A stretch of DNA of 64,000 nt, taken from positions 1 through 64,000 of the forward strand of contig JALHLV010000002.1 of NCBI GenBank assembly GCA_022844405.1, given 5' to 3'. Positions within the stretch are counted from its first letter, which is position 1, and every line of letters starts with the position of its first letter. Positions 1 to 64,000 of the stretch are shown piece by piece. A program made the translations under genes and the position numbers. The notes beneath the pieces were generated by a model that saw nothing but the letters and a program-made list of their open reading frames with translations, had not been told where the DNA came from and ran no database searches. This DNA is from Sphingomonadales bacterium (GTDB taxonomy: Bacteria > Pseudomonadota > Alphaproteobacteria > SMXS01).

Positions 1-867
1 GCCCCCGGCGCCGGTCGCCGCGCCGGGCGCGCCGGCCCCCGCGATCACCGGCACGGCGAACGTCCCCGCCGCCGCGCTGACCGAATAGGCCTTGTCGCCG
101 ACCCTCAGCACGCCCTCGACCGTCGCGTCGGGCTTGCCGCTGCCCGTCGGAATGGCGAGGACACGCGCCTCGCCATCGGCGGATTCTACCTGCCCGGCGC
201 TGTTGTCGATCAGTGTCTCGGCGAACGGGAAGAACCGCAGCGCGCCGTCGCCCGCACCGGTGAATCGAAGCGCCAGGGTCTTGCCTTCGACGCGGAACTG
301 TGCGGCGCCGGGGAACGGCGCCGGCAATGCCTCCCGCGCCTTCTTGAAGCCGGCGGTGTGCAGCGGGTCGCGCACCGCCTCCTTCGCCACCGGCAGCGTC
401 AGTTCGAGGTCGGCGCCTTCGGGAATGCAGATCTCCTCGCATACCAGCCAGTCGGCACGGGCCTTGAGCGTCACGTCGCCCATGGGCGCGTCGGCCGGCG
501 GTATCACCGTCACCAGCAGCCAGTGCTCGGTGTCGAAGCCGTAATTGGTCAGCGGCCCGAATGGCAGCGCCTTGGGCGCCGGCCAGTCGATACCGCCCGC
601 CGTAAAGCCGGCCGGCAGAGTCCACTCCAACGAGGTGGCCAGCCCTGAATCGCCGGGATTGCGCCAATAGGTGTGCCAGTGCTCGCGCGGGGTCAGCTTC
701 AGCGCCACATGGAACGGCTCGCCCGGCGCCACCGAGGCGACGTCGGCGACCAGCTCGGCCTGGGCATTCTCGGTCTTTACCGGCGCGGCGCCCGTCGGCG
801 CGGCCAGCAGCAGGCCGGCCAGAGCGGCCGCCATCCATCCCACCCAGCGCCGTGGTGAACGCGTCAT
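1..867 (-). CDS. DsbD/ScsB-type thiol:disulfide interchange protein, N-terminal part (cut by window edge)
   Basis: The frame opens at the ATG at 867 and runs off the left edge without a stop, so only the first 289 residues are visible. A signal peptide (Arg-rich start, then WMAALAGLLLA-like core) is followed by a periplasmic beta-sandwich region. Recognisable pieces are EHWHTYWRNPGDSG (about residues 60-75) and DWLVCEEICIPEG (about 130), which are typical of the N-terminal domain of DsbD/ScsB-like reductases. The two Cys in CEEIC would be the redox pair. The family passes electrons from cytoplasmic thioredoxin through a membrane domain to periplasmic partners. The membrane domain and C-terminal thioredoxin domain should lie outside the window. 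The family call is fairly firm; the substrate is unknown. Confidence 0.8.
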   Translation of the reverse strand, partial: MTRSPRRWVGWMAAALAGLLLAAPTGAAPVKTENAQAELVADVASVAPGEPFHVALKLTPREHWHTYWRNPGDSGLATSLEWTLPAGFTAGGIDWPAPKALPFGPLTNYGFDTEHWLLVTVIPPADAPMGDVTLKARADWLVCEEICIPEGADLELTLPVAKEAVRDPLHTAGFKKAREALPAPFPGAAQFRVEGKTLALRFTGAGDGALRFFPFAETLIDNSAGQVESADGEARVLAIPTGSGKPDATVEGVLRVGDKAYSVSAAAGTFAVPVIAGAGAPGAATGAGG

Positions 868-1036
868 CAGCTTCTCCGTGTGCCGCGCCTTTTCCGGCGC
901 GGGCCGTTCCATGCATAATATGGTACTCCGCGCACGTCCATGGGGACCATCTGTTGGGCATGGCCGGAAACCGGAACGAACCAAATCGACCGCGACGCCA
1001 TACGCGACGGCATCAAGGGGCGCGCAAGCCGCAAGA

Positions 1037-1189
1037 ATGACAAAGGACGACGAAAAGCCCGGCGCCAACAAGGCCGAACACCAGCGCCGCGCCGCCGAGG
1101 CGCTGAGGGAAAACCTGCGCCGCCGCAAGGACCAGCAGCGCAAGCAGACGCCGACGCCGGAACCCGAGGATCGCGGCACTGCCGACTAG
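1037..1189 (+). CDS. Small charged protein, 50 aa, function unknown
   Basis: The frame gives 50 residues starting MTKDDEKPGANKAEHQ. It is very rich in Arg, Lys, Glu and Gln, with an amphipathic helix around ALRENLRRRKDQQRKQ and a Pro/Glu tail. It has no Cys and no membrane segment. Small proteins with an ALRENLRRRK-type core recur in Alphaproteobacteria near murA, which fits this location, but their role is not known to me. The stop codon shares the tetranucleotide CTAG with the stop of the convergent gene. I see no strong Shine-Dalgarno sequence, so the start is tentative. Confidence 0.5.
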   Translation: MTKDDEKPGANKAEHQRRAAEALRENLRRRKDQQRKQTPTPEPEDRGTAD

Positions 1190-1434
1190 CTGGAGATGTT
1201 CAGGTAGGCGAGGGTGAAGAGCGCGGCGCCTCCCGCCGCGGTTGCGAGGCTGGCGGGCGTCAGATGGGGTCCGCCCAGGGCCACGATCCGCTGCGACAAC
1301 AACGCACCGACCGCCGCGCCGATGAGCCCGAAGGCCGCGGCTGTTATGGGCCGGGCCTGCTTGTCGTGCGGATAGAGAAAATAGACCAGCAATCCCGTCA
1401 CCAGGCCCACGGCAAGCTTGGCCAACCAGTCCAT
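1186..1434 (-). CDS. Small integral membrane protein, 82 aa
   Basis: The 82-residue product has a hydrophobic segment at about 5-22 (KLAVGLVTGLLVYFLY), a second at about 33-48 with GLIGAAVGALL glycines, and a third near the C-terminus. Three short helices with small-residue packing motifs resemble the GlsB/YeaQ/YmgE transglycosylase-associated group, but no diagnostic motif makes this certain. It lies convergent to the small charged protein and divergent from dcd. A structural or stress-related inner-membrane role is only a guess. Confidence 0.5.
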   Translation of the reverse strand: MDWLAKLAVGLVTGLLVYFLYPHDKQARPITAAAFGLIGAAVGALLSQRIVALGGPHLTPASLATAAGGAALFTLAYLNISS

Positions 1435-1621
1435 GCCCCGACTCCATCGAAAAAGTGTTCAAATGTGACTTGCCCACAAAAATCCTGTCACAAGTCGCAA
1501 TCCGAGTCAGCACCGGTGTCGGAACGATCCTTGCCAATCTGTTCGCCTGCGCGCGGACGTTGAGATACGCCACCTGCTCCATTAGAAGTGGTGTGCGCGT
1601 TCACACCCCGAAGAGTCCCCA

Positions 1622-2176
1622 ATGGCCATCATGTCCGACATCTGGATCCGCGAGCAGGCCTTGTCCAACCGCATGATCGAGCCGTTCGTCGAGAAGCAGC
1701 AGCGCCAGGGCGTGATCTCCTACGGCCTGTCTTCCTACGGCTACGACGCGCGGGTGTCGGACGAATTCAAGGTGTTCACCAACGTGGATTCGGTGATCGT
1801 CGACCCGAAGGAATTCTCCAAGCAGAGCTTCGTCGACCGGCCGGGCGACGTCTGCGTTATCCCGCCCAATTCCTTCGCCCTCGCCACCACGGTCGAGTAT
1901 TTCCGCATCCCGCGCGACATCCTGGTGATCTGCCTGGGCAAGAGCACCTATGCCCGCTGCGGCATCATCGTCAACGTCACGCCGCTCGAGCCCGAATGGG
2001 AAGGCCACGTCACTTTGGAATTCTCCAACACCACGCCGCTGCCGGCCAAGATCTACGCCAACGAGGGCGCCTGCCAGTTCCTGTTCCTCAAGGGCAACGA
2101 GCCCTGCGAGACGTCCTACAAGGACAAGGCGGGGAAATACATGGGACAGCGGGGCGTGACCCTGCCGAAGCTCTAG
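1622..2176 (+). CDS. dcd: dCTP deaminase
   Basis: The 184-residue protein deaminates dCTP to dUTP, feeding dTMP synthesis. It shows the full family pattern: [14 protein letters not shown] near residue 37, KSTYARCGI near 105, then [19 protein letters not shown] near 120-138, which holds the catalytic Glu of the trimeric dUTPase-fold enzymes. Length is normal for proteobacterial Dcd (about 184-193). Two in-frame ATGs (1622 and 1631) are possible; a GAAGAG-like ribosome site lies about ten bases before the first. The next gene, murA, starts 2 bases after the stop, so the two are probably cotranscribed. Confidence 0.96.
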
Positions 2177-2178
2177 CC

Positions 2179-3471
2179 ATGGATCAGCTCGTCATCCGCG
2201 GCGGCAAGCCGCTGCGCGGCAAGATATCGATCAGCGGCGCCAAGAACGCGGCGCTGCCGCTGATGGCCGCCAGCCTGCTGACCGAGGAAACCCTCACGCT
2301 CCACAATATTCCGGCGCTCGACGACATGGCCACCATGTCGGACCTGCTGACCAGCCTGGGCGCCACCGTCGAGGAGGTCCATGGCTCAAGCCGGGGACGC
2401 ACCCTGAAGCTGACGGCCCGGCCGCCGCTGTCGACCGTCGCGCCCTATGAGATCGTCAACCGCATCCGCGCCTCGGTGCTGGTGCTGGGCCCGCTGCTGG
2501 CGCGCACCGGTGAGGCGACCGTCTCCATGCCCGGCGGCGACGCCATCGGCATCCGCCCCATCGACCAGCACCTGAAAGGCCTGGAAGCCATGGGCGCGAA
2601 GATCGAGCTGAAGGGCGGCAACGTCATCGCCCACGCGCCCGGCGGCCTGAAGGGCGCCACCATCCGCTTCCCGTTCGTGTCGGTGGGCGCCACCGAAAAC
2701 CTGTTGATGGCCGCCACCCTCGCCAGGGGCACCACCATCATGGAAAACGCGGCCCGCGAGCCCGAGGTGACCGACCTGGCCCAATGCCTCGTCGCCATGG
2801 GCGCCAACATCCACGGCATCGGCACCGAGTGCCTCGTCATCCAGGGCGTCGACGCGCTGCACGCCGCCGAGCACACCGTGATGCCCGACCGGATCGAGGC
2901 CGGCACCTACGCGGTCGCCGCCGCCATCACCGGCGGCGAGCTGGTGCTGGACGGCGCGGATGTGAGCCATCTCGGCTCGGTGTTCGAATCGCTGGCCAAG
3001 GCCGGCGTCAACATCTCCAACGGTCTGGGCAAGGTGCGGGTGTCCCATCCGACGGGGCGCTGCAAGGGATTCGACGTCATTACCCATCCCTTTCCCGGTT
3101 TTCCCACCGATATGCAGGCTCAGTTCATGGCGCTGATGGCAGTGGCCGACGGCGCCTCGCTGATCACCGAGACCATCTTCGAGAACCGCTTCATGCATGC
3201 GCCCGAGCTGGCACGCATGGGCGCCGACATCACGGTGCATGGCAGCTCGGCCATGGTACGCGGCAATCCGCGGCTGCGCGGCGCGCCGGTGATGGCCACC
3301 GATCTGCGCGCCTCGGTCTGCCTGGTGCTGGCCGGCATGGCCGCCGAGGGCGAGACCATAGTCAACGGCGTCTACCACCTGGACCGCGGCTACGAGACGC
3401 TGGAAGAGAAGCTTCGCGCCGTGGGCGCCGACATCCGCCGCACCCAGGACGACAGGGCGATCGTTCCATGA
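2179..3471 (+). CDS. murA: UDP-N-acetylglucosamine 1-carboxyvinyltransferase (MurA) with Asp at the fosfomycin-target position
   Basis: The 430-residue enzyme transfers the enolpyruvyl group of PEP to UDP-GlcNAc, the first committed step of peptidoglycan synthesis. Family marks are [20 protein letters not shown] at the N-terminus (catalytic Lys in GAKNA) and [12 protein letters not shown] near residue 310 (general-base Asp). The active-site loop reads [14 protein letters not shown], so residue 121 is Asp where E. coli has Cys115. The codon is gac within 2539-2541. MurA proteins with Asp here, for example in mycobacteria and chlamydiae, are known to be active but not alkylated by fosfomycin. 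Low sensitivity of this enzyme is therefore inferred. The ATG starts 2 bases after dcd. Confidence 0.97.
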
Positions 3472-3502
3472 AGAAGATTTTGGCCATGAAGAAGGTTTGG
3501 GC

Positions 3503-3913
3503 ATGAAGCTGCGCGCCGAGAACGCCGAGGACGTCGCGGTCATCGGCGGCTATCTCCAGGACGCCGCGCTCAAGGTGTCCGACCTGGCTTGGCTTCCGGC
3601 CGCCAACCGCTTCGCGCTGGTCTGCAACCGCTTCATGTGGGAACGGCCCGGGCCGACGCATTACCGGACGCGCGCCGGGCTGCATTTCGAGACCGTCAAG
3701 GCCGCCCAGGTGCGCGGCGTTCCGCAGCAGTCGAAGGGCCATGTGCTGGAACTGCTGACCGTTCACGCCGTCCAGCAGCAGGGCCGGGCGCTGATCACCC
3801 TCAGCTTCGCCGGTGGCGCCGACATCCGCCTTGAAGTCGAACTGATCGAGGCCGGCATGGACGACCTGGGCGAGCCCTGGGAAACGCCGAACCGGCCGTC
3901 GCACACCGACTAG
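3503..3913 (+). CDS. DUF2948 family protein
   Basis: The 136-residue product starts MKLRAENAEDVAVIGG and continues through LQDAALKVSDLAWLP, RFALVCNRFMWE and the paired pattern RTRAGLHFETVKAAQ, which identifies DUF2948. This family has no assigned activity and normally sits just after murA in Alphaproteobacteria, as here. The murA-to-DUF2948 gap is 31 bases and contains a tandem ATGAAGAAG motif. The ATG at 3503 is preferred over an upstream in-frame TTG. The stop interleaves with that of the convergent citrate synthase gene on a CTAG. Confidence 0.88.
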   Translation: MKLRAENAEDVAVIGGYLQDAALKVSDLAWLPAANRFALVCNRFMWERPGPTHYRTRAGLHFETVKAAQVRGVPQQSKGHVLELLTVHAVQQQGRALITLSFAGGADIRLEVELIEAGMDDLGEPWETPNRPSHTD

Positions 3914-5052
3914 GCCTCCGGCCCAACGTAGCGGGCCCTTGGCCGGATCAGCGTGCCCGTCTCGGTCTGCTCGATGGCGTGGGCGATCCAGCCGGTCGTG
4001 CGGCCCAGGGCGAATATCGCGAAGGCCGCCTCCTGCGACAGTCCCAGCGTGTGCGCCAGCGCCGCCAGCGCGCCGTCGACATTGAGCAGCATGCCGCCGG
4101 CCGCCTCCGCCGCGTCGATGGTCCGGCGCAGCGCACCGGAAGGCTCATGCACATCCCTCAGCGCCCGGGCACGGATGTCACCGTCCGGATAGAGCGCGTG
4201 GTGCAATCCCCAGATCGGCTCGCCCCGCGCGAGGCGCGCGGCGAAGAACGCGGCGGGATCAGGCGCCGCGAGCGCCTCGGCGAACATGGCGACGGTGCGC
4301 ATGGTCATGCCGCCGTGCCGCGGCCCGGTCAGCGCCGCAAGCCCCGCCATGAGCGCGGCCGGCAGACCGGCGCCGGTCGACCCCACCACGCGCACCGCGA
4401 AGGTGGACGCATTCAGCTCGTGATCGGCCAGCAGCACCAGCGCACGGCGGACCAGGTCCGCCCCCTTCGGCTTCAACCGCCAGGCGGCGGCCGCCGCCTC
4501 GTGGATGGGACCATCCGCCTCACGCCCCAACACCGTGCCGGCGAGGCCCCGCAAGAGGCCCGCACCTTCGGCGACGATGGATTGCCGGCTACGGCCGAAC
4601 ATCGGTTGCGCCTCGTTCATCGCCTGCGCCAGATAGGTGAACCCGCCGGCGATTCCACTGCTACCGTCGATCAAGGCGGGCGATGGCGCGTTCGGCCAGG
4701 ACGGGACGTCGCACAGCAGCGCGGCCGTTTCCTCGACGGTTGCGTGATCCGACCACGAAACGGCATCCCGTCCCCGGTAGATCAGCCGCCCGCGCACCAC
4801 CGTCGAGATGCGGGTCTCCAGCACGGGATCGCCCCAGTCGATGGCTTTCGCCGCGACCACGGGGCGGCTGCGACCCGCCTTCTTGCGCGCGACCAGCGCC
4901 TCCACTTCCGCCTCGCGGTAAAGGCTGCGGCGGGAGTCCGACGCGTCCGCCACGGCCTCCAGCATGCCCCGGCTGACATAGGCGTAGAGCGTCTGCGGCC
5001 GGATGCCCAGGCGCGCACAAACCTCCTCGGCAGTGATCATTTTTACAGACAT
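3910..5052 (-). CDS. Citrate synthase family protein with N-terminal MerR/excisionase-type HTH
   Basis: The 380-residue product begins with a helix-turn-helix (TAEEVCARLGIRPQTLYAYV, about residues 6-25) and a SRRSLYREAEVEALVARK wing. After that comes a citrate synthase fold. Conserved pieces are DHELNAS, GPRHGG, GLHHALYPDGDIRARAL and NVDGALAAL, matching the two catalytic His and the Asp of citrate synthases, so catalysis is plausible. A terminal RPRARYVG agrees with citrate/2-methylcitrate synthase-like proteins. The ATG at 5052 (or 5040) is preferred, because longer forms would run through the divergent promoter region. The HTH suggests DNA binding, perhaps metabolite-dependent control of the divergent cupin operon; this is inferred. 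Confidence 0.85.
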   Translation of the reverse strand: MSVKMITAEEVCARLGIRPQTLYAYVSRGMLEAVADASDSRRSLYREAEVEALVARKKAGRSRPVVAAKAIDWGDPVLETRISTVVRGRLIYRGRDAVSWSDHATVEETAALLCDVPSWPNAPSPALIDGSSGIAGGFTYLAQAMNEAQPMFGRSRQSIVAEGAGLLRGLAGTVLGREADGPIHEAAAAAWRLKPKGADLVRRALVLLADHELNASTFAVRVVGSTGAGLPAALMAGLAALTGPRHGGMTMRTVAMFAEALAAPDPAAFFAARLARGEPIWGLHHALYPDGDIRARALRDVHEPSGALRRTIDAAEAAGGMLLNVDGALAALAHTLGLSQEAAFAIFALGRTTGWIAHAIEQTETGTLIRPRARYVGPEA

Positions 5053-5053
5053 G

Positions 5054-5079
5054 TATTGATTATATTGATCAATATTGAC
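5054..5079. promoter_or_regulatory. Candidate operator: three TATTGAT/C repeats between divergent genes
   Basis: TATTGAT occurs at 5054-5060 and 5063-5069 and TATTGAC at 5073-5079, with start-to-start spacings of 9 and 10 bases. The palindrome ATTGATCAAT spans 5064-5073. The block is strikingly AT-rich against its surroundings and lies between the HTH-citrate synthase start and the cupin start. It probably holds both promoters and a binding site. Which protein binds is not shown; the adjacent HTH fusion is the obvious candidate. Confidence 0.5.
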
Positions 5080-5134
5080 GTATGCAACGGGTTGCCGCCA
5101 GATGATTGCCGTCACCGACTCAATGGAGGCAACA

Positions 5135-5623
5135 ATGTCCGGAAAGATCGATCCTGAAACACTGGCGCCCATGTGGGGCACGCGCTATCCACCGCCGTTC
5201 GACGAGCGTTGCCGGGCGCGCATGCGCCGCCGCCTGGCAGACGCCGCGGGCCTGACCCAGTTCGGCGTCAACCTCACCCGCCTGCCGCCGGGAAGCTGGT
5301 CCAGCCAGCGTCATTGGCACACCAGGAACGACGAATTCATCTGCGTGCTGGAAGGCGAGGTCACACTGGTTACCGACGAGGGCAGCCAGGTGCTGCGGGC
5401 GGGCGACTACGCCGGCTTCCCCGCGGGCGTCCCGAACGGCCACCAGTTCCGCAACGACGGCGACGAGGACGTGGTGCTGCTCGAGATCGGCTCGCGCCAT
5501 CCCGACGATGCGGCCTATTACAGCGACGTCGACATGATCGCGCCGCCGCTGGAGAAACCCTCGACCTACACGCACCGGGACGGCACGCCCTATCCCAACA
5601 TGCCGCGGCGGGCCGGCCCATGA
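5135..5623 (+). CDS. Cupin-domain protein
   Basis: The 162-residue product carries a single cupin_2 barrel. RHWHTRNDEFICVLEGEVTL (about 65-85) supplies the first metal-ligand motif with two His and one Glu. GDYAGFPAGVPNGHQFRN (about 108-125) supplies the second, with a His. The start is fixed by a GGAGG at 5125-5129 ahead of the ATG at 5135. The stop overlaps the next start (ATGA), so translation is coupled. Reaction unknown; the family covers metal-dependent dioxygenases, isomerases and sugar-binding proteins. It is divergent from the HTH-citrate synthase gene. Confidence 0.85.
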   Translation: MSGKIDPETLAPMWGTRYPPPFDERCRARMRRRLADAAGLTQFGVNLTRLPPGSWSSQRHWHTRNDEFICVLEGEVTLVTDEGSQVLRAGDYAGFPAGVPNGHQFRNDGDEDVVLLEIGSRHPDDAAYYSDVDMIAPPLEKPSTYTHRDGTPYPNMPRRAGP

Positions 5624-6714
5624 GCACGCCCCTGGTCGATCCCGGTCCCGACGGCCGGTCGGACAGCGCCGTCACCGCCGCCTTCACCTTCCAGGCCAGG
5701 GCCTGCGAGCTGATGGGCTCGCCGCTCACCGCGCTGCTGATGCGGCGCATGGTCGCCGACCACGAGGCAGGCGGGATCACCCACGCCATGTTGTCCGGCT
5801 GGGAAACCCGCGCGCCCAAGGACGCCGTCCTCAGCCTGCGCGTGGTCGGCGGCCTGCACTACCTGGTGCTTACCGGCCGCGCCCCGGCGCTGGCCGCCTT
5901 ATATCCCAGCGCGGGCGGCACGTTTCGCAAGGACGGCCTGTGGGACGCCGCCGAGGCCGTGCTGCGTGCCGAGGGACCGTTCTTCGAGGCCTTCCTGAGC
6001 AACACGCCGCAGACCAACGAGGTGCGCCGCACCGGCGTGCTGATCGGCGGCTTCCTGACGGTCGCGAAACAGACCGGCCTGCCGTTGCGCTGCCTCGAGG
6101 TGGGCGCGAGCGCCGGCCTGAACCTCAACTGGGACCGGTTTCGCTACGACTTCGGTGACGGCAGGACCTGGGGCGATCCGGCCAGCCCGGTGCTGATCGA
6201 AACGCACTGGCGCGGCGACGCTCCCGACGCCGCCGTGGCCGCCTCCGTCACCGAGCGCGCGGGCTGCGACATAAGCCCCATCGACCTGTCGCATCCCGAG
6301 GCGGCGGTGCGTCTGAAGTCCTATGTCTGGCCCGACCAGCTCGACCGCTTCCGCATGCTGGACGGCGCGCTTGCCGTGGCCGGCCGATACAAGCCGAAGC
6401 TGGAAACCGCCGATGCCGGCGACTGGATCGCGCGGCAACTCGCCGAACCGAGGCCCGGCGTGGCGACCGTCGTCTACCACTCCATCGCCGCCCAGTATTT
6501 CAGCGCCGGGACCAGGGCCGCCATGAACGCCGCCTTGACCCGCGCCGGCGAACGCGCGACACAAGATGCGCCCGTTGCCTGGCTGCGCATGGAGGCGCCC
6601 GATCTCGCCGTCCTGCCAGATGTGACCCTGACAGTCTGGCCCGGCGGCGCGGAACGGCTGCTCGGCCAGGCCCATCCTCACGGTGCCTTCGTCCAGTGGA
6701 AGGAGACCCCATGA
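5620..6714 (+). CDS. DUF2332 family protein
   Basis: The 364-residue product matches DUF2332 in order: AFTFQARACELMGSPLTALL near the N-terminus, PQTNEVRRTGVL about residue 130, then LRCLEVGASAGLNLNWDRF about 155, which resembles a nucleotide- or SAM-binding loop. WPDQLDRFRMLDGAL and VVYHSIAAQYF follow, and WLRMEAPDL lies near the end. The function is unknown; the EVGASAGLN stretch makes a methyltransferase-like fold likely. It overlaps the cupin gene and the following monooxygenase-like gene by ATGA junctions, forming a tight three-gene operon. Confidence 0.85.
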   Translation: MSTPLVDPGPDGRSDSAVTAAFTFQARACELMGSPLTALLMRRMVADHEAGGITHAMLSGWETRAPKDAVLSLRVVGGLHYLVLTGRAPALAALYPSAGGTFRKDGLWDAAEAVLRAEGPFFEAFLSNTPQTNEVRRTGVLIGGFLTVAKQTGLPLRCLEVGASAGLNLNWDRFRYDFGDGRTWGDPASPVLIETHWRGDAPDAAVAASVTERAGCDISPIDLSHPEAAVRLKSYVWPDQLDRFRMLDGALAVAGRYKPKLETADAGDWIARQLAEPRPGVATVVYHSIAAQYFSAGTRAAMNAALTRAGERATQDAPVAWLRMEAPDLAVLPDVTLTVWPGGAERLLGQAHPHGAFVQWKETP

Positions 6715-7007
6715 TCCTCGAAGCCGCGCAGCTTTCCATCAAGCCGGGCCGCGAGGCCGCGTTCGAGGCGGCCATGCGGCAGGCCCGGCCGCTGATCGAG
6801 GCGTCACCCGGCTTCGGCGGCATCGAGGTCCGCCGCTGCATCGAACGCCCGAACATCTACCTGCTGCTCGTCTGGTGGGAGACGCTGGAGGATCACACCG
6901 TCGGCTTCCGCGGCTCGGACCGCTACCGGCAGTGGCGGGCGCTGCTCCATGACTTCTACGACCCCTTCCCTGTCGTCGAGCACTTCGCGCCTTCATTTCT
7001 TGGCTGA
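6711..7007 (+). CDS. Antibiotic biosynthesis monooxygenase (ABM) domain protein
   Basis: The 98-residue protein has a ferredoxin-like ABM fold: ILEAAQLSIKPGREAAFEAAM, PLIEASPGFGGIEVRR and IYLLLVWWETLEDHTVGFR. Members act as small cofactor-free monooxygenases or as dimeric binding proteins for hydrophobic substrates. The ATG at 6711 overlaps the DUF2332 stop. This is the last gene of the cupin-DUF2332-ABM operon, so the three probably act on one compound, which cannot be named. Confidence 0.82.
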   Translation: MILEAAQLSIKPGREAAFEAAMRQARPLIEASPGFGGIEVRRCIERPNIYLLLVWWETLEDHTVGFRGSDRYRQWRALLHDFYDPFPVVEHFAPSFLG

Positions 7008-7084
7008 GCGCTGAATCTTGGTGGCGTGGCCCCGGCGTGGTGCTAGTTCATAGGCCACGGGCCAACGCCGCCGGGGAGACCTGC

Positions 7085-7774
7085 TTGACCGCCATCAGAC
7101 TGCTTGCCGTCGCTCTCATCGTGAGCATCGCCGCCGCCGGCTGTTCCTCCAAGCCGAAGCGCAGCCCGCTGCCGAAGGACCGCAACGCCGTTGACCGCAT
7201 CAGCGACGCCTATGTGCGCGCCGTGGAATTGCAGAACCAGGGCGATTGCGCGAAGGCCGCCCGGCTGCTCTACCGCGTCGCCATGCAGGGCGCCGGTTAC
7301 GAGGACGCCCAACGCCGCCTGGGCGAGTGCACCATCGCCACGGCGAATGGCGAACAGACCCGGTATATGGACGGCATCGTCTGGCTGCGCCGCGCCGCCG
7401 AGGCCGGCTGGCCGGAAGCGCAAGGCTCGCTGGCTTACGAATACGCTACCGGCCTGATGATCGATCCGGTCGAGGCAGCGCGCTGGCTGACCCTTTACGA
7501 GAACAATCCCAAAATGAAGCGGCTGGGCTTCACGCCGTTGCCGGCCGGCAAGCTGGCGACGATCCGCGCCAGGATCACACCTGAGCAGCTCGCCAGGGGC
7601 CAGGCGAATGCCGCCAGCTTCGTGCCCGTTGCCTGGGCGCCGCCCGCCGCCGCCAAACGCAGTGCGGTCGAGGACCTGAAGGAGGGCGAGGCCGGCAAGA
7701 ACGGCCCCAGCCCGAGCCGCGGCAGCGACGGCGACCGCCCCGTCGGCGGCGAATTCCCGCAGCCGGGGCAGTAA
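7085..7774 (+). CDS. Lipoprotein with Sel1-like repeats
   Basis: The product is about 229 residues if read from the TTG at 7085, which follows a GGGGAG at 7074-7079. That start gives a clean signal peptide ending IAAAGC, a lipobox. The body has tetratricopeptide/Sel1-like helices (CAKAARLLYRVAMQGAGYEDAQRRLGEC and GIVWLRRAAEAGWPEAQGSLAYEY) and a Gly/Ser/Pro-rich tail. It is probably an envelope-anchored scaffold. An upstream in-frame start at 7037 would bury the signal peptide and is less likely. It is convergent with the enoyl-CoA hydratase gene, with 3 bases between the stops. Confidence 0.75.
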   Translation: MTAIRLLAVALIVSIAAAGCSSKPKRSPLPKDRNAVDRISDAYVRAVELQNQGDCAKAARLLYRVAMQGAGYEDAQRRLGECTIATANGEQTRYMDGIVWLRRAAEAGWPEAQGSLAYEYATGLMIDPVEAARWLTLYENNPKMKRLGFTPLPAGKLATIRARITPEQLARGQANAASFVPVAWAPPAAAKRSAVEDLKEGEAGKNGPSPSRGSDGDRPVGGEFPQPGQ

Positions 7775-7777
7775 ACC

Positions 7778-8578
7778 CTACCTGAATACGGGCGCGCGCT
7801 TGTTGAGGAACGCGTCCACCGCTTCCTTGTGCTCGGCGGACACGTAGCATTCCTTCAGCAACTCGCCCTCGCGGCGCTGGACCGCGTTCAGGTCCGACGC
7901 GGGTCCGTGGTCGCGCAACAAGCCCTTGATCAGCCGGAGCTGCCGGTCCGGATTGGCCGCGATCTCGCGACCCAGCGCCTTGGCCTTCGCCATCAACTCG
8001 TCCGCCGGCACCACATGGTCGGCCAGGCGGATGCGGCCGGCTTCGCGGGCGTCGATCAGCCGGGCGGTCAGACACAGCTCGTTCGCCGTGCCGAAACCCA
8101 CCCGGCGCTCGAGGAAGTGCGACGAGCCCAGCTCGGGCACCAGCCCCATCTTGACGAAGAACATGCCGAATTTGGCGTCCTCCGACGCGATGATCACGTC
8201 GAACGGCAGGATCATGGTCGCGCCGACGCCGACCGATGCGCCGTTCACCGCCGCGATCAGCGGCTTCGAGCGGCGGCACAGATCAGCCCAGTCGGTGCCG
8301 CCCGGCATCCCGGTCTCTTCTTCCTGCGTGTCGCCCGCGCCGTCGATGCGCGCCTTGAACGCCTGCTCGATGTCCGCGCCGGCGCAGAAGCCCTTGCCGG
8401 CGCCGGTCAGCACGATGGCGCCGATGGCCTTGTCGGCATTGGCGCGCTCGAAGGCGTTCACCAGTTCCGTCGACATCACCCGCGTCCAGGCGTTGCGGCG
8501 CTCGGGACGGTTGAGCGTGACGACAGCGACCGGGCCGTCGGTTTCATAGAGAATGGTTTCGTAGGACATCGCATTCAC
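7778..8578 (-). CDS. Enoyl-CoA hydratase/isomerase family protein
   Basis: The 266-residue crotonase-fold protein shows VAVVTLNRPERRNAW at 15-30, GAGKGFCAGADIEQAF near 62 (oxyanion-hole loop), KPLIAAVNGASVGVGATMIL near 105 and SSHFLERRVGF near 150. Members hydrate or isomerise acyl-CoA thioesters. One of the usual hydratase glutamates is not obvious at the GxGxT position, so the exact reaction is open. Either the ATG at 8578 or the one at 8569 could be used. It lies divergent from an MFS transporter across a large palindrome. Confidence 0.88.
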   Translation of the reverse strand: MNAMSYETILYETDGPVAVVTLNRPERRNAWTRVMSTELVNAFERANADKAIGAIVLTGAGKGFCAGADIEQAFKARIDGAGDTQEEETGMPGGTDWADLCRRSKPLIAAVNGASVGVGATMILPFDVIIASEDAKFGMFFVKMGLVPELGSSHFLERRVGFGTANELCLTARLIDAREAGRIRLADHVVPADELMAKAKALGREIAANPDRQLRLIKGLLRDHGPASDLNAVQRREGELLKECYVSAEHKEAVDAFLNKRAPVFR

Positions 8579-8640
8579 CCTGCTGGTTCAGGCCGCGACA
8601 GTAGGCGGCGGCGATCATACGATGCAAGCCCCACTCTCAC

Positions 8641-8712
8641 CGTGTCCCTGAGCTAGTCGAAGGGCTTTGCATCAGCGCTCGTGCAAAGCCCTTCGACTAG
8701 CTCAGGGACACG
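8641..8712. repeat. Perfect 31-bp inverted repeat with 10-base loop (REP-like palindrome)
   Basis: The arms at 8641-8671 and 8682-8712 are exact reverse complements, each containing CCCTGAGCTAGTCGAAGGG or its complement. The loop is 8672-8681. It sits between two divergent genes (starts 8578 and 8764), so it is not an ordinary terminator of a gene end. Palindromes built on CCTTCGACNNGCTCAGG are widespread in GC-rich bacterial genomes. A RAYT transposase, the enzyme class tied to such REP elements, is encoded about 14 kb away. Confidence 0.85.
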
Positions 8713-8763
8713 GATAAAGTGATTCCTGCATCAAGAAGGCCGAACGGCCATTCGGGAGGAAAC

Positions 8764-10164
8764 ATGTCATCGGACGACGCGACGCCGCAGCGCGCATCCG
8801 CCATTCTGGCGCGGCTCGACCGGCTTCCCGGCACGCGGCATGTCTGGGTGCTGATCGGCCTGCTGTCGCTCGGTGGCATGTTCGAGTTCTACGACCTGTT
8901 CATGACCGCCTATGTCATGCCGGGGATGGTAAAGGCCGGGCTGTTCGCCGACGTGAAGGTCGCCATCTTCACCGGCCCGGCGCTGTTCGTCGCCTCGACC
9001 TTCGCCGGCCTGTTCATCGGTACCTTCCTGTTCGGCTACGTGGCCGACCGCTATGGGCGGCGGACCATCTTCACCTGGTCCATGCTGTGGTACAGCGCCG
9101 CGACCCTGGTCATGGCGTTCCAGGACACCGGTCCCAGTATCTGCCTGTGGCGGCTGATCGCCGGCATCGGCATCGGCGTCGAACTGGTGACTATCGACAC
9201 CTACATCTCCGAGCTGGCGCCGAAGCGGGTTCGAGGCCGCGCCTTCGCCTTCAACCACGTGGTTCAGTTCGCGGTCGTGCCCATCGTGGCGTTCATCTCC
9301 TGGCTGCTGGTGCCAATGTCGCCGCTGGGCCTCGACGGCTGGCGCTGGGTGGCGATCATCGGCTCGGCCGGCGCGATCGCCGTCTGGTTCATCCGCCGCG
9401 CCGTGCCGGAAAGCCCCCGGTGGCTGATCAACCAGGGCCGGCTGGACGAGGCCGAGGCCATCACCGCCGCCATCGAAGCCAAGGTGACCGCCGACCTGAA
9501 AGGCGCGCCGTTGCCCCAGCCCGCCGCTCACTCGGTCGAGAAGCTCGAGCCCAAGGGCAGCCTGATGGAGATCTTTTCGCCGGCCTACCGCAGCCGCACG
9601 GTCATGCTGATGGTGTTCCAGTTCTTCCAGACCATCGGCTTCTACGGCTTCTCCTCATGGGTGCCGACGCTGATCGCCCAGCAGACCGGGATCAATGTGG
9701 AGCGCAGCCTGCATTACGCCTTCATCATCGCCATCGCCGCGCCGTTCGGCCCGCTGCTGGCCATCGCCTTCGCCGACAGGTTCGAGCGCAAATGGCAGCT
9801 CGTCGGCGCGGCCGCTGGCGTCGGGGTGTTCGGCGTGCTGTTCTCCATGCAGAGCGCCATGGCGCCGCTGATCCTGTGCGGCGTGCTGATCACGCTGTCG
9901 AAGAACATCATGTCCTACGCGTTCCACGGCTATCAGGCCGAGCTGTACCCCACGCGCATCCGCGCCCGCGCGGTCGGCTTCACCTATTCGCTCAGCCGGC
10001 TGAGCACCATCTTCATCAGCTTCATGATCGGCTACATGCTGTATGTGGGCGGCACCGGAGCGGTGTTCGGGCTGATCGCCTTCGCCATGCTGGCCGTGGT
10101 CGTTTCCATCGGCGTCTGGGGTCCGCGCACCCGCAAGCTGGAGCTGGAGCAGATTTCGCAGTAG
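8764..10164 (+). CDS. MFS transporter (metabolite:H+ symporter type)
   Basis: The 466-residue protein has 12 predicted helices. The first follows GTRHVWVLIGLLSLGGMFEFYDLFMT, a motif of the sugar/metabolite symporter group. The loop 2-3 signature reads GYVADRYGRRTIF. ELAPKRVRGRAFAFNHVV after helix 4 and YPTRIRARAVGFTYS in the C-terminal half repeat the family signature. A GGGAGGA at 8754-8760 supports the ATG at 8764. It probably imports an organic acid or aromatic acid; the substrate is not readable. It converges on the NTF2-like gene. Confidence 0.88.
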   Translation: MSSDDATPQRASAILARLDRLPGTRHVWVLIGLLSLGGMFEFYDLFMTAYVMPGMVKAGLFADVKVAIFTGPALFVASTFAGLFIGTFLFGYVADRYGRRTIFTWSMLWYSAATLVMAFQDTGPSICLWRLIAGIGIGVELVTIDTYISELAPKRVRGRAFAFNHVVQFAVVPIVAFISWLLVPMSPLGLDGWRWVAIIGSAGAIAVWFIRRAVPESPRWLINQGRLDEAEAITAAIEAKVTADLKGAPLPQPAAHSVEKLEPKGSLMEIFSPAYRSRTVMLMVFQFFQTIGFYGFSSWVPTLIAQQTGINVERSLHYAFIIAIAAPFGPLLAIAFADRFERKWQLVGAAAGVGVFGVLFSMQSAMAPLILCGVLITLSKNIMSYAFHGYQAELYPTRIRARAVGFTYSLSRLSTIFISFMIGYMLYVGGTGAVFGLIAFAMLAVVVSIGVWGPRTRKLELEQISQ

Positions 10165-10167
10165 CGC

Positions 10168-10740
10168 CTACGCTGCATCCAGCTTCCGCGCGCGGGTGAG
10201 CGGGCGATAGTCCGGGTGGCTCGGGCCGGTCATGCCAATCTGGTTGAGCATGCCCATGTCGCCGTCCATGGCGATCTCCGTGAGTGGCGACCCGCTGACC
10301 AGGATGTGCTTGCGGGCGATGATGCCCCACTGGCCGTTCCGCTTCAGCACCCGGTCCTTGTAGAAGCCGAAGAAGATGGCATAGGGCGCCTTGTCCGCCG
10401 GCGTCTCGTGCGGCAGCGACAGGCTGAGGTTGTAGCTTTCCACCTCGGCCGTGTCGCCGTGCAGGTCCAACTTGAGCTGGCTGGTGAAGTGCCAGCGCCG
10501 GCCGACGCCGTGCTCCACCTCCATCAGCCGCGGCTTGAAGTCCTTGCCGCTGCCCTTGAAGAAGCCGTAGTCGATGTCGGCATCGTCGTAGAACACCGTG
10601 TCGAGCATGGCGTCGTCGAGCCAGTCCAGCGCCCGAGAATACCGCGCCAGCAAGTCCTCGATGGCCCGCAGATCCTTCTGCCGTTCCAGTTCCCGCTCCA
10701 CCGCCGCCAGCCGTGCCAGCACGTCGTCCAGATCGCTCAT
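10168..10740 (-). CDS. Nuclear transport factor 2 (SnoaL-like) family protein
   Basis: The 190-residue protein opens with a coiled helix (LAAVERELERQKDLRAIEDL) and then the SnoaL-like signature LLARYSRALDWLDDAMLDTVFYDDADIDYG. Later strands include HFTSQLKLDLHGDTAEVESY and WGIIARKHILVSG. Related proteins are small ring-opening, dehydratase or isomerase-type enzymes, or the small subunits of ring-hydroxylating oxygenases. An Asp (VFYDDADID) and a His (RRWHFTSQ) occupy positions often used for acid/base catalysis. The substrate is unknown. Confidence 0.8.
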   Translation of the reverse strand: MSDLDDVLARLAAVERELERQKDLRAIEDLLARYSRALDWLDDAMLDTVFYDDADIDYGFFKGSGKDFKPRLMEVEHGVGRRWHFTSQLKLDLHGDTAEVESYNLSLSLPHETPADKAPYAIFFGFYKDRVLKRNGQWGIIARKHILVSGSPLTEIAMDGDMGMLNQIGMTGPSHPDYRPLTRARKLDAA

Positions 10741-10844
10741 GTCGTTCTCCCCTGTTGACGGGAGAGCTTAAGGGCGACCGAAGGAAGGCGCAACTTGACG
10801 ACGGACACCACCTGCACGACCATGCCGCCATTCAGGACAGGATC

Positions 10845-11609
10845 ATGGCGAAGGCATTCAAGACATCCCTCAAGCCGCCCTTTTTGCGGTATGTCAGCGG
10901 CCCGAAGCCCACGGCTGCCCAGCGCCTGGAATATCCGTTCAGCATACCGTTCCTGAAGCATGGTCTCGACCTGGCATTTGAACGGCCGGTGACCATCATC
11001 GTCGGGGACAACGGAGCCGGAAAATCGACCCTGCTGGAAGCCATCGCCGACAATTGCGGCTTCAGCCTCATGGGTGGCACCCGCAACCACGTCAACTTCA
11101 GCGCCAAGGAGGAATCGCTCTCCAGGCACCTGCGCTTTGGCTGGACGCCGCGCGTCTCGAAGGGCTTCTTTCTGCGCGCCGAAACGCTTGCGCTCTTCGT
11201 CGACACCATCGACCGGATTGCCGCTGACGATCCAAGGATTCTTGCTGCTTACGGTGGCAAGTCGCTGGATGTCCGCTCCCACGGCGAGACCTTCATGGCG
11301 CTGTTCGAGAACCAGTTCGGCCGCCAGGGCATCTACATTCTCGACGAGCCGGAAGCGGCGCTGTCGCCGGAACGCCAGCTCCAATTCCTCAAACTATTGA
11401 AGCGCATGGAGGACAGTGAGCTGTGCCAGATCATCATCGCCACCCATTCGCCGCTGATCATGGCCTACCCCAACGCCCGGCTGCTGCGGGTGTCGGACAA
11501 GGGCCTGACGCAAACCGAGTTCCACGAAACCAGGAACTTCAAGATATTGCGGGAATTCTACATCAACCCGGACGGCTTCATCGCCGGCCTCTTCCTCGAC
11601 GATGAATGA
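10845..11609 (+). CDS. AAA/ABC-type ATPase (predicted, OLD/RecF-like)
   Basis: The 254-residue protein has Walker A VGDNGAGKST near residue 48, an ABC-like signature region (DVRSHGETFMALFE), Walker B GIYILDEPEAALS near 168 and an H-loop IIATHSPLIMAYP near 200. No membrane or partner gene is adjacent, so it is a soluble orphan ATPase. Relatives occur beside anti-phage or DNA-repair genes, but no such neighbour is visible here. The ATG at 10845 follows AGGACAGG. It converges on the glycosidase-like gene with 3 bases between the stops. Confidence 0.82.
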   Translation: MAKAFKTSLKPPFLRYVSGPKPTAAQRLEYPFSIPFLKHGLDLAFERPVTIIVGDNGAGKSTLLEAIADNCGFSLMGGTRNHVNFSAKEESLSRHLRFGWTPRVSKGFFLRAETLALFVDTIDRIAADDPRILAAYGGKSLDVRSHGETFMALFENQFGRQGIYILDEPEAALSPERQLQFLKLLKRMEDSELCQIIIATHSPLIMAYPNARLLRVSDKGLTQTEFHETRNFKILREFYINPDGFIAGLFLDDE

Positions 11610-11612
11610 TCC

Positions 11613-12809
11613 TCAATTCACCAGGAACGGCAGGTTGGCGGTGGCGGCAGCGCCCTTGCCGTCCCTGACCGTGACGAATAGCCGGTATTGTCCGGCAGGC
11701 AGGTTGCCAAGCCTGGCGCCCGCCGGGTCCGACGCCAGCAGCGCCTCCGGATGGCTTCTGGGCACGGCCTCGAGGTCGCCGCCCTTGCGCAGGTCGGTGC
11801 TCTCGGCCATTACCGACCACTGCACGGCGAGCGTGTCGCCGTCGGGATCGGCCACGTCCAGCACGGCGCGGTCCGCCTCCATGTCGAAGCGGCCGATGCG
11901 CGGCGCGCGGTTGCCGCCCGGCGTGCGGCCGCCCCAGGCCTGCGCCATGGCCTCGGCGGTCTCGGTCCACGAACCATCGGGTAGCAGCAGGCTGTGCCAG
12001 GTGGGCGTGACCTCCTGCTTCTGGCCCCAGTAGAACAGGATCTGGCCTTCGGTCGCCGGGCCGAGGGTGGCGAGGTAGCCGCGCAGCAGCGCCGCCTTGG
12101 CGGTGCTGGTGGGCTCGATCATCGCGCCCCACGGCTTGCGCGCCGCCTGCCATTGGCCGATGGCGCCCATCTCGGTGACGACCAGCGGTCCCTTCCAGCC
12201 TTGCGCCCGCACCCGTTCGGGCACGCTGGGCAGCGCGTCGCCATAGGAATTGATGCCCAGAACGTCCACGTCGGGCGCCGCCTTGATCAGTCTCTCGACT
12301 TTGCCGCCGCCCGCTTCAGCCAGCACCGCCATAATCGGATGATGTGGATCGAGCCGGCGGACCAGCCGTGCCGCCTGGCCGATACCGGGCCACACCGCGC
12401 TGTCATCGTCCAGCTCCGCCTCGACCTCGTTGCCCACGCCCCACATCAGCAGCGCGGGATGGTCCTTGTAGCGGTTCACGAACGCCGCGAGGCGTTCCAG
12501 CTGGGCGTTGGCCTGGGCGGGATCGCGGTAGTCGAAGCCGCGGCGGGGATGCTCCAGCCAGAAGCCGACGACCACCTTCAGCCCCAGTTTCTGCGCCTGG
12601 GCGAGGACCGCGTCGGGTGGCTCGCCGTAAGTCCGCACGACGGTGGCGCCGAGCTGCTTCAGCAGATCGAGCCGCTGTTCCCCGCCCGCGCCGCGTACCT
12701 GGAAAGGCTTTCCGTCCACCAGGATTTGCTCACCCGAGACGCGAATGTCGGCCAGCGCCGGAGCGGCGTGGAGCAGTATGGCAAGTGTGAGGGCAATGCG
12801 TAAAATCAT
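11613..12809 (-). CDS. Secreted TIM-barrel glycoside hydrolase-like protein
   Basis: The 398-residue protein has a signal peptide (ILRIALTLAILLHAAPALA) and a GH2/GH5-type barrel starting VDGKPFQVRGAGG. The acid/base Glu is predicted in LLMWGVGNEVEAE (about 125) and the nucleophile Glu in PLVVTEMGAIGQW (about 213). These are the clan A positions. The last 100 residues form a beta-sandwich with the Ig/cadherin-like motif DPDGDTLAVQWSV. It may act on an envelope or extracellular beta-glucan; the substrate is not shown. No polysaccharide gene is adjacent. Confidence 0.8.
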   Translation of the reverse strand: MILRIALTLAILLHAAPALADIRVSGEQILVDGKPFQVRGAGGEQRLDLLKQLGATVVRTYGEPPDAVLAQAQKLGLKVVVGFWLEHPRRGFDYRDPAQANAQLERLAAFVNRYKDHPALLMWGVGNEVEAELDDDSAVWPGIGQAARLVRRLDPHHPIMAVLAEAGGGKVERLIKAAPDVDVLGINSYGDALPSVPERVRAQGWKGPLVVTEMGAIGQWQAARKPWGAMIEPTSTAKAALLRGYLATLGPATEGQILFYWGQKQEVTPTWHSLLLPDGSWTETAEAMAQAWGGRTPGGNRAPRIGRFDMEADRAVLDVADPDGDTLAVQWSVMAESTDLRKGGDLEAVPRSHPEALLASDPAGARLGNLPAGQYRLFVTVRDGKGAAATANLPFLVN

Positions 12810-12844
12810 GGCGCTGAAGATAGGGCATCACCGGCGCGAAATCA

Positions 12845-13345
12845 TCAACCGCCGCGCCGCTTGATCGCTTCCTTCAGCAGCGCGACAGCCATGTCGGCGC
12901 TCGCCTTCTCGCCTGCCACCGATACCTTGACCGCGTCGGCGCCAACGATGGCGCCGGCCGCCCATCCGCCCATCTCCGGCACGACGTAGCCCTTCGTGCC
13001 GACATCGGCCAGTTCCCTGTAGCCGTCCGCCAGGGTCGGCGGCGTGTGATAGTCCGGCGGAATGACAATGACCATGACATCGCCGGAGTCGTCGGTCGCA
13101 GGCCACTGGCAGCCGGTGCCCATCACGGCGTTGGTCCCGGCTTCCAGGGATTCGCCCACATACGCCTGTAGCTCGGTGGCGTCGAACAGCTTGCATTGGG
13201 GATTGTCCGCGGCCGCCATCTTGTCATCACCGGTCAGCGTGGCGGCGGTTTTCCTGGCCTCGTCGGCGGCATCGGCGCGCGGCTCGTTGCATCCGGCGGC
13301 AAGGGCTGAGCACGCGACCAGGGCGGCGATCAACAATCGGTTCAT
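12845..13345 (-). CDS. Lipoprotein, DUF3558-like
   Basis: The 166-residue product has a lipobox at ALAAGC and a short linker. The globular domain contains CKLFDATELQAYVGESL and GTGCQWPATDDSGDVMV, a pair of cysteines spaced like the DUF3558/sensor-type lipoproteins. A C-terminal helix (ADMAVALLKEAIKRR) resembles the end of that fold. It is an envelope protein of unknown role. It starts 105 bases beyond the thiolase terminator, so it is probably transcribed separately. Confidence 0.65.
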   Translation of the reverse strand: MNRLLIAALVACSALAAGCNEPRADAADEARKTAATLTGDDKMAAADNPQCKLFDATELQAYVGESLEAGTNAVMGTGCQWPATDDSGDVMVIVIPPDYHTPPTLADGYRELADVGTKGYVVPEMGGWAAGAIVGADAVKVSVAGEKASADMAVALLKEAIKRRGG

Positions 13346-13401
13346 GGTGTCCTCCAGGCGCCCCCCATCGCCATGGTGCGCCTTGCGTCCGGAAAAGAAA
13401 A

Positions 13402-13427
13402 GGCCCGGACAGTCTCCCGTCCGGGCC
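13402..13427 (-). terminator. Rho-independent terminator of the OB-fold/thiolase operon
   Basis: A 9-bp perfect stem (GGCCCGGAC/GTCCGGGCC; 13402-13410 and 13419-13427) with an 8-base loop is followed on the minus strand by a T-rich run (TTTTCTTTTCC). It lies 24 bases past the thiolase stop codon. Confidence 0.9.
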
Positions 13428-13450
13428 CCTCGAACTCTCTTGCGGCAGAT

Positions 13451-14596
13451 TTAGTTCTGCAGCACCGTGCAGGCCGACAGGCCCGGCGCGCCGTAGACGT
13501 GGGTGTAGCCGGTCTTCGGGTTGTTCTGCACCTGGCGGGCGCCCGCCTCGCCGCGGAGCTGCAGGACGACCTCGTAGACCTGGCGCAGGCCCGACGCGCC
13601 GATCGGCTCGCCATTTGCGATGCAGCCGCCGTCCGTGTTCATCGGCATGCGGCCGGTGATCTCGGTAGCGCCTTCACGCAGCAGCTTTTCCTGCTCGCCG
13701 TCCTTGCAGAAGCCGTTCTCGGCCATGTGCATGATTTCGGCGCCGGATTCGGTGTCCTGGATCTGGATCACGTCCATATCCTCCGGGCCGACGCCCGCCA
13801 TCTCGTAGGCGGCCTTCGACGCGAACACGGTCGGCGCCGGGGCGCGCTGCAGCGCCAGGTACGGGCTGAACACCTCGAACGAGCCGTAGTGGCGGGTGCG
13901 CATGGACACGGCGCGCAGGAACACCGGGCGGTTGGTGTAGCGGCGCGCCGCCTTCTCGCTGGCCAGGATCAGCGCTACGCCGCCTTCGGCCGGCGAGCAG
14001 AACATGTACTTGGTCAGCGGGTCGGACAGCATTTCCGAATTCATGATGGTGTCGAGGGCGACTTCCTCGCGGCGCCACGCATTCGGGTTCAGCTTGCCGT
14101 TGCGGAACGCCTTCTGGGCCACGAGACCCAGGACTTCCGGCGAGAGATCATGGTCGTGCAGGTACTTCTGGATCTTCATGCCGAAGAACTGGGTCGTCAG
14201 CATCAGGCCGGTCTCGCCATACCAGGTCTCGAGACCCGACGACTTGGGATCGGCGTTGAACGCGCCGCGCGGATGCTTGTCGAAGCCGACCGCGACGCCC
14301 ACGTCGTACTGCCCGGCCTTGATGGCCGAATAGGCCGACAGCAGGGCCGAGCCGCCTGTGGCGCAACCATTCGACACATTGACGAACTGGATGCCGGTCA
14401 GGCCCAGCTCGTTGACCAGCGAGTCGGCGTTGCCGCCGGCCGCCGAGCCGCCGAACGCGAACTGGATGTCCGGCCATTCCAGGCCGCAATCCTTCAGCGC
14501 CTCGCGCACGGCGAACGCGCCCTGCTGGCGGCCGCTCATGCTGTCCGTGCGGCCGAACTTGTGGATACCGATACCGATGATGCAGACGTCCGTCAT
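13451..14596 (-). CDS. Thiolase family protein (SCP-x/lipid-transfer type)
   Basis: The 381-residue protein starts MTDVCIIGIGIHKFGR, as in SCP-x-like thiolases and steroid side-chain aldolases. NVSNGCATGGSALLSAYSAI (about 73-92) carries the nucleophilic Cys position. GGCIANGEPIGASGLRQVYEV near residue 330 is the GEPxGASG loop. Partnered with the OB-fold protein 24 bases upstream on the same strand, it resembles thiolase-DUF35 pairs that cleave beta-keto or aldol acyl-CoA in sterol or branched-lipid breakdown. Actual specificity is inferred from this pairing only. A strong terminator follows. Confidence 0.88.
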   Translation of the reverse strand: MTDVCIIGIGIHKFGRTDSMSGRQQGAFAVREALKDCGLEWPDIQFAFGGSAAGGNADSLVNELGLTGIQFVNVSNGCATGGSALLSAYSAIKAGQYDVGVAVGFDKHPRGAFNADPKSSGLETWYGETGLMLTTQFFGMKIQKYLHDHDLSPEVLGLVAQKAFRNGKLNPNAWRREEVALDTIMNSEMLSDPLTKYMFCSPAEGGVALILASEKAARRYTNRPVFLRAVSMRTRHYGSFEVFSPYLALQRAPAPTVFASKAAYEMAGVGPEDMDVIQIQDTESGAEIMHMAENGFCKDGEQEKLLREGATEITGRMPMNTDGGCIANGEPIGASGLRQVYEVVLQLRGEAGARQVQNNPKTGYTHVYGAPGLSACTVLQN

Positions 14597-14620
14597 ATCC
14601 CGTCTCCTGTATGAATCCGT

Positions 14621-15049
14621 TCAGCCCTTGACCGGCTTGAACGCGAAAGTGACTACCTCGTTGCCCTTCTCGTCTTCACGGAACGGAATGATGGTCATTT
14701 CCATCTCCATGCCGATCTTCAGCTCTTTGGGATCGGCCGTGGTCAGACGCGTCTCCACGATCACCTCGCCCGGCAGTTCGATGTAGCCGACGCCGTAGGG
14801 CTTGAAGGTCTCGACCGTCTCCGGACCCTTGTAGGGCGGATTCTTCGGCAGGAAGCCCTGGATGGTCCAGGTGTAGAGCTTGCCGCGGGTGCTCAGCAGC
14901 ACCTCCTCGGAATCCTCGTCGGCGACGTAGTTGTGGATGGCCGGAAAGTACACACGGCCCGTCTTCTTCTCCCGCCGGGCGATGAGCTGCGGGTTGTCGG
15001 ACGGCCACGTGAACAGGCCTTCCTGGACCGGAACTTGCTGCTTGGCCAT
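14621..15049 (-). CDS. DUF35-type OB-fold acyl-CoA-associated protein lacking the zinc cysteines
   Basis: The 142-residue protein begins MAKQQVPVQEGLFTWPSDNPQL. It keeps the DUF35 order: a rubredoxin-like hairpin position (REKKTGRVYFPAIH), STRGKLYTWTIQGFLP, PYGVGYIELPGEVIVETRL and a terminal EVVTFAFKPV. It contains no cysteine, so the usual zinc ribbon (CxxC...CxxC) is degenerate. Such proteins bind thiolase partners and the acyl-CoA moiety. The pair order OB-fold then thiolase indicates one operon. The ATG at 15049 is chosen because the upstream extension is not family-like. Confidence 0.85.
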   Translation of the reverse strand: MAKQQVPVQEGLFTWPSDNPQLIARREKKTGRVYFPAIHNYVADEDSEEVLLSTRGKLYTWTIQGFLPKNPPYKGPETVETFKPYGVGYIELPGEVIVETRLTTADPKELKIGMEMEMTIIPFREDEKGNEVVTFAFKPVKG

Positions 15050-15184
15050 AGAACGGCTCTCCCCTTGAAGCACGATAAAAGTCACGCGCGATCCTAGAGA
15101 GGAAGGCGCGGAGCGGCAAGCCATGAAGCTCACCCGTTTCGGGTGCGAGGATATCAGAGATTCCTGAAAGGGAAATGGGCGGAT

Positions 15185-15580
15185 TCAGAGTTTCAGGGCA
15201 GGCTTTATGTCGGTCTGGGAAAAGTCGTCGCCCTTGAACAGCAATACGTCGTCATTCGCCTTGGCCATGGCATAGGCAATACAGTCGCCGAAGTTCAGCC
15301 GGGCAGGATGGTTCCCCTTGCCGAATTTTCGGTAGGCCTCTCGCGCTATTGCCACATGGAGACGGGTGACCGGTGCTATATCCAGATCGAGTGTCGAGAC
15401 GATGCTGTCCAGTGTTTCGCTGAGGTCGTCACGCTTGGCACTGTCGATGACGATACATGCTTCGAAAAGGTTCGCACTGGCAATGACCGGACGCGGACTA
15501 CTCGCCAACGCGCCGAGAAAGGCATCCTCTTCGGGCTCCCTACGGACCAGTGCCACGAGTACCGAGGTATCCACGATCAT
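15185..15580 (-). CDS. vapC: VapC-type PIN-domain toxin
   Basis: The 131-residue PIN nuclease has the expected acidic residues: MIVDTSVLVALVRREPEE (Asp4), SANLFEACIVID (Glu), LNFGDCIAYAMAKAND (Asp) and KGDDFSQTDI (Asp). VapC toxins cut tRNA or rRNA when freed from antitoxin. The start overlaps the end of vapB by four bases (ATGA). It is oriented away from the hisG cluster. Confidence 0.93.
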   Translation of the reverse strand: MIVDTSVLVALVRREPEEDAFLGALASSPRPVIASANLFEACIVIDSAKRDDLSETLDSIVSTLDLDIAPVTRLHVAIAREAYRKFGKGNHPARLNFGDCIAYAMAKANDDVLLFKGDDFSQTDIKPALKL

Positions 15581-15822
15581 TTCGGGAGCCCCAGCTCGTC
15601 ATAAAGAAGCTCGTCATGATCGGGAAGAGGACCGATCGGACCCAGTTCATCAAGGAGCTGCTTCACACGCCGGATCTTGGCGTCGGCATCCTGTCGCTGT
15701 CTCAGCCTTTCCAAACGCTCTTGAAGTGCGACGGTGACGGCTTGCGTCAGTGTTTCACCTGCAAGCTCGGCAACCTCGGCGGCAAGGGCGTGGGTCTCTT
15801 CCTTTTTGATGTTCAGTCCCAT
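15577..15822 (-). CDS. vapB: VapB-type antitoxin (Rv0623-like)
   Basis: The 81-residue protein begins MGLNIKKEETHALAAEVAEL, the pattern of the short ribbon-helix-helix-like VapB antitoxins. A C-terminal tail (LPDHDELLYDELGLPK) would wrap the toxin. The ATG at 15822 is preferred over upstream codons because it lies just after the operator and matches family starts. It precedes and overlaps vapC, the standard order. Confidence 0.92.
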   Translation of the reverse strand: MGLNIKKEETHALAAEVAELAGETLTQAVTVALQERLERLRQRQDADAKIRRVKQLLDELGPIGPLPDHDELLYDELGLPK

Positions 15823-15833
15823 CAGGCACCATA

Positions 15834-15860
15834 TGGTAGAATTCGTCCAACATTCTACCA
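15834..15860. promoter_or_regulatory. Inverted-repeat operator upstream of vapBC
   Basis: TGGTAGAAT (15834-15842) and ATTCTACCA (15852-15860) form a perfect 9-bp inverted repeat with a 9-base spacer, ending 12 bases before the vapB start. The position fits autorepression by the VapBC complex, which is how this family is normally controlled. Confidence 0.8.
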
Positions 15861-15973
15861 CACGCGTCACTCATCCGAGCGGGAAATTCGTCAACATCCA
15901 TCTCTCACCGCGCGCAGCCTGTACCTCATCGGCAGGTTTGGCCGGTCCGGGGCGTGCGCAAGTGCGAGATAAT

Positions 15974-16213
15974 TCATCGCGCGTCACGCTTGCTTGCACT
16001 TGGGCGCCTCCGCCAAGCGAGGTATGCACCTATCATAATCAGGACCAAAGCCACCGGCAGTCCAAAGCCCAACCACAGGAATTCCGGATAGTATTCATCG
16101 GGCACACCGAACAGCGTTTTTTCCACGTACCAATGTATCGGGGTAAGGCCGAGTATCGCCGAAACGACGAACGTTCCAACGCCAATCCGGAGCAACCAAA
16201 AACGTGAATTCAT
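15974..16213 (-). CDS. Small two-helix membrane protein, 79 aa
   Basis: The frame MNSRFWLLRIGVGTFVVSAI to the basic tail RRRPSASKRDAR gives two transmembrane segments (about 8-24 and 45-66). Between them is a periplasmic loop rich in aromatic residues (HWYVEKTLFGVPDEYYPEFLW). Inside-positive charge is strong at the C-terminus. I do not recognise the family. Codon use is less GC-rich at third positions than in hisG next to it, suggesting more recent arrival or weak selection. Confidence 0.55.
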   Translation of the reverse strand: MNSRFWLLRIGVGTFVVSAILGLTPIHWYVEKTLFGVPDEYYPEFLWLGFGLPVALVLIMIGAYLAWRRRPSASKRDAR

Positions 16214-16337
16214 GGCTCGCCCTTCAACGCTCGAGCAGTGAGCACCGTTGATTTCCGAGCCTTTCGCCACTAAACCTTGCCGCGCGCGGCAGACGGCCCA
16301 GATAGGCCACCCAACGACACACATAACGGAAACGACC

Positions 16338-17006
16338 ATGAGCGCGACGGACCCGATCGTCATGGCCCTGCCGAAAGGGCGCATCCTCAAGGAGGTGCGT
16401 CCCCTGCTGCACGCGGCCGGCATCGTGCCGGAGCCGGATTTCGACGACGAGAACTCGCGCAAGCTACGCTTTTCCACCAACGATCCGGGCCTGGAGATCA
16501 TCCGGGTGCGCAGCTTCGACGTGGCGACGTTCGTGGCCTTCGGCGGCGCCCAGCTCGGCGTCTGCGGCAACGACGTGCTGATGGAGTTCGACTATGACGG
16601 CATCTACGCGCCGCTCGACCTGGACATCGGCCACTGCCGGCTTTCGGTCGCCGAGCCGGTCGAGTTGAGCGCGAGCGACGATCCGCGCACCTGGAGCCAC
16701 GTCCGCGTCGCGACCAAGTATCCCAACGTCACCCGCGCCCACTTCGCCGCCCGCGGCGTGCAGGCCGAATGCATCAAATTGAACGGCGCCATGGAGCTGG
16801 CGCCGGCGCTGGGCCTGTGCCGGCGCATCGTCGACCTGGTATCGACCGGCGTGACCCTGAAGGCCAACGGCCTGGTGGAGATCGAGCGCATCGCCGAGAT
16901 CAGCTCGCGCCTGATCGTCAACCGCGCCGCGTTCAAGACCCGCCCCGGAGAGATCGCCGCCCGCATCGAACGGTTCCGCGAGGTGGTCAATGCCAAAGCG
17001 GCTTGA
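16338..17006 (+). CDS. hisG: ATP phosphoribosyltransferase, short form
   Basis: The 222-residue enzyme joins ATP and PRPP in the first step of histidine synthesis. The sequence shows [16 protein letters not shown], the PRPP-loop region [16 protein letters not shown] and [14 protein letters not shown] near the end. At this length it lacks the C-terminal ACT-like regulatory domain. It is therefore the HisG-S form, which in known cases needs a HisZ partner; no hisZ is in this window. It overlaps hisD by 17 bases. Confidence 0.96.
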
Positions 17007-18279
17007 CGCCTCCGATCTCGATTTCGAACGGTCGTTCCAGGCCCTTCTCGGGCTGAAGCGCGAATCCGATCCGGACGTGGCCGAGATCGTCGCCGAGATC
17101 ATCGCCGACGTGCGCGCGCGCGGCGACGAGGCGCTGTTCGAGCACACCTCCCGCTTCGACCGGGTCGACATGTCGGCCGAGACCGTGCGCGTCCGCCCGC
17201 AGGAGATCCTGGAGGCCCGCGAAGCCGTCTCCAACGAGGCGCTCGCCGCGCTGAACGTCGCCGCCGAGCGCATCCGGTTCTTCCACGACAAACAGAAGCC
17301 GGAAGACCTGCTCTTTACCGACGACGCCGGCGTCGTGCTCGGCTGGCGCTGGACACCCCTCGACGCCGTCGGCCTCTATGTGCCCGGCGGCACCGCGGCC
17401 TATCCCAGCTCGGTGCTGATGAACGCCATCCCGGCCAAGGTGGCGGGCGTGCCGCGCATCGCCATGGTGGTGCCAGCGCCCGACGGCATCCTCAATCCCA
17501 TGGTGCTCGCCGCCGCCAGCACGGTAGGCGTGGGCGAAATCTACAAGGTGGGCGGCGCGCAGGCCGTGGCGGCGCTCGCCTACGGCACCGAGAGCATCGC
17601 GCCCGTCGACAAGATCGTCGGCCCCGGCAACGCCTTCGTCGCCGCCGCCAAACGGCAGGTGTTCGGCACCGTCGGCATCGACATGATCGCCGGCCCGTCG
17701 GAAATCCTGGTGGTGGCCGACGGCAGGAACGATCCGGCCTGGATCGCCGCCGACCTCTTGAGCCAGGCCGAGCACGACACCGCCGCCCAGTCGATCCTGA
17801 TCACCGACGACGCGGCCTTCGCCGATGCCGTAGAACGCGCCGTCGAGATCCACCTGCAGCGCCTGATCCGCACCGAGATCGCCCGCGCCTCGTGGAACGC
17901 CAACGGCGCGGTCATCGTCGTGCGTCATCTGGACGACGCCGCCGCGCTGGTCGACCGCATCGCGCCGGAGCATCTGGAGCTGGCGGTCGAGGACCCGCGG
18001 CGTCTGGCGGACATGGTCCGGCATGCCGGCGCCATCTTTCTGGGCCGCCACACGCCCGAGGCCATCGGCGACTACATCGCCGGACCCAATCATGTGCTGC
18101 CCACGTCGCGCACCGCGCGCTTCGCCTCGGGCCTGTCGGTGCTCGACTTCATGAAGCGCACCTCGCTGATCTCGTGCGACGCAAAAAGCCTCGCCGCGAT
18201 TTCTCCAGCGGCGGAGATCCTCGCGCACCTGGAAGGCCTCGACGCCCACGCCCTTTCCATGGAAATCCGGCGGCGCTAA
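16990..18279 (+). CDS. hisD: Histidinol dehydrogenase
   Basis: The 429-residue zinc enzyme oxidises L-histidinol to histidine in two NAD-dependent steps. Family marks are [86 protein letters not shown] and [14 protein letters not shown]. These include the His/Glu/Asp zinc and catalytic sites. It overlaps hisG, and UPF0262 follows after 48 bases, so the genes are likely cotranscribed. Confidence 0.98.
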
Positions 18280-18327
18280 GCCGTATTCGCGGTTCCGTTG
18301 CGGGTCGTTCCGCTTTAGCGTGCGCGC

Positions 18328-18792
18328 ATGCCAGGCGACATCATCAGGATCAAGCTCGACGAGAAATCGATCGTCCGCCGTAACGCGGATATCGAGCACG
18401 AACGCAAGATCGCCATGTTCGACCTGCTCGAGGAAAACCGCTTCGGGCTGAAGTCGGTGCCCGGCCCCTACGACCTGGTCCTGCGGCTCGAGGAGACCCG
18501 GCTGATCATCGAGGTGCGCGACGAGGGGATCAACCCGCTGGAGGAGATCCGCCTGCAGGTCTCGCCCTTCCGCCGGCTCATCAAGGACTACTTCATGGTC
18601 TGCGAGAGCTACTTCAGCGCCATCAAGACCGCCAGCCCGTCGCAGATCGAGGCCATCGACATGGGCCGCCGCGGCCTGCACAACGAGGGCTCGGAGATGC
18701 TGCGCGAGCGGCTGGCCCAGCAGGTCGAGATGGACATGGCCACCGCGCGCCGGCTGTTCACGCTGATCTGCGTGCTGCATATCCGGGGCTGA
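18328..18792 (+). CDS. UPF0262 family protein
   Basis: The 154-residue protein starts MPGDIIRIKLDEKSIVRR and carries the family core DIEHERKIAMFDLLEENRF, YDLVLRLEETRLIIEV, SPFRRLIKDYFMVCESYF and EMDMATARRLFTLICVLHIRG. No activity is known. It is almost always placed between hisD and the phosphatase gene in Alphaproteobacteria, as here. Confidence 0.95.
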   Translation: MPGDIIRIKLDEKSIVRRNADIEHERKIAMFDLLEENRFGLKSVPGPYDLVLRLEETRLIIEVRDEGINPLEEIRLQVSPFRRLIKDYFMVCESYFSAIKTASPSQIEAIDMGRRGLHNEGSEMLRERLAQQVEMDMATARRLFTLICVLHIRG

Positions 18793-18798
18793 CGCCGC

Positions 18799-19260
18799 AT
18801 GAGCGAAACCCGGGGCGACGAGGACCTGCCCGACAGCGTGCTGTTCGCCTGCAACCTCAACGCCGTGCGCTCGCCCATGGCGCTGGGCATCGCCCGCTAC
18901 CTGTTCGGCAAGAATATCTTCTTCGACTCGGCGGGCGTTCGCGCCGGCGAGGCCGACCCGTTCATGGTGGCGGTGATGGACGAAATCGGCATCGACATGG
19001 AGAAGCACCGGCCGAAAAGCTTCGACGACCTGGAAGACAGCTCGTTCGACCTGGTCATCACCCTGACGCCCGAGGCCCAGCACAATGCCATGGAGCTGAC
19101 CCGCACCATGGCCTGCGACGTGGAATACTGGCCGACCATGGACCCGACCCTGATGGCCGGCAGCCGCGAGCAGATCCTCGACGCCTACCGTGACGTGCGC
19201 GACACGCTGATGCGCCGGATCAAGGAACGGTTCTCGACCGGATATGCCCCTTCGGGCTAA
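18799..19260 (+). CDS. Low-molecular-weight phosphatase family protein
   Basis: The 153-residue protein has the P-loop CNLNAVRSP (Cys-x5-Arg-Ser) at about 18-26, preceded by SVLFA, as in LMW protein tyrosine phosphatases and arsenate reductases. HRPKSFDDLEDSSFDLVITLTPEAQ follows. The acid loop reads YWPTMDPT, with the general-acid Asp in DP. Either phosphotyrosine or arsenate could be the substrate. Its constant position beside infA suggests a housekeeping role. It starts 6 bases after UPF0262. Confidence 0.88.
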   Translation: MSETRGDEDLPDSVLFACNLNAVRSPMALGIARYLFGKNIFFDSAGVRAGEADPFMVAVMDEIGIDMEKHRPKSFDDLEDSSFDLVITLTPEAQHNAMELTRTMACDVEYWPTMDPTLMAGSREQILDAYRDVRDTLMRRIKERFSTGYAPSG

Positions 19261-19291
19261 AAGGACTGACGGTTCATGACAGGAGACGCCC

Positions 19292-19621
19292 ATGCCGCGC
19301 GCCATCCGTTTCGGCCTTACCCTGTTGCCCGTGCTGCTGGCGGCCTGCGGCAGCGGCGACGACGGCGTGCTGGTCGATGCCTGCGTCAAGGAGGGCGGCG
19401 ACAGGACCTATTGCAGCTGCCGCGCGGAGTCGCTGGTCGCCGATACCAGTGACTCGGACCGCGAGCTGCTGATCAAGATGACCCGGCTGCAGATGGACGA
19501 GAACATCGGCGCCGAGGAGGCCCAGGAAAAGCTGTTCAAGGAAGAAGGCCCCGCCCGCCTGATGGCGTTCCAGTTTGCCATGATGGCGCCGCTGATGAAG
19601 GCGGAGGAAAAGTGCCGCTAG
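19292..19621 (+). CDS. Small lipoprotein A of a tandem paralogous pair
   Basis: The 109-residue product has a lipobox at LLAACG and the motif VDACVKEGGDRTYCSCRAESL, then two helices (RELLIKMTRLQMDE, ARLMAFQFAMMAPLMKAEEKCR) and a terminal Cys. Three to four cysteines in the mature part suggest disulfides in the periplasm. The same plan is repeated in the next gene. No known family is recognised. The pair is inserted between the phosphatase and infA. Confidence 0.78.
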   Translation: MPRAIRFGLTLLPVLLAACGSGDDGVLVDACVKEGGDRTYCSCRAESLVADTSDSDRELLIKMTRLQMDENIGAEEAQEKLFKEEGPARLMAFQFAMMAPLMKAEEKCR

Positions 19622-19947
19622 GCCGGCACGCCGCTCTCGTCGCCGCGGCGGTCCTGCTGGCATCCTGCTCGCCGGACTACGAGGAAGTCGTCGTCGCCGA
19701 ATGCGTGAAGGACGGCGAGAGCCGCACATATTGCGCGTGCCAGGCCGACGGCATGAAGCAGGTGCTGGGCGTCACGCGCTATGCGGTGTTCACCGACTTC
19801 ATCCTGCTGGGCGGCACCGGCAAGGCGACCCGCGACGACGTGCTGCGGCTGATCGACAGACACAAGCTGGCGCCCGAGGAGTTGGCCGCCACCCAGACCG
19901 CTATCAACGAGGCGATGCCGCTGGTGCATGCCCACTGCGCGCGCTGA
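19612..19947 (+). CDS. Small lipoprotein B of a tandem paralogous pair
   Basis: The 111-residue product starts at a GTG overlapping the end of lipoprotein A by ten bases. It has a lipobox at LLASCS and VVAECVKDGESRTYCACQADGM, the same CVK(E/D)Gxx-RTYCxC plan as its neighbour, and ends in a Cys (LVHAHCAR). Outside that motif the two differ, so the duplication is old. Cotranslation suggests they work together, perhaps as an envelope dimer; this is inferred. Confidence 0.75.
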   Translation: MPLGRHAALVAAAVLLASCSPDYEEVVVAECVKDGESRTYCACQADGMKQVLGVTRYAVFTDFILLGGTGKATRDDVLRLIDRHKLAPEELAATQTAINEAMPLVHAHCAR

Positions 19948-20049
19948 GCCGTCGGCAGCCTTGCGCGAGCGCCAAAACCCTTGCATATCCGCGCCGCCTC
20001 GCTCATTTATACGCCACCTCGATACCAGAAAAGGCTAGAACACCCGCCC

Positions 20050-20268
20050 ATGGCGAAAGAAGAACTGCTCGAGTTTCCCGGCACCGTGATCGAATTGCTG
20101 CCCAACGCGATGTTTCGCGTGAAGCTGGACAACGAGCATGAGTTGCTGGCGCACACCGCGGGCAAGATGCGCAAGCACCGCATCCGCGTGCTGCAGGGCG
20201 ACAAGGTGCTGGTCGAGATGACCCCCTACGACCTGACCAAGGGTCGGATCACCTACCGATACAAGTAG
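20050..20268 (+). CDS. infA: Translation initiation factor IF-1
   Basis: The 72-residue S1-type OB-fold protein begins [20 protein letters not shown] and ends with the normal [12 protein letters not shown]. It binds the ribosomal A site during initiation. Length and sequence are standard. It is followed after 6 bases by the maf gene. Confidence 0.98.
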
Positions 20269-20274
20269 TCCGCC

Positions 20275-20904
20275 GTGGCCACGCCCGGCGGCACCCCCCC
20301 GACGGCCCGCCCAGCGATGGCCCGCCTTGTGCTTGCCAGCGCCTCGCCCCGGCGCAGGCAGTTGCTTGAGCAGGTGCTGCTGCCGCCGGACGCCGTCGCC
20401 CCCGCCGAAATCGACGAGACCCCGCGCAAGGGCGAACTGCCGCGCCCGCATGCCGAGCGCCTCGCCGACGAGAAGGCCTCCGCCGCCGCGCCCGGTTATC
20501 CCGGCGATTTCGTGCTCGCCGCCGACACCGTCGTCGGCGTCGGCCGCCGCATCCTGCCCAAGGCCGAGACCGAGGCCGATGCGAGGCGTTGCCTCGCGTT
20601 GCTGTCCGGCCGCCGCCATCACGTCTTCACCGGCGTCACCCTGATCGGCCCCGACGGCAAGGCACGCCGCCGCACCGTCGACACCGCCGTTACTTTCAAA
20701 CGATTGAGCGAGACCGAGCTGGCCGCCTACATCGCGTCGGGCGAATGGCACGGCAAGGCCGGCGGCTACGCCATCCAGGGCCTCGCTGCCGCCTTCGTAC
20801 AGGCCGTCAACGGCTCTTACACAAACGTGGTCGGCCTGCCGGTGTTCGAGGTGGTCTCGCTGCTGGCGGGCGCCGGCTACGGTCCGGCCATGCGCCTCCG
20901 ATGA
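20275..20904 (+). CDS. maf: Maf family nucleoside triphosphate pyrophosphatase
   Basis: The protein is 209 residues from the GTG at 20275, or 195 from the ATG at 20317. It contains LVLASASPRRRQLLEQ, VLAADTVVGVGRRILPK, RCLALLSGRRHHVFTGV and GYAIQGLAAAFVQAVNGSYTNVVGLP. These house-cleaning enzymes hydrolyse dTTP/UTP or modified nucleotides. The stop overlaps the ribonuclease start (ATGA). Confidence 0.93.
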   Translation: MATPGGTPPTARPAMARLVLASASPRRRQLLEQVLLPPDAVAPAEIDETPRKGELPRPHAERLADEKASAAAPGYPGDFVLAADTVVGVGRRILPKAETEADARRCLALLSGRRHHVFTGVTLIGPDGKARRRTVDTAVTFKRLSETELAAYIASGEWHGKAGGYAIQGLAAAFVQAVNGSYTNVVGLPVFEVVSLLAGAGYGPAMRLR

Positions 20905-22373
20905 GCAGGGACGTGAACCGGGAATTGCTGATCGACGCGGTGCCAGGCGAAGTGCGCGCCGCCCTGGTCGAGGACGGCGAGGTCGCCGAGATCCACATCG
21001 ACCGCGACGGCCACCAGAGCCTGATCGGCACCATCTATCTGGGACGGGTCGAGGCCGTGGAACCGTCGCTGCAGGCCGCCTTCGTCGCCCTGCCCGGCGT
21101 CACCGCGCCCGGCTACCTGTCGGTCAAGCACGCCGGCGCCCTGGTCGGCGCCGAAGGCCCGCGCCGCATCGAGCGCCTGCTGCACCAGGGACAACTGGTG
21201 CTGGTCGAGGTCACCCGCGACGCCGTGGGCGACAAGGGTCCCGGCCTGACCACGCTGGTCACGCTGCCCGGCAGGCTGCTGGTCTATCACCCGTTCCGCG
21301 GCGATAACGTGCTGTCGGGCGCGATCCGCGACGAAACCGAGCGCGCACGCCTTGACGACGCCGCGAAGCGGGCCGTCGAGGGCATCGGCGAAGGCGGCTT
21401 CATCGTCCGGACCGCGGCCCAGTCGGCGGACGTACCCGCCCTGCTGCGCGAGGCCCGTGAGCTGTATTTCCGCTGGGAGGCGCTGCGCGACGAGGCAAGA
21501 CACGCGACCGCGCCCGCCTGCCTGCAGCGCGACCTGCCGCCGCTGCAGCGGACCCTGCGCGACCTGGCCCGTCCCGGCCTGACCCGCATCGCCGTCGACG
21601 GCCATGCGCTGTTCGCCGAGGCAAGGGGCTACCTGAACGCCGAGAATCCCGATCTGGTGGACCTGCTGGAGGTCCATGCGGCGCCGACGCCATTGTTCGA
21701 GGCGGCGGGCATCGAGGCCGCCATCGAGTCCACCCTGGAAACAAGGCTCGACCTGCCGGGCGGCGGCTGGGTGACCATCGAGGCGGTCGAGGCGCTGACC
21801 GCCGTCGATGTCAACTCCGGCGACGCGACCAGCGAGTCGAGCCGCGAGCAGACCAGTTTCACCACCAACCTGCGCGCCGTCGACATCATCGCCCGCCAGC
21901 TGCGGCTGCGCGATATCGGCGGCATGGTGCTGGTTGACTTCATCCACATGGAAAGCCCGAAGCACCGCGACCGGGTGATGGATGCCCTGCGCGACGCCCT
22001 CGCCCGCGACCGGTCGCCCTGCTCGGTGCTGGGCTGGTCGCGCATGGGATTGTGCGAGTTGACCCGCAGGCGCGGCCGCGCCACCCTGCCCGACTTCCTC
22101 GCCAGCCGCCCCGACGCCGCCCGCAAGCGCCGCCGCAAGTCGGTGGAGTCGGCGGGCTATGACGTCATGCGCCGGCTGCGCGCCGAGGCCGCCGCGCGCC
22201 CCGGCGCGACGCTCGCGGTCACCGCCCACCCGGATGTGATAGACTGGCTGAATGCCGCCGGCCGCCCCGGCGTGCTGGCGGAGATCGCCGGCAAGCCGCC
22301 CGCGCTCAACGCGGACCCGGCGTGCCCGGTCGATGAACCGCAAGTCCAGGCCCAGATCCGAGCGACGTCGTGA
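20901..22373 (+). CDS. Ribonuclease E/G family protein (short form)
   Basis: The 490-residue endoribonuclease has an S1-like region in the first third (IGTIYLGRVEAVEPSLQAAF, APGYLSVKH). The catalytic region reads VDVNSGDATSESSREQT and GGMVLVDFIHMESPKHRDRV with the metal-binding Asp residues. LGWSRMGLCELTRRRGRATL follows. The RNase E zinc-link CxxC after that motif is absent, and there is no long C-terminal scaffold. It is therefore RNase G-like rather than a full RNase E. It is coupled to maf and followed by yacG. Confidence 0.92.
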   Translation: MSRDVNRELLIDAVPGEVRAALVEDGEVAEIHIDRDGHQSLIGTIYLGRVEAVEPSLQAAFVALPGVTAPGYLSVKHAGALVGAEGPRRIERLLHQGQLVLVEVTRDAVGDKGPGLTTLVTLPGRLLVYHPFRGDNVLSGAIRDETERARLDDAAKRAVEGIGEGGFIVRTAAQSADVPALLREARELYFRWEALRDEARHATAPACLQRDLPPLQRTLRDLARPGLTRIAVDGHALFAEARGYLNAENPDLVDLLEVHAAPTPLFEAAGIEAAIESTLETRLDLPGGGWVTIEAVEALTAVDVNSGDATSESSREQTSFTTNLRAVDIIARQLRLRDIGGMVLVDFIHMESPKHRDRVMDALRDALARDRSPCSVLGWSRMGLCELTRRRGRATLPDFLASRPDAARKRRRKSVESAGYDVMRRLRAEAAARPGATLAVTAHPDVIDWLNAAGRPGVLAEIAGKPPALNADPACPVDEPQVQAQIRATS

Positions 22374-22380
22374 GCCCGCC

Positions 22381-22572
22381 ATGAACGAAATGTCCGATCC
22401 CCACAAGCATATCCGCCCCTGCCCGATCTGCCGCAAGCCGGCGGTGGACCGCTACGCGCCGTTCTGCTCCAGGCGCTGCGGCGACGTGGACCTGGGCCGC
22501 TGGCTGCACGGCCTCTACGTCGTCGAGAGCAACGAGAGCCCCACCGGGGAAGACGGCGAGAACCAGGACTGA
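22381..22572 (+). CDS. yacG: DNA gyrase inhibitor / zinc-binding protein YacG
   Basis: The 63-residue protein has the four-Cys zinc finger RPCPICRKPAVDRYAPFCSRRCGDVDLGRWL, read in two parts, and an acidic tail (ESPTGEDGENQD). E. coli YacG binds GyrB and blocks its ATPase. The ATG at 22381 is 8 bases after the ribonuclease stop; a second ATG at 22390 is also possible. Confidence 0.95.
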   Translation: MNEMSDPHKHIRPCPICRKPAVDRYAPFCSRRCGDVDLGRWLHGLYVVESNESPTGEDGENQD

Positions 22573-22674
22573 AAACCCAGCTGGCAAAAAGCCCCTTGAG
22601 GCATCTGGACAAGCCGGAACCCAGGCCCTATAAACCGCCGTCCCGGGCCGGAACCAAGCGGCCCCGACGCGTGG

Positions 22675-22750
22675 GCCCAGGTAGCTCAGTTGGTAGAGCA
22701 CGTGACTGAAAATCACGGTGTCGGTGGTTCGATTCCGCCCCTGGGCACCA
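22675..22750 (+). tRNA. tRNA-Phe (GAA)
   Basis: The 76-base cloverleaf begins GCCCAGG and ends CCTGGGC-ACCA, with the 3' CCA encoded. The anticodon arm reads GTGACTGAAAATCAC, giving anticodon GAA. The D arm (GCTCAGTTGGTAGAGC) and T arm (GGCGGTTCGATTCCGCC region) are normal. It closes the conserved hisG-to-yacG cluster, and the accessory island begins about 90 bases downstream. Confidence 0.98.
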
Positions 22751-22840
22751 TCACCCCCTCCCAAGACAGAACATAGCAGCTCAAAAATCGCCGGAATCTG
22801 CGGTTTTATCCGCCTCCCGATGCTCATTGCTACATATTTC

Positions 22841-22857
22841 GGTGACAGTGCACTTAA
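22841..22857. repeat. RAYT-type terminal repeat, copy A
   Basis: The copy reads GGTGACAGTGCACTTAA on the plus strand and is preceded by ATTTC rather than the TTAC seen beside copy C. It is inverted relative to copy B and in the same orientation as copy C. Confidence 0.85.
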
Positions 22858-23516
22858 CTATCGCGCGGCTTCGGCCCGCGCTTGCCGGGCCTGAGCGTGC
22901 GGTTCGTCGCTTCTTCCAGGCCCGTGATGAACGCCGCGTCGCCGAGCGGCCGGCCGATGGTCTCGGCCCGGCGCAGGCCCTCGGTCAGCGCCGGATCGCC
23001 CGCGTCGGCGATGAAGCCGGCGAACGGCGCGAACCGCTCCAGCACCGGCGCCAGCGTGGTGATCCCGTCGTCGCGGCCCGACAGATGCGCGTGCACGCTG
23101 GTCCACGGCCAGTCCTCGGGCCGCGCCACCAGCCGCGCCCGCACCGGATTGAGCGCGATGTAGCGCACCGCCGCGCCCAGATGCGCCTCGTCCATGGCGA
23201 CGGCGCCGAACCGCCCCTGCCAGAAATGCCCGGTCCACCGCTCGCGCGCGTGGATCGCCCCGGCATAGCGGCGGTGCGCCGGCGCCAGCGCCCGTCGCAG
23301 CCCGTCCGCGTCGGCGGGCACCAGGACCAGGTGGACATGGTTGGGCATCAGCACCCAACTCCAGACCTCCACCCCGGCCGCGCGGCACGACGCCGCCAGC
23401 AAGTCGCGGTAGAGAGCATAGTCCGCGTCCGTGAAGAACGTCCGCGCCCGCCCATTGCCACGCTGGATGACGTGGTGCGGCAGACCGGGAATGACGACAC
23501 GGGCAAGACGGGCCAT
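22854..23516 (-). CDS. REP-associated tyrosine transposase (Y1/HUH, RAYT)
   Basis: The 220-residue protein begins MARLARVVIPGLPHHVIQRG, the typical RAYT start. It carries the HUH metal motif in MPNHVHLVLVPAD, a candidate nucleophile Tyr near RRYAGAIHARERW or ALYRDLL, then HFWQGRFGAVAMDE and VRYIALNPVRARLV. The C-terminal PLGDAAFITGLEEATNR and basic GKRGPKPR are common in this group. The family cuts and joins single-stranded DNA at REP hairpins. It is complete and flanked by inverted repeats, so it may be active. Confidence 0.93.
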   Translation of the reverse strand: MARLARVVIPGLPHHVIQRGNGRARTFFTDADYALYRDLLAASCRAAGVEVWSWVLMPNHVHLVLVPADADGLRRALAPAHRRYAGAIHARERWTGHFWQGRFGAVAMDEAHLGAAVRYIALNPVRARLVARPEDWPWTSVHAHLSGRDDGITTLAPVLERFAPFAGFIADAGDPALTEGLRRAETIGRPLGDAAFITGLEEATNRTLRPGKRGPKPRDS

Positions 23517-23550
23517 GCCCCACTATCGCCGGATCAGCGGCGGCCGTCAA

Positions 23551-23567
23551 TTAAATGCACTGTCACC
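23551..23567. repeat. RAYT-type terminal repeat, copy B
   Basis: TTAAATGCACTGTCACC is the inverse of copy A with one substitution. It continues into GTAA, matching the TTAC that precedes copy C, so B and C are more alike than A and C. It marks the left border of the segment holding the Rhs fragment. Confidence 0.85.
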
Positions 23568-23692
23568 GTAATCCGAATACGTCAACAGACAGGATTATCC
23601 AACCTCGTCAGAGCGTTGGGGATTCTTCACAGGGGACTCGTTCAATCCCCTACGAGTCACAAGTCGATGCAGTTGGTATTAGATTTTATCCA

Positions 23693-24091
23693 CTAGTGTC
23701 CAGAATTGGTCAAACTCCGCTTCATCGCACAGACGGCTGAAGTATAATAGGAATTGATTATAAATTGCTGGTTCGGAAAATCTCTAGTCACGTGCACAAG
23801 CTCACGCCCGAGTTCATCTATTGCCCCTTCACATCCCCCTCCAATTTGAACCGTATACTCGGGATCACCATAAATATTGGCACCCACGCCGACGGGTGAC
23901 GAGCGCAGTTGCTTCGTTTGGGCAAAATGAATGAGGCGTTTTCGGAAGCTCGCGTTCTCTCCAGAATCAGTCAGAATCTCAAACGCTATTTCGGCATAGG
24001 TAACACTTTCAGGGTCGACTAATGGCTCGTGTTTTGTGCACGCAGACACACATACCGCAATAAGTACACCATATGGCCACTTTCTGGTCAT
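23693..24091 (-). CDS. Lipoprotein overlapping the Rhs gene; candidate immunity protein
   Basis: The 132-residue product has a signal ending CVSAC (Cys18), so it should be lipid-anchored in the periplasm. The mature part includes VTYAEIAFEILTDSGENASF, VGVGANIYGDPEYTVQIGGGCEGAIDELG read in two parts, and a C-terminal SAVCAMKRSL. Its start overlaps the Rhs stop by ATGA. Genes in this position after Rhs toxins usually encode immunity proteins, and a lipoprotein would imply a periplasm-acting toxin. That role is inferred. Base composition is clearly less GC-rich than the surroundings. Confidence 0.6.
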   Translation of the reverse strand: MTRKWPYGVLIAVCVSACTKHEPLVDPESVTYAEIAFEILTDSGENASFRKRLIHFAQTKQLRSSPVGVGANIYGDPEYTVQIGGGCEGAIDELGRELVHVTRDFPNQQFIINSYYTSAVCAMKRSLTNSGH

Positions 24092-26487
24092 GGGGCTAAC
24101 TTCAAATCGGATGGATTGATGACACGAATTACGACGTAGACTGGCGATTTGGCATCCGGCTCGAACCCATCTTGGGTAGTGAAAGCGCGCTTAACTACCC
24201 AATGATATACACCCGAAGGAGAAGGCGAAGTAGCATTTACTATTGTATCCGTTGGATTATACGGAGTTACAGCGCCCCCAACACTTTGAACGCCACAGCT
24301 ACTACTAGCACATATCTCGGGAATAACGGCTAGCGTATTAGTGTTTGTTAATTGGGTGCCGTAGGCCCTAGCATTTACTTCAAATCCTTGGCCCAGAGGG
24401 TGTAGGCCACCGGAAGCGGCTTCAACTCGCAGCTGGCTGCCACCCGTCAGATTAACCGTTTGGCCAGCATCTAGCCCAACTCCCGTTGACCACGCGGACG
24501 ACGTTAGAGTAGGAGTGGGTACATAGCCGTATGGGTTCGCATCGACCGACGCTAAACCACTCGGATCGGTACGACCTGTTGGACTGTTACGGACATACGC
24601 GTAAAGGTTCATATCATCGCTGTAACCGACAGGGTCCGTTTGAAGGAACCTGCCGAGTTCCGGGCTGTAATAACGCGCCCTATAGTAGTAGAGGCCGGTC
24701 TCCTCGTCCAGCCGACGGCCAGTGTAGCGGTAAGGATTACCGGCCAATCCATCGGTGCTGCCCCCCCAAGCATCATAGCGGAATGTCTCCGCCAGGTCGC
24801 CGCTGTCCTCAGTCGTGGCAACAGTGCTGCCCTGATGGTTGACCTGATAGTACTGCCGGTCCCCAGTGCTATCCACCAGCGCGATCCGCTCATCCACGCC
24901 TGGCCCATAGACGTAGCGCCGCAGCAGATTTCCAGTGCTGCGGTCATACTCAGCAATCTCCTCCTGCCCGTCCGACAGATAGTCGGTCGTGTCCGAGTTT
25001 ACCGTCTTGGACGAGCGGCGGGACACCGGGTCATAAGCGTAGGTTGCGTCGTCAACCGGCGTATCCGTCGCCGTCAGTCTATTGAGGGCGTCATAGGTGT
25101 AGGCATGAGCATTGCCTCCAAAGGTGAAGCCGGTCAGGTTGCCCTTGGCATCGTAGGTGGCGCTGACCGAGTCTACGTCCGTGTATTGATTTTGCCCATT
25201 GGATGTGTAGGTCAGGCTGTTATTGGCCGGCGGCGTCCACCCAAACACTGCGTCGCTCGTATCGACGCTGGTGATCAAATGGGTGTCGTCATGGCCATAG
25301 GCGAACGACAGGCTGAATCCCGAACTGGCGGTGAGGCCGATGTCCGTCAGATCATTGTCTATCTCGTAGGCGTAGGTTGTTTGGGCGCCGTTGCCCAGGG
25401 TAAGCAGCACGCGGCGGGACAGATCATCGTACCCGTAGGTCGCCAGGGTCGTGGTGCCGTTCTCCTTGACCACCGTCAGGCGGTTCAACTGATCGTATTC
25501 ATAGGTCACGTAGTAACTGTCCGGCCAGGTAACCCGGGTGCGGTTACCGTTGTCGTCATAGTGATAGGCGACCGTTCGCGTCGGGCCAGAACTGGTGTGC
25601 TCCACCGCGACATCCTCAAGCCGCCCAGCGGTGTCGTAATCATAGGCAAGCGACTGGCCGTCCGAACCTGCCTGGGTCAGCACCCGGGCGGCGAGGTCGT
25701 ATGTAATCGTTACCGTCGGCGCTCCGGGAATCGTCTTTTCCACGACCCGGTTTAAGTTGTCGTAATCGAACCCGATCACTTGGTTCGCCCGGTTGCGGCG
25801 CGACAGCACATTGCCAGCATCGTCATAGGTCAGCAGTTCATAATCGCCTGTGTCCACCTGGCCCGCTGTTGTCTTGCTCGGAAACAGAGTCTTCTTCTGC
25901 CTATCGAATACATCGTACTCGTACTCGGTCCGGTTCCCCTTGGCGTCCTCGACCGCCACCAGCAAACCGTTCTCGTCATACTCGTTGGTCCGATAGTCCT
26001 GCGCCAGCGCGGTTCCGACAGCGCGCTTTGCGACTAGCACCCGGTCCATCGCATCGTACATGAATTTGGACTTTCGGCCTTCTGCATCGGTTACCTCGTC
26101 TACCCGGTCCAGTTCGTCATAGATGGTCGTGGTGACATGACCCTGCGGATCGGTCACGGTCGCCACCTTGCCAGTCGGCGTATAGGTGGTCGCCGTCGTC
26201 TGCCACGCCGTACCGGAGATGCCGGTTTCCACGCGCGTCTCCACCACCCGGCTCATCTCGTCATAATCGATCTGGGTGACGAAGCTGAATGGTGACGGCG
26301 CCGTGACCTGAGTTACCCGGCGCATGTCGTCGAACACAGATACAGTCTCATTGCCCTCGGGATCGGTCACATTGGTCCGGTTACCGATATCGTCGTACTC
26401 GAATACCGTCTGCAGATTGAGCCGCCCGGATCCATAGTCGGCGGTCGTCGTCAGCACGTCCCCCGTGGGGTTACGGTGACAGTGCAC
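24088..26487 (-). CDS. Rhs/YD-repeat protein, N-terminally truncated, with variable C-terminal tail
   Basis: The frame gives about 799 residues. Many YD repeats (YDxxGRLxxV-type, for example YDYDTAGRLEDV and YEYDQLNRLTVV) form the shell. The Rhs core follows: PYRYTGRRLDEETGLYYYRA and ELGRFLQTDPVGYSDDMNLY, then AYVRNSPTGRTDPSG at about 630-645. The last 150 residues (two Cys in EICASSSCG) match no family I recognise and would be the effector tip. The only start available is a GTG at 26487 inside repeat copy C, with a stop codon directly before it. Signal, PAAR and N-terminal shell parts are missing. It may be a displaced orphan tip or a broken gene. Confidence 0.8.
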   Translation of the reverse strand: MHCHRNPTGDVLTTTADYGSGRLNLQTVFEYDDIGNRTNVTDPEGNETVSVFDDMRRVTQVTAPSPFSFVTQIDYDEMSRVVETRVETGISGTAWQTTATTYTPTGKVATVTDPQGHVTTTIYDELDRVDEVTDAEGRKSKFMYDAMDRVLVAKRAVGTALAQDYRTNEYDENGLLVAVEDAKGNRTEYEYDVFDRQKKTLFPSKTTAGQVDTGDYELLTYDDAGNVLSRRNRANQVIGFDYDNLNRVVEKTIPGAPTVTITYDLAARVLTQAGSDGQSLAYDYDTAGRLEDVAVEHTSSGPTRTVAYHYDDNGNRTRVTWPDSYYVTYEYDQLNRLTVVKENGTTTLATYGYDDLSRRVLLTLGNGAQTTYAYEIDNDLTDIGLTASSGFSLSFAYGHDDTHLITSVDTSDAVFGWTPPANNSLTYTSNGQNQYTDVDSVSATYDAKGNLTGFTFGGNAHAYTYDALNRLTATDTPVDDATYAYDPVSRRSSKTVNSDTTDYLSDGQEEIAEYDRSTGNLLRRYVYGPGVDERIALVDSTGDRQYYQVNHQGSTVATTEDSGDLAETFRYDAWGGSTDGLAGNPYRYTGRRLDEETGLYYYRARYYSPELGRFLQTDPVGYSDDMNLYAYVRNSPTGRTDPSGLASVDANPYGYVPTPTLTSSAWSTGVGLDAGQTVNLTGGSQLRVEAASGGLHPLGQGFEVNARAYGTQLTNTNTLAVIPEICASSSCGVQSVGGAVTPYNPTDTIVNATSPSPSGVYHWVVKRAFTTQDGFEPDAKSPVYVVIRVINPSDLKLAP

Positions 26488-26492
26488 TTAAT
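26471..26492. repeat. RAYT-type terminal repeat, copy C
   Basis: GGTGACAGTGCACTTAA at 26474-26490 is identical to copy A, is preceded by TTAC and followed by T. It is inverted relative to copy B 2.9 kb away. It forms the 5' end of the Rhs frame, supplying its GTG start codon, and so marks the breakpoint that removed the Rhs N-terminus. Confidence 0.85.
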
Positions 26493-26526
26493 ATATGCTT
26501 ATGGGCGGCGTCGAACGATAAGCGCC

Positions 26527-27410
26527 TCAAGGATTGCAGTTGTCGCAATACATCGATGCGACCGAGCGGCGTCCATCGGCCCGCGGCACCGGGATGACGT
26601 GCGCGCAGCCGGCACAGCCGAACACCTCATGCGACACCCAGCTGGTGGGCGCGCCGCAGGCCTCGCAGGGCAGGCCGCGCTCGGCGCGCACACGCCCCCA
26701 TCCGGGCAATCCGCAGCCGGACAGGGCGTCGCGAGGCGCAGGGTCAGGCGCGCCGCCGCGGCCCGGATCACCGCCATGCGCGTCGGATTGACATGCGCCC
26801 TCATGTCGGTATCGACCCGCGCGCGTCCGGTCTCGGACAGTGCCGCCGCCTCCCCGATGGCGCGGGCGAGGGCGTCGTGGCCGACGAGGCCCGTGCTGGC
26901 GCGCCACGGGCCGTTGCAGACTTCCGGCACGACCGTGAGGGCGTGGCCGGGGAAACCCGCCTTGTCCGGGAAGGCGCCCAGTTCGTCGGCCGACCGGACG
27001 CTGATGCTGGCGAAGTTGGTTTTCAGCGAAACCACGGATTCCACGAGTTCGATGCCCCATGCGCTATCGATGAAAACGGCCACCTCGTGATCGCAGGGGA
27101 GAAGGTAGAGGTGCGGATGCGGGCCGAACGAGCCCTCGTTGGCGAACGCCGCGGCCGTGCCGGCGGCCGCCATGCCCATGCCGGCCTTTCGCAGGGCGAC
27201 CTCTGCCGGCGTGCCGACGCGGGGCACCTCGCCGGTGAAACTTCCAAGCTGGTTGGTGTCGATGTCGGGCACGACCAGCGAGGCGTCCAGATGACGTCGG
27301 ACAGGCGGACCGAATGCGCGCGCCTTGCCGTGCATGGTCGCGAGGCAGATGCTGGCGCCACGGTATGGCCAGGCCGTCCCGCGGCGCGATGGGGATTCGA
27401 AGGTGTTCAA
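26527..27410 (-). pseudogene. DUF6671 family gene with a single-base frameshift
   Basis: From the ATG at 27410 the frame matches DUF6671: YRGASICLATMHGKARAFGP, DTNQLGSFTGEVPR, GSFGPHPHLYLLP, ESVVSLKTNFASI and RAHVNPTRMAVIRAAAARL. It then derails after LRLATPCP. The zinc-finger end (GLPGWGRVRAERGLPCEACG, then GCAGCAHVIPVPRADGR and MYCDNCNP) is intact in the next frame, ending at 26527. One C/G is missing near 26716. The read-through frame instead ends at 26499. It could be a true mutation or a sequence error; the family function is unknown. Confidence 0.85.
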
Positions 27411-27570
27411 GGCCGACCCGCCCGGTTGCCAGACCGACTGGCCGGTCCATCCTAGCCGTCGGGAGCATCAGCCATCATTGGCATTCTCGATCATAAAAAT
27501 TTTCAAATTCTGCTTACCAAATGCATCGAGTTTGCTCATGGTGCAGAGGCGAGCAACCGAGGGAACCCAC

Positions 27571-28491
27571 GTGCCGACTCTGCGCAACCTGGATATCGAC
27601 CTGTTACGCGCGTTCGTGACCATCGCCGACACCGGCAGCTTCACCCGGGCCGCCGACAGGCTGTACAGGACCCAGTCGACGATCAGCCTTCAGATCAAGA
27701 AGCTGGAGGACCAGCTCGGCCGGCAACTGCTGGAGCGCAATGCCCGGCATGTGCGGCTGACCGCGGAGGGGGAGAGCATGCTCTCCTATTGCCGGCAGAT
27801 GCTGCAGTTGAACGACGAGCTGGTGTCGCTGGTTCGCGAGCCGGATCTGGAAGGCCTGGTGCGCCTGGGAACCCCCGAGGATTTCGCCACCATGCACCTG
27901 CCCGGCGTTCTCGCGCGCTTTGCCCAGGCACACCCGCGCGTCGCCCTCGAAGTCACCTGCGACCTCACGCTCAATCTCATGGAGCGCTTCCAGGCCGGCG
28001 ATTTCGACCTGGTGCTCGTCAAGCGCGAGCCCATGGGGCCCGTGTTGGGCGCGAAGGTCTGGCGCGAGCCGCTGGTCTGGGCGGCGGCGCCCGGAAGATC
28101 GTTCGACCGGGAGCATCCGTTGCCGCTGATCGTCTCGCCGCAGCCCTGCGTCTACAGGAACCGGGCGATGACCGCGCTTGACAGGGCGGGCCGCAAATGG
28201 CGCGTCGCCTACACCAGCCCCAGCCTCGCCGGCACGCAGGCGGCCGTGCATGCCGGCCTGGGAGTGACGATCCTTCCCAAGGAAATGGTGCCGCCCGGTC
28301 TTCAGGTGGTTGGCGAAAACGAAGGAATGCCGGACCTGGAGGACACGGAAATCGCCCTGTGCAGGTCCACCCGCAACGTCTCGAAGCCGATCGAACGCCT
28401 GGCGGAGCACATCATCCGGGCGCTTGAGATGGTCGAAGAGCCGGCGGCCCCCCGGGCGAAGGCATCCGAAAAGCCGTCGGTTCCCGCCTGA
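27571..28491 (+). CDS. LysR-type transcriptional regulator
   Basis: The 306-residue protein begins with the winged HTH LDIDLLRAFVTIADTGSFTR and AADRLYRTQSTISLQIKKLE, close to the LrhA/HexA subgroup. A periplasmic-binding-protein-like effector domain follows (LEGLVRLGTPEDFATMHLPG, GLGVTILPKEMVPPGL). The GTG at 27571 has a GAGGGA ribosome site; an ATG at 27538 is an alternative. The AT-rich upstream stretch at 27488-27540 probably contains its promoter and autoregulatory site. It converges on the MFS gene and is divergent from the DUF6671 gene. Confidence 0.9.
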   Translation: MPTLRNLDIDLLRAFVTIADTGSFTRAADRLYRTQSTISLQIKKLEDQLGRQLLERNARHVRLTAEGESMLSYCRQMLQLNDELVSLVREPDLEGLVRLGTPEDFATMHLPGVLARFAQAHPRVALEVTCDLTLNLMERFQAGDFDLVLVKREPMGPVLGAKVWREPLVWAAAPGRSFDREHPLPLIVSPQPCVYRNRAMTALDRAGRKWRVAYTSPSLAGTQAAVHAGLGVTILPKEMVPPGLQVVGENEGMPDLEDTEIALCRSTRNVSKPIERLAEHIIRALEMVEEPAAPRAKASEKPSVPA

Positions 28492-28501
28492 GACGTCACA
28501 T

Positions 28502-29866
28502 CTAGCGCCACTCCGCCGCGGCCTCGACGCTGGCGCGGAATGGCTTCAGGCCCAGCATGAGGATAATCGCGGCCAGGGGTATGGTCATCACAGCGGTCAG
28601 ACTGAGCGCCACATTCAGCTTGTCGGGGTCGAGGAGAACGTAGTCGGTCAGGAACCCGACGAGGCCCGGGCCGACGCCCATGCCGATCAGGTTCGCGAAG
28701 AACAGATAGAGCGCCGATACCTGCGCCCGCATCGGATTTGGCGTCACCGTCTGGAGCGCCGCCGCCGCCACGCCCGCCGGCATGGCGCCCAGAAACACCA
28801 CGAGGGCGAGCAGCACGAGCATCAGCTCCTGGGCCCCGACCAGCGGGAAAACGATCGCGGTTGGGGCCAGGGCGCATGCCGCCAGCATGACGACGCGCAT
28901 ATAGGCATCCGTGCGCCCCCGCTTCCTCAGCCAATCGCTGAAGGCGCCGCCAAACAGGACGCCGGCGATGCCGAACACCAGAATGATGAAGCCATACGCA
29001 TATCCGGCGTCGTAGATGAACCATCCGTGATTACGGCTGATGAACTCCGGTATCCACAGCGCGGTGCCGTAACCGAAGACCGCCAGCAGCGAAAATCCTA
29101 TGAAATGCGCGCCGAACGTGCCTTTGCGGGCCCAGAGGAAAGCGATGACCTCACGCAATGGCACGGCGTCCGACGGTGAGCTGGCCGACTCCCGCGAGCC
29201 GTAGGACCCGCCACCGCGCCGGACGGGTTCGCGGACCGTCAGCATCAACAACGCAACCAGAATGCCCGGCAGCCCGACAATGAAGAAGGTCAGTTGCCAG
29301 GCGTGAATCTCGCCCAGGACCGGGATAAGGATCGGCGGCGCGTCGGCGACGATCTGGACGACACTGGCGCCGACGATATAGGCGAGGGCGCTGCCGATGA
29401 ATATGCCCATGCTGTAGACGCTGAGCGCCCGCCCGAGCTTCTCCGGGGGAAACATGTCGGCGATCAGCGAATAGGCGGGCGGCGACAGCGCCGCCTCGCC
29501 GACACCGACGCCCATCCGTGCCAGAAACAGCGTCCAGAACGACTTCGCGAGGCCGCAGACGGCGGTCATCACGCTCCAGAAGAAAATGCCGACGGCGATG
29601 ATGTTGCGACGGTTGTGACGATCCGCGAGACGCCCGATCGGCAAGCCCAGAAGCGTGTAGAACAGCGCGAAGGCCAGGCCGCCGAGCAAGCCCACCTCGA
29701 AATCGCCGATGCCGAGGTCGCGCTTGATGGGCGTGACGAGGAGACCGAGGATCTGCCGGTCGATGAACGAAAACGTATACGCCAGCACCAGCACGCCAAC
29801 CGCGTACCAGGCCTGGGCGGGTTTCGGGAACCCGTCTCCGGAGACGTTCGAAACGGTTGATGTCAT
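28502..29866 (-). CDS. MFS transporter (spinster-like)
   Basis: The 454-residue protein begins AWYAVGVLVLAYTFSFIDRQ, the helix-1 signature (FIDRQ) of the spinster-like/aromatic compound MFS group. The loop 2-3 motif reads GRLADRHNRRNIIAVG. Motif C-like glycines occur in GVGVGEAALSPPAYSLIADMF. The second half ends GVGPGLVGFLTDYVLLDPDK. Twelve helices are expected. The substrate is unknown; relatives move organic acids or lipids. The ATG at 29866 is preferred. It could be the last gene of the minus-strand run from the MCE gene. Confidence 0.88.
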   Translation of the reverse strand: MTSTVSNVSGDGFPKPAQAWYAVGVLVLAYTFSFIDRQILGLLVTPIKRDLGIGDFEVGLLGGLAFALFYTLLGLPIGRLADRHNRRNIIAVGIFFWSVMTAVCGLAKSFWTLFLARMGVGVGEAALSPPAYSLIADMFPPEKLGRALSVYSMGIFIGSALAYIVGASVVQIVADAPPILIPVLGEIHAWQLTFFIVGLPGILVALLMLTVREPVRRGGGSYGSRESASSPSDAVPLREVIAFLWARKGTFGAHFIGFSLLAVFGYGTALWIPEFISRNHGWFIYDAGYAYGFIILVFGIAGVLFGGAFSDWLRKRGRTDAYMRVVMLAACALAPTAIVFPLVGAQELMLVLLALVVFLGAMPAGVAAAALQTVTPNPMRAQVSALYLFFANLIGMGVGPGLVGFLTDYVLLDPDKLNVALSLTAVMTIPLAAIILMLGLKPFRASVEAAAEWR

Positions 29867-29894
29867 GGCACCGATATCCTCGAGACCGTTGTTG

Positions 29895-30722
29895 TCAGGT
29901 TGAATGGGCAACGGGCTGGGCGGCTGGCCCGCGGTTCGCGGATGCCAGCTGGGTCCGCATGGCCGCCAGTTCCTCGCGCAGCAGGGCAATCTGGCACGAC
30001 AGTTGATCCTCGCCGGCCACCGCCTGCTCACGCTCGATGCCATGCATCGCGTTGACGATGATCGCGATGAAGAGGTTCAGGACAATGAACGCGGTGATCA
30101 GGATGAACGGCACGAAGAACATCCAGGCATAGGGATAGATTTCCATGATCGGGCGGACGATTCCGTCCGACCACGCCTCGAGCGTCATGATCTGGAACAG
30201 CGAAAAGAGCGAGGCGCCGATCGAACCGAACCACTCGGGAAAGCTGGCGCCGAAGAGTTTCGTGGTCATGACCGCCGAGATGTAGAACACCAGCGCGATG
30301 AGCAGGAAGACCGCGCCCATACCCGGGATGGCGCCCAGCAGCCCCTGGATCACCAGGCGCATCCGCGGCACCAGCGAGAGCAGGCGCAGGGTGCGCAGGA
30401 TTCTGAGAGCACGCAGGATCCCGGTCCCCGAGCCGAGCGTGGCCAGCGACAGCCCGACGATGATGAAGTCGAAGACATTCCAGCCGTCGCGGAAAAACGC
30501 CCAGCGGTAGACGAACAGCTTGATGGCGAGTTCACCGGTGAAGATCGCAACCGCGATCACATCGATGGCGCGCAGAACGCCGCCATACCGCTCGGCGGCG
30601 GCGGGCCAGGTTTCCATGCCCAGGGCGACGGAACTGACGACGATGACCGCCATGATCGCGCCCCGGGTCACGCCTGCTTCGATGAAGCGCTGGAGAGCGG
30701 AACTAGGGCGCGCGTTGGTCAT
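29895..30722 (-). CDS. Bacterial voltage-gated sodium channel (NaChBac/BacNav type)
   Basis: The 275-residue protein is a single six-helix channel unit that would form tetramers. S4 at about 102-124 has arginines every third residue (ILRALRILRTLRLLSLVPRM). The pore helix and filter at about 177-187 read QIMTLEAWSDG, matching the TLExWS filter of BacNav sodium channels. S6 (FILITAFIVLNLFIAIIVNAM) leads to a coiled-coil tail (EDQLSCQIALLREELAAMRT) that assembles the tetramer. The start overlaps the end of the upstream gene by 20 bases. Confidence 0.93.
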   Translation of the reverse strand: MTNARPSSALQRFIEAGVTRGAIMAVIVVSSVALGMETWPAAAERYGGVLRAIDVIAVAIFTGELAIKLFVYRWAFFRDGWNVFDFIIVGLSLATLGSGTGILRALRILRTLRLLSLVPRMRLVIQGLLGAIPGMGAVFLLIALVFYISAVMTTKLFGASFPEWFGSIGASLFSLFQIMTLEAWSDGIVRPIMEIYPYAWMFFVPFILITAFIVLNLFIAIIVNAMHGIEREQAVAGEDQLSCQIALLREELAAMRTQLASANRGPAAQPVAHST

Positions 30723-31083
30723 CGATCGCCTGCTCGATGAAAGCCAGCACAGCGTCCTCATCGACGAACACGGCAAACGCCATGCTCACCGCCATCAGGA
30801 TCATGGCGCTGTCCCAACGATTGAAACGGCCGGACTCAGCCAGTTTTTCGCGACGCCAGAAGGCCGAAAGCCCCATGCCCATCGCCGCGTAGAACGCGAA
30901 CGCCTCCATGGCCGGCAGGAACAACGGCGACGGCAGCCATGTGGCAATCATCAGCGACACGAGCAGCGGCAAGCCCACGCGGATCAGAGTTTCCCGAACC
31001 TGCCTGTCGGGAGGCCGGTGGCCGGAAGGGAGCTTGCGTTCGGGGCGCAGCCTCTGAAACTGGCGGGGAAGCATGGCGTTCAT
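30703..31083 (-). CDS. Three-helix membrane protein, unknown
   Basis: The 126-residue product has a basic N-terminal tail (QFQRLRPERKLPSGHRPPDR) and hydrophobic segments at about 36-52, 57-75 and 95-112. The last is followed by an acidic stretch (VDEDAVLAFIEQAIDDQ). No family is recognised. Its 3' end overlaps the sodium channel start by 20 bases, so the two are probably cotranslated; an auxiliary role for the channel is possible but only suggested by position. Confidence 0.65.
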   Translation of the reverse strand: MNAMLPRQFQRLRPERKLPSGHRPPDRQVRETLIRVGLPLLVSLMIATWLPSPLFLPAMEAFAFYAAMGMGLSAFWRREKLAESGRFNRWDSAMILMAVSMAFAVFVDEDAVLAFIEQAIDDQRAP

Positions 31084-31093
31084 TCCATCCCGG

Positions 31094-31408
31094 TTACGCC
31101 TCGCCGGCGGCCTCCGTCAGATAGGGCTTCACCGCCGCGAGGGCTGGGCCGCACTGGGGAACGGCGTCGGTAACGACGGCCTCGACCGAATCCACGCCAA
31201 CCGCCACCGTTACCGCGGCGCCGATGGCCCATCCCCAGTCGCCGCTCACCTTCTCGGCGAGCACGACGGGCGCTGCGGCGACGCAGCCGCGCACCTGCTC
31301 CATGACCGCGGCCGGGGCCTGCGCCCCCTGCAGCGCGTCGCTTATCCTGGCATCGAAAGGTTCGATAATGAAAATCGACACCAGGTACATGACGAAGTCG
31401 TTGATCAT
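31094..31408 (-). CDS. Small envelope-associated protein, 104 aa, unknown
   Basis: The frame from the ATG at 31408 has a strong GGAGGA at 31412-31418 just upstream. It opens MINDFVMYLVSIFIIEPFDA, a helix that could be a signal anchor. A mostly helical region follows with two Cys (QVRGCVAAAP, AVPQCGPAL) and a Gly/Ala-rich hydrophobic part (GDWGWAIGAAVTVAVGV). The stop lies 10 bases before the next gene. The function is unknown; it is probably part of the channel/Ter-like operon. Confidence 0.65.
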   Translation of the reverse strand: MINDFVMYLVSIFIIEPFDARISDALQGAQAPAAVMEQVRGCVAAAPVVLAEKVSGDWGWAIGAAVTVAVGVDSVEAVVTDAVPQCGPALAAVKPYLTEAAGEA

Positions 31409-31478
31409 GAGGTCCTCCTCGGCGTGACCGCCCTGACCGGCCAATGACGGCGGGGCCGGCAGGAACGGTCTCTCCCGG

Positions 31479-31946
31479 TCATGGCGCGTCCGCGATGTTG
31501 AACTGGGCGGGGTCGAGGCCAAGCACGTCGCAAATCCGGATGGCCGCCTCGCGCTCCTCGGCGTCGAAACCGCCGTCGGCGGCCGCGATCGCGCAGCACG
31601 CCTCGACGAGCAGCGCGGGATAGCGCTGCGCGCCCCGCAGCCTGGCGACAGCCTCGAACGCCTCGCGTTCGGCCTGGTCGTGGTCGTTGATGAAGCGGTC
31701 GCTCAGCCCTTCGAATGTCGCCAGGACGTCATCGAGGCCGAACGCCGCGATGGGCTCGAAGCCGCGGATCAGGCCCAGCATCCGTTGGCGCTCGTCCTGC
31801 GTCACCCATCCGTCGGCATAGGCGACGATGGCGCAGCCGGCGACGATCCCTTCCATGAGGTGTTCGTTGCGAGCCCTGAGAACCTCGCCGCTGAAGTCTT
31901 CCCAGGACTTCTTCGAGAATCTTCCGAGTGAACGTCGATATGGCAT
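31479..31946 (-). CDS. TerB-like tellurite resistance family protein
   Basis: The 155-residue protein resembles TerB: SWEDFSGEVLRARNEHLMEG, then two alpha-helical repeats with metal-binding-like acidic signatures (AYADGWVTQDERQRMLGLI and AAADGGFDAEEREAAIRIC). Both copies share the A-DG-x(3-5)-E pattern. TerB works with membrane TerC in metal- and stress-response complexes, and a TerC-family gene lies 110 bases upstream on the same strand. The ATG at 31946 follows AAAGGG; a longer upstream frame has no ribosome site. Confidence 0.85.
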   Translation of the reverse strand: MPYRRSLGRFSKKSWEDFSGEVLRARNEHLMEGIVAGCAIVAYADGWVTQDERQRMLGLIRGFEPIAAFGLDDVLATFEGLSDRFINDHDQAEREAFEAVARLRGAQRYPALLVEACCAIAAADGGFDAEEREAAIRICDVLGLDPAQFNIADAP

Positions 31947-32056
31947 GTTCAACCCTTTCTGCGTGTTCGGGGCCCCATCGCCCCGCGATGGTTTCCGCTC
32001 GCCGCCACCTGGCCGGACGCTGCCTCCCGGAGCGTCCGCGTACACCTCCCGGACGC

Positions 32057-33073
32057 TCATGGCCGTCCCGCAAGACTGTCCGAGGCAGGCTTGCGGGTGC
32101 GCCAGAGCGAATACGCCACACCCGAGGCGAGGATGAGCAGGGTAATGGTCAGGGACAGGGTGGCGGGGAACTTCTCGATGCCGGTCAAGTCGGCGACGAA
32201 CACCTTACCGCCGATGAAGATCAGCAATACCGCCAGCGCGGTCTTCAGGTAATGGAACCGGTCGACGATCGCCGCCAGGGCGAAATACAGGGCGCGCAGG
32301 CCCAGAATGGCGAAGATGTTCGAGGTGTAGACGATGAACGGATCCGTGGTGATGGCGAAGATCGCCGGTACCGAGTCGACGGCGAAGATGACGTCGGCGA
32401 TCTCGATCAGGATCAGCGCCATGAACAGGGGCGTGGCGAACCAGACCAGCTTGCCGGTCTGGGGATGCGGCAGCTTCACGAGAAAGCGCTGGCCATGCAG
32501 TTCGTCGGTCACGTTGAACCGCCTGCGGAACCATTTCAGCAGCGGATTGTCGCCGATGGAGCGGGGCTTCTCCTCGAACGCCAGCATCTTGATGCCGGTC
32601 AGGATCAGGAAAGCGGCGAACACGTAAAGCACCCACGAGAACTCGGAGACGATCGCCGCGCCGAACCCGATCATGATGGCCCGCAGCACGATTACGCCGA
32701 GAATGCCCCAGAACAGCACCCGGTGCTGATAGGCGCGGGGAATGGCGAAGAAGCTGAAGATCATGGCGATGACGAAGACGTTGTCCATCGCCAGGGTTTT
32801 CTCGACCATGAATCCGGTGAGGTAGTTCATTCCGGGTTCGGCGCCCAGATACCACCAGACCCACCCGCCGAAGACGAGGCCAAGCCCAATATAGCCGGCG
32901 GACATCACCAGGCTTTCGCGAACGCCGATTTCGCGGTTGTCCCGGTGGAGGACACCCAAGTCCAGCGTAAGCAGCGTGATGACGATGCCGACGAAGGCGA
33001 GCCACATCCATAGCGGCTTGCCCAGCCAGTCGACGAGCAGGAATTCAAGGTCCAAAAGGGCCTCCCTCACCAT
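32057..33073 (-). CDS. TerC/Alx family integral membrane protein
   Basis: The 338-residue protein has about nine transmembrane helices with the family motifs LDLGVLHRDNREIGVRES, FMVEKTLAMDNVFVIAMIF (Asp in TLAMDN) and ADVIFAVDSVPAIFAITTDP (Asp in FAVDS), and DRFHYLKTALAVLLIFIGGK. These conserved acidic residues are thought to bind manganese in this family. It is followed by a TerB-like gene, supporting a joint role in metal or envelope stress. I see no yybP-ykoY riboswitch motif upstream. Confidence 0.93.
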   Translation of the reverse strand: MVREALLDLEFLLVDWLGKPLWMWLAFVGIVITLLTLDLGVLHRDNREIGVRESLVMSAGYIGLGLVFGGWVWWYLGAEPGMNYLTGFMVEKTLAMDNVFVIAMIFSFFAIPRAYQHRVLFWGILGVIVLRAIMIGFGAAIVSEFSWVLYVFAAFLILTGIKMLAFEEKPRSIGDNPLLKWFRRRFNVTDELHGQRFLVKLPHPQTGKLVWFATPLFMALILIEIADVIFAVDSVPAIFAITTDPFIVYTSNIFAILGLRALYFALAAIVDRFHYLKTALAVLLIFIGGKVFVADLTGIEKFPATLSLTITLLILASGVAYSLWRTRKPASDSLAGRP

Positions 33074-33460
33074 TGCCGGCGCGCGATATCGAAATTAGGT
33101 CCGACATCACGGGAGCGCCGACAACATCCCGCCAGAGGGGCCCGGACCACGGGTTGGGCCTTATGTTGGGTGGCGCCGGGACGATTCAAGGTCAAGTTTC
33201 GCAAGAAATGGATGTAGCAGGTCAATCTCCGGGCAATGACAGAGAACGAGTCCCGGTCTTCAAGTATTGATATTGTCCATACATAGAATTGATAATACCA
33301 ATACGACGGCAGGGCCAACCGGCAGCCCCTCGGGATCCCGGACAGAAACCCCTGCAACCCAGCAAGGTAAAATGCCTCGCCAAGGCGAAAACAGAAGCAC
33401 AATCAAGTGAATATGGGTGCTTCGCGGATGGACAGACGGCGAGACCGGACGCCGCGGTCG
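33074..33460. other. Non-coding gap between MCE and terC genes; probable terC promoter
   Basis: The 387 bases hold no convincing gene. The part at 33262-33300 is AT-rich, with a run containing TATTGATATTGTCCATACAT, and is the best place for a minus-strand promoter for terC. The stretch 33300-33400 is rich in short C/G blocks, without a clear hairpin-plus-T terminator. Confidence 0.5.
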
Positions 33461-34399
33461 TCACTCTTTCGGTATTTCAATTTCCGGCAGGTCCGGCTTG
33501 AACAGCAGCTCGGCCCGATCATCTTCCAGGCGCTCGAGAGTCCTGTTGAACGAGGCGGCGGCGCGCCGCAGTTCGCTCGCGAAACTGGTGACCTCAGGCA
33601 ACGCGCCCGATGAAAGGCCGGAGAGCGACGCGCGCCTTTGCGTCACGGCCGCATCGAGGTCGTTACTCAGGTCCTCGAGGTTCTTCGCGGTTTGCCTCAG
33701 GCCGGCGATCTTGGCCGGCAGCGTTTCCGACGCGGTGACGTCCCACGCCGCGGCGAACCGGTTGAGCTCGGCCATGTCGTCGCGGGCATTCAGGATCGCC
33801 TGCCTGTAGCCGCCGCCCTTCTTCACGTAATCGCCGGACGCGGCCTCAATATCCTCGAGTGTGGCCGAAACCCTGGCGATGTTCTCGTCGCTCATGTAGC
33901 GGGCGGCTGCGTCGAGTGTTCTCATGGTCGAGGCGAGGATCTCCGAGGCCGACCGCGTGGCTCCCGGCGTGCCGGCCGTCCGCAACCGGATGACCGCATG
34001 TTCCTCGTCGTCGGCGACGGCAAGCGGCATGCCGGGCTTGCCGTCCTGGTCGTCGTTGAGGAGCTGGATGAACGCGACCCCGGTGAAGCCCATGGCCTCC
34101 AGCGCGGCGAGCGTATCGGTGGTGACCGGCGTGCTCGCATAGACCCGGATCGTCACCGCGACACGTCCGGGCTTCCTCTGGTCCATGGCGATCTCGCGCA
34201 CCTCGCCGACGAGCAGCCCGTTGAACCGCACCTCGCCCGCCTTCGCCAGGCCGCTGACCGGACGGTCGAAATAGATGGTGTAGTAGGTGTAGTCCTTCCT
34301 GAAGTCGGCCCTGGCCACGAAGAACAGCACGACCAGGATGATCCCGGTCAGGACAAGGACCGCCGCGCCGACCATGGCGTTGAATTTGCGGGCTTCCAT
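33461..34399 (-). CDS. MlaD/MCE domain protein (orphan)
   Basis: The 312-residue protein has an N-terminal membrane anchor (VGAAVLVLTGIILVVLFFVA) and an MCE domain: YTIYFDRPVSGLAKAGEVRF, GLLVGEVREIAMD and VTIRVYASTPVTTDTLAALE, with GFTGVAFIQLL. Long C-terminal helices follow (RQTAKNLEDLSNDLDAAVTQ). MCE proteins form hexameric rings that carry lipids between membranes. Here no MlaE, MlaF or MlaB gene is adjacent, so its ABC partner must be elsewhere. It is probably the first gene upstream of the terC cluster. Confidence 0.9.
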   Translation of the reverse strand: MEARKFNAMVGAAVLVLTGIILVVLFFVARADFRKDYTYYTIYFDRPVSGLAKAGEVRFNGLLVGEVREIAMDQRKPGRVAVTIRVYASTPVTTDTLAALEAMGFTGVAFIQLLNDDQDGKPGMPLAVADDEEHAVIRLRTAGTPGATRSASEILASTMRTLDAAARYMSDENIARVSATLEDIEAASGDYVKKGGGYRQAILNARDDMAELNRFAAAWDVTASETLPAKIAGLRQTAKNLEDLSNDLDAAVTQRRASLSGLSSGALPEVTSFASELRRAAASFNRTLERLEDDRAELLFKPDLPEIEIPKE

Positions 34400-34667
34400 C
34401 TGTTGGCCTCAGTCTCCGACCTCGACTGCGTGCCGGGCACCGGCATCGTACAGAGGCTCGGCAAACCGGATCTTGCCTCTGTAACACCTGCCGCATCTTG
34501 GTCGTTCATGGCGCCGGACGATAGTGGAAATGCGGCCCGCGCCGCGCTCCGGATGCCGAATTCGTGATGTCCGACAACTTTGCATTGGGCGGCATCAATA
34601 CATCGCTTATCCTTGATCGGCATTGGCGCCGGCGCGACGGATTTTCAGCGCATCGAGGGGACACGAC

Positions 34668-35135
34668 ATGGGCAACTTTTTACTCGGCAGGAAGTCGCTG
34701 GCCGAACTGAACGGCGTCCACGCCGATCTGGTCGCCGTTGTCAAGCGGGCCATCGCGCTGACGGTGCAGGATTTCGCCGTCCATGACGGCCTTCGGACCA
34801 TCGAGGAACAGAAACGGCTGATCGCGGCGGGCGCCAGCCAGACGCTGGATTCCCGGCACATCACCGGGCATGCCGTGGACCTGGTGCCCTATGTGAACGG
34901 CAAGCTGCGCTGGGAGTGGGAGCCGATCTACCGCATCGCCGACGCGGTCCGGATCGCCGCGAGGGAACTGGGCATTCCGCTGCGCTGGGGCGCTGCCTGG
35001 GACATCGATTTCACCGCCAGCCAGGACTCACCGGAGGACATCGTCGCCGACTACGGCGCCCGCCGCCGCGCCAAGGGGAAGAAGGCATTCCTGGACGGTC
35101 CGCACTACGAGCTGCCGAGGGCGAAGTATCCCTGA
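34668..35135 (+). CDS. M15 family L-alanyl-D-glutamate-type peptidase (endolysin-like)
   Basis: The 155-residue protein matches phage T5-type and CwlK-like peptidases. FAVHDGLRTIEEQKRLIAAG comes first, then DSRHITGHAVDLVPY (zinc His and Asp), RWGAAWDIDF and a terminal DGPHYELPRAKYP (zinc His). It has no signal peptide, as is usual for lysins. A GAGGGG at 34655-34660 supports the ATG at 34668. No holin or phage structural genes are adjacent, so it is a solitary copy, either a prophage remnant or a domesticated wall hydrolase. Confidence 0.88.
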   Translation: MGNFLLGRKSLAELNGVHADLVAVVKRAIALTVQDFAVHDGLRTIEEQKRLIAAGASQTLDSRHITGHAVDLVPYVNGKLRWEWEPIYRIADAVRIAARELGIPLRWGAAWDIDFTASQDSPEDIVADYGARRRAKGKKAFLDGPHYELPRAKYP

Positions 35136-35232
35136 CCAGGCAGACACTTTTCCCGTGACGACATCGTCGCCGGTGTGATCGACGGTCCCACCAGGGCGGG
35201 GCAGGTCGCGCGCAGAGCCCAGGCGGTTCCGC

Positions 35233-35415
35233 CTAGTTGACGAGCGCCAGTTCGCGCATGCTGCGCCGCTGCTGGAACTTTGCCGCGGCCCTGCCGGGCA
35301 GCATATCCAGCGTAATCACACCCTGTGCCACCAATACTTCGATCAGGTCTTCCAGGACTCTGATGAATTCCTGATCGTGGTCTTCCATGACGCGCCCAAA
35401 AAACTGCTCCGGCAC
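35233..35415 (-). CDS. Small conserved-type protein, 60 aa
   Basis: The GTG at 35415 has a GGAGGGAA ribosome site and gives 60 residues: PEQFFGRVMEDHDQEFIRVL, then EDLIEVLVAQGVITLDMLPG and a basic end FQQRRSMREL. Small alphaproteobacterial proteins with DxEFIRVLEDLIDVLI and LP-rich ends are familiar to me, but I know of no function. The longer frame to 35568 lacks a ribosome site and looks non-coding, so the short form is chosen. Confidence 0.6.
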   Translation of the reverse strand: MPEQFFGRVMEDHDQEFIRVLEDLIEVLVAQGVITLDMLPGRAAAKFQQRRSMRELALVN

Positions 35416-35575
35416 CTGTATTCCCTCCGTTTCCTCGTGGCCCCCAAAGCCAGGAATGACGGTACCAGCAAGCGAATCTGCAGGAAAGCGCAATGCTTGT
35501 AATTTGATTAAAATACGAGATAACAGCCGCGTTCTGCGACGGTGTGCGTGCCGCGCGCCGATTTCCATCCCGGCG

Positions 35576-36571
35576 TCACGCCCGCTGGCTGATATCTCGC
35601 ACGGGCTCGGCGTCGAGCGCCTGGGGAACAGCGTCGAAATTGATCCGTTCGCGCTCGGTCACATAGGGCCGGTTCTGCACGGTGGTATGTACCGAGCCGA
35701 TATACTCGCCGATGATGCCCAGCGCGATGAGCTGTACCGCGCCCAGGAAGAACAGACCAATGATGACCGGCGCGAGGCCCAGTTCGAATTCGCTCCAGAA
35801 CACCAGCTTGTAGACTAGGTAGGCGAGCGCGACGACCAGCGAGCCGGCCGCCGTCACGAACCCCAGGCCGGCCACCAGCCGCAGCGGCACCTTCGACAGG
35901 TTGGTGATGCCGAGCATCGCCATGTCGTAGAGCGCGTACCAGTTGTTCTTGGTGATCCCGCTCTTGCGGATGGGCTGGTCGTAGAGGATATCGAAGCGCG
36001 GCAGGCCGATTTCGGCGATCATGCCGCGGAAATACGGATAGGGATCGCCATAGCGGCGCACTTCCTCGATCACCCGGCGGTCATAGAGCCCGAAGCCGGT
36101 GAAATTCTGGATGGTCTCGATCGAGGACAGCCGCTCGACCAGCGCATAGTAACGCTTGCGCAGCCAGAACATCAGCGGCGATTCCTCGCTGCTTCGCTTG
36201 ATGCACAGCACGACGGGGAAACCCTCCTCCCACTTGGCGATGAGCTGAGGGAGGAGGGTGGGCGGGTCCTGCAAGTCCGCCACCAGCGAGATGATCGCGT
36301 CTCCCCTTGCCTGCATGATCGCGTGCATCGGCGACCGGATATGACCGAAATTGCGCGCGTTGACGATGATCTTGACGTTGACGTCTGCCGCCGCGAGGCG
36401 CTTGAGCACGTTCACCGTCCCATCCGTCGAGCAGTTGTCGATGAAGATGTGCTCGTAACGATAGCGGCCGATGGCCTCGAATTCCGCCCGCACCTGGCGG
36501 TAAAGCGCCTCGACGTTGCCTTCCTCGTTGAAGCAGGCGGTCACCACGCTGAGCAGGCGCTTTTGCGTCAT
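35576..36571 (-). CDS. Family 2 glycosyltransferase (DPM1/ArnC-like), membrane
   Basis: The 331-residue protein has a GT-A fold start RLLSVVTACFNEEGNVEALY, the metal-binding region SLVADLQDPP, then QNFTGFGLYDRRVIEEV and two C-terminal helices (VTAAGSLVVALAYLVYKLVF; IIGLFFLGAVQLIALGIIGEYIG split across the second). This is the ArnC/GtrB-like architecture, transferring a sugar to a polyprenyl phosphate at the inner membrane. Its start overlaps the stop of the upstream epimerase (ATGA), so it forms a two-gene operon for surface glycans or small glycolipids. The sugar is unknown. Confidence 0.92.
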   Translation of the reverse strand: MTQKRLLSVVTACFNEEGNVEALYRQVRAEFEAIGRYRYEHIFIDNCSTDGTVNVLKRLAAADVNVKIIVNARNFGHIRSPMHAIMQARGDAIISLVADLQDPPTLLPQLIAKWEEGFPVVLCIKRSSEESPLMFWLRKRYYALVERLSSIETIQNFTGFGLYDRRVIEEVRRYGDPYPYFRGMIAEIGLPRFDILYDQPIRKSGITKNNWYALYDMAMLGITNLSKVPLRLVAGLGFVTAAGSLVVALAYLVYKLVFWSEFELGLAPVIIGLFFLGAVQLIALGIIGEYIGSVHTTVQNRPYVTERERINFDAVPQALDAEPVRDISQRA

Positions 36572-37569
36572 CGGGCGTCCGCCCTCGCCATGACCCGAAG
36601 CCGCGCGTCCCATGTCCCGGCGTCGAGGCCGCGTTTCAGCGCCGCCAGCCGCACGAAGCGCCACGACCGGAAATCGTCGTGGGCAAGACCGCCGTCGCGG
36701 ATCCAGCGCGCCACCTCGTCGACGCCCGCCTCCAGCGTCCAGCGCGGCGTGAAGCCGGGCAGGCCGCCGAGCGCCTTGGCAAACGACACGCGGTAGGACC
36801 GCGCATCGCCGCCGGTCTCGCCGGTGATCTCGAGCGTCGCGCCAGGGAACGCCCGGCCCACCGCAACGGCGACGTCGCGGACCTGGTAGTTGCAGTCGGC
36901 CTGGCCGATGTTGAACGCCTGCCCGTGCACCGCGGCGCGCGGTGCCTCGGCGGCGCAGAGCGCGGCCAGCGCGATGTCCTCGATATGGACCAGCGGCCGC
37001 CAGGGCGTGCCGTCCGACAGCACCCGCAGCGCCCCGGTCGCCTGCACCCAGCCGGCCAGATTATTCACCACCAGGTCGAAACGAGGGCGCGGGCCGACGC
37101 CATAGGCTGTCGCGTTGCGCATCAGCACCGGACTGAATTCCGCGTCGGTCAGCGCCAGCAATCCGGTCTCCGATCCTGCCTTCGATTCCGCATAGGCCGA
37201 AACCGGCGCCATGGGCGCCGTCTCGTCAAGCGCCGCGTCGCCTCCCGCCGCTCCATAGAGCGAGCAGGACGAGGCGAAGACGAAACGGCCGATTCCCGAC
37301 GCCTTGGCAAGCCTCGCGAGCCGGATCGTCGCGTCCCGGTTGATTTCGTCGGTGAGGCCCGGATCGAGCGCGCCCATGGGATCGGTCGACAGGCCGGCGA
37401 GATGAATGATCGCGTCGATCCCGGCGAGATCGGCCGGGACGATATCGCGCACGTCGCACTCGGTGAAGTAGCCGCAATCCAGCCCGGTCACATGATGGCC
37501 GCGCCGCTGCGCCATCCGCGTCACGACCGGCCCGATATACCCCTGATTGCCCGTCACGAGGAGGCGAAT
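36568..37569 (-). CDS. NAD-dependent epimerase/dehydratase, probably starting at an ATT codon
   Basis: The short-chain dehydrogenase fold is clear: TGNQGYIGPVVTRMAQRRGH (nucleotide-binding glycines), DAIIHLAGLSTDP, FASSCSLYG and SAYAESKAGSE (Tyr-x3-Lys), then RPLVHIEDIA. The only standard start, a GTG at 37557, would remove most of the first beta strand (IRLLV). Four codons upstream is an ATT at 37569 with GGGAG eight bases before it; no ATG, GTG or TTG lies upstream in frame before the stop. The ATT start gives 333 residues. It feeds the coupled glycosyltransferase. Confidence 0.85.
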   Translation of the reverse strand: MRLLVTGNQGYIGPVVTRMAQRRGHHVTGLDCGYFTECDVRDIVPADLAGIDAIIHLAGLSTDPMGALDPGLTDEINRDATIRLARLAKASGIGRFVFASSCSLYGAAGGDAALDETAPMAPVSAYAESKAGSETGLLALTDAEFSPVLMRNATAYGVGPRPRFDLVVNNLAGWVQATGALRVLSDGTPWRPLVHIEDIALAALCAAEAPRAAVHGQAFNIGQADCNYQVRDVAVAVGRAFPGATLEITGETGGDARSYRVSFAKALGGLPGFTPRWTLEAGVDEVARWIRDGGLAHDDFRSWRFVRLAALKRGLDAGTWDARLRVMARADAR

Positions 37570-37661
37570 GGCGATGGCTCCCGCTTCCGTCGGCGCATGC
37601 TCGCGCCCGTTACTACGAGATTAGCCGCAAGTCCCCGCCAGACAAGCGGAAAGCGCCGGAA

Positions 37662-38045
37662 TCAGCCGCCGCTGCCATAGGGGCGGGTGATCGCCTCGAG
37701 CACATGGCCGTCCGGGTCGAGGAAGTAGACGCCGCGCCCGCCGTCATGGCGGTTGATCTCGCCGGGCTTGCTGCGCATGGGGTCGGCCCAGTAGTCGAGG
37801 CCCTTCGCCTCGATGCGGCCGAAGATGGCGTCGAATTCCGTCTCGCTCACCAGGAAGGCGTAGTGCTGCGCCGAGAAGTCGCCGCCGTTCCCGGAGAAAT
37901 CCAGCGACACCCCGTTGTCCAGGTCGACCACATGGAAATGTGCGAACGTCGTCGGCCTGGGCCGCCCGAGCATCTCCGCCAGGAAATTCGCGGATTTCTC
38001 CTGGTCCCGGCACCAGACGATCGTGTGGTTGAGTTGGATGCTCAT
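37662..38045 (-). CDS. VOC-fold (glyoxalase/bleomycin resistance) protein
   Basis: The 127-residue protein has two beta-alpha-beta-beta-beta units: IQLNHTIVWCRDQEKSANFL (first His ligand), FAHFHVVDLDNGVSLDF and HYAFLVSETEFDAIFGRI (second His), and GGRGVYFLDPDGHVLEAITR (Glu). The metal triad of the VOC superfamily is present. A AGGAG sequence supports the ATG at 38045. It may be a dioxygenase, a lyase or a binding protein; the substrate is not clear. Confidence 0.88.
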   Translation of the reverse strand: MSIQLNHTIVWCRDQEKSANFLAEMLGRPRPTTFAHFHVVDLDNGVSLDFSGNGGDFSAQHYAFLVSETEFDAIFGRIEAKGLDYWADPMRSKPGEINRHDGGRGVYFLDPDGHVLEAITRPYGSGG

Positions 38046-38159
38046 CCTCTGCTCCTGCGTCCTGCCCACCGATGAGATGCGCTCTGCACCGCGCAAGTCA
38101 ACCCGCCGCCGGAATGCTATGATGGACGGCCGACATCGAACGCGGCCGGGGAGGACATC

Positions 38160-39425
38160 ATGCGGGAATTCGACGTCATCGTCGTGGGCGCGAGCGGCTA
38201 TACCGGCCAGCGGGTCTGCGAATACCTGGCCGCCCGCGCCCGCGAGACCAGCCAGAGCTGGGCGGTCGCCGGACGGCGCGCCGAGGTGCTGGCGCCGCTC
38301 GCCGAGCAGCACGGCGCCTCGGGCGCCATCACCGCCGACTGCACCGATCCGGGCGGGGCCGCCGAGCTGGCGGCGCGCGGCGCGGTCATCGCCAACCTGG
38401 CCGGCCCCTATTATGGACGCGCCGAGACCCTGGTCGGCGCCTGCGCGGCGGCCGGCACCCACTATCTGGACCTGACCGGCGAGCTGGTGTTCGTGCGCGG
38501 CATCATCGACCGCTTTCACGCCACGGCGCGCGAGAGCGGCGCCCGGATTGCGCCGGTTGCCGGTTACGAGGCGCTGCCCTTCGACTTGATGACGCTAACC
38601 CTGCTGGAAGACTACATGACGCGGCACGGTGCGAGCCCGGCGCGCATCGACCTGCTGGGCGGCGCCATGCAGCCGCCGCCCGGCGCCACCGGCCTGGGCG
38701 AGATGATCTCCGGCGGCACGGCCGAGACCATGCGGGTGATGCTGGAGCACGACTTCTCCGGCCTCGCCGAGGACCCGACCGCGCTCAACCCGGCCGACGA
38801 CCCGGACCGCGACGAGATTAGGCGCGCCATGCCCTACGAGATGACGCCAAAGGCCGACGATCTGGAGCCGTGGTCCATGCCGATCTTCCCCGGCCCGTTC
38901 CTGCATCCCGCCGTCGTCAACCGCACCTTCGCGCTGCTGCGGCGCGAGCAAGTGCCCATATCCACCGCGCTGCGCTACCGCGAGCGGCTCAGCATGGGCG
39001 ACCGCGCCGGCGCCTTCCGGGCGCCCGCCGCGTATCTGATGTCGGCCAACGCCTCGGTCATGAGCTGGCTGATGAGCACGTCACTGAAGGCGCCGCGCCA
39101 GATCATGAAGTCGGTCGCCGACCGGTTCTTCCCGAAGCCCGGTGACGGCCCCAGCCTGGAGAACCTGGACGGCTGGCACTGGAACATCACCGGCCGCGCC
39201 AGCGGCCCGGCAGGCGCCGTCGCCATGCGGCTCGACGCCGACGGCCATCCCGGCTACCGCACCACCGCCAACATGATCGCCGAAGCCGCCCTGATCCTGG
39301 CCGACCCCAACGCGAAGAAGCCGGACCGCGCCGGCGTGCTCACCCCGGCGCTGGCGCTGGGCACCGCCGAACTGGGCCGGTTCGGCGCCGCGGGATTGCG
39401 GTTCTCGCCGGTGAGGCCGGCCTGA
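38160..39425 (+). CDS. Saccharopine dehydrogenase-like NAD(P)-binding protein (trans-acting enoyl reductase type)
   Basis: The 421-residue protein starts FDVIVVGASGYTGQRVCEYL, a Rossmann motif of the saccharopine dehydrogenase/trans-enoyl reductase group. YYGRAETLVGACAAAGTHYL and DLTGE follow, typical of these proteins, then VAGYEALPFDL and ISGGTAETM. The mycobacterial relatives reduce enoyl bonds in trans on polyketide-type lipids; others act on lipids or carotenoids. No polyketide synthase is nearby, so the substrate is open. Confidence 0.88.
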   Translation: MREFDVIVVGASGYTGQRVCEYLAARARETSQSWAVAGRRAEVLAPLAEQHGASGAITADCTDPGGAAELAARGAVIANLAGPYYGRAETLVGACAAAGTHYLDLTGELVFVRGIIDRFHATARESGARIAPVAGYEALPFDLMTLTLLEDYMTRHGASPARIDLLGGAMQPPPGATGLGEMISGGTAETMRVMLEHDFSGLAEDPTALNPADDPDRDEIRRAMPYEMTPKADDLEPWSMPIFPGPFLHPAVVNRTFALLRREQVPISTALRYRERLSMGDRAGAFRAPAAYLMSANASVMSWLMSTSLKAPRQIMKSVADRFFPKPGDGPSLENLDGWHWNITGRASGPAGAVAMRLDADGHPGYRTTANMIAEAALILADPNAKKPDRAGVLTPALALGTAELGRFGAAGLRFSPVRPA

Positions 39426-39482
39426 ACGCCAGCCCGCGCCTTCCAGGCCATGGGCGAAGAACGCCCGGGTGTCGGCGCTTAC

Positions 39483-39818
39483 CTACGCCGCGCGCCGAAC
39501 CAACACCGAAAAGTCGAGGAGGATGCGTTCGCCATCCAACCGCAGCGGCAGAGTACGCACGCACCCTTCGTCGGGACCGATCACGCCGCCGGTCGCCAGG
39601 TCGATGACCCAGTTGTGCAGCGGGCAGGTGACCCTGCCGCCGTGGACGATGCCCTGGCTGAGCGGCCCGGCCTTGTGCGGACAGCGATCCTCGATGGCAT
39701 GGACCGCGCCTTGCGCCGTGCGGAAGATGGCCACGTCGCCCGCGTCGGTGCGCACCACCCGCGATCCGGCGGCGGGAATTTCCCCAATGGTGCCGACCTC
39801 GCGCCACAGCCCGCTCAT
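39483..39818 (-). CDS. nirD: Nitrite reductase [NAD(P)H], small subunit
   Basis: The 111-residue Rieske-fold protein has CPHKAGPLSQG and CPLHNWVIDL (Cys-x-His and Cys-x2-His, so the 2Fe-2S site is intact). It partners with NirB. Its start overlaps the nirB stop by ATGA. Some NirD proteins lack cluster ligands; this one keeps them. Confidence 0.95.
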   Translation of the reverse strand: MSGLWREVGTIGEIPAAGSRVVRTDAGDVAIFRTAQGAVHAIEDRCPHKAGPLSQGIVHGGRVTCPLHNWVIDLATGGVIGPDEGCVRTLPLRLDGERILLDFSVLVRRAA

Positions 39819-42268
39819 TCGGCGGCCTCCCGGAACGAGACATGCCGCATGGGCGCGAACTCGTGGGCGTCCTTGCCATCGACCCGTTCGGCCCACGGAT
39901 CGGTCTGGCTGAACTGCTGCGAGTAGACGAAGCGCTCGTAGAGCGCCGCGCGGTTCTCGTCGTCGACGACCACGGCCTCCCTGATGGACTCGATTCCCAC
40001 TCGCTTGGCCCACTTGTAGATGCGCTCCAGATAGTGCCCCTGCTCGCGGTAGAGCTGGGTCAGCGCCACGATGGTCTCCAGCGCCAGGTCCTCGGTCGGC
40101 ACATGGCACAGCACCTCGGTGCCCTTGATGTCGAGGCCCGCGGCGCCGGCGAAATGGATTTCGTAGCCGCTGTCGACGCAGATCACGCCGACGTCCTTGC
40201 AGGTGGCCTCGGCGCAGTTGCGCGGACAGCCGGACACGGCCATCTTCACCTTGGCCGGCGTCCACGATCCCCACATGAACTTCTCGATCCGGATGCCCAG
40301 CCCGGTCGAATCCTGGGTGCCGAAGCGGCACCAGTCAGTGCCGACGCAGGTCTTCACCGTGCGCAGCGCCTTGCCATAGGCGTGGCCCGAGACCATGCCC
40401 GCCGCGTTGAGATCGGACCACACGCCCGGCAGGTCCTCCTTCTTCACGCCCAGCATGTCGATGCGCTGGCCGCCGGTGCACTTCACCGCCGGGATGTCGT
40501 ACTTGTCGACCACGTCGGCGATGGCGCGCAGTTCCCTGGCGCTGGTCATGCCGCCCCACATGCGCGGCACCACCGAATAGGTGCCGTCCTTCTGGATGTT
40601 GGCGTGGACGCGCTCGTTGATGAAGCGCGACTGGTAGTCGTCCACATACTCGCCCGGCCAGTTGGACAGCAGGTAGTAGTTCAGCGCCGGCTTGCATTTG
40701 GCGCAGCCGCCGGAGCTCTTCCACTCCAGCGCCTGCATGACGTCGGGGACGGTCTTCAGCGCCTTGGCGACGATCAGCCGGCGCACGTCGGCATGGCTGA
40801 GGTCGGTGCAGGTGCAAAGCGGCTTCACCGCCGCCGGGTTGTAGCCGTCGCCCAGGGTCAGCGTCAGCAGCTGCTCGACCAGGCCGGTGCAGCTGCCGCA
40901 CGACGCCGACGCCTTGGTATGGGCGCGCACGTCGTCGAGCGAGGTGAGCCCGCCGTCCTGGATGGCGCCGACAATCTTGCCCTTGCAGACGCCGTTGCAG
41001 CCGCAGATTTCCGCGGTGTCGGGAAGCGCCGAGACGGCGGCGCCGGAATCGGCCTTGCCGCCGCCGACGAACGCCGGCCCGAAGATCAGGTTCTCGCGGA
41101 TGTCGGAAACGTCGGTGCCCTCGCGGATCATCTGGAAGAACCAGGGGCCGTCGCCGGTATCGCCGTAGAGCACCGCGCCCAGCATCCGGTTGCCCTGCAG
41201 CACAAGCCGCTTGTAGACACCGGCGCGCGCGTCGCGCAGCACGACCTCGTCCCTGCCTTCGCCCTCGGCGAAGTCGCCTGCCGAAAACAGGTTGATGCCG
41301 GTGACCTTCAGCTTGGTGGCCAGCGCGCTGTCGACGAACGCCGCCTCCCTGCCCGACAGGCCCATGGCGATCACGCCCGCCATCTCGTAGAGCGGCGCCA
41401 CCAGGCCGTAGACGCTGCCGTTGAACTCGACGCATTCGCCGACCGCGTAGATATCCGGGTCCGAGGTCCGCATGGACGGGTCGACCAGGATGCCTCGGCC
41501 CACCTCGAGGCCCGCTTCCCTGGCCAGCGCCGCGTTGGGACGGATGCCGACGGCCATGACCACCAGCTTGGCGGGGATGACGCGGCCGTCCTTCAGCCGG
41601 ACGCCCTCCACATAGGCCTCGCCGATGATCTCCTCGGTGTTGGCCTCGGTGATGACGGTAATGCCGCGCGATTCCAGCTCGCGCTTCAGCATGTGGCCGG
41701 CGGTCGGATCGAGCTGGCGCTCCATCAGCGTCGGCATCAGATGCAGCACGGTCACGTTCATGCCGCGTTCCTTCAGGCCCGCGGCGGCTTCCAGGCCGAG
41801 CAGGCCGCCGCCGATCACCACCGCCGCGCCGCCCGACTGGGCCGCCACCATCATGGCGCTGACGTCGTCCATGTCGCGGTAGGTCAGCACGCCGGGCAGC
41901 TTGTGGCCGGGCACCGGAATGATTACCGGCGACGAGCCGGTCGCGATCAGCAGCTTGTCGTAGGGCGCGACGATGCCGCGCTCGGAGGTGACCGTCTTCG
42001 CCGCGCGGTCGATGGCGACGACCTTGTGGCCCTTCAGCAGGGTCACGCCGTTGCGCTCGTACCACCCGTCGCCGTGGATGACGATGTCCTCGAACGACTT
42101 CTCGCCCGACAGCACCGGCGACAGCAGGATGCGGTCGTAGTTGGTGCGCGTCTCGGCATTGAAGATGGTGACGTCGAAGGCGTCGGGGGCCGCCTCGAAC
42201 AGCTTTTCCAGCGCCCGTCCGGGCGCCATGCCGTTGCCGATCACAACCAGTTTCTGCTTAGCGGGCAT
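39815..42268 (-). CDS. nirB: Nitrite reductase [NAD(P)H], large subunit
   Basis: The 817-residue siroheme enzyme reduces nitrite to ammonium in the cytoplasm. Order: FAD domain (KLVVIGNGMAPGRALEKL, YDKLLIATGSSP), NAD site (AVVIGGGLLGLEAAAGL), the BFD-like 2Fe-2S domain (EICGCNGVCKGKI and ASASCGSCTGLVEQ), then the ferredoxin-like and siroheme/4Fe-4S part (KTCVGTDWCRFGTQDS, MAVSGCPRNCAEATCKDVGV). The ATG at 42268 follows AGGAAG. No nitrate reductase, transporter or siroheme synthase gene is in the window. A structured leader lies upstream. Confidence 0.97.
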   Translation of the reverse strand: MPAKQKLVVIGNGMAPGRALEKLFEAAPDAFDVTIFNAETRTNYDRILLSPVLSGEKSFEDIVIHGDGWYERNGVTLLKGHKVVAIDRAAKTVTSERGIVAPYDKLLIATGSSPVIIPVPGHKLPGVLTYRDMDDVSAMMVAAQSGGAAVVIGGGLLGLEAAAGLKERGMNVTVLHLMPTLMERQLDPTAGHMLKRELESRGITVITEANTEEIIGEAYVEGVRLKDGRVIPAKLVVMAVGIRPNAALAREAGLEVGRGILVDPSMRTSDPDIYAVGECVEFNGSVYGLVAPLYEMAGVIAMGLSGREAAFVDSALATKLKVTGINLFSAGDFAEGEGRDEVVLRDARAGVYKRLVLQGNRMLGAVLYGDTGDGPWFFQMIREGTDVSDIRENLIFGPAFVGGGKADSGAAVSALPDTAEICGCNGVCKGKIVGAIQDGGLTSLDDVRAHTKASASCGSCTGLVEQLLTLTLGDGYNPAAVKPLCTCTDLSHADVRRLIVAKALKTVPDVMQALEWKSSGGCAKCKPALNYYLLSNWPGEYVDDYQSRFINERVHANIQKDGTYSVVPRMWGGMTSARELRAIADVVDKYDIPAVKCTGGQRIDMLGVKKEDLPGVWSDLNAAGMVSGHAYGKALRTVKTCVGTDWCRFGTQDSTGLGIRIEKFMWGSWTPAKVKMAVSGCPRNCAEATCKDVGVICVDSGYEIHFAGAAGLDIKGTEVLCHVPTEDLALETIVALTQLYREQGHYLERIYKWAKRVGIESIREAVVVDDENRAALYERFVYSQQFSQTDPWAERVDGKDAHEFAPMRHVSFREAAE

Positions 42269-42392
42269 TTTTCTTCCTGTCGTCACGTAAGGGTGACAGC
42301 CGCGCGAGCGGCTCATGCAGTTCGGGTTCGGGGGTTATGCGCCAACGTTGCCGCGTTGCAACCGGAAGGCCTGCACGATACCGAGCAAGGGC

Positions 42393-42460
42393 CGTGCCAG
42401 AGCGCGCGGGGTTTTCCAACCCCTTGGGTTCCCTCGTGGAACCGGACTGCGCCTGGCACG
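42393..42460 (-). promoter_or_regulatory. Structured nirBD leader: stem enclosing two hairpins
   Basis: On the minus-strand transcript an 8-bp stem (CGUGCCAG with CUGGCACG) encloses two hairpins: GGUUCC-ACGAG-GGAACC and GGGGUU-GGAA-AACCCC. This is a three-way-junction shape of 68 nt ending about 125 bases before nirB. Both inner stems are perfect. In other proteobacteria nitrite-assimilation leaders with two hairpins bind the NasT antiterminator; the loops here are five and four bases, not the usual hexaloops. It is therefore called only as a candidate cis-RNA. Confidence 0.5.
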
Positions 42461-42578
42461 CGAATCGTCTTGCCGTGCCTGTGCGGACATCATTAGTAGC
42501 AATATATGATCATTTTTTGAACAGGAAACTTTTGTGCCCTGTTTTTAGGCAGGAATGACGGTGCTCGGCCGAAACCTG

Positions 42579-43583
42579 TCAGCGTATGTCGAGCGTCAGC
42601 GTATCGTGACCTTCCTCGACGGCCTCGGTCACCAGGTCGTCGATGACGAACCGGCCCCGCTTCTCCAGCCCGTCCGGCCACTTCGCCACGTAGTAATAGG
42701 TGCCCTCGCCCATGGTCTGCGGCTGCGTCACGGTCTCCCACCAGCGGCACTGCTCGGGCGACCAGGGATCTTCGGCCCGCTGGCCGCAGACCGTGAAATA
42801 GAACGCCGGCAGGATGCGCAGGCTTTCGTAAGGCGGATCGGTGACCAGCGTGACCGGCCGTTCCTCGACAGTGCATCCGGCGGACAGATCGAGGACGACG
42901 AGGATATCCCTGGTCGCGCCGCTCCCGTGTAGCTCGAACAGTTGACGGTTGAGGGCGGCGATCGATTCCCGGTCGCCCTCCACGTCGCGGAAATCGGCGG
43001 GCAGTGCCAGGGGCTTCAGCGTCTCGCGCTCCAGCGCCGCGTCGAAGCGCGCCTGGTCCAGATATTGTTGCGCCGAGCCTTCGTCATAATCGTTGGGCAC
43101 GCCGACCGCCGCGCCCACGTCGGCGCCGCAGCTCTCGACCACCAGCACCTTCACCTTGCCTTTCGCGCGGATCGCCTCGCGGATGTCGGCAGGCACCTGC
43201 TGCTCGACGAGCTGGAGGCTGGACTGCGCCAGTTCGGCGGCGGCGGTGGCGGCGGTCGGCCTCAGATAATCCGGCAGCAACGCGACCGGCTTCGCCAGCA
43301 GCGTGTCCGCGTCCGCCGGGGCGAACCGGGCCAGCGCCTGCTGATCCGCGTCGCCATCATTGGTCACCTCATGCTTCATCAACGCGACCAGCGCGGCATC
43401 TTCGTCGAGCCCGGCGAGGTCGACCGGCGGCGGTGGCGGCGCCTCCGCCTGCGGCGGCGCTTCCTTGACGTGCGGCGCGGATTTGGCCGGCGCCGGCGCG
43501 GGCGGCGGTTTCGGTGCCTCGCGATCGCAGCCCGCCAGGGCAGCGGCCAGCACCAGGATCAGCGCAAACCGGGCGCGTGGCAT
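42579..43583 (-). CDS. Proline-rich lipoprotein, unknown
   Basis: The 334-residue product has a lipobox at LAGC and a long Pro/Ala linker (about 22-55). The body contains LVVESCGADVGAAVG, DILVVLDLSAGCTVEERPVT, FYFTVCGQRAED and EQCRWWETVTQP, with several Cys that could form disulfides. It has no recognised family. About 310 bases separate it from nirB, so it is probably transcribed separately. Confidence 0.7.
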   Translation of the reverse strand: MPRARFALILVLAAALAGCDREAPKPPPAPAPAKSAPHVKEAPPQAEAPPPPPVDLAGLDEDAALVALMKHEVTNDGDADQQALARFAPADADTLLAKPVALLPDYLRPTAATAAAELAQSSLQLVEQQVPADIREAIRAKGKVKVLVVESCGADVGAAVGVPNDYDEGSAQQYLDQARFDAALERETLKPLALPADFRDVEGDRESIAALNRQLFELHGSGATRDILVVLDLSAGCTVEERPVTLVTDPPYESLRILPAFYFTVCGQRAEDPWSPEQCRWWETVTQPQTMGEGTYYYVAKWPDGLEKRGRFVIDDLVTEAVEEGHDTLTLDIR

Positions 43584-43816
43584 CGTCCCTCCGTGGACAG
43601 TGTTTTCGCCAGCCTAGAGCATCGGCAGGCCGGACGGAATCCCGTTGCCACGTCTGCGGTATCGACCAAAGCCCGCTCGGATACCATTCCCTCGGGAAGG
43701 ACGCAGAGGAAGTCCGTCCGCATGAGCCGTGGGTGGAGGGCGATCTTCACTGAACGCGCTTACCTCCGTCACGGCAACCGGTTAGGCTGACGCCGCCATT
43801 TCCGGAGAACCGCTTC

Positions 43817-43999
43817 ATGCTCGACTTCCCCTATTCCGGCCTGCTCGGCGTCATCATCCTCGTGCTCGACATCTACGCCATCATCCGCGTGGCGCAGAGC
43901 GGCGCCGGCGCCCTGTCGAAGGCGATCTGGATCGTCATCATCCTGCTGCTGCCGGTGCTCGGCCTGATCCTCTGGTTGCTGTTCGGGCCGAAGAAGTAG
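43817..43999 (+). CDS. PLDc_N domain small membrane protein
   Basis: The 60-residue protein has two transmembrane helices, the second ending WIVIILLLPVLGLILWLLFG and PKK. The pattern of a helix, a short AxxxSKAIW linker, then LPxxGxxxWLxxG is the phospholipase D-nuclease N-terminal (PLDc_N) family. It occurs as short stand-alone proteins of unknown role. A CATGGGC/GCCCATG inverted repeat lies just downstream at 44028-44052. Confidence 0.85.
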   Translation: MLDFPYSGLLGVIILVLDIYAIIRVAQSGAGALSKAIWIVIILLLPVLGLILWLLFGPKK

Positions 44000-44093
44000 C
44001 ATGCCGTTCCAAGGATAGCCGCGGAACCATGGGCTGCTTGTGGCGGCCCATGCTCTCGACTACCGTTGAACCGGACCATTTCGGGAGAGCTGC

Positions 44094-44963
44094 ATGCGTT
44101 GGCGCGGCCGCCGCGAAAGCGGCAACATCGAGGACATGCGCGGCCAGGGCGGCATGGGCGGCTTCCGGCTGCCCGGCGGTGGCGGCGGCAAGCTGGGCAT
44201 CGTCGGCACCATCGTCGTCGTGCTGGCCGGCCTCTATTTCGGCGTCGACCCGTCGGTGTTCCTCGGCGGCGGCGCGCCGCAGGCGCCGACGCGGGCCGTC
44301 GATCCCGGGACCCCCGAAGCGCAGGAGAGCCGCGCCTTCGTCGCCACCGTCCTCGCCGACACGGAGGATACCTGGCATGCCCTCTTCGGGCAGATGGGCC
44401 GCAGCTACGAGGAGCCCAAGCTGGTGTTGTTCAGCGGCTCGGTGCAGTCGGCCTGCGGCTTCGCCCAGTCGGCCAGCGGACCCTTTTATTGCCCGGGCGA
44501 CCGCAAGGTGTACCTCGACACCAGCTTCTTTGACGAACTGAGCCGCCGCTTCGGCGCGCCCGGCGACTTCGCCCAGGCCTATGTGATCGCCCACGAGATC
44601 GGCCATCACGTGCAGACCCTGCTCGGCATCTCCCAGCAGGTCCATAGCTTGCGCGGCAAGATCAGCCAGACCGAGGACAACGCCATGTCGGTCAGGCTGG
44701 AGCTGCAGGCCGACTGCTTCGCCGGCGTCTGGGCCCATCACGCCCAGCGCAGCCGTGACATGCTGGAGGCGGGCGACGTGGAAGAAGCGCTGACCGCCGC
44801 GACCGCCATCGGCGACGACCGGTTGCAGCAGCAGTCGCAGGGCCATGTCGTCCCCGATGCGTTCACCCATGGCAGCTCGGCGCAGCGGGTCCGCTGGTTC
44901 CGGCAAGGCATGCAGACCGGCACGCTCGACGCCTGCGACACTTTCAACGCGCGGGACCTGTAG
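44094..44963 (+). CDS. Neutral zinc metallopeptidase (YpfJ family)
   Basis: The 289-residue protein has a short basic Gly-rich N-terminus, a transmembrane helix (GIVGTIVVVLAGLYFGVD) and a periplasmic peptidase domain. The zinc motif HEIGH occurs in YVIAHEIGHHVQTLLG near 180; RLELQADCFAGVWAHHA downstream supplies the third ligand Glu (ELQAD). FYCPGDRKVYLDTSFFDEL is family-typical. YpfJ proteins have no settled substrate. The ATG at 44094 is preceded by GGGAGAGC. Confidence 0.9.
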   Translation: MRWRGRRESGNIEDMRGQGGMGGFRLPGGGGGKLGIVGTIVVVLAGLYFGVDPSVFLGGGAPQAPTRAVDPGTPEAQESRAFVATVLADTEDTWHALFGQMGRSYEEPKLVLFSGSVQSACGFAQSASGPFYCPGDRKVYLDTSFFDELSRRFGAPGDFAQAYVIAHEIGHHVQTLLGISQQVHSLRGKISQTEDNAMSVRLELQADCFAGVWAHHAQRSRDMLEAGDVEEALTAATAIGDDRLQQQSQGHVVPDAFTHGSSAQRVRWFRQGMQTGTLDACDTFNARDL

Positions 44964-45080
44964 GCGCAAACGGAACACCGGCCAGGTCCCGGGCGTTGCG
45001 GGCGCGGCGGCCGGATAGTTGCGGGCGGCTGCCGTCCGTGCTGCTATTGTGCGGTTCCTCGAAACCGGTCACGAACCCCG

Positions 45081-46181
45081 ATGACGCCAACGTCGCCCCC
45101 GACCGAAAAGCTGCAGCGCTGGGCGCATGTCTCGCTCATCGGGCTGTTCATCTGCGCGGTAATCGCCGGCCTCTACGTCGCGGCCGATGTGTTCATCCCG
45201 CTGGTCGGCGCGATCCTGATGGGGTTCACCTTCGGGCCGCTGATCCGTCCGCTGGCGCGGCGCGGCGTGCCGTCGCCGCTGCTCGCCGCCGTCGTCCTCG
45301 CGGCGCTGGTCGGCGTCGCCGCGCTGGCGGTGACCGCTGTCGCCAAGCCGGCCGCGGACTGGATCGAGCGGGCGCCCAAGATCGCCAAGCAGCTCGACCG
45401 GAAGTTCCGGCCGGTGCGCGAGTCCGTCGCCACGGTGCAGAAAGCATCGACCGACGTCATGAACCTGACCAACACCGACCGGAAGAAACGGACGACCACC
45501 ATCGTCGCCGCCTCGCCGTCGATCATGGAACGCATGGTCGGCGGCATCCAGCACATCGGCATCAATCTCGCGATGATGCTGGTGTTGCTGTATTTCCTGC
45601 TGGCCGCCGGCGACATGTTCAAGGAAAAGACCGTGCGGCTGATGCCCACCTTCCACGACAAGCGCGCCGTGGTTTCGATCATCAACAACATCGAACGGGA
45701 GGTGTCGGCTTACCTGATCACCATCCTGCTGATCAACCTGGCGCTGGGCGCCGTCATCGGCGGCGGCCTCTATGCCATCGGCCTGAACAACGCCCTGTTC
45801 TGGGGCATCCTGGCAGCGGTGCTGAACTTCATTCCCTATATCGGCTATCTGGTCGGCGTCAGCCTGGTGACGGTGGCCGCGCTGCTGCAGTTCCCCGGCA
45901 TCGGCGACGCGCTGCTGGCACCCGCCATCTACACCGTCGCCCACGTGCTGGAAGCCAGCTTCATCACCCCCAGCCTGCTGGGCCGCCGCTTCACCCTCAA
46001 CCCGGTCATCGTGTTCCTGTCGGTGGTGATCTGGACCTGGCTGTGGGGCATTCCCGGCGCGCTGATGGCGGTGCCGATCACGGTGGTGATGAACGTCATC
46101 TTCAGCCACATCCCGTCGCTCCGGCCGCTCAACGAATACCTCAGCGGCCGTGTACGGACCCGCGAGGCGGTGATAACCTGA
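45081..46181 (+). CDS. AI-2E family transporter (permease)
   Basis: The 366-residue protein has about eight helices in the PerM/AI-2E pattern: VAADVFIPLVGAILMGFTFG and PLIRPLARRGVP at the start, a soluble loop (about 95-150), then FWGILAAVLNFIPYIGYLVG and a terminal LWGIPGALMAVPITVVMNVI. Members are ion-coupled exporters or antiporters of uncertain substrate. The gene lies 117 bases after the metallopeptidase on the same strand. Confidence 0.9.
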   Translation: MTPTSPPTEKLQRWAHVSLIGLFICAVIAGLYVAADVFIPLVGAILMGFTFGPLIRPLARRGVPSPLLAAVVLAALVGVAALAVTAVAKPAADWIERAPKIAKQLDRKFRPVRESVATVQKASTDVMNLTNTDRKKRTTTIVAASPSIMERMVGGIQHIGINLAMMLVLLYFLLAAGDMFKEKTVRLMPTFHDKRAVVSIINNIEREVSAYLITILLINLALGAVIGGGLYAIGLNNALFWGILAAVLNFIPYIGYLVGVSLVTVAALLQFPGIGDALLAPAIYTVAHVLEASFITPSLLGRRFTLNPVIVFLSVVIWTWLWGIPGALMAVPITVVMNVIFSHIPSLRPLNEYLSGRVRTREAVIT

Positions 46182-46227
46182 CTCGGGCCGGGCGTTGGCC
46201 CCGGCCGCCGGTTCGAAGGGGGTTGGC

Positions 46228-47031
46228 GTGCATCGACCGGTTCGCCGCGCGGTATTGGCGCTTCTGCTCATCGGGGCCGGTCCGGCCCGGGCGGAGACCT
46301 TCAACGTCGACGGCGCCAACCTCGATTTGCCCGCGCCCGGCGGGTTCTGCTTCGCGACCGGCGCCTTCGCCGACGACCCGCGCAATGCCGACATCGCCCG
46401 TCAGCAGCCGCCCGCCGACGCCGTCATCGCCATGGTCGAGCCCTGTGGCGAAGACACCGCCCCGGCCGCGGCCGTGACCTACGGCCGCTGGTTGCTGCAG
46501 CTCGAGAACGGCGTGCCGCGGCGTCTCGCGGCCGGCTCTTCCAGAGCGCTGGCGCTCGAGCAGTCCGTCGACGGAATGCCCGTGGTCACGCCCGGAATCG
46601 TGTTCCAGATGGGCTTCCTGTCGCCGAACCTCACCTCGGGCTTCATCGGCGGCGATGGCACCGCCAATTACCGGGCGCTGGCCTATCCGGTCTCGATGCC
46701 GTGGGGCGGCTCGCTGACCCGGGCGGGCATCGAGGGCGAAACCGTGCTGTTCGGCCGGCCGGTCGCCTTCCAGCTGTTCGACACCTACCGCGATCCGGAC
46801 ACCTATGCGCCGCTGGAGCGGCAGGTCAAAGCGGTCATGGCGGAAGCCGTCAGGCAGGATCCGGCGGGCGCCGCGCCGCGCGAACCGGCCGCGCCGAAGG
46901 CCGCCAGGCAAACCTACTCACCGCGCCTCGAACCCGCCGAAGTCGCCTGGCTGCTGGCGAAGGCGCTGGCGATCGCCGCCGCGGTTTTCGCGGCGTCTGT
47001 ATGTTTTTTCCGCGTGAAACCAAAGGTTTGA
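46228..47031 (+). CDS. Secreted/membrane-anchored protein with C-terminal helix, unknown
   Basis: The GTG at 46228 follows an AAGGGGG sequence and gives a 267-residue product with signal peptide VRRAVLALLLIGAGPARA. The body is beta-rich (FNVDGANLDLPAPGGFCFAT; GWxQLENG-like YGRWLLQLENG; FLSPNLTSGFIGGDGTANYR). Before the end there is a transmembrane helix (AWLLAKALAIAAAVFAASVC) and a short basic tail. It is likely an inner-membrane-anchored periplasmic protein. No family is recognised. It lies 46 bases after the AI-2E gene, so cotranscription is likely. Confidence 0.7.
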   Translation: MHRPVRRAVLALLLIGAGPARAETFNVDGANLDLPAPGGFCFATGAFADDPRNADIARQQPPADAVIAMVEPCGEDTAPAAAVTYGRWLLQLENGVPRRLAAGSSRALALEQSVDGMPVVTPGIVFQMGFLSPNLTSGFIGGDGTANYRALAYPVSMPWGGSLTRAGIEGETVLFGRPVAFQLFDTYRDPDTYAPLERQVKAVMAEAVRQDPAGAAPREPAAPKAARQTYSPRLEPAEVAWLLAKALAIAAAVFAASVCFFRVKPKV

Positions 47032-47174
47032 AAGTCGCTTGGCGTCCACCGCCGATCGCATCTTCACAGTCCTTAACCTTTTAATTTAGATAAAATTCAA
47101 AGTATATGTTGCTCCGGACTCCCGCGTGCCTCATAACCACTGTAGGTGCCGCAATGTGCGGAAAGGGGATCGAG

Positions 47175-47753
47175 GTGTCGACAGACGCTACGTCAGTACG
47201 CAACACGGTGCCCGATAGCCGGGGCTGGCGTTTCATGCCGGCCCAAGCCAGGGATGGACGGGTGAACAAGAAGCGTCTGGTTCCTTCGAACCGCGCCAAG
47301 CTCGACGAAAAGTCGCGGATCTTCGCCTACGAGTTCGGCGTCCTGCTCTGCGAACTGCTCCCGCGCTACCAATCGGCCTTCCAGTCCGATTTCTCCAAGG
47401 TACTGATCATCCACGCCATCGGCGTCGCCAGCGTCAGCAGGTTGATGTCGCGGCCGGAATCAACCGGCTACGAGACGCTCTCCGAAACCGTGCCGCCCGA
47501 GCTTCAGGTGCCGGTCAATGCCCTGTCGATTGCCGAATCCACCGGCATCCCGCGCGAGACGGTGCGCCGCAAGATCAAGGAGATGATCGCCGACGGCTTC
47601 CTGATGGAAGACGAAAGAGGCGGTTATCGGATGAAGCCGGGCACGCTCCAGACCGCCGAGGCGCTGGACGTCTATTATCAGCAGCTGCTGACCCTGACGA
47701 CGCTGGTCAATCGCTGCATCGAAGCCGGCATCATCAAGGTCGAGGACGCCTAG
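47175..47753 (+). CDS. Winged-helix transcriptional regulator
   Basis: The protein is about 192 residues if it starts at the GTG at 47175, which follows GGAAAGGGG. An N-terminal region rich in basic residues (VNKKRLVPSNRAKLDEKSRI) leads to a helical domain (FAYEFGVLLCELLPRYQSAF) and a C-terminal HTH: PVNALSIAESTGIPRETVRR and KIKEMIADGFLMEDERGGYR. It resembles Crp/GntR-like winged helices but not a named family. It lies convergent with the Rieske oxygenase gene, which it may control; this is inferred from adjacency. Confidence 0.65.
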   Translation: MSTDATSVRNTVPDSRGWRFMPAQARDGRVNKKRLVPSNRAKLDEKSRIFAYEFGVLLCELLPRYQSAFQSDFSKVLIIHAIGVASVSRLMSRPESTGYETLSETVPPELQVPVNALSIAESTGIPRETVRRKIKEMIADGFLMEDERGGYRMKPGTLQTAEALDVYYQQLLTLTTLVNRCIEAGIIKVEDA

Positions 47754-47850
47754 CGTTTTCAGGCAAGGCGGAACGCCTTGTCGCCCGAAAACCGCGGCGA
47801 ACAAACTGGAGCCGGTGCAGCCTTGGCTAAACCGGCTCCGAGCCCTCCCG

Positions 47851-49236
47851 TCAGTCCGCCAGGTACTTGTCCAGGGTCTGGTGCATGTGCCTGATCCGGA
47901 CTTCCTGGTAGTTGCCCAGGGTCGCCCGCTTCTTCTTCGCGGCGCCGAAGCCTTCCTGCTGCCAGCCCATGTTGCCGGTGTCCTGGTCGTAGATCACCGC
48001 CATGCTCGGATCGATCCCGGGCACGATCCCGTAGGATTCCTCGATCTTCACCCGGACCGGTTCGTAGGGATCGGGCCGCACGCCGTCCTTGGGCACCGGC
48101 GACAGCAGCAGCAGGTCGAACAGCGTCCTGGTGTGGTCCGTGCCCAGCGGCCGGAAGCGGTAGACGATCGGGAACGAGATCGCCAGGAAGAAGTGCGCGT
48201 TCGGGAAGGCGAAGTAGCCGAGCGTGTCGATCACCTCGGCGACGCTGAAATCCGACAGGTCGCGGCCGCACTGCTCGCCCACCAGATCCCGGAAATACTG
48301 CGCCATGATCGCCCGCGCACGGCCGCCGTCCGGCACGCGCAGCGCGCCGCCCAACTGCTCGCGGTCGCCCAGCACCATGCTGTCCAGGATCTCCTGCTGC
48401 GACACCTCGCGCTCCAGCAACGGGCTGGGCGAGCCGACCAGATTGTAGAGCCGGTCCACATGCTGGCCCAGGATGTCGTACTGGGTGTTGATGTCGCCGG
48501 ACGCCGGTAAGAGCTGCGGATGGGTCGCCAGCAGGTGATAGGCCTCGAGGAACGCCTCCTGAGCCACCTTCCAGTTGCAGGGCAGTTCCTTTTCCACATG
48601 CAGTGAGACGTAGCGGTCCTCGAATGCCGCCCGCCTGGCATCCTCGGGCAGCGGCGCCAGGTACTCCTCCAGCGGCATGGCGTTCTCGTCCATGTTGACG
48701 AACACGAAGCCGCCCCAGACGCCGACCCTGGCTTCCGGCAGGTTGAACTCTTCCTTGTTCACATGCGGGAAGTCCCACTCGCACAGCAGCCGCGTCAGCT
48801 CGCCGCTCAGGTTCCAAGTCCAGCCATGGAACGGGCAGCTGATCGACAGCGAGCTGCCCGCCGAGCCCGACGGCTTCAGCTTGGTGCCGCGGTGCAGGCA
48901 GGCGTTGTAATAGGCCTTGATGGTGTCGGGTGCCGTGCGCATGACGATCAACGAATGCAGCCCCACATCGTAGACGTAGTAGTCGCCCACTTCCGGAATG
49001 TGCTCCTCGCGGCAAGCCCACTGCCAGACCCGCGGCCACATGCGCTCCATCTCCCGGTCGAAGAACGCCTTCGAGGTATAGCGCTCGAACGGCAGGTCGT
49101 CGCTGCCGAGATACTGGTAGGCCTGCCTGCGGTAGACGGGCGGCGGATTGTCACCGTCGGCGTCGAGCACATCCTGGACACTGTCGCCCGGGCAACGCGC
49201 CTCGCCCGGCGCGAGGATCGAAAACGGCTTGTTCAA
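47851..49236 (-). CDS. Rieske non-heme iron oxygenase, alpha subunit
   Basis: The 461-residue protein has the Rieske site CLHRGTKL (Cys-x-His) and CPFHGWTWNLSGEL (Cys-x2-His) near 112-135. The catalytic domain has WKVAQEAFLEAYHLLATHPQ near 225, which contains the iron His pair and the bridging Asp/Glu region. Related enzymes hydroxylate or demethylate aromatic, terpenoid or steroid compounds. No ferredoxin, reductase or beta-subunit gene is adjacent. The promoter region 49237-49300 is AT-rich with a TATATATGG-like stretch. Confidence 0.92.
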   Translation of the reverse strand: MNKPFSILAPGEARCPGDSVQDVLDADGDNPPPVYRRQAYQYLGSDDLPFERYTSKAFFDREMERMWPRVWQWACREEHIPEVGDYYVYDVGLHSLIVMRTAPDTIKAYYNACLHRGTKLKPSGSAGSSLSISCPFHGWTWNLSGELTRLLCEWDFPHVNKEEFNLPEARVGVWGGFVFVNMDENAMPLEEYLAPLPEDARRAAFEDRYVSLHVEKELPCNWKVAQEAFLEAYHLLATHPQLLPASGDINTQYDILGQHVDRLYNLVGSPSPLLEREVSQQEILDSMVLGDREQLGGALRVPDGGRARAIMAQYFRDLVGEQCGRDLSDFSVAEVIDTLGYFAFPNAHFFLAISFPIVYRFRPLGTDHTRTLFDLLLLSPVPKDGVRPDPYEPVRVKIEESYGIVPGIDPSMAVIYDQDTGNMGWQQEGFGAAKKKRATLGNYQEVRIRHMHQTLDKYLAD

Positions 49237-49595
49237 GAGAGTCTCCCCGACTTGTACATAACGACTGTCATATATGGATACAGGATCGGCGTCGAACCCG
49301 CAAGCCGGCTGGTGGTGTTTCCCGGGGCCTTCGCGGATGGATCGTGCACGGCGCGAAGATGATTTACCGATGGATTTCCGCCGTTGCGGTTCATTGCGGA
49401 ACTGTCATGATAGCATTGGAAGCGAGGTCTAATCGTTTCCAGGGGCGCATTTGCTTCGGAGACCCCCTCTTGCGCAGGTGCGCCCCAATATCCTTCCCCC
49501 CGGTATCGCTCTACCCGATGGCGCGCGGACAAGCAGTCTGGAGCGACTCGGGCGCGGCTGTTAGGCTATCGCCGCCGCACGCCCGCAGGAGCCCC
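49237..49595. other. Non-coding region between Rieske oxygenase and Dph6-like genes
   Basis: No convincing gene appears in these 359 bases. The AT-rich part at 49247-49290 probably carries the Rieske oxygenase promoter. A possible NTF2-like N-terminal fragment begins at the right end (49596). A longer in-frame extension of that fragment to 49344 is read as non-coding. Confidence 0.45.
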
Positions 49596-49658
49596 ATGAA
49601 CGATATCGAGCGACTTCTCGCCATCGAAGCCACCAAGCTGCGCAACGAGTTGTCGTGA
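49596..49658 (+). CDS. 20-aa mini-ORF, SnoaL-like N-terminal fragment or leader peptide
   Basis: MNDIERLLAIEATKLRNELS stops after 20 residues and overlaps the next start by four bases (GTGA). The text IERLLAIEAxK is how many SnoaL-like ring-opening enzymes begin, so it looks like the head of such a gene cut short, now usable as a coupling leader for the ATPase gene. It may also be chance. Confidence 0.35.
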   Translation: MNDIERLLAIEATKLRNELS

Positions 49659-50329
49659 GCGCCGCGCGACCGAAGGCCTGCGTCTCGTGGAGTTCGGGCA
49701 AGGATAGTGCCTTCGCGTTATGGGAGGCCCGGCGGGCTGGTGCGCTCGACATCGTCGCGGTGCTGACGACCGTCAACGAAACCCATGCCCGCGTCGCCAT
49801 GCACGGCGTGCGCGACGCGCTGCTCGACCGCCAGGTCGCCGCGCTGGGCCTGCCGTGCCTGAAGGTGAGCATCCCGAGCCCCTGCCCCAACGAGATCTAC
49901 GAGGCGCGCATGCGCGAAGCGACGGAGAGGCTCAGGCAGGACGGCGTCACCCACATGGTGTTCGGCGACCTGTTCCTCGAGGATATCCGCGCCTGGCGCG
50001 AGGAACGGCTGCGCGAGGCCGACATGACCGGCGTCTATCCGCTGTGGGCGCGCGACACCGCGGCGCTGGCCCGCGACATGATCGATTGCGGCCTCGTCGC
50101 CCACCTGACCTGCATCGATCCGCGCCGGCTCGACCGGTCGTTCGCGGGTCGGCGGTTCGACGCGGCCCTGCTTGGCGATCTTCCGGCGGATGTCGATCCC
50201 TGTGGCGAGAACGGCGAGTTCCACACCGTCGTGACCGCCGGACCCATGTTCTCGGCGCCGATACCGGTCAGCGTCGGCGAGGTGATCGAGCGCGACGGCT
50301 TCGTCTTCGCGGACGTGATCCCCGGCTAG
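49655..50329 (+). CDS. Adenine nucleotide alpha hydrolase-like ATP pyrophosphatase (Dph6/ATPBD4 type)
   Basis: The 224-residue protein has the N-type PP-loop SWSSGKDSAFALWEA, then MHGVRDALLDRQVAALGL, MVFGDLFLEDIRAWREE and the family end GENGEFHTVVTAGPMF. Eukaryotic and archaeal relatives amidate diphthine; bacterial ones have unknown roles, and diphthamide is absent from bacteria. It starts at a GTG overlapping a short reading frame. Its stop interleaves with the convergent LOG gene (CTAG). Confidence 0.87.
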   Translation: MSAARPKACVSWSSGKDSAFALWEARRAGALDIVAVLTTVNETHARVAMHGVRDALLDRQVAALGLPCLKVSIPSPCPNEIYEARMREATERLRQDGVTHMVFGDLFLEDIRAWREERLREADMTGVYPLWARDTAALARDMIDCGLVAHLTCIDPRRLDRSFAGRRFDAALLGDLPADVDPCGENGEFHTVVTAGPMFSAPIPVSVGEVIERDGFVFADVIPG

Positions 50330-51114
50330 CCGATCGGCCGGCGCGGATTCATCACGTCGGCGCGCAGCGTCTCCCACAGCCCTTCGGCGGTATCGGCATA
50401 GCCGAAGCTGTCGAGGTCCTTGGTTTCGATCATGCCGTTGTCGAGCAGCGTCTGAAAGTTCACCACCGCCTGCCAGTACTCCCGGTCGAATAGCAGCACC
50501 GGGATAGGCTGGAACTTGCCGGTCTGGCGCAGGGTCAGAATCTCGAACATCTCGTCTATGGTCCCGAAGCCGCCGGGAAACACCACCAGTGCGCTGGCGC
50601 GCATCGCCAGGTGCATCTTCCGCATGGCGAAATAGTGGAAGCGGAAGGTCAGTTCCGGCGTCGAATAGGCGTTGGGCGCCTGCTCGGCCGGCAAGGTGAT
50701 GTTGAATCCCACCGTCGGCGCCCCGGCTTCGCGCGCGCCGCGGTTGGCCGCTTCCATGATGCCCGGCCCACCGCCCGTAGCGATGACGTTGTCCCGCGCA
50801 TCGCCATATGGCATCAGGGCGCCACCCCGCTGCGAGGCAATGCTGCCGAATTCTCGGGCCTGCTCGTACCAGTGAGGGTGCTTGCCGGGTCCGTCCAGGC
50901 GGATACGGGCGCCGCCGAACACGACGATGGTCGAGCGGATGTGCCACTGGCGCAGCACCTGCTCGGCCTTGGCGTATTCCAGCAGGAACCGCACGCCGCG
51001 CATGGAATCGCCCAGCAGGAAATCCTGGTCCAGCGCGGGCAATTGATAGGAAGGCGAGTTGAGTTGCGCCTCGTTGGAGGCATGCTGTTTTACTTTTGTG
51101 GCCATATCCATCAT
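50326..51114 (-). CDS. LOG family protein (Rossmann-fold nucleotide-binding)
   Basis: The 262-residue protein has IVVFGGARI, VIATGGGPGIMEAANRGARE and LVVFPGGFGTIDEMFEILTL. The last is the PGGFGTxxE motif of cytokinin-activating LOG phosphoribohydrolases; GGGPG(I)MEAxNRGA binds the nucleotide. The N-terminal extra region (about 60 residues) is characteristic of the larger LOG subclass. It probably cleaves ribose 5-phosphate from nucleotides; the substrate is not certain. One of several ATGs at 51105-51114 is the start. Confidence 0.88.
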   Translation of the reverse strand: MMDMATKVKQHASNEAQLNSPSYQLPALDQDFLLGDSMRGVRFLLEYAKAEQVLRQWHIRSTIVVFGGARIRLDGPGKHPHWYEQAREFGSIASQRGGALMPYGDARDNVIATGGGPGIMEAANRGAREAGAPTVGFNITLPAEQAPNAYSTPELTFRFHYFAMRKMHLAMRASALVVFPGGFGTIDEMFEILTLRQTGKFQPIPVLLFDREYWQAVVNFQTLLDNGMIETKDLDSFGYADTAEGLWETLRADVMNPRRPIG

Positions 51115-51161
51115 GTAGTTGACCGATCGCGTTTGGCCAAGGCCGCGCACGGAATGAAGGG

Positions 51162-51770
51162 ATGCTCATGGGAGCCATGGCGGTCTTCCTGCCCGGCGCC
51201 GGCGGTGATCCCGGCTTCTGGCGACCGGTGGGTGACCTGCTGCCGGCCGCGAGCGGGAGTATCTATCTGGGATGGCCGGGTTTGGGCGATCAGCCGCCGT
51301 CCGACGCCGTCAGCGGCTTCAACGATCTCGTCGCCATGGTCCATGATGCCGTGGGTGACGGCCCCGCCGATCTGCTGGCCCAGTCCATGGGCGGCGCCGT
51401 CGCACTCCAAGCCGCGCTCGAGCGGCCGGACCGCATCCGCAGGATCGTGCTCGCCGCCACCTCGGGCGGCCTCGACGTCGCGGCGCTGGGCGGCGCCGAC
51501 TGGCGGCCGGACTATCGCGCCGCGTATCCGAACGCCCGGCTGTCGATCCTCGACACATGGCCCGACCTGAGCGCCCGGTTGCCGTCCATCGCTCAGCGGG
51601 TGCTGCTGCTCTGGGGCGACGCCGATCCGATCAGCCCCCTCTCCGTTGCCGCCTGCCTGGCCCGGCTGCTGCCCGACGCGCGGCTGGTCACGATCCCCGG
51701 CGGAGACCATGACTTTGTCGCGGTGCGTGCCGCCGACGCGGCGGCTGCTATACGCTTGCATTTGTCCTGA
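51162..51770 (+). CDS. Alpha/beta hydrolase
   Basis: The 202-residue protein has AVFLPGAGGDPGFWRPV near the N-terminus, nucleophile elbow LLAQSMGGAVALQAAL (Ser in QSMGG), an Asp in LLWGDADPISPLS and a His in IPGGDHDFVA, giving a complete catalytic triad. It has no lid insertion and is short for the family. Possible ester or lactone hydrolase; the substrate is unknown. It is divergent from the LOG gene. Confidence 0.87.
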   Translation: MLMGAMAVFLPGAGGDPGFWRPVGDLLPAASGSIYLGWPGLGDQPPSDAVSGFNDLVAMVHDAVGDGPADLLAQSMGGAVALQAALERPDRIRRIVLAATSGGLDVAALGGADWRPDYRAAYPNARLSILDTWPDLSARLPSIAQRVLLLWGDADPISPLSVAACLARLLPDARLVTIPGGDHDFVAVRAADAAAAIRLHLS

Positions 51771-51968
51771 ACAAAAAGGCGCACACGAATCAAATACCGT
51801 CAGGAAAGTCCACATTTTGTGTTACGGTTTGATTGCGCCGACTAAAGAGTGTGTGAGGGGTTTGCCTCCCTCGACCTGGCGGCAAATCCCCTTCATTCCG
51901 GGCCGGTGGAACTTTGTGCCGGAGCAATGGCTCCGGCTCGGGAGAGACTTCGGAAGACGGAGGGGAGA

Positions 51969-52334
51969 ATGAACGCCATCATTGCCATTGTCGGCACCGG
52001 ACTTCTCGGTTTGGTCTGGATCAGGGTCTATGACTATGCAAGCGGCTTCAGCGATATTTTCCTGCTGAGCTCGTTCGCGGCGGCGACGCTGCATTTCCCG
52101 ACCTACGAGTCGGATTCGGCATCGTCCGTGGGCAAGTGGTTCAGGGCCCGGGCGCACGAGTTGAAGCAGTGCGCCTGCATCGTGCTGGGGACCGTCGCGC
52201 TGGGACTGCTGACCATCGCGCCGGACGGCGGCATCCAGGACATCACCTGGTCGGCGATCGAGCAGATTTCCGTTACCTCGATCGGCGCCGTGGTGCTGGT
52301 CCACACCATCGGCCGGCTCCTCTGGCGGGTCTGA
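51969..52334 (+). CDS. Small membrane protein, 121 aa, unknown
   Basis: The 121-residue product has helices at about 1-18 (NAIIAIVGTGLLGLVWIRV), a weak one at 28-44, one at 72-90 and one near the end (ISVTSIGAVVLVHTIGRLLW). The central loop is acidic and polar (TYESDSASSVGKWFRARAHE). It is preceded by a AGGGGAG sequence. No family is recognised. It is probably translated independently of the hydrolase, from which it is separated by 198 bases. Confidence 0.55.
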   Translation: MNAIIAIVGTGLLGLVWIRVYDYASGFSDIFLLSSFAAATLHFPTYESDSASSVGKWFRARAHELKQCACIVLGTVALGLLTIAPDGGIQDITWSAIEQISVTSIGAVVLVHTIGRLLWRV

Positions 52335-52443
52335 TCCTCCGCATAGCCTGGTGACCCCGCCGCCACCGGGCGGCGGCGGCACCTTTGACTCGCGCCCCGC
52401 CGCGCACCATGATCGCGCGTCGTGCTCAGCGGGGAGGCTATCG

Positions 52444-53076
52444 ATGATCACCGTCCATCACCTGAACAATTCCAAGTCCCAGCGCATCGTCTGGCTGCTG
52501 GAGGAGTTGGGCCTCGACTACCGCCTCGAGTTCTACACGCGCGAGCCGACCCTCGCCGCGCCGCCCGGAATGCGCACTGTCCATCCCCTCGGCAAGGCGC
52601 CGATCGTCGAGATCGACGGGCGGGTGATGGCGGAATCCGGCGCGATCGTCGAATACATCGTGCAGCGCCACGGCAAGGGCAGGCTGATGCCCGACCCGGC
52701 GTCCGACGATTATGCGACATACCTGGAGGTGCTGCACTACGCGGAAGGCTCCGCCAACACCATCCTGCTGATCAACATGATCGTCACCATGTTCGGCATC
52801 GACAGCCCCGTGGTGAAGGGCTTCCGCGACAGTCAGCTCAAGCTGCACCTGGACTATATCGACGGCCTGCTGGGCAGCGGGCAATATTTCGTCGGCGGCC
52901 AGTTCACCGCCGCCGATCTGCACATCACCTTCAACCTGCAGATGGCGCAGGCATCGAACCTGATCGAGGACCGGCCGAGGATACTCGGCTTCCTCGACCG
53001 GATGACCGCGCGTCCGGCGTATCTGCGCGCGATCGATAAGGGCGGTCCGTTCGATCTGCGCTCCAACCGGCGCTGA
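52444..53076 (+). CDS. Glutathione S-transferase family protein
   Basis: The 210-residue protein starts MITVHHLNNSKSQRIVWLLE, with the Ser of the beta-class-like active site (NNSKSQR). VHPLGKAPIVEIDGRVMAES is the thioredoxin-fold glutathione site (cis-Pro in KAPIV and ES). The all-helical domain contains QYFVGGQFTAADLHITFNLQ (N-capping box). A GGGGAGG-type site precedes the ATG at 52444. Its substrate is unknown. Confidence 0.9.
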   Translation: MITVHHLNNSKSQRIVWLLEELGLDYRLEFYTREPTLAAPPGMRTVHPLGKAPIVEIDGRVMAESGAIVEYIVQRHGKGRLMPDPASDDYATYLEVLHYAEGSANTILLINMIVTMFGIDSPVVKGFRDSQLKLHLDYIDGLLGSGQYFVGGQFTAADLHITFNLQMAQASNLIEDRPRILGFLDRMTARPAYLRAIDKGGPFDLRSNRR

Positions 53077-53097
53077 AACGGAGAAGCCGCGCTCGGG

Positions 53098-53520
53098 TTA
53101 CTGTATCCTGGTAGCCGACGGCCTGGCGGCCGCGGCCGTTTTCACGGTGGCGATCCTGGCGGCGAGTGCCGGATCGGCCTTCATGGCCAGGAATATCTCG
53201 TTGTACTCCTGGGTGGTCAGGCCTTCCGACTTCACCGCGGCGGCCAGGTCGATGTTCTTCAGCTGGACGACCTGCCGCTTCGCGGTCTGATCAGCGGCGC
53301 CGATGCGTCCCTCATACTGCCTGTTGAGCACGGCGACCTTCTTGCGCGCGGCAGCGAAGGAGGCCAGCTTGGCGTCGGTGAATTTCGCGGTCTCGGTATG
53401 CGCCGCCGCCGATGCGTCGGCCTTGGCCGCGGGCTTGTCCGCGGTCGCCGCGAGAGACGGGGCGGCGACGGCGATGCCCAGCGCGAATAGCGATGCACCA
53501 ATCACGTTACGATAAGACAT
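53098..53520 (-). CDS. DUF4168 domain secreted protein
   Basis: The 140-residue product has a signal peptide (VIGASLFALGIAVAAPSLAA), an Ala/Lys-rich linker and the DUF4168 core: KFTDAKLASFAAARKKVAVL and SEGLTTQEYNEIFLAMKADP. The domain is a helical bundle of unknown function, found in periplasmic proteins. A GGAAAG precedes the ATG. It converges on the GST gene. Confidence 0.85.
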   Translation of the reverse strand: MSYRNVIGASLFALGIAVAAPSLAATADKPAAKADASAAAHTETAKFTDAKLASFAAARKKVAVLNRQYEGRIGAADQTAKRQVVQLKNIDLAAAVKSEGLTTQEYNEIFLAMKADPALAARIATVKTAAAARPSATRIQ

Positions 53521-53859
53521 GGACTTTCCTTTTCGGTTGATAGTGGTCAGAGGTCATTAGATGATGAACAGGATATTCTTCCTGAAACACAATGCTCCCC
53601 AAAAACCTCCGCCTGAGATCACGTCGTATCTACCCCGTAAGGTAAGATGTACCGTTACTCAGAGACCATACTTCGTCGTTTTTATTTCGACTCCGAGGAA
53701 TACTACTTCCAGGATTGTGAACACCCGATGAACCCTTGGAAGCCGGGTCACCGTCCAGAAGGATCGGTTTATCGTTTCGCTCCACCGGAAACCGCTTTAG
53801 GCTTCGCGGCGGGAGCCTATGCCGGGCGCTGCACCGGCGAACCGTATTGATGGAGACGC
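53521..53859. other. Non-coding region between DUF4168 and flavin monooxygenase-like genes
   Basis: These 339 bases are less GC-rich than the flanks. A possible 67-codon frame exists at 53647-53850, but it has poor third-position bias and no family match. The left part probably holds the DUF4168 promoter. GATGGAGACGC before 53860 provides a weak ribosome site for the next gene. Confidence 0.45.
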
Positions 53860-55134
53860 ATGATGGAAGGAACCACCGAAGCCGTCCGGACTCCGGGCGC
53901 CGCCCCCAAGGGCAATGGCGCCCGGCCGCTGATCGGCACGCCGCTGGAGCGCGTCGCCCGGCTGAAGGACGTGATCGCCAAGGGCGGCGACGAGGCGCAG
54001 AAGCTGCGCCGCCTGCCCAACGAGACGGTGGACGCGCTGGTCGACGAAGGCATCTTCCGCTTCGCCATTCCCACCGAGCTGGGCGGCGAGAACGCCAGTG
54101 CCTGCGAGACCGTGGAAATCCTCGAAGCAATCTCGGCCATCGACGCCTCGGTCGGCTGGAACGTCATGCTCGGCTCCGAGATCAACGCCATGGCGGCGGG
54201 CGGCATGGAGCCGGCGCTCGCCAGGGAGATCTATCTCGACAATCCCCGCGTCATCATGTGCGGCGGCGGCGGCCCCGGCTCGCTGCCCTCGCGCGCCGAA
54301 CGGCAATCCGACGGCAGCTACAAGGTCTGGGGCGAAGCCACCTTCATCTCCGGCGTGCACAACGCCGAGTGGTGCTTCATGGCCGCGCCCGTCGTGCCGG
54401 CGGGCCAGGGCTTCACCGGCAGCCCGCTGGATGCGCGCATGTGGTTCATGCACAAGTCCCAGTACGAGATCATCGACGTGTGGGACATGGCCGGCCTGCG
54501 CGGCTCGGGCTCCAACACGGTGCGCGCCGACGGCGCCGTGGTGCCGGAGAAATTCGCCGAGGTGCAACTCGTCACCGTGCCGCCGTTCTACGACAACCCG
54601 GTGTTCCGCATCCCGATCCCGCTGCGCCTGTCCTACAACAAGGTCGCCGTGGCGCTGGGCGTGGCGCGCGGCGCGCTCGATGCGTTCGTCGACTTGGCCA
54701 ACAACAAGATCCCGTTCCTGTCGGGCTCGAAGCTGACCGAGCGGCCCGTCGCCCAACAGCGCATGGGCGAGGCGGAAGGCAAGTTCCGCGCCGCCCGCGC
54801 CTATGTGCTCGACGCCATGAACGAGGTCGAGGAGGAGCTGCGCAAGGGCGCCGATGCCCCCGGCGCCTGGACCACCCAGAACGCCCGTCTCGCCTGCACC
54901 CATGGCGCGCAGGCGTGCATGGAGGTGGTCGATCTGCTGCACAATACGGCGGGCACCAGCGGCATGCAGATGAAGAGCCCGCTGGAGCGCAAGCTGCGCG
55001 ACGCCCATGGCTGCGCCACCCACCGTTGGGTCGCCCATCCGCTGTTCACCGACCTGGGCAAGATCCTGCTGGGCCACGAAGCTGGCCCCGAGTTCGCCGG
55101 CACCGGCGGCCCCGGCCTCGGCGCCAAGAAGTAG
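53860..55134 (+). CDS. Acyl-CoA dehydrogenase-fold flavin monooxygenase-like protein
   Basis: The 424-residue protein has an acyl-CoA dehydrogenase-type fold: ETVDALVDEGIFRFAIPTEL and GGENASACETVEILEAIS at the start, ISAIDASVGWNVMLGSEINA, then the beta domain (KVWGEATFISGVHNAEWCFM) and WDMAGLRGSGSNTVRADGA. The C-terminal helices contain LLHNTAGTSGMQMKSPLERK. The pattern matches HpaH/HsaA-type group D hydroxylases rather than true dehydrogenases; the usual catalytic Glu is not evident. Such enzymes use a reduced flavin from a separate reductase. No reductase gene is adjacent. Confidence 0.87.
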   Translation: MMEGTTEAVRTPGAAPKGNGARPLIGTPLERVARLKDVIAKGGDEAQKLRRLPNETVDALVDEGIFRFAIPTELGGENASACETVEILEAISAIDASVGWNVMLGSEINAMAAGGMEPALAREIYLDNPRVIMCGGGGPGSLPSRAERQSDGSYKVWGEATFISGVHNAEWCFMAAPVVPAGQGFTGSPLDARMWFMHKSQYEIIDVWDMAGLRGSGSNTVRADGAVVPEKFAEVQLVTVPPFYDNPVFRIPIPLRLSYNKVAVALGVARGALDAFVDLANNKIPFLSGSKLTERPVAQQRMGEAEGKFRAARAYVLDAMNEVEEELRKGADAPGAWTTQNARLACTHGAQACMEVVDLLHNTAGTSGMQMKSPLERKLRDAHGCATHRWVAHPLFTDLGKILLGHEAGPEFAGTGGPGLGAKK

Positions 55135-55142
55135 CGGCGCGT

Positions 55143-56333
55143 TCAGGAAGGCGGCGTAGCGCCAAGCTGCGCCGCCACTGCCTCCAGCTTCAGCACCGAT
55201 TGCGACCCGTCCCGCCGCCGCAGGGTGACGGACCCGTCCGCCGCCTCGCGGTCGCCGACGATGGCCATCACCGGAATCCCCGCCTCATGGGCGCCAACGA
55301 TGCGCCGCGACAGGGTCTCGTTGCCGTCCTGCATCACCACGCGGATGCCGGCCCGGTCGAGCATCTCCCAGACCTGCCGGGCGTAGTCGCCGTGCCGGTC
55401 CGACACCGGCGCCACCGCCACCTGTTCCGGCGCGAGCCAGAACGGCAGCGCGCCGCCATGCTGCTCCAGCAGCACGCCGACGAAGCGGCCCATGGAGCCG
55501 AACACCGCATGATGAATCATCACCGGCACGGCGCGCGAGCCGTCGGGCGCGATGTAGGATGCGCCGAGCCTCTCGGGCAGGATGCAGTCGATCTGCACGG
55601 TGCCGCATTGCCACGACCGGCCCAGCCGGTCGCGCAGGATGAATTCCAGCTTGGGGCCGTAGAACGCCCCCTCGCCCGGCTTGATGGCGAACGATACGCC
55701 GCGCGCCTGTGCCGCCTCGGCCAGGCGCGCCTCGGCCCAGTCCCACTGTTCTTCCGAGCCGGCGCGTTCGTCCGGGCGGGTCGCCAGCGCCACCTCGTAG
55801 TCGGGGAAACCGAGCTCACCGTAGACCTCGTCGAGCAGGTCGATGAAACGGCCCACCTCCTCCACCGCCTGATCCTCGCGGCAGAACACATGGGCGTCGT
55901 CCTGCTCGAAGCCGCGGGTGCGCATCAGCCCGTGCATGGAGCCCGAGGGCTCGTTGCGGTGGCACTGGCCAAATTCGGCATAGCGGATCGGCAGCTCGCG
56001 CCATGAGCGCAGGCCCCTGTTGAAGATCTGCACGTGGCACGGGCACGACATGGGTTTGAGCGCCATCTCGCGACCGCCTTCGTCCTCGATGAGGAACATG
56101 TTGTCGCGGAATTTCTCCCAATGGCCGCTGCGCTCCCACAGCACGCGCGGCAGCACCATCGGGGTGCGGACCTCGGCATAGCCAAGGCGTCGCATGCGCC
56201 GCCGGATGTAATCCTCCAGCACCCGGTAGACCGCGTAGCCGCGCGGGTGCCAGAACACCATGCCGGGCGCGTCGTCCTGCAGGTGGTAGAGTTCGAGCCT
56301 GCTGCCCAGGCTCCGGTGATCGAGATCGTCCAT
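55143..56333 (-). CDS. Threonyl-tRNA synthetase catalytic and anticodon domains only (short form)
   Basis: The 396-residue protein has the class II core: motif 1 region PRGYAVYRVLEDYIRRRM, motif 2 ELPIRYAEFGQCHRNEPSG with GLMRTRGFEQDDAHVF, and motif 3 FGSMGRFVGVLLEQHGG. Zinc ligands Cys97 (MSCPCH), His148 (DDAHVF) and a His in MIHHAVFG are kept. The N-terminal TGS and editing domains of normal ThrRS (about 640 residues) are missing. It should charge tRNA-Thr without its own proofreading. It may be a paralogue used in stress or inhibitor resistance. The ATG at 56333 has an AAGGAG site. A Thr attenuator precedes it. Confidence 0.93.
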   Translation of the reverse strand: MDDLDHRSLGSRLELYHLQDDAPGMVFWHPRGYAVYRVLEDYIRRRMRRLGYAEVRTPMVLPRVLWERSGHWEKFRDNMFLIEDEGGREMALKPMSCPCHVQIFNRGLRSWRELPIRYAEFGQCHRNEPSGSMHGLMRTRGFEQDDAHVFCREDQAVEEVGRFIDLLDEVYGELGFPDYEVALATRPDERAGSEEQWDWAEARLAEAAQARGVSFAIKPGEGAFYGPKLEFILRDRLGRSWQCGTVQIDCILPERLGASYIAPDGSRAVPVMIHHAVFGSMGRFVGVLLEQHGGALPFWLAPEQVAVAPVSDRHGDYARQVWEMLDRAGIRVVMQDGNETLSRRIVGAHEAGIPVMAIVGDREAADGSVTLRRRDGSQSVLKLEAVAAQLGATPPS

Positions 56334-56387
56334 GTGCTGTACTCCTTGGGTTGAGGGGCACGGCGGGGCGTTCTGCTGCACAATAGA

Positions 56388-56417
56388 AAAGGCCCCGTCG
56401 TCGCCGGCGGGGCCTTT
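56388..56417 (-). terminator. Attenuator terminator before the short ThrRS gene
   Basis: On the minus strand, AAAGGCCCCG (from 56417) pairs with CGGGGCCUUU (to 56388), extended through an inner CCGG/UCGG-type stem to about 13 bp with a GCGA loop, and is followed by UUUUCUAUU. It lies 22 bases after the leader peptide stop and 54 bases before the ThrRS ATG. Its 5' arm contains CCGCCGG (56404-56410), complementary to CCGGCGG in the leader. Confidence 0.9.
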
Positions 56418-56438
56418 GCTGGTGAATGCGGTGGTTGT

Positions 56439-56516
56439 TTACCGCGCGCGACCACAAGACCAACCGCCGGAGGCGGTGGTCGTCGTCGTGCTCTGGTTGT
56501 GGCGCATCGCGTTCAT
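56439..56516 (-). CDS. Threonine-rich leader peptide of the ThrRS attenuator
   Basis: The 25-residue peptide is MNAMRHNQSTTTTTASGGW followed by SCGRAR. Five consecutive Thr codons (acg acg acg acc acc; 56475-56489) would stall ribosomes when Thr-tRNA is low. Segment 1 (ACCACCGCC, covering the last Thr codons) pairs with segment 2 (GGCGGUUGGU); segment 2 (CCGGCGG, 56464-56470) can instead pair with the terminator arm CCGCCGG (56404-56410). Stalling would mask segment 1 and let the antiterminator form. The peptide has no other obvious role. Confidence 0.85.
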   Translation of the reverse strand: MNAMRHNQSTTTTTASGGWSCGRAR

Positions 56517-56522
56517 GCCGGC

Positions 56523-56551
56523 TTTATGCGTCCGTATCGCCGCGCGGTCAA
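56523..56551 (-). promoter_or_regulatory. Sigma-70-type promoter for the leader peptide and ThrRS gene
   Basis: On the minus strand, TTGACC (56546-56551) and CATAAA (56523-56528) are separated by exactly 17 bases. Only six bases lie between the -10 box and the leader ATG, so the transcript would begin at or next to the ATG and be leaderless. It lies just past the stop of the VOC gene. Confidence 0.65.
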
Positions 56552-56578
56552 GCCGCGATCGGCGCCGCCCGTCGGCGG

Positions 56579-57175
56579 TCAATCGCCGGTGCCGTGCTTC
56601 CAGTCGGCGCCGGTGCCGGCCAGGAGCTTTTCCAGCAGGATGCCGATGGGCCGGATCGGATCGCTGCCGTCCCAGGTGTCGGCCGCGTGCTTGATCATGC
56701 CGAACAGCGTGATGTACAGCGGGTCGTGCATCATCAGCTGCACCATCGTGCCTGGATGATCGATCGAATCCAGGTAGACGTGCCGGTTGCGGTTGGTCCG
56801 GGTGATGTCGACATAGGACTGGGTCACCTCGAACCGCCGCCCCTCCGCCTTCAGCGTCTTCACCACATCGTCCGGCTCCTCGGCCCACACGGCGATGTGC
56901 TGCAGGCCGCCTTCCGGTACCCGCTTCAGATAGTCCTTGTAGATGCTGGGCGCGTCCCCGTGCGGCTGGATCAGCTCGATCTGCTGGTCGCCCGAATAGG
57001 TGAAGGCGGGCGACAGCTCGAACTCATACGGCTTGCCGTAGTAGATGCCGGGGAGCTTCAGATGCTCGTCGACGTAGAACGGCCCGACGCCGATCTCGAT
57101 CCAGTGTCTGGTGGCCTCGCGCATGTTGGGCACGACGTAGCCCTGCTGGATGACAGGCCCGAAAATCCGGCTCAT
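56579..57175 (-). CDS. VOC-fold protein, glyoxalase/dioxygenase-like
   Basis: The 198-residue protein has a VOC N-terminal half (GYVVPNMREATRHWIEIGVG, PFYVDE) and QQIELIQPHGDAPSIYKDYL. GGLQHIAVWAEEPDDVVKTL supplies a His, and GTMVQLMMHD a Gln at the third ligand position. The C-terminal tail (YITLFGMIKHAADTWDGSDP) is characteristic of a class of larger VOC proteins in degradative gene clusters. A GGGAGG-type site precedes the ATG at 57175. A palindromic operator lies 82 bases upstream. Confidence 0.85.
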   Translation of the reverse strand: MSRIFGPVIQQGYVVPNMREATRHWIEIGVGPFYVDEHLKLPGIYYGKPYEFELSPAFTYSGDQQIELIQPHGDAPSIYKDYLKRVPEGGLQHIAVWAEEPDDVVKTLKAEGRRFEVTQSYVDITRTNRNRHVYLDSIDHPGTMVQLMMHDPLYITLFGMIKHAADTWDGSDPIRPIGILLEKLLAGTGADWKHGTGD

Positions 57176-57256
57176 GACAAACCTCCCGCCCGCCTTCCCC
57201 GGTTGGATCCGTTGGTGTGTTCGAAGGTTATCCATGCCGAATTCGTCGTGCAACCT

Positions 57257-57276
57257 CAAATAAAACGTTTGATTTG
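57257..57276. promoter_or_regulatory. Near-perfect 20-bp palindrome between VOC and dmeF genes
   Basis: CAAATAAAACGTTTGATTTG is symmetric about 57266.5 except for one base pair, with the core AAACGTTT at 57263-57270. It lies in the divergent intergenic region near the VOC start. The binding protein is unknown; the AT-rich symmetric form suits a dimeric repressor. Confidence 0.55.
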
Positions 57277-57371
57277 CAACTACACGCCGTGAACATGAAA
57301 GGCCCGTCGTCGCCGTCCACCCGGCGAAGCCCCTGGATTTTTCGGCCGGCTTTTCTATCGCGAGCGAATGT

Positions 57372-57381
57372 GACAATTGTC
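57372..57381. promoter_or_regulatory. Palindrome GACAATTGTC upstream of dmeF
   Basis: A perfect 10-bp palindrome lies 50 bases before the dmeF ATG. It is a candidate operator for a metal-responsive repressor. The rhizobial DmeR type uses G-tract sites, which are not seen, so the regulator is open. Confidence 0.4.
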
Positions 57382-57430
57382 GCTTGTGATAGTCAGCGCG
57401 AATATCCTGCAATCGGCCGGAGATTGAATC

Positions 57431-58375
57431 ATGCACGCGGAACATCTCGACCGCTGGACCCACTCTCACCGCTTCGAAACCGGCGGTGAAGCTGTTGCCG
57501 AGCGGCGGACGCGTATCGTCGTCGGCCTCACCCTGGCGATGATGGTCGTCGAGATCGCCGCGGGCGTGCTGTTCAACTCCATGGCGTTGCTGGCCGACGG
57601 CTGGCACATGGCGACCCACGCCGGCGCGCTCGGCATCGCCGCGTTCGCCTATGCCTATGCCCGCCGGCACGCGGACGACCCGCGCTTTGCCTTCGGCACC
57701 GGCAAGGTCGGCTCGCTCGCGGGCTTCGCCAGCGCGGTGGCGCTTGCCATCGTCGCGGCGCTGCTGATCTGGGAGTCCGCCACCCGGCTGCTGACAGTGC
57801 AGGTGATCGGCTTCGACCAGGCCCTGCCCGTCGCCGTACTGGGCCTGGTGGTCAACCTGGCCAGCGTGGCGATCCTGGGCGGCCATGGCCACGCGCGCAG
57901 CCCCGGGCACGATCATGGGCATGATCATGCCGGTCACGATCACGACCATTCCCACGATCACAACCTGCGGGCGGCCTACCTCCACGTCCTGGCGGACGCG
58001 CTCACCTCCGTGACCGCCATCGCCGCACTGTTGCTGGGCAAATATTTCGGCTGGTGGTGGGTCGACCCGCTGATGGGCATCGCCGGCGGCGCGGTCATCA
58101 TGGTCTGGGCCTGGGGACTGATGCGCCAGGCCGGCGGCACGCTGGTCGACATCAGCGACGCGGGCCTGCGACGGGAAGTGATCGAGGCCATCGAAGCCGA
58201 CGCCGACAACAAGGTGACCGACCTGCATCTATGGCGCGTCGGTCCCGGCCACTGGGCGGCGATCGTGTCGCTGGTCACCCACACCCCGCGCAACGTCGCG
58301 CATTACCGCGCGCTGCTGGCGCCGGTGCACGAGATCAGCCACCTGACGGTAGAGATTCAAACGTGCGAGGACTGA
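57431..58375 (+). CDS. dmeF: Cation diffusion facilitator DmeF
   Basis: The 314-residue CDF exporter has the DmeF-type start HLDRWTHSHRFETGGEAVAE and helix 2 LLADGWHMATHAGALGIAAF (His/Asp metal site). A His-rich cytoplasmic loop (GHDHGHDHAGHDHDHSHDHN) comes next, then YLHVLADALTSVTAIAALLL (His/Asp in the second site). The C-terminal cytoplasmic domain is present (LHLWRVGPGHWAAIVSLVTH). DmeF proteins export cobalt and nickel. It is divergent from the VOC gene. Confidence 0.94.
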   Translation: MHAEHLDRWTHSHRFETGGEAVAERRTRIVVGLTLAMMVVEIAAGVLFNSMALLADGWHMATHAGALGIAAFAYAYARRHADDPRFAFGTGKVGSLAGFASAVALAIVAALLIWESATRLLTVQVIGFDQALPVAVLGLVVNLASVAILGGHGHARSPGHDHGHDHAGHDHDHSHDHNLRAAYLHVLADALTSVTAIAALLLGKYFGWWWVDPLMGIAGGAVIMVWAWGLMRQAGGTLVDISDAGLRREVIEAIEADADNKVTDLHLWRVGPGHWAAIVSLVTHTPRNVAHYRALLAPVHEISHLTVEIQTCED

Positions 58376-58377
58376 CC

Positions 58378-59223
58378 CTAACCGTCCTGCACGACCAGCT
58401 GGCTCTGCTCGCCCAGGCCCTCGACGCCCAGCCTGATCCGCTGGCCGGGGCGCAGATAGGTCTCCGGCTTCATGCCCTGGCCGACGCCGGCCGGCGTGCC
58501 GGTGGTGATGATGTCGCCCGCGCGCAGGGTCATGAACCGGCTGAGATAGCTGACCAGGAACCGCACGCCGAAGATCATGTCGGCGGTGGTGCCGTTCTGG
58601 CGGCGCTCGCCGTCCACTTCCAGCCAGATGCGCAGGTTCTGCGGATCGGGGATTTCGTCGCGGGTTACCAGCCACGGGCCGATCGGGCCGAAATTGTCGC
58701 CCGACTTGCCCTTCACGAACTGGCCCTCCCGGTCCTTCTGGAATTCCCGCTCGGACACGTCGTTGACCACGCAATAGCCGGCCACATGCTCGAAGGCGTT
58801 GGCCTCGGCGATGTATTTCCCGGTGGTGCCGATGACGATGCCCAGTTCGGCCTCCCAATCGAGCTTGGTCGATCCGCGCGGCCGGATGACGTCGTCGTTT
58901 GGCCCGCAGATCGAGTAGACCGACTTGGTGAACAGCATGGGCTCGGTCGGCACCCGCGCGCCGGTCTCGGCCGCGTGGTCGCGGTAATTGAGGCCGATGG
59001 CGTGGAACATGCCGGTGCCGGCGACGCACGGGCCGATGCGCTGCTTGCCCGGCACCAGCGGCAGCGATTCCGCGTCCAGCGAGCGGATTTGCGCCAGGGC
59101 GCCGTCGGACAGGTTCGGCCCGTCCAGATCGCGGATCACACCCGACAGGTCGCGGATGGCGCCGTGCCGGTCGATGACCCCCGGCTTCTCCTGTCCCTTC
59201 GGGCCATAGCGCAGCAGCCGCAC
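58378..59223 (-). CDS. Fumarylacetoacetate hydrolase family protein
   Basis: The 281-residue protein has the FAH-type metal motif: GLNYRDHAAETGARVPTEPM, DWEAELGIVIG (Glu pair) and YCVVNDVSEREFQKD (Asp). KSGDNFGPIGPWLVTRDEI and TGTPAGVGQGMKPETYLRPG complete the family pattern. Members hydrate or decarboxylate 2-oxo-hydroxy acids in aromatic breakdown. It starts at a GTG at 59223, four bases after the MaoC stop, so the pair is one operon. Confidence 0.93.
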   Translation of the reverse strand: MRLLRYGPKGQEKPGVIDRHGAIRDLSGVIRDLDGPNLSDGALAQIRSLDAESLPLVPGKQRIGPCVAGTGMFHAIGLNYRDHAAETGARVPTEPMLFTKSVYSICGPNDDVIRPRGSTKLDWEAELGIVIGTTGKYIAEANAFEHVAGYCVVNDVSEREFQKDREGQFVKGKSGDNFGPIGPWLVTRDEIPDPQNLRIWLEVDGERRQNGTTADMIFGVRFLVSYLSRFMTLRAGDIITTGTPAGVGQGMKPETYLRPGQRIRLGVEGLGEQSQLVVQDG

Positions 59224-59227
59224 CGGA

Positions 59228-60076
59228 TCAGCCCTTCAGCACGCAGCGGCCGTTGTTGATCACCATCACGTCGCGCTCCTTCAGCCGGCTGCGGTAGGAC
59301 ACCACGTTGCCGTCCACCCACATGTCGACGATCACCGTCTCGCCCGGATAGACCGGCGACGAGAACCGGGCGTCGAACGCGGTGATTTTCGTGTGGTCGT
59401 AGCCGCAGATGGTCTGCAGCACCGCCCGGCACGACACGCCGTAGGTGCACAGCCCGTGCAGGATCGGCTTCGGGAAGCCCGCCGCCGTCGCCACGTCCGG
59501 GTCGCAGTGCAGCGGGTTGCGGTCGCCCGACAGGCGGTAGAGCAGCGCCTGGTCCTCGCGGGTCGCCAGCTCGCAGGTGGCGTCCGGCTTGCGGTCGGGG
59601 ATCGGATGGGTTTCGGCCGGCGCCGGGCCGTTCGGGCCGCCGAAGCCGCCGTCGCCGCGGGCGAAGATGCTGGACATGGACGTGGACACGGGCGCGCCGG
59701 TATCCTTCAGCCGGGTCTTGGTCTCCATGTAGATCACCGCGCCCTTGCCGGCACCCTTGTCGAGCGCCTCGGCGACACGCGCCTCGACCAGCAGGTCGGC
59801 TTTCCACGGCAGCGGCTGGTGCAGCGTGATCCGCTGCTCGCCGTGGACGACCATGGTGTAGTTGACGCCTTCCAGCAAATTGCCGCGCGCGCCGAACAGC
59901 GCCGCCATGGTCGGCACCGTCTTCAGGTTCTTCTCGTAGGTATAGAGCAGTTCCTGCGGATCGAGCGGCGCGCGGCCCATCCCCAGCCCAAGCGCATAGA
60001 GCATGCTCTCGCGGTCGCCGTAGGAATATTCGCCCTTGGCGGTGCGCGCCATGATCTGATCGTAAGTGAAAGCCAT
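59228..60076 (-). CDS. MaoC-type double hot-dog enoyl-CoA hydratase
   Basis: The 282-residue protein has two hot-dog domains. The second carries the hydratase 2 motif YRLSGDRNPLHCDPDVATAA with the catalytic Asp and His in DxNPLH. An upstream region (MVVHGEQRITLHQPLPWKAD) and VIYMETKTRLKDTGAPVSTS are typical of MFE-2-like dehydratases. It probably hydrates medium or branched enoyl-CoA. The ATG at 60076 is chosen; longer forms lack a ribosome site. Confidence 0.92.
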   Translation of the reverse strand: MAFTYDQIMARTAKGEYSYGDRESMLYALGLGMGRAPLDPQELLYTYEKNLKTVPTMAALFGARGNLLEGVNYTMVVHGEQRITLHQPLPWKADLLVEARVAEALDKGAGKGAVIYMETKTRLKDTGAPVSTSMSSIFARGDGGFGGPNGPAPAETHPIPDRKPDATCELATREDQALLYRLSGDRNPLHCDPDVATAAGFPKPILHGLCTYGVSCRAVLQTICGYDHTKITAFDARFSSPVYPGETVIVDMWVDGNVVSYRSRLKERDVMVINNGRCVLKG

Positions 60077-60188
60077 CGGTCCCGGTCCTCTCCCCAATGA
60101 TGTGTGGCGGCATCCTAGGCCGGTTCGCGGAATGGCGACAAGTGTTCCCGGGTGGTAATGTCGCGGCGGGAATCGGGAGGGACCAACA

Positions 60189-61196
60189 ATGGCTCTGAGA
60201 ACGCCGCTGTGCGACATCCTCGGCATCGAGCATCCGGTGATGCTGGCCGGCATGGGCGGCGTGTCCTATGCGGAACTGTGCGCCGCGGTGTCCGAGGCGG
60301 GCGGCTTCGGCTCGCTGGGCATGGCCTCGGTGCCGCCCGACGGCATCCGCGACCAGATGCGCCGGGTGAAGGACCTCACCGACAAGCCGTTCGGCGTCGA
60401 TCTGCTGGCCGCCATCCCGGAGTCGCTGACCCGATCCGTCGACATCATCATCGAGGAAGGTGCCAAGGCCTTCATCTCGGGCCTTGGCGTGCCATCGTCG
60501 ATCATCGACGTGCTGCACCAGGCCGGCGTGGTAGTCATCCAGATGTGCGGCGCGGTCAAGCACGCGGTCAAGGGCGAGCAGGCCGGCGTCGACATCGTCA
60601 TCGGCCAGGGCACCGAAGGCGGCGGCCACACCGGCCAGGTCGCCGGCATGGCGCTGATCCCGCAGATGGTCGAGGCGGTCAGGATCCCCGTGGTCGCCGC
60701 CGGCGCCATCACCGACGGGCGCGGCCTCGCGGCGGCGCTTGCGATGGGCGCACAGGGCGTGTGGATCGGCACCCGCTTCATCGCCTCGCGCGAGGCCCAC
60801 GCCGCCATGGGCTACAAGCAGGCGATCATCGACGCGGCCGACACCGACACGGTCGTCTCCCGGTCCTATTCCGGCAAGCCCATGCGGGTGATCCGCAACG
60901 ACTGGACCGCCGACTGGGAATCCCGCCCGCAGGACATCAGGCCGTTCGGCGAACAGGGCCGCGCCGCGCGCGACGCCGGCGTCATGCGACCGCTGATGGG
61001 CGATACCAGCGGCTATGACCGCGCCCGAGATGCGACAGCGGCAGGACAGGGCGCAGGCGCCATCCACGACATTCCTGCGGCGGGCGACATCGTCAGGGAC
61101 GTGGTGGCGGAAGCCGAGGCAACCATCGCCCGCCTTTCCGGCATCGCCACCGGCCGCTATGCGCCGTCGCCGCGGCAGGGAACGCGACCAGCCTAG
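60189..61196 (+). CDS. Nitronate monooxygenase family FMN protein
   Basis: The 335-residue TIM-barrel protein shows LCDILGIEHPVMLAGMGGVS, IVIGQGTEGGGHTGQVAGMA (FMN phosphate loop) and IPVVAAGAITDGRGLAAALA with GAQGVWIGTRFIASREAHAA. These are signatures of the 2-nitropropane dioxygenase-like family, some of which are trans-enoyl reductases or dehydrogenases instead. The catalytic His in GGGHTG is present. A GGGAGG precedes the ATG. It is divergent from the MaoC-FAH operon. Confidence 0.92.
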   Translation: MALRTPLCDILGIEHPVMLAGMGGVSYAELCAAVSEAGGFGSLGMASVPPDGIRDQMRRVKDLTDKPFGVDLLAAIPESLTRSVDIIIEEGAKAFISGLGVPSSIIDVLHQAGVVVIQMCGAVKHAVKGEQAGVDIVIGQGTEGGGHTGQVAGMALIPQMVEAVRIPVVAAGAITDGRGLAAALAMGAQGVWIGTRFIASREAHAAMGYKQAIIDAADTDTVVSRSYSGKPMRVIRNDWTADWESRPQDIRPFGEQGRAARDAGVMRPLMGDTSGYDRARDATAAGQGAGAIHDIPAAGDIVRDVVAEAEATIARLSGIATGRYAPSPRQGTRPA

Positions 61197-61250
61197 GCTT
61201 TCAGCGCCACAACGGCGGACAGACGTCCCGCCATCTCGCTCATGGGCCTT

Positions 61251-61670
61251 CTACCACTCCCCAGTGTTGCCCATGCTCGCCCACGGCTCGGCGGGCGGCA
61301 GCGACGGGCCCTTCTGCAGCAGCTCGATGGAGATGTTGTCGGGCGAGCGCACGAACGCCATGCGGCCGTCGCGCGGCGGGCGGTTGATGGTCACCCCCTT
61401 GTCCATCAGGTTTTGGCAAAGCGCATAGATGTCGTCCACCTCGTAGGCGAGGTGGCCGAAATTGCGGCCGCCGCCATAATCCTTTTCATCCCAGTTATAG
61501 GTCAGCTCGACCTGCGCGTCGGGCTGACCGGGCGGCGCCAGGAAGATCAACGTGAAGCGCCCCTGCGGCACTTCGTTGCGGCGCAGCTCCTCGAGCCCGA
61601 GCTTGTTCACAAAGAAATCGAGTGCCTTGTCGAGGTCGCCGACCCGGATCATCGTATGTAGGTAACGCAT
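61251..61670 (-). CDS. Glyoxalase I-like VOC protein
   Basis: The 139-residue protein starts [20 protein letters not shown]. His5 is the first metal ligand, [15 protein letters not shown] holds a Glu, [19 protein letters not shown] a His, and [10 protein letters not shown] the final Glu. Together they give the full lactoylglutathione lyase metal set. [15 protein letters not shown] matches GloA. It would convert the hemithioacetal of methylglyoxal and glutathione to lactoylglutathione. Confidence 0.9.
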
Positions 61671-61760
61671 GTCTCTACCCCGCATTGAGTTCGCGGCCAG
61701 TATAGCGGATGATCGCGGCGGGCAACCATCCGCCATCGTTCGCGGAACAAGGGGGAAACC

Positions 61761-62333
61761 ATGCTCTACGGTCTGATCGCAGCCGCCGTCGTCGTGCTGG
61801 TGCTTTACGTGCTCTACGTGAAGCTGATCACCCGTCGCAACAAGGCGCGCGAGGCGCTGTCGACCATCGACGTCCAGCTTCGCCAGCGCCATGATCTGAT
61901 CCCCAACGTGGTCACCCTGGCGCAGAAGTTCATGACCCACGAGCGCGAGCTGCTGGAAAGCGTCGTCGCCGCCCGCAACCAGGCGCAGCTTCCATACCGG
62001 GCCGACGATCCGGGCGCCGTGCGCCGGCATCTCGAGGCCGAGTCGCAGCTCACCGCCGGCCTCGGGCGCCTGTTAGCCGTCGCCGAGAGCTATCCGGAGC
62101 TGCGGTCGTCCGACACCATCGTCACCGCCCAGCAGACCCTGAACGAGGTGGAGGGCCACATCTCGGCGGCCCGGCGCTTCTACAATTCGGCGGTCACCGA
62201 GCTGAACAATTCGGTGGAGATCTTCCCGTCCAGCCTGGTCGCCGGCATGGTCGGCGTGCAGAAGATGCCGTTCTACGAGGTCGAGGACACGGCTGCCCGC
62301 GCGCCGGTCAACGTCGCCGACTACATGAAGTAG
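61761..62333 (+). CDS. LemA family protein
   Basis: The 190-residue protein has an N-terminal transmembrane helix ([20 protein letters not shown]) and a long four-helix body: [40 protein letters not shown] and [20 protein letters not shown], which are LemA hallmarks. The end ([13 protein letters not shown]-like) is typical. Its role is unsettled; it probably acts with the following DUF3137 protein, 10 bases away. Confidence 0.95.
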
Positions 62334-62343
62334 GCGGCGCGCC

Positions 62344-63285
62344 GTGGCCGAGGATGCAGCGCCCTGGCTGACCGGGTTCGACGAGTTCCGCGACCGCGAG
62401 ATCGAGCCCATGATCGGTGCGCTGGAGCGGGCCCGCCACGAGGCGCGGGGCGCGGCGCTGAAACGGGCATCGTGGCTGATCCCGCTGGCGCTGCTGGCTG
62501 TGGGCCTGGTCTACCTCTACCTGCCCGGCGACTTCCTCATCTTCGCCGTCTTCCTCGCGGTGGGCGGTAGCTGGGCCTGGATCCAGTACCCGATCATCCA
62601 GCACCAGAAGAACGTGAAGCAGACGCTGGTCACCCGGCTGTGCGGCTTCTTCGGCCTGGAATACTTCATGGAGCCGAAACGCGACCCGATTCCCGAGTTG
62701 CGCCGGGTCGGCCTGCTGCCCAGCCACAACAAGGAGTCCCGCGAGGACCAGGTCTCGGGCAGCTATGCCGGCGTGCGGCTGGCGCTGACCGACCTGCGCC
62801 TGCGCCAGGAAAGCGGCTCGGGCAAGGACAGGCGCGAGGTGACCGTGTTCGAGGGGCCGGTGTTCTGCTTCTCGTTCCCCAAGCGGTTCAACGGCACCAC
62901 CATCATCAAGGCCGACGGTTCGCTGATCGGCAACTTCTTCGGCGGCATCGGCACGGGCGACCGCGAGCGCGTGACGCTGGAGGACCCGGCGTTCGAGAAG
63001 TGCTTCGAGGTCTATGGCACCGACCAGGTGGAAGCCCGCTACCTGCTCACGCCCGGCTTCATGCAGCGGCTCATGGACCTGCGCGAAAGCCTGGGCGACA
63101 GGATGCAGGCCGCGTTCAACGGCGACAGCCTCTACATCGTCGCCAACAACGGCCAGAACAAGTTCGAGGTGCAGGGCTATTCCGGCCAGGCGGTCAACGT
63201 GCAGCTCGACAAGTTCATCGCCGACATCGGCATCCTGTTCCGCGTCATCGAGACGCTGAACCTGGATTCGAAGACGCGGCTCTAG
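62344..63285 (+). CDS. DUF3137 membrane protein
   Basis: The 313-residue protein starts at a GTG, has two adjacent transmembrane helices at about 42-78 (LIPLALLAVGLVYLYLPGDF and LIFAVFLAVGGSWAWIQYPI) and a soluble DUF3137 domain with SGSYAGVRLALTDLRLRQE, FCFSFPKRFNGTTIIKADG and SLYIVANNGQNKFEVQGY. LemA and DUF3137 genes are frequently paired, as here. The molecular role is unknown. Confidence 0.92.
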   Translation: MAEDAAPWLTGFDEFRDREIEPMIGALERARHEARGAALKRASWLIPLALLAVGLVYLYLPGDFLIFAVFLAVGGSWAWIQYPIIQHQKNVKQTLVTRLCGFFGLEYFMEPKRDPIPELRRVGLLPSHNKESREDQVSGSYAGVRLALTDLRLRQESGSGKDRREVTVFEGPVFCFSFPKRFNGTTIIKADGSLIGNFFGGIGTGDRERVTLEDPAFEKCFEVYGTDQVEARYLLTPGFMQRLMDLRESLGDRMQAAFNGDSLYIVANNGQNKFEVQGYSGQAVNVQLDKFIADIGILFRVIETLNLDSKTRL

Positions 63286-63405
63286 CGGGCCGGGCGATCG
63301 ATCTGCAGAGCGCTGATTTCCCTGACGCGAAGGTTGCGCCGCCGACCGCCGAATCGTCGGTCGGCGCTCGCGCTCGAGCGCCTTGTCGGATAGGGTGGAA
63401 CCATC

Positions 63406-63747
63406 ATGAGCCTCATCTTCCCCAGCCCCACCGCCGGACTTTGCTTCCTGCTCGCATTCGCCGCGTGCAGCCCTGCCGTCTCCGCCGGGCCGTCGCACAT
63501 CACGTCCGGCCAGGACCTGGCAATAAGCCGCTGCGGCGGCTGCCACGCGGTGGAGACGACCGGCGAAAGCCCGCTGGCCGGCGCGCCGCCGTTCCGCGCG
63601 CTGGCGCGCAACTATCCGGTGGAAAACCTCGAGGAAGCCCTCGCGGAGGGCATCTTCGCCGGCCATCCGGACATGCCGGACGATCCTTGGGAGCCCGCTG
63701 ACATCCAGCGGTTGATCGCCTATCTGAAAACCATCCAGACACCCTAG
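63406..63747 (+). CDS. Small soluble cytochrome c
   Basis: The 113-residue protein has a signal peptide (PTAGLCFLLAFAACSPAVSA) and one haem-binding CGGCH motif in SRCGGCHAVETTGES. A Met ligand candidate lies in GHPDMPDDPWEP. The size and ending (IQRLIAYLKTIQ) are those of a class I cytochrome c carrying electrons in the periplasm. No oxidase gene is next to it. Confidence 0.9.
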   Translation: MSLIFPSPTAGLCFLLAFAACSPAVSAGPSHITSGQDLAISRCGGCHAVETTGESPLAGAPPFRALARNYPVENLEEALAEGIFAGHPDMPDDPWEPADIQRLIAYLKTIQTP

Positions 63748-63814
63748 ACGTGCCGGGTTGCGCCGGCCCGACACACGGTGCAAATTTCAGCCAGAACGCG
63801 AAACAGGTGCCACC

Positions 63815-64000
63815 ATGAACCGCCGCAAACTGCCATTTTCCAATGTCGAGATTTCCAGTCTGGGCCTGGGCTGCATGAGCATGTCTGCCGCCTATGGCAC
63901 GCCGGACGAAGGCCAGGCCGAGCTCACCCTGCGGCGCGCCGTCGAGATGGGCGTCACCTTTCTCGATACCGCCAACGTCTACGGCATGGGCCACAACGAG
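63815..64000 (+). CDS. Aldo/keto reductase, N-terminal part (cut by window edge)
   Basis: Sixty-two residues are visible: RRKLPFSNVEISSLGLGCMS and TLRRAVEMGVTFLDTANVYG. The GLGCMxMS start and TFLDTAxVYG motif with the catalytic Asp and Tyr define the family (AKR13-like). The rest lies beyond the right edge. It would reduce carbonyls with NADPH. Confidence 0.92.
   Translation, partial: MNRRKLPFSNVEISSLGLGCMSMSAAYGTPDEGQAELTLRRAVEMGVTFLDTANVYGMGHNE

Follow-up and report, generated by a model that had tools for sequence, protein, structure and literature searches.

Threonyl-tRNA synthetase (ThrRS) is, by textbook account, regulated through translational autorepression in Escherichia coli and through T-boxes in Gram-positive bacteria, and Bacillus subtilis has in thrZ a backup ThrRS which is switched on by uncharged tRNA-Thr. 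The attenuation of synthetase operons was reportedly also the subject of a study by Lopatovskaya et al. in 2010. The literature that we searched contained no example of thrS under leader-peptide attenuation, which agrees with the statement of an earlier note on the DNA analysed here that no named example was known; the study of Lopatovskaya et al., being of the same scope, may hold a prediction. Among other synthetase genes, pheST, trpS and leuS have known or predicted leader-peptide attenuation (PMC1262725), and a hisS paralogue of Bacillus carries a His leader peptide (PMC2965389). Two further features of relevance have been described singly: a leaderless attenuator ORF is established for trpL of Sinorhizobium (PMC7298713, PMC10117765), and the second ThrRS of Anabaena (T2, encoded by thrS2) is editing-defective and under zinc control (PMC4787780).

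We analysed a locus within a stretch of 64,000 nucleotides from a Sphingomonadales bacterium (contig JALHLV010000002.1, positions 1 to 64,000; hereafter the window), in which a gene for a short ThrRS is preceded by an element that is real and conserved and is very probably a threonine attenuator. The mechanism is that of classical ribosome-mediated attenuation and the target is new to the literature searched. What is unusual is (i) the target, a backup ThrRS which lacks editing and has apparently spread horizontally, and (ii) the reuse of the element in front of other genes. Beyond the content of the earlier note, the analysis brought out the second, editing-less ThrRS, the probably leaderless ORF, the occurrence of the element at other genes and a conserved fifth segment.

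The leader region and the short ThrRS

The earlier note had described a promoter TTGACC-N17-CATAAA placed 6 bases before an ATG, a 25-codon leader frame with five Thr codons in a row, three segments with two exclusive pairings, a strong terminator, and a ThrRS gene with its own AAGGAG. Each of these was located on the minus strand of the window, as follows:

56546..56551, minus strand: -35 box TTGACC, read from the sequence; TTGAC stands at the same place in 20 of 23 representative relatives
56523..56528, minus strand: -10 box CATAAA, after a 17-nt spacer and 6 nt from the leader ATG; relatives have the same spacing
56439..56516, minus strand: leader peptide ORF MNAMRHNQSTTTTTASGGWSCGRAR (25 codons and stop), with its ATG at 56516; counterparts occur in relatives
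56475..56489, minus strand: five consecutive Thr codons, ACG ACG ACG ACC ACC, inside the leader ORF
56472..56480, minus strand: segment 1, ACCACCGCC, overlapping the final two Thr codons; its competitor pairing is above shuffles in the 23 representatives
56459..56470, minus strand: segment 2, CCGGCGGTTGGT, with the conserved core GGCGG, kept in either of two frames with respect to the leader peptide
56404..56410, minus strand: segment 3, CCGCCGG, overlapping the 5' arm of the terminator; CCACC, in apparent compensation, in locus L051
56388..56417, minus strand: intrinsic terminator hairpin (3:4), AAAGGCCCCG...CGGGGCCUUU, of 10 bp and followed by UUUUCUAUU
56382..56390, minus strand: U-rich tract UUUUCUAUU, of which the first three U pair with the stem
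56359..56370, minus strand: segment 5, CGCCCCGCCGTG, complementary to the 3' arm of the terminator
56342..56347, minus strand: Shine-Dalgarno sequence AAGGAG of the ThrRS gene, read from the sequence
55143..56333, minus strand: short threonyl-tRNA synthetase of 396 aa, with its ATG at 56333; it consists of just the catalytic and anticodon-binding domains and is a second copy in the genome

Segment 1 (56480-56472) is complementary to GGCGGTTGGT (56468-56459), which gives the 1:2 pairing, and CCGGCGG (56470-56464) pairs with CCGCCGG (56410-56404) in the alternative 2:3 pairing. The intrinsic terminator (computed folding energy of -21.8 kcal/mol) shares segment 3 with the 2:3 antiterminator, as is expected of an attenuator, and the fold of the 146-nt leader was better than those of all 200 shuffles (z = -3.7). 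What the sequence shows is the parts themselves, how they are conserved, how they can pair in alternative ways, and that the target is a paralogue.

A generic scan for promoters and terminators returned nothing at the leader locus. The promoter was missed because the scan required the -10 box to end in T at its sixth position, which CATAAA does not, and the terminator because its 11-nt apical region and mixed U-tract fail the rule applied. At the gathering threshold, Rfam gave only one tRNA and one terC RNA in the whole window (the latter, RF03067, at 33092-33153 on the minus strand, with 58.7 bits), both away from the leader, and with E values up to 10 only sub-threshold matches at the leader, including BjrC68 and Thr_leader (RF00506; 13.5 bits against a gathering threshold of 55). 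A search for T-boxes found none, whether in the whole window at the gathering threshold or at the leader with E values of up to 10, and no Rfam family matched the attenuator.

The 396-aa protein matches TIGR00418 (thrS) with 471.8 bits (cutoff 383.65) and contains only two Pfam domains, PF00587 (class II core) and PF03129 (anticodon-binding). The TGS and editing domains are absent, and the protein begins at the catalytic core; among solved structures it is closest to catalytic fragments of the E. coli enzyme. The same genome also encodes a normal full-length ThrRS, with which it shares 54% identity in the core. In an alignment of the cores of 53 short and 34 full-length ThrRSs, the zinc ligands C334, H385 and H511 (E. 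coli numbering) were conserved in all 53 short rows and nearly all of the active-site residues checked were unchanged. The check included positions which we take to be borrelidin contacts; no drug-resistance change was seen there, the only substitution being at N333, where all short forms have Ser and all but one of the 34 full-length enzymes have Asn. All short forms lay on one side of a single branch (support 100/100) in a maximum-likelihood tree of 72 cores, so that they form an old lineage of their own rather than a collection of recently truncated enzymes. By its domain content and paralogy, the short ThrRS is an editing-less second copy beside the normal enzyme, and it looks dispensable.

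Conservation and spread of the element

Short-ThrRS genes were collected from the genus of the source, from named genomes, from 385 genomes sampled evenly across the class (which gave 10 matches outside the genus), from three further families and from plasmids; the same 10 genomes were obtained whether the family or the order was searched. After removal of four loci fetched twice there were 49 distinct readable loci, among which L142 (start misassigned) and L148 (contig edge) are not counted. The Thr-rich frame that the earlier note had reported proved to be a constant companion of the short ThrRS: in all 49 loci a short ORF containing Thr codons is accompanied by a GG[C/T]GG strand (GGCGG at the source) and by a terminator whose 5' arm resembles CCCCGCCGG. 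They span the genus of the source, Bradyrhizobium (for example, leader MNKLRSAALTTTATAYGGSPAGCAR), Roseivivax (MMIRIALATTTTTTPIRRVLRS), Mesorhizobium (MRQMFASVTTTTTIALRWPVV), other alphaproteobacterial families, and megaplasmids of Burkholderiaceae (Burkholderia arboris, MNARFVTTTTTTTTTANGGLGGGCTS).

Thr accounts for 133 of the 576 leader residues in the 23 representatives (23.1%; p about 3e-45 against 5.5%), and at least two adjacent Thr codons are present in 46 of the 53 recorded leaders. Those without are two variants from Bradyrhizobium and a single sub-lineage whose leaders are of the MQSIILTVATIKVTAVGG type (L115, L139-L141 and L143), in which only 3-4 Thr codons are scattered through the frame. 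A Thr-rich leader was found upstream of only one of 25 full-length thrS genes with a readable start, namely L130 (G285:C25, upstream of position 684, minus strand), whose leader, MTYPTTATMTTTATRCGGP, is accompanied by a different terminator. Judging from this leader and terminator, thrS may have come under threonine attenuation on more than one occasion. In the two Burkholderiaceae megaplasmids, of Caballeronia (L150) and B. arboris (L151), leader and short ThrRS have an architecture of the alphaproteobacterial type, which suggests that the gene was transferred together with its attenuator.

The conservation also bears on a simpler account of the locus, according to which the terminator merely ends the upstream VOC-family gene, the Thr-rich frame is a chance ORF, and ThrRS has its own promoter after the terminator. 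The end of the VOC gene does lie about 30 nt upstream on the same strand. Nevertheless, we consider this account highly improbable: leader, promoter and terminator are kept as a unit in distant genomes despite different upstream sequence, and among members of the genus the upstream sequence becomes alignable again only some 3 nt ahead of the -35 box, which is what a regulatory unit starting with its promoter should show. Moreover, the window contains no other ORF resembling a Thr leader; a run of at least four identical residues occurs in 49 of its 1546 short ORFs, and the combination of such a run with a downstream terminator only in the Thr leader ORF with its nested start.

The promoter itself is conserved in position. 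The TTGAC box keeps a fixed distance from the leader ATG where it is present, and the -10 box lies 4-10 nt from the ATG in all but one of the 23 representatives, in none of which a Shine-Dalgarno sequence is visible before this ATG. A -10 box so near the start codon indicates that the leader ORF is probably leaderless, with transcription predicted to start at or next to the ATG.

Another explanation to be considered is zinc control of the backup ThrRS through Zur, with the leader being vestigial. There is a precedent in the Zur-controlled thrS2 of Anabaena (PMC4787780), a DmeF-like metal exporter is encoded near the source gene, and thrS paralogues on plasmids of Acetobacter and Phaeobacter adjoin DUF1826, repressor or GTP-binding genes, like zinc loci. 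Those plasmid paralogues, however, are full-length and belong to the other clade of the tree. At the source no zinc-uptake gene adjoins ThrRS, the DmeF-like gene runs divergently with one gene in between, and leader and switch are conserved instead of decayed, which leaves very little probability for zinc control. The plasmid paralogues of Acetobacter, Phaeobacter and Klebsiella (L152, L154 and L155; all full-length, beside DUF1826, repressor, GTP-binding or metal-transport genes) seem themselves to have the neighbours expected of zinc-controlled copies.

A covariance model built from the thrS leaders was run on the 385 class genomes and on 398 genomes of the phylum. Its top matches were leaders of short thrS genes, and further strong matches revealed the same element before other genes:

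(i) asd, in six genomes (L168, L169, L173, L174, L175 and L179, from G353, G363, G286, G332, G059 and G101), is preceded by the same architecture with mixed Thr and Lys codons (for example, MMRFATKTTTTKTTTFGGPARTCA). From its codons, the asd leader reads as a two-amino-acid attenuator at the branch enzyme, aspartate-semialdehyde dehydrogenase, for both Thr and Lys; it fits the Thr/Lys leader suggested before an aspartate-pathway dehydrogenase gene for Sinorhizobium SEP5 (PMC10117765).

(ii) An isochorismatase-family hydrolase (PF00857) is preceded by a Thr-run leader and the same kind of terminator in L190, L193, L196 and L202, which come from other classes of the phylum (for example, MNQPRIASTTTTTTARGGS).

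(iii) A nucleotidyltransferase-domain protein (PF01909) follows a Thr-rich leader, similar to the thrS leader of Mesorhizobium, in L203 and L204 (G478 and G672).

(iv) A true thr operon leader, L207, was also matched (RF00506 score of 125 bits).

(v) A group devoid of an amino-acid run (...MTRFGWAVGGVVR; L172, L195, L197-L200, L178 and L201) shares the 2:3 and terminator segments, mostly has an MTR motif near the middle (e.g. ...HMTRFGWAVGGVVR), and precedes genes for DUF1127, GNAT or aminoglycoside-3-N-acetyltransferase-like proteins. These run-less leaders are possibly attenuators which sense the stalling of ribosomes by antibiotics.

Alternative pairing and the proposed switch

Ribosome stalling was modelled by folding the nascent RNA ending at segment 3, either free or with a ribosome on the first Thr codons. 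For the source sequence, the probability of the 2:3 pairing rose from 0.00 to 1.00 on modelled stalling, and that of the competing pairing of segment 2 fell from 0.99 to 0.00; over the 23 representatives, of which 20 showed a rise, the mean for 2:3 was 0.29 in the free RNA and 0.88 with the ribosome in place. Switching was poor in the model for L053, which hardly forms 2:3, for L111, L115 and L139, in which 2:3 is formed even in the free leader, and for L113 and L150, in which modelled stalling hardly changed it. Shuffling the leader 5' of the loop made 2:3 easier to form than it is in the natural leaders (combined p about 9e-11, an optimistic value given that the representatives are related). 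Since real leaders disfavour 2:3 more than shuffled ones, segment 1 appears to be a selected competitor. Folding and shuffles agree on exclusive 1:2 and 2:3 pairings, with the stalled ribosome covering segment 1.

As to the stem covariation that the earlier note had proposed to look for in relatives, the 2:3 pairing is kept and includes one double compensatory change. In L051, GGTGG in the leader is matched by CCACC in the terminator, against GGCGG and CCGCC in nearly all others, and this difference is the compensatory double change in 2:3. In the MAFFT alignment 88% of the 2:3 cells and 87% of the 3:4 cells pair, far above most slid controls but with few double changes; the near invariance of segments 2, 3 and 4 keeps the formal covariation modest. 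The fixed-column count for 1:2 in the same alignment is uninformative, as the register of this pairing shifts between lineages, and for these reasons stalling simulations and shuffles were used instead. GGCGG is moreover kept in two frames relative to the peptide (GGC GGN, or NGG CGG in L052, L110, L117 and L138), which indicates selection on the RNA rather than on the peptide.

Ribosome-mediated threonine attenuation, the reading offered by the earlier note, is supported by the conservation of the element and by the alternative pairing in relatives. We are accordingly quite confident that a ribosome-mediated transcription attenuator senses charged tRNA-Thr and controls the backup, editing-less ThrRS. 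As to events in the cell (stalling, termination, the exact start site and the physiological trigger), we infer the following course. RNA polymerase would start at or beside the leader ATG. With plentiful Thr-tRNA, the ribosome would pass the Thr codons, 1:2 and 3:4 would form, and transcription would stop before the gene. If Thr-tRNA were short, owing to threonine starvation or to a failing or inhibited main ThrRS, the ribosome would stall on the Thr run and cover segment 1; segment 2 would then capture segment 3, no terminator would form, and the backup ThrRS would be made.

A mainly translational leader, in which stalling caused by starvation or an antibiotic refolds the RNA and frees the Shine-Dalgarno sequence of ThrRS, with termination being secondary, would draw on the strong hairpin that can hide this sequence in a subset of loci including L109, L118, L113, L053 and L139 (combined p about 5e-4 in the 23 representatives). 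We nonetheless think such a leader very unlikely, since a strong terminator with a U-tract stands before the ribosome-binding site in nearly all loci, and neither at the source (p=0.24) nor in Bradyrhizobium does the hairpin exceed shuffles; that the Shine-Dalgarno sequence is hidden in every relative was likewise considered and rejected.

Translation might still be a second layer of the transcriptional attenuator. Segment 5, downstream of the terminator, is CCGTCC in most relatives (CGCCCCGCCGTG at the source) and complements the loop and 3' arm of the terminator. The resulting 4:5 duplex exceeds shuffles at the source alone (p=0.027) and in the 23 representatives (combined p about 5e-10), and segment 5 can also pair with the Shine-Dalgarno region in some relatives (L109, L118 and L151). 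It is conceivable, if rather doubtful, that these pairings form a relay in which segment 4, freed by 2:3, captures segment 5 and so releases the Shine-Dalgarno sequence of ThrRS (segment 6) otherwise hidden by 5, the leader controlling both transcription and translation. If such a relay were true, leaky read-through transcripts would be silent unless a ribosome was stalled on the Thr codons.

Comparison with described systems

Conserved and spread horizontally, a leader-peptide attenuator that controls a second ThrRS lacking editing would add a third mechanism to the regulation of ThrRS. It makes the purpose of this enzyme directly testable: to stand in for a main ThrRS that has failed or is inhibited, with mischarging as the cost. 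In addition, a small threonine regulon in Alpha- and Betaproteobacteria (asd, the isochorismatase-family hydrolase and the nucleotidyltransferase) becomes annotatable by its RNA.

The element resembles the leader of the E. coli thr operon (thrL, RF00506) in its Thr-rich ORF, exclusive hairpins, intrinsic terminator and predicted sensing of charged tRNA-Thr. It differs in that it targets an aminoacyl-tRNA synthetase and not biosynthesis, contains Thr codons only, with no Ile run, and has no significant match to RF00506 (13.5 bits against 55). The trpL leader of Sinorhizobium meliloti (rnTrpL) is likewise an alphaproteobacterial attenuator with a leaderless leader ORF; it responds to Trp, controls trpE(G), and its terminated RNA is an sRNA.

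With thrZ of B. subtilis the locus shares a backup ThrRS, whereas the T-box of thrZ binds tRNA directly, with no leader peptide, and the source locus has no T-box match. Anabaena T2 (thrS2) is also a second ThrRS with defective editing, and is made under stress, but it is controlled by Zur and zinc and is a full-length protein with a degenerate editing domain. The hisS paralogue of Bacillus (PMC2965389) shares leader-peptide attenuation of a duplicated synthetase; that system is specific for His, belongs to Firmicutes and is not described as lacking an editing domain. E. coli pheST (pheM) and Streptomyces trpS and leuS (PMC1262725) share the attenuation of a synthetase by its own amino acid through a leader peptide, from which the present element differs in the synthetase, in the bacterial group and in its dispensable-looking, second-copy target.
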